In this document: in pieces, positions 1 to 34,057 of the stretch
How the letters are laid out: the number at the start of each line of letters is the position of its first letter
How positions within the stretch are numbered: the first letter of the stretch is position 1
Origin: Klebsiella pneumoniae
GTDB lineage: Bacteria > Pseudomonadota > Gammaproteobacteria > Eutrophobiales > Eutrophobiaceae
Assembly (NCBI GenBank): GCA_945870865.1
Contig: CAMBTO010000019.1
Location: 1-34,057, forward strand
Direction: 5' to 3'
Length of the DNA: 34,057 nt
Made by a program: the position numbers and the translations under genes
The notes under the pieces: generated by a model
What the model saw: only the letters and a program-made list of their open reading frames with translations
Databases searched by the model: none
What the model was told of the DNA's origin: nothing

Positions 1-552
1 AACCGCACCTCGCCCGTGATCCGCGGCAAATGGGTGCTGGAAAATATACTGGGTTCACCGCCGCCACCGCCGCCAGCCAATGTGCCGGGACTGCGTGAAA
101 AAAATGAGCGAGGTAAGGTTCTGTCCATGCGCGCCCAGATGGAGCAACATCGAGCCAATCCCGTATGCGCCAGTTGCCATAAGGTCATGGACCCCATTGG
201 CTTCGCCCTTGAGAATTATGATGGTATAGGAAAATGGCGGACGATCGATGCTGCCTCGGGAGCAGACATTGATCCCTCCGGCGCATTGCCGGACAGCACC
301 GCGTTTGTGGGGCCGGCCGGGCTTAAGGAAGTCATCCTGGAAAAACGCAGCATTGATTTTGAGCTTACCTTTGTAGAAAAGCTACTGACCTATGCATTGG
401 GACGTGAAGTGGACTACAGGGACGCCGCGACCATACGCTCAATAATCAGGAACACCGAAAAAGATCAGCACAAAATTTCAGCATTAATCACCGCAATCGT
501 TGAGAGTTCACCGTTCCAAATGAGGAGGGCCGTCAGTCATGATGATATTTAA
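1..552 (+). CDS. DUF1588/DUF1585 haem-binding protein, C-terminal part (DUF1592 family)
   Basis: The reading frame is open from base 1, so this is the 3' end of a longer gene and the first in-frame GTG (16) is not a real start. The visible part begins in the RTSPV.RGKWVLENILG signature of DUF1588, followed by a proline run (PPPPPP). A c-type haem motif CASCH, followed by KVMDPIGFALENYD, belongs to the DUF1588/DUF1585 boundary, and the C-terminal DUF1585 part ends with LLTYALGREVDYRD. Family knowledge: such proteins carry DUF1587-DUF1592-DUF1588-DUF1585 modules, were first catalogued in planctomycetes and are also common in marine gammaproteobacteria; their substrate is unknown. The stop overlaps the next gene by 14 bases, which implies translational coupling with the DUF1552 protein. 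Confidence 0.9.
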   Translation, partial: NRTSPVIRGKWVLENILGSPPPPPPANVPGLREKNERGKVLSMRAQMEQHRANPVCASCHKVMDPIGFALENYDGIGKWRTIDAASGADIDPSGALPDSTAFVGPAGLKEVILEKRSIDFELTFVEKLLTYALGREVDYRDAATIRSIIRNTEKDQHKISALITAIVESSPFQMRRAVSHDDI

Positions 553-1882
553 AAAGGCAATACACCGAAGGACGTTTCTGAAAGGCGCAGGCGCTTCAAT
601 AGCCTTGCCTTTTCTGGATGCCATGGTGCCCGCGTTGGCATCAGCAAGGGAAAACGCCGAGATACCCCGTCGATTCTCTATCATTTATTCCCCTAACGGG
701 ATGAATATGACTGAGTGGACCCCCGCAGCGACTGGCAGGTCGTTTGCATTAAGTTCAGCACTGGAGCCATTTGCCCGGTACCGGGACAAGCTGGTTGTTC
801 TGACCGGCCTTGACAATAACGAAGGCGACGCCTGGCCTGGAGAAGGGGAGACGGCCCCCCATGAACGGGCCGGTGGCGTATTCCTCACGGGTGTACACCC
901 CCTCCGTCATGGGCAGACAGGCATATCTCTCGACCAAATCGTTGCTATGGAGCTGGGCAAGAAAACCCAGGTGGCTTCTCTGGAAATGGGTCTGCATTCG
1001 TCCGATGTAGTTGGGCATTGTGAAAAAGGCTGGAACTGCGCATTCATGAACACCATCTCCTGGCGTACACCCACTACACCCTTGCCCGTTGAGTATCGTC
1101 CCCGGGCAGTATTTGAACGCTTGTTTGGTGACAATCGCAGTACCGATCCGAATGTTCGCCTGAACCGTATTGAAAAGGACAAGAGCCTGCTGGATGCAGT
1201 TACTGATGCTGCATCACGCCTCGTGAGCAAAGTCGGACCGGAGGATCGGGTCAGGATAACAGAGTATCTGGATGGAATGCGTGATGTTGAACGTCGTATC
1301 CAGATGGCAGAACAACAATCAGGTCGGGAAATCCCGTCCGTGGAACGCCCTTCAGGTGTGCCATCCGGGTTTTCGGATCACCTTAAACTCATGTTTGATC
1401 TGCAGGTACTAGCTTACCAGACCGATATGACCAGGATGATCACTTTCATGATGGGGCCGGAGCAAAGTAGTCGTACTTTCAAGGAAATCGGGGTTCCGGA
1501 TGTACATCATTCACTTTCACATCATCAGAGCGACCCTGAAAAACTGGAAAAGCTTAAAAAGATTAACCGCTACTACTCTGAACTGGTGGCCTACTATATT
1601 GATAAACTGGCCGCCACTCCTGACATCGATGGAACATTGCTGGATAATATCATGGTCATGTACGGTAGTGGTATCAGTGATGGTAACGATCATCTGATGC
1701 AAAATCTGCCGCTGGTATTGCTCGGGGGTGGGTCCGGTCATCTGCAAGGTGGCATGCACCTGAAGTTCCCGGAAAAGACGCCGGTGGCAAATTTATATCT
1801 GACAGTACTCGAAAAGCTGGGTATACACCTGGAAAATTTTGGTGACAGCCAGGGCCGTCTGGACCTTTTATCAATCGCTTGA
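539..1882 (+). CDS. Tat-exported DUF1552 family protein
   Basis: 447 residues. The N-terminus has a twin-arginine signal (R10-R11-T-F-L-K followed by GAGASIALPFLDA), so the folded protein is expected to be exported to the periplasm. The remainder matches the DUF1552 family in length and in its phrases: YSPNGMN near residue 50, HERAGGVFLTGVHP near 105, and a C-terminal MYGSGISDGNDH followed by LPLVLLGGG. Some members have been compared with alkaline-phosphatase/sulfatase-like folds, but no reaction is established. It begins inside the end of the DUF1588/DUF1585 gene, and these two families are usually adjacent. An ATG directly after the first one (542) is an equally possible start. Confidence 0.9.
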   Translation: MMIFKKAIHRRTFLKGAGASIALPFLDAMVPALASARENAEIPRRFSIIYSPNGMNMTEWTPAATGRSFALSSALEPFARYRDKLVVLTGLDNNEGDAWPGEGETAPHERAGGVFLTGVHPLRHGQTGISLDQIVAMELGKKTQVASLEMGLHSSDVVGHCEKGWNCAFMNTISWRTPTTPLPVEYRPRAVFERLFGDNRSTDPNVRLNRIEKDKSLLDAVTDAASRLVSKVGPEDRVRITEYLDGMRDVERRIQMAEQQSGREIPSVERPSGVPSGFSDHLKLMFDLQVLAYQTDMTRMITFMMGPEQSSRTFKEIGVPDVHHSLSHHQSDPEKLEKLKKINRYYSELVAYYIDKLAATPDIDGTLLDNIMVMYGSGISDGNDHLMQNLPLVLLGGGSGHLQGGMHLKFPEKTPVANLYLTVLEKLGIHLENFGDSQGRLDLLSIA

Positions 1883-1919
1883 GTCCGGGCACGGGGTCAT
1901 AACCAGGATAAATTAATTT

Positions 1920-3401
1920 ATGAAATATAACTTCTTATTCGCGTTAATCATTCTGGTAAATATTACCTTTGCCGTATCTGCAGACGGCGACTTCCCCCTG
2001 GTTGAAGCCGCCCGGAACCAGCAGGTGAACATGGTCAAGCAACTCTTGAAAAAGCGTGTTGATGTCAATCATACCTACAACGATGGCACCTCGGCCTTAC
2101 ACTGGGCGGCACATCGGGACAACCTGGAGATCGCAGGCTTGTTGATCCGGGCAAAGGCTGATCCGGACCAGGCGAATGCGTACGGGGTTACACCATTATA
2201 TCTCGCATGTACCAACAAAAACGTGGAGTTGGTAAAGAGCCTGCTGGAAGCGGGTGCCAATGCAAATGCGGCTTTATGGAGTGGCGAGACCGTCTTGATG
2301 AATTGTGCCAAACGAGGTGCGACTGATGCTGTGGCGGCATTAATTGAAAATGGTGCAGACGTGAATGCGTCAGAAACTGAAAAAGGCCAGTCTGTTCTGA
2401 TGTGGGCAGCGGCCGAAGGTCATGCCGATGTTGTCAATATTCTCCTGAAGCATGGCGCGGATATATCACATCGATCAAAAAATGGATTTACACCGTTGTT
2501 ATCTGCAGCCCGGTCTGGCGATGTGGAAACCGCAAGGTTATTACTGGCGGCCGGTGCTGATCCCAATGAAGGTACAGACAAACATGGCAACAGTCTGGTA
2601 GTGGCCAGTGCCAGTGGCCATGAAGAACTGTCTATCTTTTTACTCCAGCATGGCGCTAATGCGGATTCCAGGGATGAACATGGTATTACCCCCCTGCATT
2701 TTTCCGTCCGTAACGGCATGTCGACGGTGAATGGTGTGCGTTACGATACGGTATATCGCGTGCGTCCTGAGAATATGCGCGATCTGACCCACAGCCTTTT
2801 GCAGGCTGGAGCCGATCCCAACGTACAAATCCAGGAAAGTCACCGCCTCGGACCGGACGGTAGTGCCTTTGAAATGACAGAAGCAACACCGTTAATTCTT
2901 GCCGCGCTATCGGCAGATGTTGTCACCATGAACCTGTTGTCTGAATACGAGGCTGATCCGGCCATCAAGGGTAGTGGTGGTGTGACGCCATTAATCGCCG
3001 CTGCCCAGTCTGCCTGTACAGGATTATGTGTATTCAGTGGCGGAAATCAGGCGGGTAGCGAAAGTATTCTCCTCGCGCTTAAAGCAGTCAAAGCTGCCGT
3101 AGACATGGGGGTTGATATCAATGCCGTCACAGAAAAGGGCCAGACAGCCATGCATATGGCGGCTTTTACGGGTTCAGACGAGATCGTGCAGTTTCTGGCA
3201 GATCATGGGGCCGAGGTAAATGTGTCCGACAATTATGGTGAAACCCCCTGGAGTATGGCTTCGGGTATCAGTCCGATCATCCGTTATCAGGGTTTATATG
3301 GCAAGCATGATAGTACCGCAGCATTATTATTAAAGCTGGGCGCAAAGGTTGTGACCCAGGAACAAATGGATGACCAATCGCCACCGCCACCCGGACAATA
3401 A
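1920..3401 (+). CDS. secreted ankyrin-repeat protein
   Basis: 493 residues. A signal peptide (about residues 1-21, hydrophobic FLFALIILVNITFAVSA) is followed by about ten ankyrin repeats, recognisable by repeated units such as GTSALHWAAHRDNLEIA, GVTPLYLACTNKNVELV and GQTAMHMAAFTGSDEIVQFL. Ankyrin repeats are protein-binding scaffolds, so this is likely a periplasmic partner protein rather than an enzyme. It follows the DUF1552 gene by 37 bases on the same strand, and DUF1592/DUF1552 genes are often accompanied by ankyrin proteins, so the three probably act together. The ribosome site is weak (AGGA about 13 bases before the ATG). The C-terminus is proline-rich (SPPPPGQ). Confidence 0.9.
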   Translation: MKYNFLFALIILVNITFAVSADGDFPLVEAARNQQVNMVKQLLKKRVDVNHTYNDGTSALHWAAHRDNLEIAGLLIRAKADPDQANAYGVTPLYLACTNKNVELVKSLLEAGANANAALWSGETVLMNCAKRGATDAVAALIENGADVNASETEKGQSVLMWAAAEGHADVVNILLKHGADISHRSKNGFTPLLSAARSGDVETARLLLAAGADPNEGTDKHGNSLVVASASGHEELSIFLLQHGANADSRDEHGITPLHFSVRNGMSTVNGVRYDTVYRVRPENMRDLTHSLLQAGADPNVQIQESHRLGPDGSAFEMTEATPLILAALSADVVTMNLLSEYEADPAIKGSGGVTPLIAAAQSACTGLCVFSGGNQAGSESILLALKAVKAAVDMGVDINAVTEKGQTAMHMAAFTGSDEIVQFLADHGAEVNVSDNYGETPWSMASGISPIIRYQGLYGKHDSTAALLLKLGAKVVTQEQMDDQSPPPPGQ

Positions 3402-3817
3402 CCCATATGCATTCCATTCAGTAGGTCAATCAATACCGCATTGACTTGCATCTGAATTTGAGTAATGAGAGTCAGTGTAACAATCAATAAGCGAAAATAA
3501 TTTTGATTAAGTTAAGGGGCAGACCTCACTTCTCGTGAATCCCAGGTAATAACACATACATGGAACTCATCTTCTCACTTGCCAGTGTTCTTGGCGCACT
3601 TTTGATCGGCGCCATCAGCTCAGGCCCGAGCTTTTATGCAACGACCAGTTACAACAACATACCTTGAGATGACCGACCGCGCCCAGTTTCAGTCAGTGCG
3701 GGCAACGTTGGTTGCGAATTCGAGGGACAGTTTCTGTGGTATCCCCACTAAAACGCCCACCTGATCAATCAAGTGCCCGTTCCTGATGGATACTCACGAA
3801 TTACCGGAAACTATCCC
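3402..3817. other. degenerate intergenic region with gene remnant and repeat words
   Basis: No intact gene is visible in these 416 bases. They hold a weak hairpin (GTCAAT/ATTGAC near 3424-3444), a 35-codon transporter stub (listed separately), and three copies of a GGGG(A)CAG-type word: 3516-3524, 3724-3734 (GGGACAGTTTC) and, inverted, 3807-3818 (GAAACTATCCCC). The 3724 and 3807 copies form an inverted pair, as seen at the borders of small palindromic elements, so the region looks like a scar of past insertion and deletion. Confidence 0.6.
3560..3667 (+). pseudogene. N-terminal remnant of a LysE-type amino-acid exporter
   Basis: An ATG opens a 35-codon frame reading MELIFSLASVLGALLIGAIS then SGPSFYATTSYNNIP and stop. 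The hydrophobic first helix followed by GAIS(S/P)GPSF is the N-terminal signature of LysE/RhtB family exporters, which normally run about 200 residues with six membrane helices. Only the first helix is left; the following sequence does not continue the family in any frame. A truncated relic is the simplest reading. Confidence 0.6.
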
Positions 3818-4450
3818 CTAATCCTCCACCACCCCAATCACCAATAAAACCGCATAATCCTGCTTGTTGCACCCGTCGATCACCGGCATTGTGCCGCCGG
3901 GAACGACCGGAAAATCGTCCTGGCTTGCATTCGCTGGTGTGCACGCATTCACATCCGCCGCCGGCGTGTAACGCGCCGAACGACAGGCCAGATGCGTCAC
4001 GTCAAACAGCGTGGCACCGTTGGCCAACTCCCAGCGCTGGTTACCGTCGATCTGCATCGGGTGTATCGTCAGCATTGTCGTCACCTCACGATCGCCGGTG
4101 ACCAGATACTTGCCGGGAGGTAATACGGCATGTGGCGGTTCCATGATCAGACCGTGCTCTTCCAGCCACCAGTCATGCTGGTCAAACTTCCAGTTGTCCG
4201 GTGCCATGCCTTCATTCGCCAACAGGCGATCGAAATGGCTCAGCCGCACACCGCGTGGTCCGGGGTCCTGCGTCCACAACCCCCAAGTATAGGCATTGAT
4301 ACCGTAGGTGGCATGCGGGTCACCGACCGCGGCGATAAACTGGGTCGATATACTTTTGAACTTTATCTCCTCACCTTCAGCTGCAAGGCCAGGTTGTATA
4401 ACGGCCATCAACAAGCCGAACGCTGTCAGTGCACGGACTATTCGCTTCAT
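3818..4450 (-). CDS. secreted protein of unknown function
   Basis: 210 residues with a clear signal peptide (MKRIVRALTAFGLLMAVIQP, cleavage after GLAA). The mature part is rich in aromatic residues (YTWGLWTQDPGPRG, KFDQHDWWLEEHG) and has three cysteines (LACRS, NACTP, DGCNKQ) that could form disulfides in the periplasm. A phrase LPPGKYLVTGDREVTTMLTIHP suggests beta structure. I do not recognise the family. The start is supported by a purine-rich ribosome site (GGGGGAAGGG just before the ATG). It stands alone between a decayed spacer and the DUF1330 gene on the same strand. Confidence 0.75.
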   Translation of the reverse strand: MKRIVRALTAFGLLMAVIQPGLAAEGEEIKFKSISTQFIAAVGDPHATYGINAYTWGLWTQDPGPRGVRLSHFDRLLANEGMAPDNWKFDQHDWWLEEHGLIMEPPHAVLPPGKYLVTGDREVTTMLTIHPMQIDGNQRWELANGATLFDVTHLACRSARYTPAADVNACTPANASQDDFPVVPGGTMPVIDGCNKQDYAVLLVIGVVED

Positions 4451-4531
4451 ACCCTTCCCCCGGAAAGTTTGCCTAATAATAATATCTTCATTATAGCTGT
4501 CCTTACGGCGTTCGATACAGATGGAGGGGAC

Positions 4532-4825
4532 TCAGCTGACACCTTCAATTACCCGGATCTCCCGATCCGCCCCATTATCCAGCGCCCGTAACGCTTCCTG
4601 GTAGGCGGCACTGTCGTGGGCAGCCGTGGCAGCAGCGACATTGTCAAATTCAATCAGCACGGTACGTTGCTGCATACCAAGTTCATACACCTTCGCCGGC
4701 TCACCCCGCGCCAGAAAACGCCCACCTGCCGCCTGGATCGCAGGGCCAGCCAGTTTTGCATAGGCGGCCAGTTTGGCCGGGTCCTTGACCGCTCGATAGA
4801 CAGCAATCCAGTAAGCCTTCGGCAT
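4532..4825 (-). CDS. DUF1330 family protein (dimeric alpha-beta barrel)
   Basis: 97 residues starting MPKAYWIAVYRAVKDPAKLA. This start has a strong ribosome site (GAAGGAGATAATT before the ATG); a frame extending upstream to 4942 exists but would give an implausible leader crossing the divergent SDR gene. The sequence follows DUF1330: AYAKLAGPAIQAAGGRFLAR, then RTVLIEFDN and SAAYQEALR. These small cytoplasmic proteins adopt a ferredoxin-like alpha-beta barrel fold; their reaction is unknown. It is transcribed divergently from the SDR gene with about 110 bases between the starts, a spacing that leaves room for two promoters. Confidence 0.9.
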   Translation of the reverse strand: MPKAYWIAVYRAVKDPAKLAAYAKLAGPAIQAAGGRFLARGEPAKVYELGMQQRTVLIEFDNVAAATAAHDSAAYQEALRALDNGADREIRVIEGVS

Positions 4826-4935
4826 AATTATCTCCTTCGCTGATAACAGTAGTATGGGTGGCAACAGTTTATCCTGAATTCTGCCAAACTGGAGTAGAAT
4901 CATGCTGAATCCATCAGACACCCGCAGGACTCCCC

Positions 4936-5601
4936 ATGCCACAAACGATACTGATTACCGGCGCCAACCGTGGCATCGGCCTTGCACTGACCAGACTGTA
5001 CCTGCAACGCGGCGATCGGGTATACGCGGTTTGCCGTGAGACGAGCACAGAGCTGGATCAGACCGGTGCAGACATCATCACCCGTATTGATGTGACCGAA
5101 CCAGACAACATCAAAACCTTGCAACAACACCTGCGCGGTATCTCGCTGGACCTGCTAATCAATAACGCCGGCATCTTCAAAAAGGAAACGCTGGATGCGA
5201 TGGACTTCAACGCTATCGGGGAGCAACTGGCCATCAATGCGATCGCGCCGTTACGGGTCACCCATGCCATGCTTGCCAATCTGCACAAGGGCAGCAAAGT
5301 CGCCCTGATCACGAGTCGCATGGGTTCGATCGGTGACAACGGCTCCGGTTCGTATTATGGCTATCGCATGTCGAAGGCTGCGTTGAATGCGGCTGGCAAG
5401 AGCCTGGCGCTCGACTTGAAGGCCGGGGGTATCAGTGTGGCAATCCTGCACCCCGGCATGGTGTCTACACGCATGGTCGAATTCGCCGGTGATGTCTCGC
5501 CAGAACAATCCGCCAGTGGACTGGCGGCAAGGATCGATGCGTTGACACTGACAACCAGCGGCACCTTCTGGCATGCGAATGGTGAGATACTGCCCTGGTA
5601 G
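4936..5601 (+). CDS. short-chain dehydrogenase/reductase (SDR)
   Basis: 221 residues, a classical-size SDR. The nucleotide-binding glycine motif is TGANRGIG (residues 8-15), followed by the structural NNAG motif and the catalytic tetrad with S (LITSRMGS) and YYGYRMSKAAL (Y-x-x-x-K). It lacks a signal peptide and should be a cytoplasmic NAD(P)-dependent oxidoreductase; the substrate cannot be read from sequence. Overall it is closest to the C-factor/sniffer-like SDRs. A modest AGGA lies seven bases before the ATG. Confidence 0.93.
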   Translation: MPQTILITGANRGIGLALTRLYLQRGDRVYAVCRETSTELDQTGADIITRIDVTEPDNIKTLQQHLRGISLDLLINNAGIFKKETLDAMDFNAIGEQLAINAIAPLRVTHAMLANLHKGSKVALITSRMGSIGDNGSGSYYGYRMSKAALNAAGKSLALDLKAGGISVAILHPGMVSTRMVEFAGDVSPEQSASGLAARIDALTLTTSGTFWHANGEILPW

Positions 5602-5630
5602 GCAGTCCGGGCACTAGCGCCGGTAACGGT

Positions 5631-7811
5631 TTAAAAATTTCCGTCCAGAAACAGCCCGACGCGGGAGATATCATGCCGACGATCCCGTACTATCCGTGAG
5701 CCGACCGGTGTCAGGCCGCGTTCACCGGTATACAAGGTACGTTCACGATGCTGGTCGTAACTCAGCATGTTTGCCGCCTCAAGCCGTATCTTGATCCCGA
5801 ACCAGCGCGTTGTTTCGATGAACGTGTTAACCGCCGTGCCCTCGCTGTAGACATCCAGTTCATTCACCTTGAACAGCGAACGGCTGCTGCGATCTGCCAT
5901 CGTCCAGCCCCAGGCGATGCGTGCCTGTTCAAAATCCTGGCGATAATCCACCCTGTAGTGATAATGAATATTACCGTTCAGGTTCTCCAGCGTCCGGTAA
6001 CCGGTCCCGCCGCCATCATTTGACAGCCTGCGGTCCAGCCCGGTGACCGGGTCAGTCACAACCGAGTCCTGCCACAAGGCACGCACATCCAGCTTCGCCC
6101 CGGTGAGTCCGAGCCATCCCAGCGGAAAGGTACTCTGCAGCTCGATACCCCAGCGTCGACCATCCCCGATATTGCCGGGCGCCTCAAAGCTGGAGGACAG
6201 GGGCAACAGGTCGAGTACATCGCGTATCCAGTGGTGGAAGGCTGTCAGCTTGATTACCTTCTCCCGGTCGAAGCGTTTTTCCTGGCTGACTTCAGCCACC
6301 CAGGTTGTTTCCGGCCGGATATTCGGGTTACCGAGGGCGAGATCATCGTCTTCAAACACAGTCGCACTGACAAAGTCGGTCAGGTCCAGTTGCGAGACCT
6401 CACGTGCCAGCTTGAGCCGGGTCTGGTTGCCCTCGCCTGCGGCATAACTTAGCGCGGCCAACGGTTTGAGGTAGGAAAAATCGCGCTCCAGCTCGGCATC
6501 GCCGGTCTGCGTCAGTGTGGAGGCCTCCGCACCCAGCCCGAGGTCCAACACCAGTCCGGCGAGTGACCAGGTGTCCTGTACCAGCAGGTCCCAGCGTACC
6601 TCACTGACACGAGAATTCGCACCGGGCACAGCAACCAACACCGCCCCGGCACCCCGGTCATCCGATTGCACCAGCTCACGGTCGAGCACATTGTAGGCTC
6701 GTTCCAGATTCACTTGCAGGGCATGCTCGTCAAACCGTGACCAGTCAAATTCGGTGCGCGCAATTATCTCCTTGCGCGCCGTCCCGGTGTCGGCCAGCCG
6801 GAGCAGTGTGCGACCCAGCAGCGAGTCGAGATTTTCCTGCGAGGAATCCGAATTCTGATCCTTGTTGTTATAAAGCAGGATCAGCTTGCCATCGAGCGCG
6901 TCTACCAGACGGCGTTCGACATCGCCACTGAACTCATATTCCACATTCTTGTTCTTTGAGCGAATTATGACATCGCGGGTGCGGTTAGCGGGTGGCGGTG
7001 ACACACTCTGGTTCGGTTGCAGATAATCGGTCTTGTTGGTCGTCAGCCGTGAATTGAAATTAACCCGGTTATCCCCGAACCAGCGTACCGCATTCAGGTT
7101 CAGGCTGTTAATGCGGAATCCCTTTTCAATCCGGTCGGTCGGACCGGTTTCAAGCAGGTTGGCATTACCATCATAACGACTTTCCGTGCCGGCCCAGCCA
7201 CTGGTATCACGCTCTAAATCGATACCGGTATTAAAATCAATATCACCGATCCGGTCCGACAGGGAGATGCTACCCCCCGGTTTGAAGGGCGCCGCCTTGT
7301 TATGCTCGGCCCATAATTGCCAACGTACCGTTGCCGGGATGTCTTTGCGCAGATACACATTCGCCAGCACGGACTGGCCCTGCAGGTCAAGGCCCTGCAT
7401 CTGACCACGAATCAGCTCGATATGTTCGACCTGACTTGCGGGGATACGCGACAACGTGGCAGACGGCAGGTCCTGTTTCGCACTCGGGCGCTGCCCATTG
7501 ATCAACAGGTTACCGGCCGAGGAGGCAAACCCGCGGGTACCATCACCGTCGTCCAGCTTGAATCCCGGCAACTGGCGCACCATATCAAGCGCAGTATTGG
7601 GTTGATACCTGTCAAAAAAAGTCGCAGGGAAATTAACGACCTGCTGTGCTGCCATCTCTGCGGACAGCGAAGGTTGCGCTGCATCCACAGTGGCCGTTGA
7701 TTGTTCATGTTCATCGGCCGTGACCTGAACTGACGTAAACAATACACACATAAATAACAGCACATGCTGGCGCAGTGCCTGGCCTTTCATCATGATTATC
7801 CATCGTCGCAT
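5631..7811 (-). CDS. TonB-dependent outer membrane receptor
   Basis: 726 residues. A signal peptide (hydrophobic LLFMCVLFTSVQVTA) precedes a plug domain (about 50-165) with NTALDMVRQLPGF, RGFASSAGNLLINGQRPS and RIPASQVEHIELIRG, then a beta-barrel ending in the terminal phenylalanine (GLFLDGNF) typical of outer-membrane proteins. It should take up a large or scarce ligand using TonB energy; the ligand is not identifiable. ATG 7811 has GGGAAAG four bases upstream; alternative starts are 7793 and 7790. The secreted hydrolase lies upstream on the same strand, 236 bases away, and may process the imported compound. A close paralogue begins at 33165. Confidence 0.93.
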   Translation of the reverse strand: MRRWIIMMKGQALRQHVLLFMCVLFTSVQVTADEHEQSTATVDAAQPSLSAEMAAQQVVNFPATFFDRYQPNTALDMVRQLPGFKLDDGDGTRGFASSAGNLLINGQRPSAKQDLPSATLSRIPASQVEHIELIRGQMQGLDLQGQSVLANVYLRKDIPATVRWQLWAEHNKAAPFKPGGSISLSDRIGDIDFNTGIDLERDTSGWAGTESRYDGNANLLETGPTDRIEKGFRINSLNLNAVRWFGDNRVNFNSRLTTNKTDYLQPNQSVSPPPANRTRDVIIRSKNKNVEYEFSGDVERRLVDALDGKLILLYNNKDQNSDSSQENLDSLLGRTLLRLADTGTARKEIIARTEFDWSRFDEHALQVNLERAYNVLDRELVQSDDRGAGAVLVAVPGANSRVSEVRWDLLVQDTWSLAGLVLDLGLGAEASTLTQTGDAELERDFSYLKPLAALSYAAGEGNQTRLKLAREVSQLDLTDFVSATVFEDDDLALGNPNIRPETTWVAEVSQEKRFDREKVIKLTAFHHWIRDVLDLLPLSSSFEAPGNIGDGRRWGIELQSTFPLGWLGLTGAKLDVRALWQDSVVTDPVTGLDRRLSNDGGGTGYRTLENLNGNIHYHYRVDYRQDFEQARIAWGWTMADRSSRSLFKVNELDVYSEGTAVNTFIETTRWFGIKIRLEAANMLSYDQHRERTLYTGERGLTPVGSRIVRDRRHDISRVGLFLDGNF

Positions 7812-8047
7812 CAGACTTTCCCGTCCCCGTACCCTGATTGAATATTACGTGACTCAACATCGCATGAGAAATCACAAATTCCGGCCTACACAGCCCGGTA
7901 GCGCCGGCAATATTGCCTCGCTACAACTTTCCTTGCTCGTATTAGCATCTTCCCGGTTGTCTCGCCAAACGGTTTATCTTTCTCAAGACGATTATTCACA
8001 TCTGGCGGCGGTGAGGTCATCGGCATGGTTGCTGTTAATAATGCTGA

Positions 8048-8902
8048 TCAGTTTTTTTGCAGAAAGTCGATCAGTGCCTTGTTGAACACCTCCGGCTGTT
8101 CCCAGACAAGAACATGCCCGGCTTCCGGCATCACCAGAAATTCATTTGGCACTGTCAGATGTTTCCTCCACAAGCGTATCGCACCGGATGGCGTCGTAAG
8201 GTCGATCCCGCCCGCGATAACAAATGTCGGGACCTTGATCGAGGCGATCTTTGCCGGCGTATTCGGTGTGCGCAACGGTGGACGGACCGCACCCTCCTGT
8301 TCGGCATTATCGTGTATCACCTTCCAGCGTGCGACACCTTCCGGATTCATGGCACGATAACTCGGACTCATCTCGCGGACTTCTGCCGGCTGATCAGCAA
8401 GCACCGGGATGTCTGCTATTGCGCGAAATGCATCACCTTCCGGGTCATCTTCAAGGCCTAGACCACTTGCGGCAATGACCAGGGTGCTCACCCGTTCCGG
8501 CTTCCAGGCGGCATAATCCAATGCGATATATCCACCCGAAGCCGTGCCGATCAGATGTACCTTGTCCAGTTGCAGATAATCTAACAGCGCATTGAGTGAG
8601 TCGGCGACAGGAGGCGGATTGTTTCTGTCATGCGCTATACTCTTGCCCCAACCCGGGCTGTCAACCGCGATCGCGCGGTACCCGGCACCGGCCAGTGCCG
8701 GTATTGTATATTGCCAGTAATCCGAATGGCCTGTGCGCGGGTGTAGCAGGATAACTGCTTCACCTGGGCCGCCACTATCGAGTATCCACAGTTTGACATC
8801 GGTCAGTTCGACATACCGCCCCGCTATTTCCGCGGCACGTAAACCGGGAATGAGCCAGATATATGCCAGTACCATCCAGACCACATGTAGCCGTGTTTTC
8901 AT
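8048..8902 (-). CDS. secreted alpha/beta hydrolase
   Basis: 284 residues from the ATG at 8902, chosen because GAGGGGGAAG (8905-8914) precedes it; the longer frame to 8941 includes an untypical leader. A signal peptide (WMVLAYIWLIPGLRA) is followed by a classic alpha/beta hydrolase: LLHPRTGHSDYW oxyanion region, nucleophile S122 in GTASGG (Thr in place of the first Gly of GxSxG), probable acid D234 (GGIDLTTP) and H263 (AGHVLVWEQP). All three catalytic positions are present, so activity is likely, on an ester, amide or C-C bond in the periplasm. It reads towards the TonB receptor gene. Confidence 0.92.
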   Translation of the reverse strand: MKTRLHVVWMVLAYIWLIPGLRAAEIAGRYVELTDVKLWILDSGGPGEAVILLHPRTGHSDYWQYTIPALAGAGYRAIAVDSPGWGKSIAHDRNNPPPVADSLNALLDYLQLDKVHLIGTASGGYIALDYAAWKPERVSTLVIAASGLGLEDDPEGDAFRAIADIPVLADQPAEVREMSPSYRAMNPEGVARWKVIHDNAEQEGAVRPPLRTPNTPAKIASIKVPTFVIAGGIDLTTPSGAIRLWRKHLTVPNEFLVMPEAGHVLVWEQPEVFNKALIDFLQKN

Positions 8903-9103
8903 GTCTTCCCCCTCTTTATTATCAATCACACTATACTGCATTGTTAATTAATACCAGTCACGGCTCTAGTGACCAGAATCAAGTTGCTGACAGACACGCG
9001 CCATAATTATTTCACTATTTGCTGCTTGCATAGGACGACAACTGCCACATACCATATAGGCATAGTGATTCAGGTTCAGTGTTACTTAATCGGAGAGATA
9101 ATC

Positions 9104-10309
9104 ATGAAATCCATACTCATTAACTTGATTCAAGCGATGGTATTGCTGACAGCCTTACCTGTGACTGCCCAGGACGGCGCGACGGAGTCACTGCCCGAGG
9201 GCGCAGGCAAACACCTGGTCGAATTCATGTGTGTGCAATGCCATGGCCTGAACCAGGTCACCCGATCCTCAGGTTACAACGCCCAACAGTGGCGCGACCT
9301 GTTCGGCACGATGGTCAAGATGGCGGATGCACAGGCGAATACGGTCGCGGAGTATCTGGCAACCCACTTCCCCGAAAAACCGGGACGCCGTCCAACGCTG
9401 ATCCAGGGCGAACATGTGATTGAGGTCAAGGAGTGGACCACGCCGACACTCGGCCAGCGAGCCCGCGATCCGATCGAAGGCCCGGACGGTGCCATCTGGT
9501 GGACCGGCATGTTTGCCAGTCTGATCGGTCGACTTGATCCACAGACCGGTGATATGCAGGAATACCTGCTGCCGCCCGCCGCACGCCCGCACAGTATCAT
9601 CCCCGGCCCGGACGATAACATCTGGTATACCGGCAACAGCAACGCCACCATCGGCAAACTGGTCCCGGCAACCGGTATGATTACCGAATATCCGACCAAA
9701 GCGAAGGATCCGCATACACCGATATTCCACCCGAACGGCAAGCTGTATTTTACCTCCCAACAGGCCAACATGCTCGGACGTCTGGATATTAAAACAGGTG
9801 AGCTGACAGAAATTGAAACCCGCGAAAAACCGTACGGTATCCAGGTCGGTACCGATGGCAGGTTGTATATCGCCTACAACGGGACCAACGCGATCGGCGC
9901 GATGGACCCGGACAGTCTGGCAGTGCAGTACTACGAGGTGCCCGACGCCAGTTCACGCATCCGCCGTCTCGCCATCGACAGCAAGGGCATCGTCTGGTAT
10001 GTGAACTCGACACGCGGCCGTCTTGGCCGACTGGATCCGACCTCGGGCGCGATACGGGAATGGGACTCACCGAGTGGTCCGGAGTCGCATCCTTACGCGA
10101 TTGTCGTTGTTAAAGACATCATCTGGTACAACGAATCCGCGGTACGTCCCGATACGCTGGTACGGTTTGATCCCGAATCCGAGGTATTCCAGAGCTGGGT
10201 GATTCCCTCCGGCTTCGGCATCAACCGCCGGATGTACGTGACCCATGACAACAATATCCTGATCCACCAGAGCAGCAGCAACCGTGTTGGCATCGTCAAG
10301 ATTGAGTAG
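9104..10309 (+). CDS. cytochrome c / Vgb-like beta-propeller fusion, secreted
   Basis: 401 residues from ATG 9104, supported by GGAGAG eight bases upstream; the longer frame to 8969 has no ribosome site. A signal peptide (to about residue 22) leads to a short cytochrome c module with a single haem motif C43-V-Q-C-H47 and MVKMADAQANTVAEYLATHF. From about residue 110 the protein is a propeller of repeated units: GPDGAIWWTG, GPDDNIWYTG, HPNGKLYFTS, GTDGRLYIAY and DSKGIVWYVN, each ending in GRLDP-like words. This is the architecture of virginiamycin-B-lyase-like (Vgb/SMP-30) domains. The fusion suggests a periplasmic oxidoreductase or electron-carrier-linked lyase; the Vgb name does not establish a streptogramin substrate. 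Confidence 0.9.
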   Translation: MKSILINLIQAMVLLTALPVTAQDGATESLPEGAGKHLVEFMCVQCHGLNQVTRSSGYNAQQWRDLFGTMVKMADAQANTVAEYLATHFPEKPGRRPTLIQGEHVIEVKEWTTPTLGQRARDPIEGPDGAIWWTGMFASLIGRLDPQTGDMQEYLLPPAARPHSIIPGPDDNIWYTGNSNATIGKLVPATGMITEYPTKAKDPHTPIFHPNGKLYFTSQQANMLGRLDIKTGELTEIETREKPYGIQVGTDGRLYIAYNGTNAIGAMDPDSLAVQYYEVPDASSRIRRLAIDSKGIVWYVNSTRGRLGRLDPTSGAIREWDSPSGPESHPYAIVVVKDIIWYNESAVRPDTLVRFDPESEVFQSWVIPSGFGINRRMYVTHDNNILIHQSSSNRVGIVKIE

Positions 10310-10375
10310 TTCACAGCCTTGCAGGTCAGGGTGTATACAATTACCGGCAAAGCCATTTTTGTGAGAACGCCAGAA

Positions 10376-10702
10376 ATGTTGAACCGCCTCTCTGGCAAAA
10401 TGTGGATCTGTTTGCTGCTACTTGCAGCTAACCCGATGCTGGCATGTGCCCAGTCAGCAAAACCTGACTAGGCCTTTCCGGTGGCTGATGCAGATTTTCG
10501 TAGCGGGGACCGTAAGGGTTCCGACCCGATGTCGGCGATTGCCGCAGCACTGACTGAAGATGAATCGCGCCGTGCAGCCGAATATTATTCTTCACTGCAA
10601 CCACGCCCCTGGATCAGGGTGGTCGAATCCAGCACCGTACCACGGACCTATGTCACCGCCGGAAACGGCCGGGCTTTGCCGGCGGTCAGAACCGTTTATT
10701 AA
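10376..10702 (+). pseudogene. decayed c4/c553-type cytochrome c gene
   Basis: ATG 10376 starts a plausible signal peptide (MLNRLSGKMWICLLLLAANP, then MLACAQSAKPD) that ends in TAG at 10469-10471. The same frame continues after the stop with DADFRSGDRKGSDPMSAIA and SLQPRPWIRVVE, recognisable as the second half of a class I cytochrome c subunit. The haem motif CxxCH and the segment around it, expected between the signal peptide and DFRSG, are absent. Thus there is a nonsense codon plus an internal deletion, and no haem could be attached. The last 17 bases overlap the end of the convergent hydrolase gene. Its position behind the cytochrome-propeller fusion suggests it once encoded an electron-transfer partner. 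Confidence 0.75.
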
Positions 10703-12026
10703 TCCATGCAGCCAGATAATCAAAATTGTTTTTGACGCTGTTATCGTAGCGGCCATCATACTTTTGTCCCTCCGGCATACAGGCGGTACAGGGTGTGCCG
10801 CCGTGCACTGCGCCTTCAACGATCAGGTATTCCTTGTCCTTGCTATTGGCGCTATCAAGAATAATTTCGCCGTCACGCAGGAAATAATGCCCGCCCATCG
10901 CTACTATCATCAACGGTACAGTGATCTGTTCGACGTTACACGGTGTTGAATTATTGCTGGTACACCAGTCGATCTCCGTCATCGCATGGGTGGAACGGAT
11001 CGCGTTTACGCTGATAAATGATTTCACCGTGTTGAATCCAACCCCTTCAAAGCTGTGACTGACCTCCGCAGTCTGGCCTGTTGCACGCACACTGTCGACC
11101 GCACAACAGTCCTCGATGCTGCCATCGTTGCGCAACAAACGCTGGGGGCGGGTGGTTGCGTGATCGATACTGGCATCATGGTTGGCCAGTCGCGTGCCCG
11201 CCTGTCCCGGGACGATGAATGCATCATTGTCCGGATAGGTATAAGTACCGGCCTCGATCTGTTTCAGTTTTTCCAGTGCCAGATCAGTCAGCCGGTTCAT
11301 GCGTGCGGCCTGCGCTATAAAGAATCTTTCCTTGAATTCCTCGGTATAGCTTGAACCGTTCGGGTCATAGCCGTGTTTCGGATCAAACGGGTCCAGTGCC
11401 GGGTCAATTTTTGCCGTGGCGTTATCGTTGATGATCTGCTCATCATTGATGATGGCACCGTTCAGACTGCGCAATACACCACTGCCATTACCCGGATGGG
11501 CATCCCACAGAATCAGGCCATCCGCCCTGGGCAATCCTTCCAGCGTATCAGGGCATTTCATCAATTTCTCGGGTCGCTGGCAGAACGCCGCACCGACCTC
11601 GGCCACCGCCTGATAGAAACTCATCGTCGGCCCGCCACCACTGTGACCGAACAGGACCACATGGGTGATACCCGGCAACTTGCGCAAGTATTCGACACCC
11701 TGTTTGATATCAAGTGCATTCTCTTCCCAGGGTGCACACAGGGACTCATTGTTGTCACAACGCGGATTCATACCCATTGCCACAAAGCCACGTTTGGGCA
11801 ACTCCCGTGTCATGATATGCGACAGGTAGTTGGAGTCCCGGTGGATCGCAATCACAGCAACATGCGGATCAGGAAACTGCACCGGGTCCGGGTAATACAA
11901 GGCACCCTTGGTCGCACCCGGTTTGAACTGCACATACTGCGGTGGCGGCGCCTCGGCGACAGCGCGGGCACAGATTAATACTGAAAATATCAGCAACAAA
12001 ACCGGGTGACATCTGTGGATTAACAT
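10686..12026 (-). CDS. secreted alpha/beta hydrolase (GHSGGG type)
   Basis: 446 residues. A signal peptide (LLLIFSVLICARAVA) precedes a hydrolase fold: VAVIAIHRDSNYLSH, nucleophile S129 in LFGHSGGGPTMSF, and a C-terminal histidine candidate in VEGAVHGGTPC. Several cysteine pairs (PRCDNNESLC, TPCTACMPEG, EDCCAV) suggest disulfides in the periplasm. It is longer than a minimal hydrolase because of an insertion between residues 140 and 300 (PDTLEGLPRADGLILWDAHP and after). GGGAGA precedes the ATG at 12026. Function is likely hydrolysis of an ester-type substrate; the exact family is unclear. It is divergent from the 12201 gene, and a pentanucleotide repeat lies in its leader. Confidence 0.85.
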   Translation of the reverse strand: MLIHRCHPVLLLIFSVLICARAVAEAPPPQYVQFKPGATKGALYYPDPVQFPDPHVAVIAIHRDSNYLSHIMTRELPKRGFVAMGMNPRCDNNESLCAPWEENALDIKQGVEYLRKLPGITHVVLFGHSGGGPTMSFYQAVAEVGAAFCQRPEKLMKCPDTLEGLPRADGLILWDAHPGNGSGVLRSLNGAIINDEQIINDNATAKIDPALDPFDPKHGYDPNGSSYTEEFKERFFIAQAARMNRLTDLALEKLKQIEAGTYTYPDNDAFIVPGQAGTRLANHDASIDHATTRPQRLLRNDGSIEDCCAVDSVRATGQTAEVSHSFEGVGFNTVKSFISVNAIRSTHAMTEIDWCTSNNSTPCNVEQITVPLMIVAMGGHYFLRDGEIILDSANSKDKEYLIVEGAVHGGTPCTACMPEGQKYDGRYDNSVKNNFDYLAAWINKRF

Positions 12027-12040
12027 GGGTGTTCTCCCGA

Positions 12041-12062
12041 ACTGGACTGGACTGGACTGGAC
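12041..12062. repeat. ACTGG pentanucleotide tandem repeat
   Basis: Four full ACTGG units plus AC (22 bases), 15 bases upstream of the ATG of the hydrolase read from 12026 and just outside its ribosome site. A period-5 tract in a leader can change length by slippage, which would alter spacing of upstream signals rather than the reading frame. Confidence 0.85.
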
Positions 12063-12200
12063 ATAAGGACATTCTGGTTTACTTTTTATATAAAGACAAT
12101 GCTGTCCGCTCTCCTCCAGTTGGAATCAAGCTAAATCTGTCGCGAGTCCTGTCCGATAAATGTTACCCTTGATCCGCAGAATCTATCGGGGGGTATGATC

Positions 12201-13667
12201 ATGTCTCGTTATCCGTCCTTGCTGAAGGCAAGGCATGTATTCGTTTTTATCATGGTACTTGCAACGGCGTCACTAAATCCGGCAAATGCCCAGATACCGC
12301 CGGATGTAAAAACGGTCATCCGCGATGTCCGTTTTGTAACCGAAGATGGATGGACCATCCATGCAACCTACTATCTACCTCCCGGCACCTCCCCGACACC
12401 CCGCCCCGGTCTGGTAATACTGAGCGAACCAGACTGGGTACCACGCACCATCAGCGATGAACTTTCACTGGGTGTTGCAGAAATTGGCATGGCGGCACTG
12501 GCCATCGACGTACGTGGCACCGACGCCAGCTTTGGCGACAAGGACTACCAGAAATTCACCCGAGCTGAACGGGATGCCATGCAACTTGATATCCGGGCAG
12601 CCGTCAACTTTCTCTCGTCACAGCCGGAAGTAGACAGCAACCGGCTGGCCGTTTTTGGCGCGAGCGATATGGTCGACTATGTCGTACGCGAAGCGGCGCT
12701 CGATACCACCCGGATCAAGGCGTTGATCCTCAGCAGTGGCTGGCTGACTGACGAGGGCCGGGACAGCATCCGCTTCCGCAAGGATTTACCGGTACTGGTG
12801 TTTGCAAGTGAAGATGACCCGCACGAGAGACAACAGCGCGCGGCTGAACCGTATTTCCTGTCTACGGACCAGGGAAGTCGCCTGTTATTTGTAATGGATC
12901 GCGGCGCGTCTGTATTTAACCGTCCCGGTGATCCCATCGGCAAGACCACTACCTGGCTAAGGGAAAACCTGGTCGGCATTGGATACCAGAAAGAAATTTC
13001 TTTCAGCACAGAAGACGACAAACTGCTGAAGGGCACACTTTATATGCCCGACTATCCTGGCAAGGACACGGGCAAAAAACCGGTCGCTGCCGTTGTGTTT
13101 GTTCACGGCGCAAATCACGATGCGACAACCTGGTATCACCTCGCGCGAGAGGTCACTAAATCCGGACTTGCTGCACTCATATTCGACCAGCGTGGATTCA
13201 TGAAGAGTGTACCTAACCAGCGTCCCTACGCCTTTGATATCGAGACGATCCAAAAGGATATACATGCCGCCATCAACTACACGGCGGCGCAGCCGGGTAT
13301 CGACCCGGACAGGATAGCGCTGATTACTGCCACCTCCAGAGGCGGCCCAACGATCGCTGCCGCCCATGGCGACAAACGAATACGGACTATCGTCGGCATG
13401 TCATTCTACGGTGGTAACGCTGCGACCAATAAAATGATCACTGATATGGATATACCCCTGTTTCTGATTGCCAGCACCAATGATATCCGCGCCGACGGCA
13501 GGAGCCTGACAGACGCTACACGCGAGACCTACAAGCTTTCCAACAACAAGGAAACTGAACTTTTGATGTATGACGATGCTGGTCGGGGTTCGGCGATGAT
13601 GAAGACGAAACCCGAACTGGTTGGCATGCTGGTCCGCTGGTTTACTGAAAAACTGGCTATCGAGTAA
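12201..13667 (+). CDS. secreted tandem alpha/beta-hydrolase-fold protein, probably non-catalytic
   Basis: 488 residues from ATG 12201, chosen because GGGGGG (12188-12193) sits seven bases upstream; ATG 12195 is too close. A signal peptide (FVFIMVLATASLNPANAQ) leads to two hydrolase-fold halves. Half one (about 35-258) has S155 in FGASDM, lacking the final Gly of GxSxG, and MDRGASVF where the catalytic His is expected. Half two (about 262-488) has HGANHD, S379 in TATSRGG, and DDAGRGSAMM, where Arg462 takes the place of the histidine of the usual GHG motif of dienelactone-hydrolase-like proteins. Both triads appear broken, so a binding or structural role is more likely than hydrolysis; an unusual catalytic arrangement cannot be excluded. 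Confidence 0.85.
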   Translation: MSRYPSLLKARHVFVFIMVLATASLNPANAQIPPDVKTVIRDVRFVTEDGWTIHATYYLPPGTSPTPRPGLVILSEPDWVPRTISDELSLGVAEIGMAALAIDVRGTDASFGDKDYQKFTRAERDAMQLDIRAAVNFLSSQPEVDSNRLAVFGASDMVDYVVREAALDTTRIKALILSSGWLTDEGRDSIRFRKDLPVLVFASEDDPHERQQRAAEPYFLSTDQGSRLLFVMDRGASVFNRPGDPIGKTTTWLRENLVGIGYQKEISFSTEDDKLLKGTLYMPDYPGKDTGKKPVAAVVFVHGANHDATTWYHLAREVTKSGLAALIFDQRGFMKSVPNQRPYAFDIETIQKDIHAAINYTAAQPGIDPDRIALITATSRGGPTIAAAHGDKRIRTIVGMSFYGGNAATNKMITDMDIPLFLIASTNDIRADGRSLTDATRETYKLSNNKETELLMYDDAGRGSAMMKTKPELVGMLVRWFTEKLAIE

Positions 13668-13672
13668 AACCG

Positions 13673-13700
13673 GGGAGTCAGATCACCCGCTCTGACTCCC
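13673..13700. terminator. hairpin after the tandem hydrolase gene
   Basis: GGGAGTCAGA (13673-13682) and TCTGACTCCC (13691-13700) form a perfect 10-bp stem with an 8-base loop, six bases after the stop codon. There is no T-run on either side, so it may act as an mRNA 3' end or a palindromic repeat rather than a strong intrinsic terminator. Confidence 0.6.
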
Positions 13701-13702
13701 GT

Positions 13703-13975
13703 TCAGTTGAAAAAATATTCGTGCAGTTTGCTACCGTATTCATAGAGCAGCAGACCGGCGACAATAAATCCGGTGCCAAACAAGACACACGGACTCGCCG
13801 CTTCCTTATTCAGGATATTACCCAATACCAGCGCACATACCGGCGTGATCAGTGTAATCAGTGCGACACGGCCAACTTCTATCCGGTTGAGGATGTAGTA
13901 ATAGAGGGCAAATCCGACCACGCCGAGATAGGAGATCCATGTATACATGCCAAAAATTCCTGTAAATTCAATGCA
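13703..13975 (-). pseudogene. C-terminal fragment of an EamA/DMT-family permease
   Basis: The frame encodes about 90 residues without a proper beginning: MYTWISYLGVVGFALYYYIL, then NRIEVGRVALITLITPVCAL and a final hydrophobic helix (TGFIVAGLLLY). This matches the last three membrane helices of the second EamA domain, including the conserved ..A.L..L.PV.A...G motif; whole proteins have about 300 residues and ten helices. The frame extends upstream of the ATG at 13948 (TGIFG) and then abuts the terminator hairpin at 13978, so the front of the gene was removed by a deletion that joined it to another gene's end. Confidence 0.75.
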
Positions 13976-13977
13976 AA

Positions 13978-14012
13978 AAAAGGGCCGCAGGTGGAATGCT
14001 TGCGGCCCTTTT
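13978..14012 (-). terminator. intrinsic terminator
   Basis: AAAAGGGCCGCA (13978-13989) and TGCGGCCCTTTT (14001-14012) form a perfect 12-bp GC-rich stem with an 11-base loop. On the minus strand the stem is followed by a run of T, the pattern of a Rho-independent terminator, 22 bases after the stop of the small minus frame at 14035. Short T/A tracts on both sides make it potentially bidirectional. Confidence 0.85.
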
Positions 14013-14034
14013 GAAATTTGTGATGATTAATCAG

Positions 14035-14175
14035 TTACCTTGATTTCACTACCCATTCCTTCTGGCGCAGGTGTACACGCGACACCCAGTCATAGACCGG
14101 TCGGCGTACGGTGCATAGCAGATGCAGTGAGAATGTAGTCATAATGGGCGCGCCCTCTGCTGATACACCTGGCAT
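14035..14175 (-). pseudogene. small frame, probable 3' stub of a lost gene
   Basis: A 46-codon frame (MPGVSAEGAPIMTTFSLHLL, then CTVRRPVYDWVSRVHLRQKE and WVVKSR) ends just before a strong terminator on the same strand. No ribosome site is visible and a stop lies just upstream. Its terminator and amino-acid mix look like the end of a real gene, and the RQKEW ending faintly recalls membrane glycosyltransferase tails, but I cannot assign a family. A short genuine protein is the alternative. Confidence 0.35.
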
Positions 14176-14250
14176 AAGTCAAGCTTCTTGAGCATGTCAG
14201 ATTTCTTCACTTCAGTAGATATGACACACGCGGAATTTCTGAGTCTGTCC

Positions 14251-14279
14251 CTGTCACCCATGCAAAACGGTGCTAGAAT
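14251..14279 (+). promoter_or_regulatory. sigma70-type promoter candidate
   Basis: CTGTCA (14251-14256) and TAGAAT (14274-14279) are separated by 17 bases, with four of six matches at -35 and five of six at -10. It lies 64 bases before the ATG of the CMD-like gene and would explain its transcription. The -35 box overlaps a GTCTGTCCCTGTCAC repeat word that recurs, with one change, at 15077. Confidence 0.45.
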
Positions 14280-14343
14280 GCAACAGCAAGTTATTTAATA
14301 ATCGTTTCACTACAACCATTATTCACCCTGGGGAGGGGACGTC

Positions 14344-15051
14344 ATGAAATATCAACAATCAGTTTACTGCCTGATCTTGCTCGCCGGTGCAATCAGTATG
14401 GGCACTACATCCGCACAGGATCTGAAACTCTATCCGGGGAAGACCGATGTCTACTACAGCAGTGGCAATCGCCTGCCTCCGATCAACCGCAGTGACCTCG
14501 ACGACTTTGGCAAAAAGGTCTACGACGACATTATCGCCGGCGGACGTTCCTTTACCTATGATGAGAAAAACAAGGAATACATGGGTCCTCGCGCCATTCG
14601 CATTTACAGTCCGCTGGTAGCGCATCATCTTTCCACGGCAAACGAATACCTGCGTTATGAGTCCGGCATGGATCCGAAAATACGTGAGATTGCTATTATG
14701 AACGCGGCCTGGGAAATGAATGCCCCTTATGAATGGACGGCACATGAAGAAACCGGGCATGAGGTTGGAGTGCCGCAGGAAACGATCGATATCATCAAGT
14801 ACAACAAACCCATCCCGGATACGCTGGGTGAACAGGAAGCCGCCGTTATCCTGCTGGCCCGCGAGATATTACGCGATGATCATCATGTCAGTTCGGAGAC
14901 CTATGCGAAGGTGCATAAGATATTCGGCACAAAACGTCTGCTTGAAATCGTCGCACTGATGGGTGGGTATACCGCCACAGCGATGGTGCTACACACATTT
15001 GATCAGCAATTACCGCCAGGCAAGCCGTCACTATTGCCAGAACGGAAGTAA
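14344..15051 (+). CDS. secreted carboxymuconolactone decarboxylase-like (CMD/AhpD fold) protein
   Basis: 235 residues with a signal peptide (YCLILLAGAISMGTTSAQ). The mature part follows the CMD family: MGPRAIRIYSPLVAHHLS, DPKIREIAIMNAAWEMN, then EWTAHEETGHEVGVPQETID and a C-terminal GGYTATAMVLHTFD. The E-W-x-x-H motif of the CMD active site is present, whereas the CxxC of AhpD peroxidases is absent, so a lyase or isomerase-like role is more likely than peroxide reduction. Export is unusual compared with the cytoplasmic gamma-carboxymuconolactone decarboxylase of protocatechuate breakdown but occurs in related uncharacterised proteins. GGGGAGGGGAC precedes the ATG. Confidence 0.9.
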   Translation: MKYQQSVYCLILLAGAISMGTTSAQDLKLYPGKTDVYYSSGNRLPPINRSDLDDFGKKVYDDIIAGGRSFTYDEKNKEYMGPRAIRIYSPLVAHHLSTANEYLRYESGMDPKIREIAIMNAAWEMNAPYEWTAHEETGHEVGVPQETIDIIKYNKPIPDTLGEQEAAVILLAREILRDDHHVSSETYAKVHKIFGTKRLLEIVALMGGYTATAMVLHTFDQQLPPGKPSLLPERK

Positions 15052-15061
15052 TCTACGGATT

Positions 15062-15085
15062 GGGGACAGACTTAAGTCTGTCCCC
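15062..15085. terminator. perfect palindrome between convergent genes
   Basis: GGGGACAGACTT followed directly by its reverse complement gives a 24-base perfect palindrome ten bases after the CMD gene stop and one base before the end of the convergent lipoprotein gene. It could terminate both transcripts, but it is also a member of the GGGGACAG repeat words seen at 3516, 3724, 3807 and 14244. Confidence 0.6.
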
Positions 15086-15086
15086 G

Positions 15087-15458
15087 TCACTCCGTGCGAC
15101 AAACGGCGCCGGCCAGCGGCCAGTGCATACCGGTTTGCGGGTCCAGCACTACACAGTTTGATCCATTGGTCAGCAACTGAAACCGGTAGGGTCGTCCGAG
15201 ATCGCGGCCCAGCTCGGCGTTACCCTCGATCCCGCGCCGCAGGCCGCGCTCTAAAACCAGCACGCTGGTTTTTGTAAACACATCTGCTGTCAGCGTTACC
15301 TTCGTCCCGCCCATCGCTTCGGAAAGTGTCTGCTCAAGTTGTAGCAGCATGGCGTCGCCCGGGTTGGTCAACAATGCCGGGACCTCCGGCTGTACGTCCT
15401 GTGCCTTACATGCTGTCAGCAGCAAAAATAGCGTTAGCCTTATAAGATATTTATGCAT
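15087..15458 (-). CDS. small lipoprotein of unknown function
   Basis: 123 residues. The N-terminus is a lipoprotein signal with lipobox LLTAC (cysteine at residue 17), so the protein should be lipid-anchored in the periplasm. The mature part contains VTLTADVFTKTSVLVLERG, then RDLGRPYRFQLLTNGSNCVV and a late cysteine (GAVCRTE), so two cysteines besides the anchor could pair. I do not recognise the family. It begins two bases after the S41 peptidase stop, on the same strand, and its ribosome site (GAGACC) lies inside that gene, so the two form an operon. It may assist or be a partner of the peptidase. Confidence 0.8.
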   Translation of the reverse strand: MHKYLIRLTLFLLLTACKAQDVQPEVPALLTNPGDAMLLQLEQTLSEAMGGTKVTLTADVFTKTSVLVLERGLRRGIEGNAELGRDLGRPYRFQLLTNGSNCVVLDPQTGMHWPLAGAVCRTE

Positions 15459-15460
15459 CG

Positions 15461-17062
15461 TTATGGTCTCATGATTCGGCTCTGTTGCCAGGCGGCCTTG
15501 GGCACGTCCTCCACATCCGTCGTCACCACCGGCGCCAGTCGCAACAGTGAGGGTGAAGCAAATCCACTCGCCACTGGACAGCCCCCCGTCTGGATATGGT
15601 TCAGAGCAGCGGCGAGGCGTGCCTCAACCGGATTACCGAGTGTGGCAGTGAAATCATCGCGCACTGAGCAACCCGGTATCGCCGTACCGATATTGCTGGT
15701 GGCATTCGCCGGCGAGAAGCCATCTATATAATCACCAAACCCTTTCGCATTCACACCCAGAAACTGGATTGTAAAATAGGTGGTCCCGCAATTTTCCTGG
15801 GGATAAAAACCATAGGGTTTACCGCAGGTCGTTGATCCAATCTGGATCACATTCACATCCACCCCACGCAGACTGTTGATTATCGACTCACTCGCCGAGC
15901 AGGTGCCGGCCCCGGTCAACACATAGACACGCGACAGGTTCAGTGTCGGTAACAGTGTTCCCGCAGGTAAAACCGGATCCAGACCAACGCTGCGCGTACG
16001 AAAAGGTACCGGCGTCAGAGTTTTACCGGTGATGGGGTCAAACAGCGGGTGTTTATTATTGAATTTTATCGTCTCGAACGCCCTGCCTGCCGTACGCGCA
16101 GGACCCGCAATCATATAGGCCAACTCGCTGGCGATTTCGAGATATCCGCCGCCGTTATATCGCAGGTCCAGCACCAGTTCGGTGACACCGGCCGTAGCGA
16201 GCGTCCGGACTGCGTTATAGAGGCCAGCTTCTGCGGTGGCAATGTGGTCATTGAACAGCATATAACCTGCCTTGCCACCGGGGATTGTTATCGTGGTGAC
16301 ATTTTGTACCGGCGTTGAGGTCACAGCGGCCGACTGCATGGTAATTATCCTGATGGCACCTTCAGGATCACGGACGCTAAAGGTATGAGTCTCACCTGCG
16401 GTATCGGGGAACAAACCGGCATTCAGCGCAGCCACGTTACTTCCATTGGCAACATTGATACCGTCGACTGTCAGGATCTGTGTACCGCGCTGCAACGCTG
16501 AAGCAGGCGTTACTGCAGGTGTGCCCGGATGCGTATACGCTACCATGATCTGCCGGTTCGGTGGTGTCGATTGCAACACCACAAACTGTGCGCCATAACC
16601 GACCGCCACACCCGTTTCCGACTGGGCATTCCACTCCGCCGTCGGGACCGAAAAATGGAACTTGTCTTTCCGGTTACCAGAGGGTGTCAATGCTTCTGTT
16701 TGCAAAAGATCAAAATAGGCCAGTGTCGAATATAAAGCAGGGTCTCTGTCAACAATCTCGTCATCCCAGAGGTAGGTATTGTTGCTGAACGAGCGCAGAA
16801 AGTTGTTTTGATTTGTGGCTGTACATTGGGAGCGGTAGGTACTGGCCGGCAGAAACACGCCTGGCGTCCAGCTACTGGCGCTGGCGGTAGCAGGCGTATT
16901 TATCGAAGTATCTGCCGCCCCACCGCTACCATCGCCACAGGAAAGCAGCAAGGGGACGATACATATTACAAACAGGACAGACCTATGTACCTGCTCTGCC
17001 AGTTCTGGTCTGCCATATCGCTTCACACGCTGTACCCGGAAGTTCATCATGCCAGTCTGCAT
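15461..17062 (-). CDS. S41 family (C-terminal processing) peptidase lipoprotein
   Basis: 533 residues. The N-terminal region contains a hydrophobic stretch and lipobox LLLSC (C42), so it is probably a lipoprotein; the first 29 residues make a long positively charged leader and the internal ATGs at 17050 and 17047 are possible starts. A PDZ-like segment lies at about 180-245 (THPGTPA.. SALQRGTQILTVDG). The S41 catalytic domain shows VLDLRYNGGG (297-306), TGAGTCSASESIINSL with a serine near 389, and GSTTCGKPYG with Lys415, the Ser/Lys dyad of the family. It should cleave periplasmic or imported peptides. It is followed at once by a small lipoprotein gene. Confidence 0.9.
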   Translation of the reverse strand: MQTGMMNFRVQRVKRYGRPELAEQVHRSVLFVICIVPLLLSCGDGSGGAADTSINTPATASASSWTPGVFLPASTYRSQCTATNQNNFLRSFSNNTYLWDDEIVDRDPALYSTLAYFDLLQTEALTPSGNRKDKFHFSVPTAEWNAQSETGVAVGYGAQFVVLQSTPPNRQIMVAYTHPGTPAVTPASALQRGTQILTVDGINVANGSNVAALNAGLFPDTAGETHTFSVRDPEGAIRIITMQSAAVTSTPVQNVTTITIPGGKAGYMLFNDHIATAEAGLYNAVRTLATAGVTELVLDLRYNGGGYLEIASELAYMIAGPARTAGRAFETIKFNNKHPLFDPITGKTLTPVPFRTRSVGLDPVLPAGTLLPTLNLSRVYVLTGAGTCSASESIINSLRGVDVNVIQIGSTTCGKPYGFYPQENCGTTYFTIQFLGVNAKGFGDYIDGFSPANATSNIGTAIPGCSVRDDFTATLGNPVEARLAAALNHIQTGGCPVASGFASPSLLRLAPVVTTDVEDVPKAAWQQSRIMRP

Positions 17063-17128
17063 TGTTTAGTTTTCTGAAGACAGGGATATTAAACGCACAG
17101 TTGTGACGCCGACCCGAATGTGTCCTGA

Positions 17129-18214
17129 TTATTTGATATATCCAACCTCACGGTAATATTTTTCCGCACCGGGATGCAGTGGCAGACCCGGCGGGTTCCA
17201 GACATTAGTCGGGTTATAGGACCAGTGCATATGTCTCCACACCAGTACGTCCTTGTGCTCATCCAGCGCCCTGGCCAGCGTGTAGGCGAAATCGTCCGGC
17301 ATATCGGTACGACCATAGATCACGATCCCGTTCTGGACGACGGTCGGCACCCGTTTATCGACCCCGCGGAAATACCCCACCGGCATGGTTTGTTCTTCCG
17401 CATAGAACCGCTGGTTCAGCTGCTGGCGTAATTCCGGCGCAATCGCCAGATAATTAAAGTCATACTTCTGGGTGGCGTGGTACCAATGGGTAAACTCCGG
17501 TGCATTCGACAACGACCCGAACCCCAGCATCACATCATAATCGTCATCTCGCGAATAATGGGTCACAAAGGTGCCGCCAAATGACTCTATCTTCTCGCGG
17601 CTTAATCCGTAATATTCCAGCACGGCCGGCGTCAACTGCCTCTGGCCCACCAGACCGGCAAACATCTTGACCGGCATCCGCTTCTGCGGGATCTCGGCAA
17701 GATCGGTGATGCCCAGACTGGCCTTCACCGCAACGATGTAATAGGCCGGTGACTGGATAAAGGCCACGGCGCGCAGCTGTTTCCTCGGCCCTTCCGGATC
17801 CCTGGCGAAATCGTTTTCACCGAGGTAGGCCGCCTTCAGTACGGCCGCGCCGGTCGCCCCAAAGTCGATCGGCCCAACCGGGGTGGGCATGTCATCCGGT
17901 CGTGACAGCTCGGGTGGAGTGGCCATCATGGCTCCGGCAACCATGCGTGCCTCACGTGGTCCGCCAGAACAGTAATAACAAATCTGGACGTCCCATCCAT
18001 ACGGTTGCATCACTTCCTTGACCACCTCGGACATGGCTCCCCAGGGACAGGTAACACAGGCGCCACCGATAATCGGCTTTTTCACGGCATACCCGGTTTG
18101 TGCAGTCGCAGCCGGTCCGCTGTTTGATTGTGCGCTGACATTGAGCAGGCCTGAGAAGAATAAAAGACCCATCATCGCTACGGCAGCAAGTAATTTACCC
18201 AATCTTGATTGCAT
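17129..18214 (-). CDS. TAXI-type TRAP solute-binding protein with two CxxC motifs
   Basis: 361 residues. Signal peptide to about residue 28 (GLLFFSGLLNVSAQ). The C-terminus LPLHPGAEKYYREVGYIK and central MPVKMFAGLVGQRQLTP match the TAXI family of TRAP-transporter binding proteins (NMT1-like fold). Two CxxC pairs near the start, C53-V-T-C56 (GGACVTCPWG) and C79-Y-Y-C82 (QICYYCSGG), are not part of the usual TAXI pattern and could form disulfides or hold a cofactor. No TRAP membrane subunit is adjacent. A strong ribosome site (AGGAGGGGC) precedes the ATG. Related uncharacterised proteins might bind other ligands than glutamate. Confidence 0.85.
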   Translation of the reverse strand: MQSRLGKLLAAVAMMGLLFFSGLLNVSAQSNSGPAATAQTGYAVKKPIIGGACVTCPWGAMSEVVKEVMQPYGWDVQICYYCSGGPREARMVAGAMMATPPELSRPDDMPTPVGPIDFGATGAAVLKAAYLGENDFARDPEGPRKQLRAVAFIQSPAYYIVAVKASLGITDLAEIPQKRMPVKMFAGLVGQRQLTPAVLEYYGLSREKIESFGGTFVTHYSRDDDYDVMLGFGSLSNAPEFTHWYHATQKYDFNYLAIAPELRQQLNQRFYAEEQTMPVGYFRGVDKRVPTVVQNGIVIYGRTDMPDDFAYTLARALDEHKDVLVWRHMHWSYNPTNVWNPPGLPLHPGAEKYYREVGYIK

Positions 18215-18452
18215 ATACTGCCCCTCCTGAATTTATCCGGAACCCTGCTGAATAATACACCCAAGGACCGGTGCCGAAAATGGCGTAAAGACCTAATACG
18301 GGCTGATAACGTCCGAAAACCAGAAGAATACAGACCCTGCTTGTCATATACTCATTACCGTAAAATTTCCGGTGCTGTAAGTGGTGCACAACTGAACAGC
18401 ACCAGCGTGCTCTGGTATTCTGTATGAATTGTCATAGTCGTGGAGAACGAGC

Positions 18453-19682
18453 TTGCCTGCATTCCGATACAAATATGTGGTGATAATGGTTGCCGTGGTT
18501 CTCGCCGTGGCATATCTGCTGCTGCGTCAGTGGCAAGGTCCGCAGGTACAGGGTTATCGCATCCAGGCGATGCCACTGGTACAGACGGTAGTGGCTACCG
18601 GTCGCGTTGTCTCTGTCTCGCGCACACAGATAGGCAGTGAACTGACCGGTGTCGTGCTGGAACGTCGTGTGCAGGAAGGTGACAGTGTCATGCCCGGTGA
18701 TATCCTGCTGGTACTGCGTGAAGACGATATCCCAGCGCAGATACGCCAGGCCGATGCCGCGCTGGCACAACTGGAAACGACAACACGTCCACAGGCAAAA
18801 ACAGCGCTGGCCCGCGCCGAGTTACAACTGGAACAGGCGATGCGTGAAACTGTGCGGCGGCGCCAGCTGGCGGAACGTTCCCAGTTGTCAGCGGAAGCGC
18901 TGGAACAGGCTGAACAGCAGGAGGTGCTCGCACGCAATGCCATCGAGTCAGCCCGGCTGACGCTGTCCGCACTGACCCCGGGCAACAGCGAGGAAACCCG
19001 TCTACGCGAACAACTCGCCTCACTGCAAGCAAAACTGGCCAGGACCGTCATTCGGGCCGTGACCGCCGGGACGGTGCTTACCCGCAATGTGGAACCCGGG
19101 GATCTGATACAACCCGGCCGCGTGTTGTTCACAATCGCGCAGAACGGTGACACTGAGGTACGTGTACCCCTCGATGAAAAGAACTTGTCGCTGCTGTCTT
19201 TGCAACAAAACGCCAGCATCGTTGCCGATGCCTATCCGGATAAACCCTTTCCGGCGCGCATCAGTTTTATCGCCCCTGCCATTGACCCACAACGCGGCAC
19301 GGTTGATGTGCGTCTGAAGGTCGAACCCGTGCCCGATTTCCTGCGGCAGGACATGACGGTATCGGTCAATATCGAGACCGGTCGACGGGATCAGGCACTC
19401 GCCATCCCGAATGATGCCCTCATCGCCATACGCGGCAATACCGCGCAGGTGCTGGCTGTACGCGCCGGCCAAGTGCAACTGACAGAGGTCACTCTGGGTC
19501 TGCGCGGACTGGCCATGACCGAGGTGCAGCGTGGCTTGCAGGCAGGCGACACCGTGCTGGCAGACGCAACAGCACCACTCTCTGACGGCACACGGGTCCG
19601 CTTTATTGAACAGGCCTTGCCCGTTTCCGGGATCAGCAGCGATCCTGCCACCCGCAATAAATTACCGGTAAACCTGAATTGA
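18453..19682 (+). CDS. HlyD/MacA-type periplasmic adaptor (membrane fusion protein)
   Basis: 409 residues. TTG 18453 is taken as start because GGAGA (18442-18446) lies six bases upstream; the first ATG (18486) would remove part of the membrane anchor and has no good site. An N-terminal helix (YVVIMVAVVLAVAYLLL) anchors the protein. It continues with a lipoyl/barrel-sandwich part (VVATGRVVSVSRTQIGSEL), a coiled-coil hairpin (about 95-185, rich in A, Q, E, R), the second half of the lipoyl domain (VIRAVTAGTVLTRNVEPGD) and a beta-barrel (PAIDPQRGTVDVRLKVEP). It should link an inner-membrane ABC exporter with an outer-membrane channel. Stop overlaps the next start by four bases. Confidence 0.92.
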   Translation: MPAFRYKYVVIMVAVVLAVAYLLLRQWQGPQVQGYRIQAMPLVQTVVATGRVVSVSRTQIGSELTGVVLERRVQEGDSVMPGDILLVLREDDIPAQIRQADAALAQLETTTRPQAKTALARAELQLEQAMRETVRRRQLAERSQLSAEALEQAEQQEVLARNAIESARLTLSALTPGNSEETRLREQLASLQAKLARTVIRAVTAGTVLTRNVEPGDLIQPGRVLFTIAQNGDTEVRVPLDEKNLSLLSLQQNASIVADAYPDKPFPARISFIAPAIDPQRGTVDVRLKVEPVPDFLRQDMTVSVNIETGRRDQALAIPNDALIAIRGNTAQVLAVRAGQVQLTEVTLGLRGLAMTEVQRGLQAGDTVLADATAPLSDGTRVRFIEQALPVSGISSDPATRNKLPVNLN

Positions 19683-20902
19683 TCCTGCTGCTGCGCCGTC
19701 AATGGACCGAGTGGACCATTGCGATCACCTTTCTGCGTGAGGGCCATGCCCAGACGGCCATGATCATGGTCGGTATTGCGGTGGGTGTGGCTGTGATTGT
19801 ATTTGTTTCCGCGCTGATTGAAGGTCTGCAATCAAATATCATTGAACGTACCCTGGGTACCCAGTCGCATATCCGCCTGTTATCTCCGGACGAGGTTAAT
19901 CTCGTGGTATCGGTTGCACCGGGCACAGTACAGCTGATACAGGAAGACAAACGGGCGCAGCGTCTGCGCTCAATTAACAACTGGCAGGGAGTCACTGCCA
20001 CTCTGGACAGTCTGCCGATACTGACCGCTGTATCGCCGGTCGTCTCGGGCCCGGCCTTTGCGCGGCGTGGTGACGCACTCGAATCAGTCGCACTGGTCGG
20101 TATTGATGTCGAACGCTACCAGCGCATCATCCCGCTGCGTGACTATATACGCACCGGCCAGCTGCGCGTAGGAGCAGGTGATGCGATGGTTGGCAGACAA
20201 CTGGCTGACAAGATGGGCTTACGCATCGGTGACAAGCTGCGTCTTGAAACCGGTCAACAGAATAATGCCGTGGTCAACATCGCCGCCATATTTGAACTGG
20301 GCGTGCGCGAACTGGATACACGTTATATCTATCTGGATCTGAAACAGGCGCAATCGCTGCTGAACCTGCCCGGTGGCGTGACGGTCATTGATGTAACAGT
20401 CGAGGATATTTTCACTGCCGACACGATTGCGAAACAGATAGGGCGCCTGACCGCGCTGAAGGCTGAAAGCTGGATGGAGACGAACTCGCAGCTGATGAGC
20501 GCACTGACCGCACAGACCTTGTCGACCAATATGATCAAGGTGTTTGTGGGCATCTCGGTAGCATTCGGCATCGCCAGTGTATTGTCGGTCAGTGTAGTGC
20601 AGCGCACCCGCGAGATCGGCATCATGCGCGCCACCGGTGCCACACAGCAACAGATCCTGCGCGTGTTTCTGATCCAGGGCGCAATCCTCGGCCTGTTTGG
20701 TTCAATCATCGGTGTTGCAGGCAGTTATACGCTGGTCTGGGTATTTAATACGTACGGGCCAGGACTGTTTTATATCCCGGTTGCGCGGTCTCTGGTCGTC
20801 ATGTCGGTGCTACTGGCCACGCTGACCGGCGTACTGGCGGCAGCCATGCCGTCTCGACGTGCCGCCCGTCTGGACCCGGTTGTGGCGATACGGTATGTCT
20901 GA
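19679..20902 (+). CDS. MacB/FtsX-like ABC exporter permease
   Basis: 407 residues beginning at TTG in the sequence TTGA, where the TGA is the adaptor stop; no separate ribosome site is visible, indicating coupled translation. One N-terminal membrane helix (MIMVGIAVGVAVIVFVSALI) is followed by a large periplasmic MacB_PCD-like domain (about 50-265) and a FtsX domain with three helices near the end: FVGISVAFGIASVLSVSVVQ with RTREIGIMRATGAT, IGVAGSYTLVWVF, and MSVLLATLTGVLAAAMPSRR. This is the type VII ABC architecture of MacB and LolC/E. Unlike MacB it has no fused ATPase; the ATPase is the next gene. Confidence 0.92.
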   Translation: MILLLRRQWTEWTIAITFLREGHAQTAMIMVGIAVGVAVIVFVSALIEGLQSNIIERTLGTQSHIRLLSPDEVNLVVSVAPGTVQLIQEDKRAQRLRSINNWQGVTATLDSLPILTAVSPVVSGPAFARRGDALESVALVGIDVERYQRIIPLRDYIRTGQLRVGAGDAMVGRQLADKMGLRIGDKLRLETGQQNNAVVNIAAIFELGVRELDTRYIYLDLKQAQSLLNLPGGVTVIDVTVEDIFTADTIAKQIGRLTALKAESWMETNSQLMSALTAQTLSTNMIKVFVGISVAFGIASVLSVSVVQRTREIGIMRATGATQQQILRVFLIQGAILGLFGSIIGVAGSYTLVWVFNTYGPGLFYIPVARSLVVMSVLLATLTGVLAAAMPSRRAARLDPVVAIRYV

Positions 20903-21602
20903 CACGGAGCAGGTATTGAAACTGGAGGCACTGCGCAAGTCCTACAACATTGGACTGCCTAATGAGACTGAGATATTGCATGGTATTAATCTCGGCATCG
21001 GTCGTCGTGACTTTGCCGCGCTGATCGGGCCGTCAGGATCAGGCAAGAGCACACTGCTGAATATCATCGGCTTGCTCGACCAGCCGAGCGCAGGTGAACT
21101 TTATCTGCTCGGCCAGGCAACCAGTACGATGGACGATGCTGCCCGCACCGCCCTGCGCGGCAGCGAGATAGGTTTTGTATTCCAGTTCCATCACCTGATT
21201 CAGGCGTTTACCGCACTCGACAATATCCTGATGCCGCTGATGCTGAAACAGGGCAAACCCGACAGACCTTCTGTAGAGCGCGCACGTGGCCTGCTAGCCG
21301 CCGTCGGGCTGGAAAAATTCGCCGAAACCCCGCCTAATCAACTGTCTGGAGGACAACAACAACGGGTGGCCATTGCCCGTGCACTGGTGACCGAACCGGC
21401 GCTGCTGCTGGCGGATGAACCCACCGGCAACCTCGATACCCACACCGCAGCTGAAATATTTGAACTGTTCCGCAAGTTCAACCTTGAGTTTGGTTGCGCG
21501 GTACTGTTGGTGACCCATGACCCACGCCTTTCGACCGCCTGCGACCGCACCATTAACCTGGTAGACGGGCAGATTGTGGCTGATGAAATGAATAAATCGT
21601 GA
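20895..21602 (+). CDS. ABC exporter ATPase (LolD/MacB-like)
   Basis: 235 residues from ATG 20895, which overlaps the permease stop by eight bases; the upstream in-frame start at 20859 would lie inside the permease gene. Walker A GPSGSGKST (45-53), Q-loop VFQFHH, signature LSGGQQQR (150-157), Walker B LLLADE (170-175) with the D-loop TGNLD and switch histidine VTHDPR are all present, so it should be an active ATPase. LolD/MacB-type sequence (QLSGGQQQRVAIARAL, ADEPTGNLD). With the preceding adaptor and permease it forms a complete inner-membrane export unit for a hydrophobic or macrolide-like molecule or a lipoprotein; substrate unknown. Confidence 0.95.
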   Translation: MSDTEQVLKLEALRKSYNIGLPNETEILHGINLGIGRRDFAALIGPSGSGKSTLLNIIGLLDQPSAGELYLLGQATSTMDDAARTALRGSEIGFVFQFHHLIQAFTALDNILMPLMLKQGKPDRPSVERARGLLAAVGLEKFAETPPNQLSGGQQQRVAIARALVTEPALLLADEPTGNLDTHTAAEIFELFRKFNLEFGCAVLLVTHDPRLSTACDRTINLVDGQIVADEMNKS

Positions 21603-21626
21603 AGGGACGATAAAAATTCATCTACA

Positions 21627-21635
21627 CCCCCCCCC
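21627..21635. repeat. run of nine C
   Basis: A homopolymeric C9 tract lies 43 bases before the ATG of the metallo-beta-lactamase-fold gene and 24 bases after the ABC ATPase stop. It is in the leader or promoter area, where a length change could alter promoter spacing or mRNA folding. Confidence 0.8.
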
Positions 21636-21678
21636 GTATTTTGATCTATGCTTAGCCGGTAACCTTGAGGGGGGAGCC

Positions 21679-22596
21679 ATGTCTATACATTTCAGGCTGT
21701 ATCAAACTTTATTACTTATCTTGCTGGCTTTACAGGGATACAGTGTCCCGGTCTTTGCCCAGGCTGTTTCAAAATTCGCTGATGTGTCACCTGCGGCTGA
21801 CGACCCGCAGCGCAACCAGATCATTGAGCCGTTCCGCATCATCGATAATATCTACTCGGTCAGCGCCGTGGTACACGATCCGGTCTTTCTGATTACCACC
21901 AGCGAAGGCCACATGCTGATCGACACCAGCTTCGAGAAGCTTGTACCGGACGTTGTCAAAAATATCGAAAAGCTGGGCTTCAAGGTCGATGACATAAAAT
22001 ATCTGCTGGCTGCCCATGCACACAATGATCACATCGGCGGGCATGCGATGATGAAGGAGATCTCCGGCGCGACCTTGATGGCACCTAAGGTCGAAGTTGA
22101 GGTGTACGAAACAGGAGGTAAGGCGGATTTTCGTGAGGGGGAGTTATGGACGCCCGTCAAGGTAGACCAGCATATTGAGGACCTGCAACAACTGCGTCTG
22201 GGCGATACCGTCCTCACCGCGCATCTGACACCGGGGCACACCAAGGGTTGCACCACCTGGACAATGGTCGCTAATGATAACGGAAAAAAATATAATGTGG
22301 TGTTCTATTGCGGCATGCGCATGAATCCGGGCGAACCGTTGATGAATAATCCGGACTACCCGGAGATGGCGGCCGACTTTGCCTATTCGTTCGCCAAGCT
22401 GAAGCTGCTACCGGTAGACATTTACCTGGCTTCGCATGGCTACTGGTTTGACTTTGCTGAAAAAATCAAACGGCTGGGACAGCAACCGGAAATCAACCCG
22501 TTTATTGACCCAGAAGGCTACCGGAAAATAGTCGAGAAATTTGAAGGTGCCTATCTGGAGGCACTGCAGGCCGAACGCGGAATCGTCGCACCCTGA
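21679..22596 (+). CDS. B3-type metallo-beta-lactamase-fold hydrolase, secreted
   Basis: 305 residues with signal peptide (LLLILLALQGYSVPVFAQ) and a ribosome site GGGGGGAG before the ATG. Zinc ligands of the subclass B3 pattern are complete: H113, H115, D117, H118 in AHAHNDHIGG; H187 in LTPGHTKGCTTW; H253 in ASHGYWF. The PDYPEMAADFAYSFAKLKLLPVDIYLAS stretch has the spacing seen in B3 enzymes such as L1 and its relatives. It should be a di-zinc periplasmic hydrolase. B3-like sequences include true beta-lactamases and other hydrolases, so the substrate is open; no resistance claim is made. A run of nine C precedes it, and a degenerate paralogue lies at 26716-27651. Confidence 0.88.
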   Translation: MSIHFRLYQTLLLILLALQGYSVPVFAQAVSKFADVSPAADDPQRNQIIEPFRIIDNIYSVSAVVHDPVFLITTSEGHMLIDTSFEKLVPDVVKNIEKLGFKVDDIKYLLAAHAHNDHIGGHAMMKEISGATLMAPKVEVEVYETGGKADFREGELWTPVKVDQHIEDLQQLRLGDTVLTAHLTPGHTKGCTTWTMVANDNGKKYNVVFYCGMRMNPGEPLMNNPDYPEMAADFAYSFAKLKLLPVDIYLASHGYWFDFAEKIKRLGQQPEINPFIDPEGYRKIVEKFEGAYLEALQAERGIVAP

Positions 22597-22601
22597 TCAA
22601 C

Positions 22602-22636
22602 AAAAGGGCCGGAGTGTGATCAGCACCCCGGCCTTT
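22602..22636. terminator. bidirectional terminator between convergent genes
   Basis: AAAAGGGCCGGAGTG (22602-22616) pairs with CACCCCGGCCTTT (22624-22636) through an imperfect stem of about 12 pairs with one bulge, ending in TTTGT on the plus strand and an A/T tract on the minus strand. It lies between the metallo-hydrolase stop (22596) and the end of the convergent hydrolase (22640). Confidence 0.7.
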
Positions 22637-22639
22637 GTC

Positions 22640-24019
22640 TCAATGCACCAGCCAGTACAGTGCTGTATACAAACCCGCTGCCAGTTGTTTTGGTCTTTCA
22701 ATATGCCCGTAATGGGTCATGTCGACATCAAATAAAACGGCGCGGACTTCACTGCCCGGGTTAAGTTGTCTCGATTCATTCGCCACCTGCACCGTAGTTG
22801 CATCATCGATGTTCTCCGAGTTCCAGTGGCCGGTATCCAGTCTGGTAGTGGTCCAGATCATCTTCGAATAACCGGTCAATGGTACCCGCATCGGTGCAAA
22901 CAGATCAGCTACGACAGCTTCAGGGTCAACACCCAGGCTATTGCCGGTTAATGTTTCCCGAACCTGGGCCGTGATCGCTGCACTCATGCCCGGAACCGCA
23001 CCGCGGCGTTCGATATCCTGCAACGGTTGTTTGAAATGTGGTCGGCGTTGAAATTCCAGATCTCCCATCCAGCGCCTTGCTATCGCCTCCCGCGAGTCAC
23101 CCTCCTTCCAGGCAGGATTTAATGGTCCCAGATAATCACCTGCATATTCCTCGACCGGTCTGGTACGCAACTCCGCCACTGGCGGATAATCAGCGGCTGT
23201 CTGCTCATAGCCCCATCGGTCTTGCATCGCCTTCATGCTGGATGTGCTTCCGCTACCCCAACCGAGGATCCAGCCATGCATCCGTTTCTTTAAAGTAGAC
23301 TGATGCAGCATGTAGGGAAGCTCGCCCGAGGTTGAATGGGCGATGAAAACAATTGGACCGGTCGTCACCTTTTCAACCAGCTGCTCGATCCCGTTTGCGA
23401 TCAATTGAAAGGTAAACGATGCATTACGTATTTTGACCTCGTCCGCAGACATATCACGATCCAGCAGGTATCGCGGTTTACGATCCGGCACCGCCTCCGT
23501 CCAGCCGCCTGCCCGGTAATTACCGGGGATCGTCACCAGTAACACCGGCACCTTCTGCGCCAGATACTGACCCAGTCCCGGATTATTGAGCGGGTTGACA
23601 AAAAACTCGTACCAGTTAGAAGAACCTCCATGCAACACAACGACCGTCGGCATGCCCTCGACCGGATGCTGTGGTGTCAGCAACAGGCCGGTAATGTCCC
23701 AGTCCAGCCCGTAGTAGTTGTAACGTAGTTCATGCCACGCTGCCGTGTAGCCTGTCTTGTCTACCGGCAACCCGGCCAGTGCCTGTGGGTCAAAGGCCGC
23801 CCCGGTCGCCTTGCCTGCCAGCGTCTTGACCGCCTGCCCACCATCCGGGACATCCCAGCCAAGACTATCAAATAATGACTGGTTCACTACATGCCAGGGC
23901 TGGTCTTTACGTAACATTGCCAGTACCTCCGTACCTGCCGCATCCATCGTTTGTGCCATGACGGTGTTGGCGCCGAGCAATCCCACCCCGAGTATTATCA
24001 TTTTAAGAAATTCACGCAT
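22640..24019 (-). CDS. secreted alpha/beta hydrolase (AHSTSG nucleophile motif)
   Basis: 459 residues from ATG 24019, chosen because GAGGGGGGAGAT precedes it; the longer frame to 24115 adds a non-signal leader that overlaps a terminator. Signal peptide (KMIILGVGLLGANTVMAQ). An oxyanion region LHGGSSNWYEF (129-139) and nucleophile S229 in FIAHSTSGEL indicate an alpha/beta hydrolase, with Ala in place of the first Gly of the elbow. A catalytic-histidine candidate is in DVDMTHYGHIERPKQ near residue 440. The protein has extra segments (about 240-400) rich in charged residues. Function: probable periplasmic esterase or similar; family not identified beyond the fold. Confidence 0.85.
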   Translation of the reverse strand: MREFLKMIILGVGLLGANTVMAQTMDAAGTEVLAMLRKDQPWHVVNQSLFDSLGWDVPDGGQAVKTLAGKATGAAFDPQALAGLPVDKTGYTAAWHELRYNYYGLDWDITGLLLTPQHPVEGMPTVVVLHGGSSNWYEFFVNPLNNPGLGQYLAQKVPVLLVTIPGNYRAGGWTEAVPDRKPRYLLDRDMSADEVKIRNASFTFQLIANGIEQLVEKVTTGPIVFIAHSTSGELPYMLHQSTLKKRMHGWILGWGSGSTSSMKAMQDRWGYEQTAADYPPVAELRTRPVEEYAGDYLGPLNPAWKEGDSREAIARRWMGDLEFQRRPHFKQPLQDIERRGAVPGMSAAITAQVRETLTGNSLGVDPEAVVADLFAPMRVPLTGYSKMIWTTTRLDTGHWNSENIDDATTVQVANESRQLNPGSEVRAVLFDVDMTHYGHIERPKQLAAGLYTALYWLVH

Positions 24020-24096
24020 ATCTCCCCCCTCTTGTATCAGAAAGTACCTGCCCGGATTAAACCGTATTATTATTCTAGGCAGGGCGAAATAAAAAT

Positions 24097-24122
24097 GGCC
24101 CGAATGTTTTTTCATCCGGGCC
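24097..24122 (-). terminator. intrinsic terminator of the NMT1-type gene
   Basis: GGCCCGAATG (24097-24106) and CATCCGGGCC (24113-24122) pair in nine of ten positions around a loop of T residues. Reading on the minus strand, the stem follows the stop at 24142 by about 20 bases and is followed by TTTTTATTT, the expected layout of a Rho-independent terminator. Confidence 0.8.
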
Positions 24123-24141
24123 CGTGGTCAGTACATGCTGA

Positions 24142-25179
24142 TTACTTGTTGTATAACTTGTCGATAAACCCGCTGGCGTCGATTTCCTTCATGATGCTGT
24201 CATCATACATATCGGTAATCTTCATTTTTTTCATCGCCTCGGTATCAAATGTATCCATAATCACCTTGATGCCCTCGACTGAAGGATAGGGCTTGGCCGG
24301 GAGTTCCTCAATATAGGCATACATCTGTTTTTGCACCGCCGGATCTTTTATGCCATACCATTTGTCCAGCGCCTTATAAACCGTCTCCGGCTTTTGCTTC
24401 ATCAGCGCAATCGCCTCGATGGTTGCCATCAGGAAACGTTTGGCGGTCTCCCGGTTCTGCGGGATTTCCAGCCAGGCCTTGCTGGCGCTAATGCCGGAAC
24501 AGGCATAGGGCAGGCCCCAGTCGCGTAAACTGATCAGGGGCTTCAGGCCCTTGTTGCGGGCATAAACGTCCGGCAGTTCAGAGACGATAACGGCGTCATA
24601 TACACCATCAAGCATCTTGTCGATGCGGGACTCGTGGTTCTCGAACAACATGATGTCCTTGCCGATCTCCCAGCCCATACGCTTGGCCAGTACGTGTGCA
24701 GCGCCACCGGTGCAACTGCTGTCTATGCCGGTTGCCGAAAGCACCTTGCCCTTCAGGTCTTCAATTGTATTGATTCCTTCCCTCGCATACACCCACCAAC
24801 TGAGCATATCTCCAGTTGTACCAATAACCACCCGGTCGCCACCCTCGTTGGCACGGCGGGTGACCACACCGACACCACCGCCGGTACTGATCTGGCGTTC
24901 ACCCTCGGGATCATCCACATATTCCGGATTCGGCGTCATGCCATCACCTGCCCCTTTCTCGGCGGCATTGTTAGTCATATACAATTGTATGCCGATACCA
25001 TATTTGTCAAATATCCCCTCTTCCTTGGCGACGATATACGGCAGCTTATTGGTAGAGACGTCAGTCAACGGCACCAGCATCGGCTGCGACTGTGCCAGAC
25101 TGCTGGCAGAGAAAAATGCGCCAACGGACAACAGGCCCGTCAGTAAAAGTGATTTTTGAATACGGCAAAATCTATTCAT
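24142..25179 (-). CDS. NMT1/SsuA-type periplasmic substrate-binding protein
   Basis: 345 residues from ATG 25179, supported by GCGAGGGGC before it; the frame to 25239 continues upstream without a ribosome site. Signal peptide (LLLTGLLSVGAFFSASSLAQ). The fold is that of NMT1/THI5 and ABC-type nitrate/sulfonate binding proteins: VPLTDVSTNKLPYIVAKEEG, DKYGIGIQLYM, INTIEDLKGKVLSATGIDSS and a helical C-terminus (QKPETVYKALDKWYGIKDP). The ligand is not known; related proteins bind taurine, aliphatic sulfonates or pyrimidine precursors. No ABC permease or ATPase is next to it, so it may share a transporter encoded elsewhere. Confidence 0.88.
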   Translation of the reverse strand: MNRFCRIQKSLLLTGLLSVGAFFSASSLAQSQPMLVPLTDVSTNKLPYIVAKEEGIFDKYGIGIQLYMTNNAAEKGAGDGMTPNPEYVDDPEGERQISTGGGVGVVTRRANEGGDRVVIGTTGDMLSWWVYAREGINTIEDLKGKVLSATGIDSSCTGGAAHVLAKRMGWEIGKDIMLFENHESRIDKMLDGVYDAVIVSELPDVYARNKGLKPLISLRDWGLPYACSGISASKAWLEIPQNRETAKRFLMATIEAIALMKQKPETVYKALDKWYGIKDPAVQKQMYAYIEELPAKPYPSVEGIKVIMDTFDTEAMKKMKITDMYDDSIMKEIDASGFIDKLYNK

Positions 25180-25688
25180 AACTGCCCCTCGCAATGAAAA
25201 ATGTATTAGTGGATTATTTATAACATGGACATACACCAAAGTGTAGCCTGAACCCTGAAATTCACGGTTTTTGCACAGGTGAGCGGTCTGACCAGTTCTC
25301 TCCCGGGGGATGTGTGCCAGCTCACCTGTTCCAGATCAGTTCCTGATGCCAGTAGTCACCCGACAGATCCAGCGTATTTGTGAATCAGAGCGTTAACCTA
25401 GCTGTCATTTTTTCTGCTGGTAATTGTCATTCTTCGGCAGTAGACTTTTGTACCCAATGGTATACCACTACGCCGTATCCAGTGCATAAACCCGGGCTAA
25501 TTCAGTATCAGACAGCAGCCCAGACGGCACATTTGTCGTCCCCGTTTCCCGGCAATCAGTACAACCTCACAGCCAGTTTTACAGCACCCGACAGTCGCCG
25601 TCCGCTCGACTGTTACCACCATGGCAATACATACCCGTTACCAACATATTTCCGGCAATTACCCTAAACCTGATCAGGAGGCTACCCC
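25180..25688. other. intergenic region without a recognisable gene
   Basis: About 500 bases. A short minus frame (25322-25384) reads FTNTLDLSGDYWHQELIWNR and stop, which has the look of a protein tail but is bounded by stops and has no ribosome site. An AT-rich TATAAA candidate for the NMT1-type gene lies near 25225 on the minus strand. At the right end, CCTGATCAGG (25669-25678) overlaps the ribosome site of the PhoH gene. Nothing else can be supported. Confidence 0.5.
25676..25681 (+). promoter_or_regulatory. Shine-Dalgarno site fixing a TTG start
   Basis: AGGAGG, seven bases before TTG 25689, is the best ribosome site in the window and is the reason for calling this non-ATG start. The left half of the site lies in the palindrome CCTGATCAGG, which could partly hide it in a small hairpin. 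Confidence 0.8.
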
Positions 25689-26459
25689 TTGTCCACTAAA
25701 AGAACAAAAAACCGCAAGCGACTGGTTCTGCATGATTATGATGCTTATCAGGACACGTATGAGAAACCGAGACTGGTTTCCGTGCATCCGGTCAGGATGC
25801 ACAATTTCAGAATGAAGGGCGTATCACCACTGACCGCAAACCAGAAACTCACGTTTACAGCGTTCGATAGCGGCGACCATCTGATGCTGCACGGGATTGC
25901 CGGCACCGGCAAGACCTTCCTCTCGCTGTACCTCAGCCTGAACGAGTTACTGAATCGCAAACAGTTGCAGGACAAGATTTATATCATCCGCAGTGTTGTG
26001 CCCACCCGCGACATGGGTTTCCTCCCTGGCGATCAAAAGGAAAAGATGAAGGTCTACGAGGCGCCCTACCAGGCGATATGCAATGAACTGTTTGGCCGTG
26101 GCGATGCGTACGAGATACTGAAGTCAAAAAATATTATCGAGTTCATCTCCACCTCGTTCATCCGCGGCACGACACTCGACAACTGTTACGTGATAGTCGA
26201 TGAGTTTTCCAACTGCAACTTCCAGGAACTCGACACCGTCATTACCCGCGTCGGGAAGAATTGCCGACTGATGCTCTGCGGTGACTTCCGGCAGTCCGAC
26301 CTGACCCGGGAACAGGAACGCAACGGCCTGAAGCGGTTCATCAACATCATCCAGCAGATGTCCGGCATCACCTATGTTGAATTCCAGCGCGAAGACATCG
26401 TGCGCAGCAGGTTTGTCCGGGACTACATCATCGCCAAGGAACTGCTGGAGGGTAAGTAA
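25689..26459 (+). CDS. phage-type PhoH family P-loop ATPase
   Basis: 256 residues starting at TTG with an AGGAGG site. Walker A is GIAGTGKT (69-76). Walker B with following residues is YVIVDEFSNC, and the PhoH features EAPYQAI, KNIIEFISTSFIRGTTLDN and LMLCGDFRQSDL are in the usual order. It lacks the KH or PIN domains of cellular PhoH/PhoL proteins and fits the short single-domain form seen in phages and some bacteria. Basic residues at the start (STKRTKNRKRL) suggest RNA or DNA contact. Family proteins are ATP-binding and in some cases helicase-like; the role is unresolved. No other phage gene is nearby. Confidence 0.92.
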   Translation: MSTKRTKNRKRLVLHDYDAYQDTYEKPRLVSVHPVRMHNFRMKGVSPLTANQKLTFTAFDSGDHLMLHGIAGTGKTFLSLYLSLNELLNRKQLQDKIYIIRSVVPTRDMGFLPGDQKEKMKVYEAPYQAICNELFGRGDAYEILKSKNIIEFISTSFIRGTTLDNCYVIVDEFSNCNFQELDTVITRVGKNCRLMLCGDFRQSDLTREQERNGLKRFINIIQQMSGITYVEFQREDIVRSRFVRDYIIAKELLEGK

Positions 26460-26539
26460 GGATTGTGTGATAGCGCACATACTATTGAGCTGCTCAGGGA
26501 GATCTTTTGCATTCCTGAATACATCAATAGTGGAAAATT

Positions 26540-26707
26540 ATGAAAAACCTCAAGCTTGCTCCAGTTTTTATGTTGCTTATGCTCATGTTGTCGGCTTGTA
26601 ACACAATGGAAGGTGCCGGCGAAGAACTGGAAGATGCTGCAAATAAAAAACAAATAGTCGCTGTTAATACAGTGGAGGTCACCCGACCTCCACTCATTGA
26701 GTTTTAG
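26540..26707 (+). CDS. entericidin-like small lipoprotein
   Basis: 55 residues from ATG 26540: MKNLKLAPVFMLLMLMLSAC, then NTMEGAGEELEDAANKKQ. The hydrophobic signal with lipobox LSAC (C20) and the CNTMEGAG..ED sequence are diagnostic for the entericidin A/B family, small membrane-attached lipoproteins of about 42-48 residues. This one carries an additional 12-residue tail (VNTVEVTRPPLIEF) encoded through a perfect 10-bp hairpin (26671-26694). The tail may result from loss of the original stop. No strong ribosome site is seen (GGAAAATT). Confidence 0.75.
   Translation: MKNLKLAPVFMLLMLMLSACNTMEGAGEELEDAANKKQIVAVNTVEVTRPPLIEF
26671..26694. terminator. hairpin inside the 3' end of the entericidin-like gene
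   Basis: AGTGGAGGTC (26671-26680) and GACCTCCACT (26685-26694) make a perfect 10-bp stem with a 4-base loop, placed between the two convergent genes. There is no T-run directly after it. It may protect or end transcripts from either side; the entericidin frame reads through it. Confidence 0.6.
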
Positions 26708-26715
26708 ATATCAGG

Positions 26716-27651
26716 CTATCTGGTCCCGGCAGCTTTCTTCTCTTCGGCCAACTGTTTGGTAAACCGTCCGTAGTACAGATCGATATAGGCCTGACAACTT
26801 TTCGGATCGATAAACGGATTCGCGGCGTTACTGTCCTGTTTCCTTCTGGCCACCTTGCCATCCAGATCAATGGAGAGTGCACGATAGGTCATGAATACAT
26901 CACACGGCAGTGACCGCAGTCGCTTGAAGGAATTTTCAAAGTCTGCCAGGATTTCCGGATACATCTCGTTATTGAGCAAGGTACCTTCGTCCTCATCGGT
27001 CGGTGTCCCCATGCCGCCCATGAACACGACATTATACTGCTTGCCCTTGTCCGTCACTTTCATCGTCCAGGTAGTCACGCCCTTCGCATGACCCGGCGTC
27101 AGGTGTGCAGCCATGGTTACACCTCCAAGCTTTAACTCTTCCTTATCACCGATATACCCGTCCACCTTGACCGGTTCAAACCCTTCGGAACGGGTTTCCT
27201 TGCTATCAGCGACGGCCAGGATTGCGGCGGTGTCTTTCGAGGTGATGATCTTCGCATGCGGCAGCAGGCGTTTCATCGTCGCCAGCCCACTGATATGTTC
27301 ACCGTGGGCATGGGTGTTGATGATGTACTTTATATCACGCAGGTGAAAGCCGGCCTTGACGATATTCTCGACCACATCATGCACCTCTTCTGCCGAGGTC
27401 GTATCCATCAGGATGTGACCTTCCGGCGTCGTGATCAGGAACGAACCCACCCTGGTGTGGCCAACCCACCAGATATTGTCGATCAGATGGTCCGGGTCGC
27501 GTGGTTCATTATTATTGTCCGGAGAGCCGACCCCGATACCGAGTTCGGTGGATACCTGCGCCGGGACATTAATGGTAAGTAAAGTAAACAGCAGCAGTGC
27601 CTGGAATAATGGTGTGGTGCTGAATAATGAACGGACTGTGCTCAGGCCCAT
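26716..27651 (-). CDS. B3-like metallo-beta-lactamase-fold protein with altered zinc site
   Basis: 311 residues from ATG 27651, preceded by GGGGGGAG; an in-frame TTG at 27666 is less likely. Signal peptide (FQALLLFTLLTINVPAQ). The sequence matches the metallo-hydrolase at 21679 along its whole length (TPEGHILMDT, LTPGHAKGVTTWTMKV, KGKQYNVVF, NPFIDPKSCQAYID). Zinc-1 residues H114, H116 and H188 are present, but the aspartate of HxHxDH is Glu118 (HAHGEH) and the position of the last zinc-2 histidine is Arg257 (MTYRALS in place of ASHGYWF). It may bind one zinc, act by a changed mechanism, or serve as a non-catalytic binding protein. Confidence 0.85.
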   Translation of the reverse strand: MGLSTVRSLFSTTPLFQALLLFTLLTINVPAQVSTELGIGVGSPDNNNEPRDPDHLIDNIWWVGHTRVGSFLITTPEGHILMDTTSAEEVHDVVENIVKAGFHLRDIKYIINTHAHGEHISGLATMKRLLPHAKIITSKDTAAILAVADSKETRSEGFEPVKVDGYIGDKEELKLGGVTMAAHLTPGHAKGVTTWTMKVTDKGKQYNVVFMGGMGTPTDEDEGTLLNNEMYPEILADFENSFKRLRSLPCDVFMTYRALSIDLDGKVARRKQDSNAANPFIDPKSCQAYIDLYYGRFTKQLAEEKKAAGTR

Positions 27652-27780
27652 GATGACTCCCCCCAAAAGAATTCATACAATTGATATACCTGGTATGTGT
27701 CGCATCACGCTATAAAGTGTGCGGTGACAATATAATCCAAACAGGCATGGCAAACAATGACACCAGCGGATACAGCCTCC

Positions 27781-28125
27781 CTATTGCCCTGTCACTTCGT
27801 CGGTCCAGACCTTGAAGCTTTTCAAGGTAGACGGTCCAAATGAGTTGCTGATTGATACATCCGCCGCATCACGACCGCGGGCGATGAGGATACGGCCGAT
27901 AAACGGCTTGTTATTACGTGGATCAAAAGGCAAATCCTGTGCCGGGTGTTGTTGCGCCTTCCTGTCGACCGCATCCGGCTGGCCGTTATCGTTGAAAATC
28001 GCATTAGCCGTCAGCACGATCTCCCCTTTCGGCGCCACGATGCGGCTGCACCAGTTACCAAAGGTATCACAATAGGCGGTGACCGGGATTGTCGCAGCAG
28101 TGGCCCTGTGACGTTCGTGCGGCAA
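27781..28125 (-). pseudogene. transglutaminase-like gene with deleted core
   Basis: The frame encodes 114 residues. Its first half, YCDTFGNWCSRIVAPKGEIV followed by PDAVDRKAQQHPAQDLP, matches the N-terminal beta domain of bacterial transglutaminase-like proteins. Directly after the DLP motif it jumps to FDPRNNKPFIGRILIARGRD and TLKSFKVWTDEV, the C-terminal end of the same family. The roughly 120-150 residues between them, with the catalytic Cys (GVCRDF) and His, are missing while the reading frame is kept. The true N-terminus is also lost, no ribosome site is present, and the first codon is TTG. An internal in-frame deletion left a non-catalytic relic. Confidence 0.75.
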
Positions 28126-28228
28126 CGTACATACAAAGCCATCCTCAATTCTTCCCTAATTCTTGCCTTTTTATCTTTTAGCTTCTTGCATACAATGAAC
28201 TGTAACCCTTGTGCTAGAACATTAACGT

Positions 28229-29017
28229 ATGAAAACCCGGTATTTCCTCGCTTGCTGTGTTCTGCTGATAACCGGCATGACATCGCTACATGCCCAGCAG
28301 AACCAGCCGACGATTGAACAGCTGCTGAAGGAACCATTTCTGGATGACTACTATTCCAACGTCGTTTATGGCTACGAGATAATCACCGATACGCAGAGCC
28401 ACGCCAGCCGCTATGTGGGCAATAGCCTGAAATGCAGCAACTGCCATCTGCAGGCCGGCACACAGAAGGACGCCTTGCCGCTGAATGTCGCCGGCATGTA
28501 TCCGAAGTGGCGGGCCAAGAACGGCCAGCGCAACGGTATTGGACTGCGCATCCGCGAGTGTTTCCTCTACAGTATGGATGGGATCATGCCGCCGGAAGAT
28601 GCGCCGGAGGTGCTCGCCGTTGCGGCCTATGTGAGTTACCTGTCGCAAGGGCAGGTCATGGGGTTAGAGCCTGAAGGTCGCAGTGTGCCTACGCTGGAGG
28701 ATACCGGTTACGATCCCAATCCAGCCAACGGCCGTGCGGTTTACCAGCAACACTGTGCCAGATGTCACGGTCCGCAGGGTGAAGGGATGGCGGGTATTCC
28801 GGCGGTATGGGGTTTGGACTCCTACAACAAGGGCGCCGGCATGAGTCGTATCGATCTGGCCGCCGGTTTTATCTGGGCAAATATGCCGCTCGGGAGCGAT
28901 AGAACACTGAGCCACCAGCAGGCCTGGGACGTCGCTGCCTATCTGAATCTGCAAATCCGTCCCACTGACCCGCGGGGCAGCAAGTTCCTCAAACTGCTTG
29001 AACACCTGATCGATTGA
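28229..29017 (+). CDS. tsdA: TsdA-like dihaem thiosulfate dehydrogenase
   Basis: 262 residues with signal peptide (FLACCVLLITGMTSLHAQ). Two haem motifs: C69-S-N-C-H73 (GNSLKCSNCHLQAG) and C176-A-R-C-H180 (CARCHGPQGEG). The layout RYVGNSLKCSNCHLQAGTQK, GMYPKWRAKNGQ, IRECFLYSMDG, VWGLDSYNKGAGMSRI and WANMPLG is that of TsdA, which joins two thiosulfates into tetrathionate in the periplasm (EC 1.8.2.2). C111 (IRECF) corresponds to the conserved cysteine that acts as haem ligand in TsdA, and M219 (ANMP) to the methionine near haem 2. The start codon has a poor ribosome site. The next gene, a SulP permease, starts inside this stop codon. Confidence 0.88.
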   Translation: MKTRYFLACCVLLITGMTSLHAQQNQPTIEQLLKEPFLDDYYSNVVYGYEIITDTQSHASRYVGNSLKCSNCHLQAGTQKDALPLNVAGMYPKWRAKNGQRNGIGLRIRECFLYSMDGIMPPEDAPEVLAVAAYVSYLSQGQVMGLEPEGRSVPTLEDTGYDPNPANGRAVYQQHCARCHGPQGEGMAGIPAVWGLDSYNKGAGMSRIDLAAGFIWANMPLGSDRTLSHQQAWDVAAYLNLQIRPTDPRGSKFLKLLEHLID

Positions 29018-30594
29018 TCACAAGGCTGCTCAAGGAAGCAACACCATCATTAGCCTGGATGCATAACCCGGGCAACTGGCGTACCGAGCTATTTGCCGGT
29101 TTTGTTGGTGCCATACTGGTCATCCCGCAAGGCATCACCTATGCCTATCTGGCCGGACTGCAACCCGAGTATGGTTTGTACTGCGCTATCTTTGTCACGC
29201 TGTTTGCGAGCCTGCTCGGCAGCTCGTCGATGATCAGCGGACCGAACACAGCAGTGGCCATCCTCATAGGCATAGCGGTGTTACCGTTGGCCGGACGCGG
29301 CAGTCCGGTGTATATCGATTTCGTGTTTCTGCTTTGCATGATGGTCGGTGTAGTCCAGCTCTTGTTCTGGTTGTTACGCGGGGCGCGCATCTTTCAATAC
29401 CTGTCCCCGGCAGCCATCTCGGGCATTTCCGCAGGCGCTGGCTTTCTGATTATCCTGACCTCACTGGACAGTGTGCTGGGCCTGTCGACCTTCAACACCA
29501 CATTCTTTTATGAAAAGCTCTACATCATCCTCAGTGATGCCAAAGACCTGGTAAACCCCTATAGCCTTGCGATTGGGCTGATGACAATTGCAGGCGGCTA
29601 TAGCGGACGCCGTTACTCTCCACGCTATTTCATCATCATTGCAATTATTACCGGTTACCTCTGCGGCCTGCTGGTCGCCTTTGTCTGGCCGCAACCTGTC
29701 AGCGAACTGGAATATCTCGGGCGCATGCCGTTGCAGTGGTTGCCGTTTCATGTGCCAACCGTCAACATTGAATACCTGATGAGTAGTATCGCTTTGATAC
29801 CATATGCGATCATCATCGCGTTCATCAGTCTCGCCCAGTCACTGGTGATCGTCCGTGAGTTGAAGATGGAGACAGACCAGCACATCGACCTCGACAAGGA
29901 AGTCTACGCCCAGGGTATCGCCAATTTTCTGGCACCGTTTTTTTCTGCCTTTGTCGGCTCCGGCAGTTTTAATCGTACCCGGGCAAACCAGGGCCTCGGC
30001 GCCACCACACCGTTGTCCGGCATTGCGTCGGCCGGGTTTGTCCTGCTGCTGATTACCTTTCTCGGACCGATACTGACGTATATGCCGATGGCGGCAATGG
30101 CGGGAACCTTGTTCATACTCGGCGCCGACATGATTAAGTGGCGCGATATTACTCACTACGCCCAGGTCCGCTCTGAACTGCTGATTTATCTTGCCACGTT
30201 TATCAGCATCATCTTTTTTGGTCTGACTGCCGGCGTCATCCTGGCGGTATTCCTGTCCGTCAGTGTATTCATGCTGCGCATCAGCCAGCTCGAACTGAAG
30301 CTGGAAACCACAGATGCGGGTCTGCAACTTGAGGTAAAGGGCGCGTTGTTTTTTGCCTCGGTGGCCCATCTGACAGAGAGCTTTCATGCTCACCCCGGGG
30401 GAAACCTGACGCTGGATCTACAGTACACCACCCATATCGATCAATCCGCCGTCGATTTCTTCATACGTGAGGCCAGTAACATGGCCACTCACAGTGCCAG
30501 GCTGACACTGCTGGTAAATGATAAACAACGTGATTTCCTTAGAAAACTGGGCATCACCAGTAATATTAATCTCATTTCGGTTGGTACGGGTTAG
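29014..30594 (+). CDS. SulP family inorganic anion transporter with STAS domain
   Basis: 526 residues from TTG in TTGA, overlapping the TsdA stop by four bases, so translation is coupled. About 10-12 membrane helices follow: GFVGAILVIPQGITYAYLAG (the SulP signature), FVTLFASLLGSSSMISGPNT, AISGISAGAGFLIIL, and later LAPFFSAFVGSGSFNRTRAN. The C-terminus (about 430-526) is a STAS domain with a beta-alpha pattern (LQLEVKGALFFASVAHLTES, LTLDLQYTTHIDQSAVDFF). SulP proteins carry sulfate, bicarbonate or other anions. Coupling to TsdA suggests export or exchange of a sulfur oxyanion; this substrate is an inference. Confidence 0.92.
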   Translation: MITRLLKEATPSLAWMHNPGNWRTELFAGFVGAILVIPQGITYAYLAGLQPEYGLYCAIFVTLFASLLGSSSMISGPNTAVAILIGIAVLPLAGRGSPVYIDFVFLLCMMVGVVQLLFWLLRGARIFQYLSPAAISGISAGAGFLIILTSLDSVLGLSTFNTTFFYEKLYIILSDAKDLVNPYSLAIGLMTIAGGYSGRRYSPRYFIIIAIITGYLCGLLVAFVWPQPVSELEYLGRMPLQWLPFHVPTVNIEYLMSSIALIPYAIIIAFISLAQSLVIVRELKMETDQHIDLDKEVYAQGIANFLAPFFSAFVGSGSFNRTRANQGLGATTPLSGIASAGFVLLLITFLGPILTYMPMAAMAGTLFILGADMIKWRDITHYAQVRSELLIYLATFISIIFFGLTAGVILAVFLSVSVFMLRISQLELKLETTDAGLQLEVKGALFFASVAHLTESFHAHPGGNLTLDLQYTTHIDQSAVDFFIREASNMATHSARLTLLVNDKQRDFLRKLGITSNINLISVGTG

Positions 30595-30670
30595 GCATAT
30601 AATCTTCGGCAATAAACTGTTTTAAATGTATTTCAAACAGCATTAAGACAATTCAAACAGGAGCGGGAAT

Positions 30671-31336
30671 ATGAGTGACAAAGATATCAAGACCGTCGGG
30701 CGCCGTAACTTGCTGACAAATCTGGGTGTGACGGCTGTCGCCGGACTCGCAGGCGCCGCCGTTGCCACACCGGCCCAGGCGGCACAGTCCGCCGGGTTTG
30801 AACCGGCACGCCATGGCCACGATGCCTGGCTGGGTGAGTTACCGGGTAGTCATCGTGTCTTCATAGACTCGTCCACGCTGGAAGGCGGCGCCAATGCCTT
30901 GCGGTTTGCCAGTAACATCATCAAGTCCCACATTGAAGAATATGAGGGCAAGGCATCTGACTATGCACTGGTCGTCTGTTTCCGCCATGGTTCTGCGTCG
31001 TATGGTTTTGGTGATGCGCTGTGGGCGAAGTACAGTTCCATCCTCGGCCGTGATATGGACCAGGCACCGAAAAGTAACCCTATGAACACCGCCAGCGCCG
31101 CCAATGGCCAGAACAGTATTGCCGCGATGGTGAAAGACGGCATCCAATTCGCCATCTGCAAGCGATCCAGCCGCAGGATAGCCGCCGGTATCGCAGAAGC
31201 AACCGGTGTTACCCCGGATGAAGCCTTCGCTGAACTCGTTGGTGGGGCAATACCAAACGCGCATTTTGTCGCTGCGGGTGTTATGGCGGCAACCCGGGCG
31301 CAGGAATATAGCTACAGTCTCTTATACTCGGAATAA
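30671..31336 (+). CDS. Tat-exported DsrE-like protein
   Basis: 221 residues. Twin-arginine signal (G-R11-R12-N-L-L followed by GVTAVAGLAGAAVATPAQA) suggests export in folded form. The mature domain follows the DsrE/DsrF-like pattern: RVFIDSSTLEGGANALRFAS, YALVVCFRHGSASYGFGDAL (C103), GIQFAICKRSS (C163, place of the conserved DsrE cysteine) and VVP-like IPNAHFVAAGVMAATRAQE. DsrE-type proteins bind or carry sulfur on a cysteine. Alone this could be any DsrE-fold protein; beside TsdA and SulP a sulfur-linked periplasmic role is plausible. AGGAGCGGG precedes the ATG. Confidence 0.75.
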   Translation: MSDKDIKTVGRRNLLTNLGVTAVAGLAGAAVATPAQAAQSAGFEPARHGHDAWLGELPGSHRVFIDSSTLEGGANALRFASNIIKSHIEEYEGKASDYALVVCFRHGSASYGFGDALWAKYSSILGRDMDQAPKSNPMNTASAANGQNSIAAMVKDGIQFAICKRSSRRIAAGIAEATGVTPDEAFAELVGGAIPNAHFVAAGVMAATRAQEYSYSLLYSE

Positions 31337-31348
31337 TCCAGTAGTCTA

Positions 31349-31400
31349 AAAGGGGTCGGAGACAAAGGAGAATTATTCTCTTTTTTTCTCCGACCCCTTT
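31349..31400. repeat. 52-base palindromic element, possible terminator
   Basis: AAAGGGGTCGGAG (31349-31361) and CTCCGACCCCTTT (31388-31400) are perfect 13-base inverted arms. The interior contains a second small hairpin (AAAGGAGAA and TTCTCTTTT). It follows the DsrE-like gene by 12 bases, so it may end that transcript, but the GGGGTCGGAGAC word recurs in weaker form at 33084-33136, marking a small repeat family. Confidence 0.75.
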
Positions 31401-31489
31401 AATGTTTAAAACCAGTCTCGTCTTGATGATGTTACCTATCCAGGTTCTCAGGGCCGAAAACAATATAGGTAGGTAGAGAGGTACATCAG

Positions 31490-33082
31490 GTGGAGTACAC
31501 ACAAGTCCTCATTATTGGTGGTGGTCCGGTCGGCATGGGTCTGGCAATCGAACTTGGCCAGCGCGGCGTGCGCTGTGTGGTGGTCGAGCGATACCGCGAG
31601 CCCCAGCGCATCCCCAAGGGGCAAAATCTGACCCAGCGCACGATGGAGCATTTTTACTTCTGGGGGGCGGAGCAGGCTTTACGTGCGGCGCGCACCATTC
31701 CACCCGAGTATGGCATCGGTGGTCTGACGGCCCATGGGACGCTGCTCGGCCCCTATAGCTACGACTGGTTGCAACGGGACCTGGTACGTGACTATTACTA
31801 CACGGCCAACGAACGACTGCCGCAGTATGCAACCGAGGCGGTATTACGCACGCGCGTCAGCGCACTGCCTACGGTCCAGTTACTTTGCGGCTGGAAGGCC
31901 GAGACGGTGCGTACCGAAGGCGATACAGTGCTAGTGACAGCGACGGAGCACAATGGTCTTGAGCGTTGCCATCTGCGCGCCGACTATGTGGTTGGTTGCG
32001 ACGGCAGTAACTCACTGGTGCGCACACAGGCCGGGATCACACAGACACTGGCGGACCACGACCGGATGATGGTACTGCTGGTTTTCCGCTCGCATCAATT
32101 ACACGAGCTGTTGAAATGCTATCCCGGCAAGTCTTATTACAACGTACTGCAGCCGGAACTGAATGGCTACTGGAAATTCTTCGGTCGTGTCGATCTGGGC
32201 ACGACCTGGTTTTTCCACGCCCCTGTGCCGCCAGGCACAACACGCGACAACTTTGACTTCACAATCTATCTGCACGAGGCCGTCGGTGCGAAGTTCGATG
32301 TCGAGTTCGAACACATCGGCTTCTGGGATCTGCGCTTCGCTATCGCCGACTCATACCGCGCCGGACGTATCTTTGTCGCAGGTGACGCCGCGCACAGCCA
32401 CCCACCTTACGGGGGCTATGGTGTCAACACAGGTTTTGAGGATGCCCGCAATCTGGGCTGGAAACTCGCTGCCACCCTGCAAGGTTGTGGCGGAAAGGCG
32501 CTGCTCGATTCCTATGATGCCGAGCGCAGGCCGATGTTTGCGTCCACGGCACGCGACTTCATCGCCAGATCCATCGAGACCGATCGCAAATTCCTGAATG
32601 AGTTTGATCCTGAACGTGACCGCTCCGCTTTCGAATACGCGTGGAGTATGCGTACCAAAGATGCCGTCGGCGAAGTGCATTCGTTCGAGCCGCATTATGA
32701 AGGTTCTCCCATCGTGGCGGATGATACGCCGGGTCCCGGTGGTAATGCAGTTGGACGACACAGCTTCAAGGCCAGGGCTGGTCACCATCTTGCACCGGCG
32801 CGCTTGTCCAGTGGTCGCAATGTTTATCAGGAACTGGGCACTGGTTACACATTGCTGGCCCTGGGCACGAACACCGTATCAATTCAATCGTTCCGGGACG
32901 CCGCTAGCACGATTGGTTTACCACTAACTATCATCGAGGATACCAATGAGGACGAGCGCCAGCGTTATGAAGTGACTCTGATACTGGTGCGTCCGGATCA
33001 GTTCGTGGCATGGGCATACTCTGGACCGGTAACGCAGGTAAAGGCCGCCGATATCTTGCGAACTGTTCGCGGAGACTCATAA
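31490..33082 (+). CDS. FAD-dependent aromatic-hydroxylase-type monooxygenase
   Basis: 530 residues from GTG 31490; GAGAGG lies about nine bases upstream. The Rossmann motif GGGPVGMGLA (10-19), the DG motif GCDGSNSLVR (169-178) and the GD motif FVAGDAAHSHPPYGGYGVNT (295-314) are the three signatures of class A flavoprotein monooxygenases (PF01494). This group hydroxylates phenols and other aromatics with NAD(P)H and O2. The C-terminal thioredoxin-like extension (about 400-530) seen in phenol hydroxylase relatives (RHSFKARAGHHLAPARLSSG) is present. No signal peptide. A hydroxylase for an aromatic or polyketide-like compound is likely; the exact substrate is unknown. The TonB receptor gene follows. 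Confidence 0.92.
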   Translation: MEYTQVLIIGGGPVGMGLAIELGQRGVRCVVVERYREPQRIPKGQNLTQRTMEHFYFWGAEQALRAARTIPPEYGIGGLTAHGTLLGPYSYDWLQRDLVRDYYYTANERLPQYATEAVLRTRVSALPTVQLLCGWKAETVRTEGDTVLVTATEHNGLERCHLRADYVVGCDGSNSLVRTQAGITQTLADHDRMMVLLVFRSHQLHELLKCYPGKSYYNVLQPELNGYWKFFGRVDLGTTWFFHAPVPPGTTRDNFDFTIYLHEAVGAKFDVEFEHIGFWDLRFAIADSYRAGRIFVAGDAAHSHPPYGGYGVNTGFEDARNLGWKLAATLQGCGGKALLDSYDAERRPMFASTARDFIARSIETDRKFLNEFDPERDRSAFEYAWSMRTKDAVGEVHSFEPHYEGSPIVADDTPGPGGNAVGRHSFKARAGHHLAPARLSSGRNVYQELGTGYTLLALGTNTVSIQSFRDAASTIGLPLTIIEDTNEDERQRYEVTLILVRPDQFVAWAYSGPVTQVKAADILRTVRGDS

Positions 33083-33083
33083 A

Positions 33084-33136
33084 AAGAGGTCTGAGACAAA
33101 ACAGGATTTTTCCAATCTGATTCCGACCGCTTTTTT
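33084..33136. repeat. degenerate copy of the GGGGTCGGAG palindromic element
   Basis: AAAGAGGTCTGAGACAAAA at the left and ATTCCGACCGCTTTTTT at the right are imperfect inverted arms of the same design as the element at 31349-31400, located two bases after the flavoprotein stop. The T-run on the right could also give intrinsic termination. Confidence 0.55.
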
Positions 33137-33164
33137 AATTGTGATTGGCGGAGAATTGTCTATC

Positions 33165-34057
33165 ATGATGCCTTTTTACCCGGGCTCACAGGTTCTGAAT
33201 ATGATTTGTCTCTTACGAATAACACCTGCTTATCTGCTTTTGTTACTGGCGTTACCGGTGTATGCGCAGGACGTGAACCAGGACGAACGGGTTGATTACG
33301 CGGCCGGGTTTTTCGAGCAATACCAGCCCGATACCGCGCTCGACATGGTGCAACAGATTCCCGGCTTTCAACTCGATGATGGCGACAGTCTGCGCGGATT
33401 CGGCGGATCGGCCGGCAATATCCTGATCGATGGACGGCGACCAAGCACGAAGCAGGATGTGCTGACTGCGATCCTTACCCGTATCCCTGCCCGTCATGTC
33501 GAGCGTATCGAACTGATACGTGGCAATGCTGGCGCGGCTGACCTGCAGGGACAGACTGTCGTCGCAAACATCATATTACATAAGGACGAGCCGGCCGCCA
33601 TCCGTTGGAGGGCCGGTTTTCGCCGCACTTTCAATAATCCGCACTTTGGTCCGGAGGCAGGGATCTCACTGTCTGACCGCTGGCACAAGATTGATTATAA
33701 TGCAGGATTCTCGGCCGAGCTGAATCCGCGCAGTTACAAGGGACCCGAGCGTATCTATAACAGCACCGGTGGCCAGGTCGATCAGCGCGATGATAACAAT
33801 TTCCGCGACAGCAGTTCCGGCGAGATTAACCTGAATGCGAGTTCGCTGTTCGGTGCAACCCAAGTGCGCCTGAATACCAAACTGGCCGTTTCGAACCAGG
33901 ATGGTTTAACGACTTCGATCCGGGTGCCATTGGCGAACAACGGTACTCGCCACGACGAATTTTTCGGTGACGACCAGGGGACGCATGCGCTGGAGTTTGG
34001 ACTGGATGCCGAGCGGCAACTCTCGGCTGACATTACCGGCAAGGCTATCTGGTTAAT
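33165..34057 (+). CDS. TonB-dependent outer membrane receptor, N-terminal part (runs off the window)
   Basis: The frame is open to the end of the window, about 297 codons. ATG 33165 has GGAG eleven bases upstream (33150-33153); ATG 33201 is the alternative and starts closer to the signal peptide (TPAYLLLLLALPVYAQD). The plug domain mirrors the receptor at 5631-7811: YQPDTALDMVQQIPGFQLDD against YQPNTALDMVRQLPGFKLDD, GNILIDGRRPSTKQD, RIPARHVERIELIRGN, and DLQGQTVVANIILHKDEP. The rest is beta-barrel. The two receptors are paralogues with probably related ligands. It stands behind the flavin monooxygenase gene on the same strand. Confidence 0.92.
   Translation, partial: MMPFYPGSQVLNMICLLRITPAYLLLLLALPVYAQDVNQDERVDYAAGFFEQYQPDTALDMVQQIPGFQLDDGDSLRGFGGSAGNILIDGRRPSTKQDVLTAILTRIPARHVERIELIRGNAGAADLQGQTVVANIILHKDEPAAIRWRAGFRRTFNNPHFGPEAGISLSDRWHKIDYNAGFSAELNPRSYKGPERIYNSTGGQVDQRDDNNFRDSSSGEINLNASSLFGATQVRLNTKLAVSNQDGLTTSIRVPLANNGTRHDEFFGDDQGTHALEFGLDAERQLSADITGKAIWL

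Follow-up and report, generated by a model that had tools for sequence, protein, structure and literature searches.

A TsdA–SulP gene pair with an exported DsrE-fold partner as a candidate thiosulfate-oxidizing module

Introduction

Does a dihaem cytochrome gene that overlaps a permease gene, and is followed by a gene for an exported protein, belong to a functional unit of sulfur metabolism, and what would such a unit do? TsdA and DoxDA both convert thiosulfate to tetrathionate, some TsdA enzymes reduce tetrathionate, and rhodaneses use or make thiosulfate. To our knowledge, the passage of thiosulfate and tetrathionate across the inner membrane and the fate of tetrathionate in bacteria lacking the Sox pathway are poorly known. 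The question is raised by a DNA stretch of 34,057 nucleotides (hereafter the window), in which a sequence-only reading had recognized a TsdA-like cytochrome, a SulP permease and a Tat-exported DsrE-like protein, and had proposed that they form a compact thiosulfate oxidation and anion-handling system outside the Sox pathway.

Results

The three open reading frames lie on the same strand (Table 1). The SulP gene starts with a TTG located within the last codons of the cytochrome gene, resulting in an overlap of 4 bases, and 76 bases separate the SulP stop codon from the start of the gene for the exported protein. The ORF positions therefore agree exactly with the gene order, overlap and gap described earlier. 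The host genome (G000) has a size of 2.17 Mb in 97 contigs and a completeness rating of 100%. A promoter scan did not find a sigma-70-like site, terminator-like sites occurred at chance level only, and no TsdB-like electron-acceptor gene adjoins the trio in the window.

Table 1. Positions of the genes and sequence features of the trio in the window.
Feature	Position	Strand	Basis
Dihaem cytochrome c of TsdA type (262 aa), candidate thiosulfate dehydrogenase	28229..29017	+	phmmer, PF21342
Haem 1 motif C69-S-N-C-H73	28433..28447	+	Sequence; conserved in aligned copies
Cys111, predicted to ligate haem 1 and to act in catalysis	28559..28561	+	Alignment to 4wqc; roles from PMC4423706
Haem 2 motif C176-A-R-C-H180	28754..28768	+	Sequence and alignment
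Met219, predicted distal ligand of haem 2	28883-28885	+	Sequence and alignment
TTGA overlap, cytochrome stop TGA/SulP start TTG	29014..29017	+	Also in congeners and wider clade
SulP-family permease of 526 aa, subfamily linked to TsdA; STAS at the C-terminus weak	29014..30594	+	PF00916; tree and profile
Gln275 at the Glu347 position of AtSULTR4;1	29836..29838	+	Alignments; residue roles from PMC8298490
DsrE-fold protein of 221 aa, exported (Tat type); putative sulfur/thiosulfonate carrier of the periplasm	30671..31336	+	AlphaFold2, VIA
Twin-arginine motif VGRRNLL	30701..30706	+	Sequence; RR invariant in 26 homologues
Cys163, DsrE-type cysteine	31157..31159	+	Invariant in 26 homologues and distant relatives

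The cytochrome matched the TsdA structures 4wqc, 4wq7 and 5lo9 with phmmer E values of 1e-39 to 1e-41, and scored 32.9 bits with the Pfam SoxA/TsdA model PF21342 (cut-off 27). With TsdA of Allochromatium vinosum (4wqc, 4wq7, 4v2k) it shares the two CxxCH haem motifs, the Cys ligand, the invariant Arg and Ser and the distal Met, and the alignment to 4wqc placed Cys123, Arg119, Ser127 and Arg109 of the A. vinosum enzyme at C111, R107, S115 and K97, respectively. Ser127 is invariant in TsdA and absent from SoxA, and the Arg109 position is occupied by Lys in some TsdA, as in the window cytochrome (PMC4423706). The differences from the A. vinosum system are Asn218 in place of the Lys beside the distal Met, the overlap with a SulP gene and the absence of an adjoining TsdB. 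The catalytic subunits of TsdBA from Marichromatium purpuratum (5lo9) and of Halomonas TsdBA (PMC9237845) are also homologous to the window cytochrome; their partner, however, is an electron-accepting cytochrome, whereas the partner here is a permease, and the Halomonas tsdBA neighbourhood as described is without SulP or DsrE (PMC9237845). These matches, together with both haem motifs and the retained catalytic residues, bear out the TsdA assignment, and the cytochrome is a TsdA by sequence. Because the active-site residues are completely conserved, we strongly infer that it catalyses the conversion of thiosulfate to tetrathionate.

The permease assignment was upheld by PF00916 (Sulfate_transp; E = 5e-68, 230 bits, cut-off 23), and STAS PF01740 gave a score below its cut-off (E = 6e-4, 20 bits, cut-off 22.6). 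The NCBIfam matches to sulfate permease, DauA and BicA were all far under their cut-offs, the sulfate permease model TIGR00815 giving 217 bits with 380.45 required. The window SulP belongs to the same family as AtSULTR4;1 and the other SLC26/SulP transporters and has the substrate-site Gln and Arg in common with them, as Gln39 and Arg321 (Gln112 and Arg393 in AtSULTR4;1), but it carries Gln275 in place of the proton-coupling Glu347 and falls into a separate clade tied to TsdA. In AtSULTR4;1, Glu347 is required for proton-driven transport, the E347Q variant retains ~40% of transport with little response to the pH gradient, and mammalian relatives without the acidic residue are mostly exchangers or channels (PMC8298490). 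Since the position of the coupling glutamate is Gln, the TsdA-linked SulP is likely to work as a proton-uncoupled exchanger or uniporter. Its substrate is not readable from sequence, as anion selectivity in the SulP/SLC26 family is reported not to follow any clear pattern of residues (PMC8298490).

In a tree, the SulPs that follow TsdA formed one clade with a support of 100/100, L127 excepted. Of the 52 TsdA-neighbour SulPs with data, 50 have Gln where AtSULTR4;1 has Glu347, the two exceptions being L129 with Leu and L127 with an unrelated SulP; all 15 unlinked SulPs have Glu or Asp there. A class-wide set gave 12 Gln and one Leu among 13 TsdA neighbours versus Glu in 16 of 17 others, the single Gln among these 17 belonging to a SulP-rhodanese (L151). 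As the Gln marks one SulP clade, the substitution is a single evolutionary event. The SFNR motif, by its Asn, at first seemed to offer a further signature of the subfamily, but this was dropped because unlinked SulPs have that Asn as well. To the earlier description we can thus add that the permease represents a distinct SulP subfamily without the proton-coupling acidic residue.

The trio was found in equal order and on equal strands in all four congeners of the host, the contig of one of them (G276) cutting the cytochrome. A TsdA search of the genome_contigs collection returned 41 loci, of which 40 have SulP directly after the cytochrome and one lies on a contig that ends inside the cytochrome. 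The third gene was present in 24/24 Pseudohongiella-type loci with enough contig, where gene order and strand were again unchanged, and three of which are on the same contigs as the congeners; the overlap in these 24 reads TTGA in 21 and GTGA in three (L050, L051 and L055). The trio is also present in the record of strain LSUCC0112 (L036), to judge from the record title apparently a cultured isolate. The expectation that the three genes adjoin in relatives was thereby borne out, and the arrangement is a real unit and not a product of chance. The loci of Thiodiazotropha and Magnetococcales contain the TsdA–SulP pair without the window-type third protein; Thiodiazotropha and two of the three Magnetococcales loci have no such gene beside the pair, which, therefore, does not depend on it.

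The pair extends across the Gammaproteobacteria. Among 29 other gammaproteobacterial TsdA loci, 12, from nine families, have a SulP of the same subfamily directly after TsdA; because each genome has only a few SulP genes, chance adjacency should account for far fewer than one of these loci. L084/L127, from one genome, was considered as a 13th pair and left uncounted, its SulP being of another clade and carrying Glu. When the search was reversed over 274 genomes, the 13 best SulP matches were exactly the TsdA neighbours, although the profile held only six of them (the window and five others) and seven lay outside it. The SulPs adjoining TsdA scored at least 585 bits and the next best 503, and no TsdA was found beside the next 17 SulP matches. 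The distances among TsdA proteins and among SulP proteins were correlated with r = 0.967 over 48 pairs (maximum of the shuffles, 0.378), as expected for co-inheritance. The core of the module is thus the TsdA–SulP pair, and the third partner differs between lineages.

The exported protein had no match in Pfam, PF02635 included, when five members were searched with E values up to 10. The AlphaFold2 model from 26 sequences had a mean pLDDT of 83.6 and values >90 over most of the mature domain; an earlier model from five sequences (pLDDT 44) was too poor to use. On VIA-align, the model matched ST0148 (2pd2; Z = 13.8), the designed derivative 8uja (13.8), MTH1491 (1l1s; 13.1), DsrE of DsrEFH (9.5) and further DsrE-type proteins (9.4 and 9.3), and the next row scored 5.1. 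The structure prediction and alignment thus agree with the proposed DsrE-like nature of the protein, which is predicted to have the DsrE fold and is not a member of PF02635 by sequence. ST0148 and MTH1491, the closest solved folds, have 13–20% identity to it and are small proteins without its N-terminal Tat segment. In agreement with Tat export, the protein has the invariant RR with a hydrophobic stretch after it; the Tat-target model TIGR02811 matched residues 1–40 with a score below its cut-off. Cys163 aligns with the cysteine of a Pfam-recognized PF02635 DsrE from Magnetococcales (L065) and is kept in three distant relatives at 21–28% identity, in which C103 is not kept. The protein evolves faster than its two neighbours, with a mean identity of 61% versus 82–83%. 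A search of genome_contigs with this protein alone returned nothing, profile searches within its family found it in the host genus only, and its profile gave nothing convincing beyond the host genus in 398 genomes of the phylum. Its sequence matches in the PDB, mostly to antibodies, and its weak PHROGs matches were dismissed as chance only.

In other lineages the surroundings of the pair contain different sulfur-related proteins. In Magnetococcales L065, the genes directly upstream of the pair encode a cNMP-rhodanese and a PF02635 DsrE whose N-terminus is signal-like, and in L121, L130 and L132 SulP is followed by a PF02635 DsrE that likewise begins with a signal-like stretch. The SulPs of L122 and L124 carry STAS, cNMP-binding and rhodanese domains as fusions, and several further SulPs equal these in length. 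The rhodanese fused to SulP has lost its cysteine in L123 and L124 (IVYSRNERR) and is followed there by a separate cNMP-rhodanese, which reads intact in L123 (IVYCRSGRR); L124 has SoxY farther along. As rhodanese recurs on or beside the permease, thiosulfate is favoured as the anion of this SulP. Distant relatives of the exported protein were found in three further genera. The one in Methylocella has in its vicinity genes resembling BigR regulators and sulfide:quinone reductase (both assignments with scores under the cut-off). The one in Paraburkholderia (L163) lies near a PF02635 DsrE and a dihaem cytochrome and TsdA pair (TsdBA), whose TsdA has 44% identity to the window cytochrome, and the one in Kozakia (L164) lies near a DoxD–DoxA fusion.

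In G000 and the four congeners, neither SoxB over the cut-off nor SoxY or DsrA was found, and the pathway of the host would thus end at tetrathionate unless there is another route. Sox genes are also present in the Thiodiazotropha genome and in the tested Magnetococcales genomes, so the placement outside Sox holds for the host genus and not for the wider module.

Discussion

The findings support the compact thiosulfate oxidation and anion-handling system proposed earlier, with thiosulfate oxidation itself predicted from the conserved residues of the cytochrome. We consider it fairly probable that the trio is a thiosulfate-oxidizing module composed of TsdA, a proton-uncoupled SulP for sulfur anions and a DsrE-fold cysteine carrier. 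The periplasmic cytochrome would join two thiosulfates to tetrathionate through a Cys-S-thiosulfonate on the haem-ligating Cys111 and hand two electrons to the respiratory chain. SulP would act as a proton-uncoupled exchanger or uniporter in the inner membrane, and the divalent sulfur oxyanion that it carries would most likely be thiosulfate. Cys163 of the exported protein would take a thiosulfonate or sulfane group from tetrathionate, which may stay bound to the protein, or thiosulfate may be returned. In other lineages the third role would be filled by a different exported DsrE, or by a rhodanese that adjoins the permease or forms part of it. The model for the binding of a thiosulfonate or sulfane group by Cys163 is the DsrE3A sulfur carrier of Metallosphaera cuprina, from which we infer it by analogy; DsrE3A forms Cys-S-thiosulfonate with tetrathionate and does not react with thiosulfate, sulfite or polysulfide (PMC4175335). 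Both are DsrE-type proteins with conserved cysteines; DsrE3A, however, is encoded in an Hdr-like cluster with TusA, whereas the exported protein of the trio carries a Tat signal, stands beside TsdA and does not match PF02635.

The catalytic direction of a TsdA is not readable from sequence, and the module might run backwards or in both directions, with reduction of environmental tetrathionate by the cytochrome as an electron sink or for detoxification and with SulP taking up thiosulfate for assimilation or exchanging it. TsdA-type enzymes can be bidirectional, the haem 2 potential may be shifted by Asn218 in place of the A. vinosum Lys, and without SoxB, SoxY and DsrA the tetrathionate formed by the host would otherwise be a dead end. 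The S-thiosulfonate, too, arises from either substrate (PMC4423706). The rhodanese and DsrE partners, however, point to oxidative sulfur handling, as does the fact that DoxDA and genes of sulfide-oxidation type neighbour relatives of the DsrE-fold protein, and we regard the reverse direction as unlikely.

A different objection concerns the permease, which might import an unrelated or general anion such as sulfate or bicarbonate and be co-transcribed with a tetrathionate-forming cytochrome for convenience only. Members of the SulP family carry sulfate, bicarbonate and dicarboxylates, and the low NCBIfam scores fit such a view. That this subfamily tracks TsdA nearly one-to-one, through Thiodiazotropha, Magnetococcales and nine more families of the Gammaproteobacteria, and that some of its members have a fused cNMP-rhodanese region, makes this quite improbable. 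We give similarly little credence to the DsrE-fold protein being a structural or regulatory partner, or a protein of another pathway, carried along in this lineage and not a sulfur carrier. Its lack of a Pfam match, its fast evolution and its absence beside the pair in other lineages would suit a passenger, but Cys163 is invariant even in relatives of 21–28% identity, the equivalent neighbourhood elsewhere harbours DsrE proteins from a different sequence family, and its own relatives occur near TsdBA and DoxDA.

The component protein families are already known. No description of the TsdA–SulP pairing, of the Gln subfamily or of the exported DsrE partner was found in the open-licence literature, in which subscription journals are mostly not included. 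Beyond the thiosulfate-oxidizing module, we tentatively put forward that this SulP subfamily may be a dedicated, proton-uncoupled exchanger of thiosulfate (or tetrathionate) for TsdA, linking periplasmic tetrathionate formation to cysteine carriers, either an exported DsrE or a permease-tethered rhodanese. If true, it would constitute a previously unrecognized membrane step of the thiosulfate/tetrathionate pathway. A SulP that tracks TsdA, a readable change of its coupling residue and a recurring cysteine carrier together make the membrane passage of these anions and the fate of tetrathionate testable, and the module would serve environmental sulfur surveys as a marker of a Sox-independent thiosulfate pathway.

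Surroundings of the trio in the window

The gene coding for a metallo-beta-lactamase-fold protein upstream of the TsdA-SulP-DsrE-fold trio scored 242 bits against the NCBIfam subclass B3 cut-off of 240, which is narrowly above it. Its metal motif, as read from the sequence, is HAHGEH, with Glu in place of the Asp that is usual in class B3 enzymes. The matches of a short ORF's two halves in its nearest relative, the database locus L031, are separated by ~370 bases, and this ORF appears to be a gene that has lost an internal segment relative to that locus. The Pseudohongiella-type locus was present in L031 and L050, both from records titled Klebsiella pneumoniae; these names look like those of mislabelled metagenome bins.

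The inverted repeat AAAGGGGTCGGAGA was predicted to fold strongly (-36.3 kcal/mol, z -6.9). Together with its diverged copy, it looks like a dispersed palindromic element, which may also have a role in ending transcription.

Features around the trio and in related loci
Feature	Location	Strand	Remark
Metallo-beta-lactamase-fold protein	window 26716-27666	-	NCBIfam subclass B3 match
Short ORF	window 27781-28125	-	two halves match L031
Strong inverted repeat AAAGGGGTCGGAGA	window 31349-31400		directly 3' of trio
Second, diverged copy of AAAGGGGTCGGAGA	window 33083-33133		beyond FAD monooxygenase gene
Flanks of TsdA-SulP-DsrE run	L130 5220-5693 and 9497-11386		also in L132; coordinates for L130 alone
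Separate cNMP-rhodanese	L123 6437-7531		3' of SulP
Separate cNMP-rhodanese	L124 10351-11445		3' of SulP

Extended and variant gene runs

In L130 and L132, the genes ahead of the TsdA-SulP-DsrE run code for a dihaem cytochrome and a YeeE-like membrane protein; behind the run lies the gene of a SoxB-like metallophosphoesterase, which scores below the SoxB cut-off. A Gln-type SulP-rhodanese was found without TsdA in L151, where the adjoining gene resembles a dihydrolipoamide acyltransferase. In L123 and L124, the rhodanese fused to SulP lacks the active cysteine and a separate cNMP-rhodanese gene comes next, which suggests that the separate protein functionally replaces the fused, cysteine-less domain.
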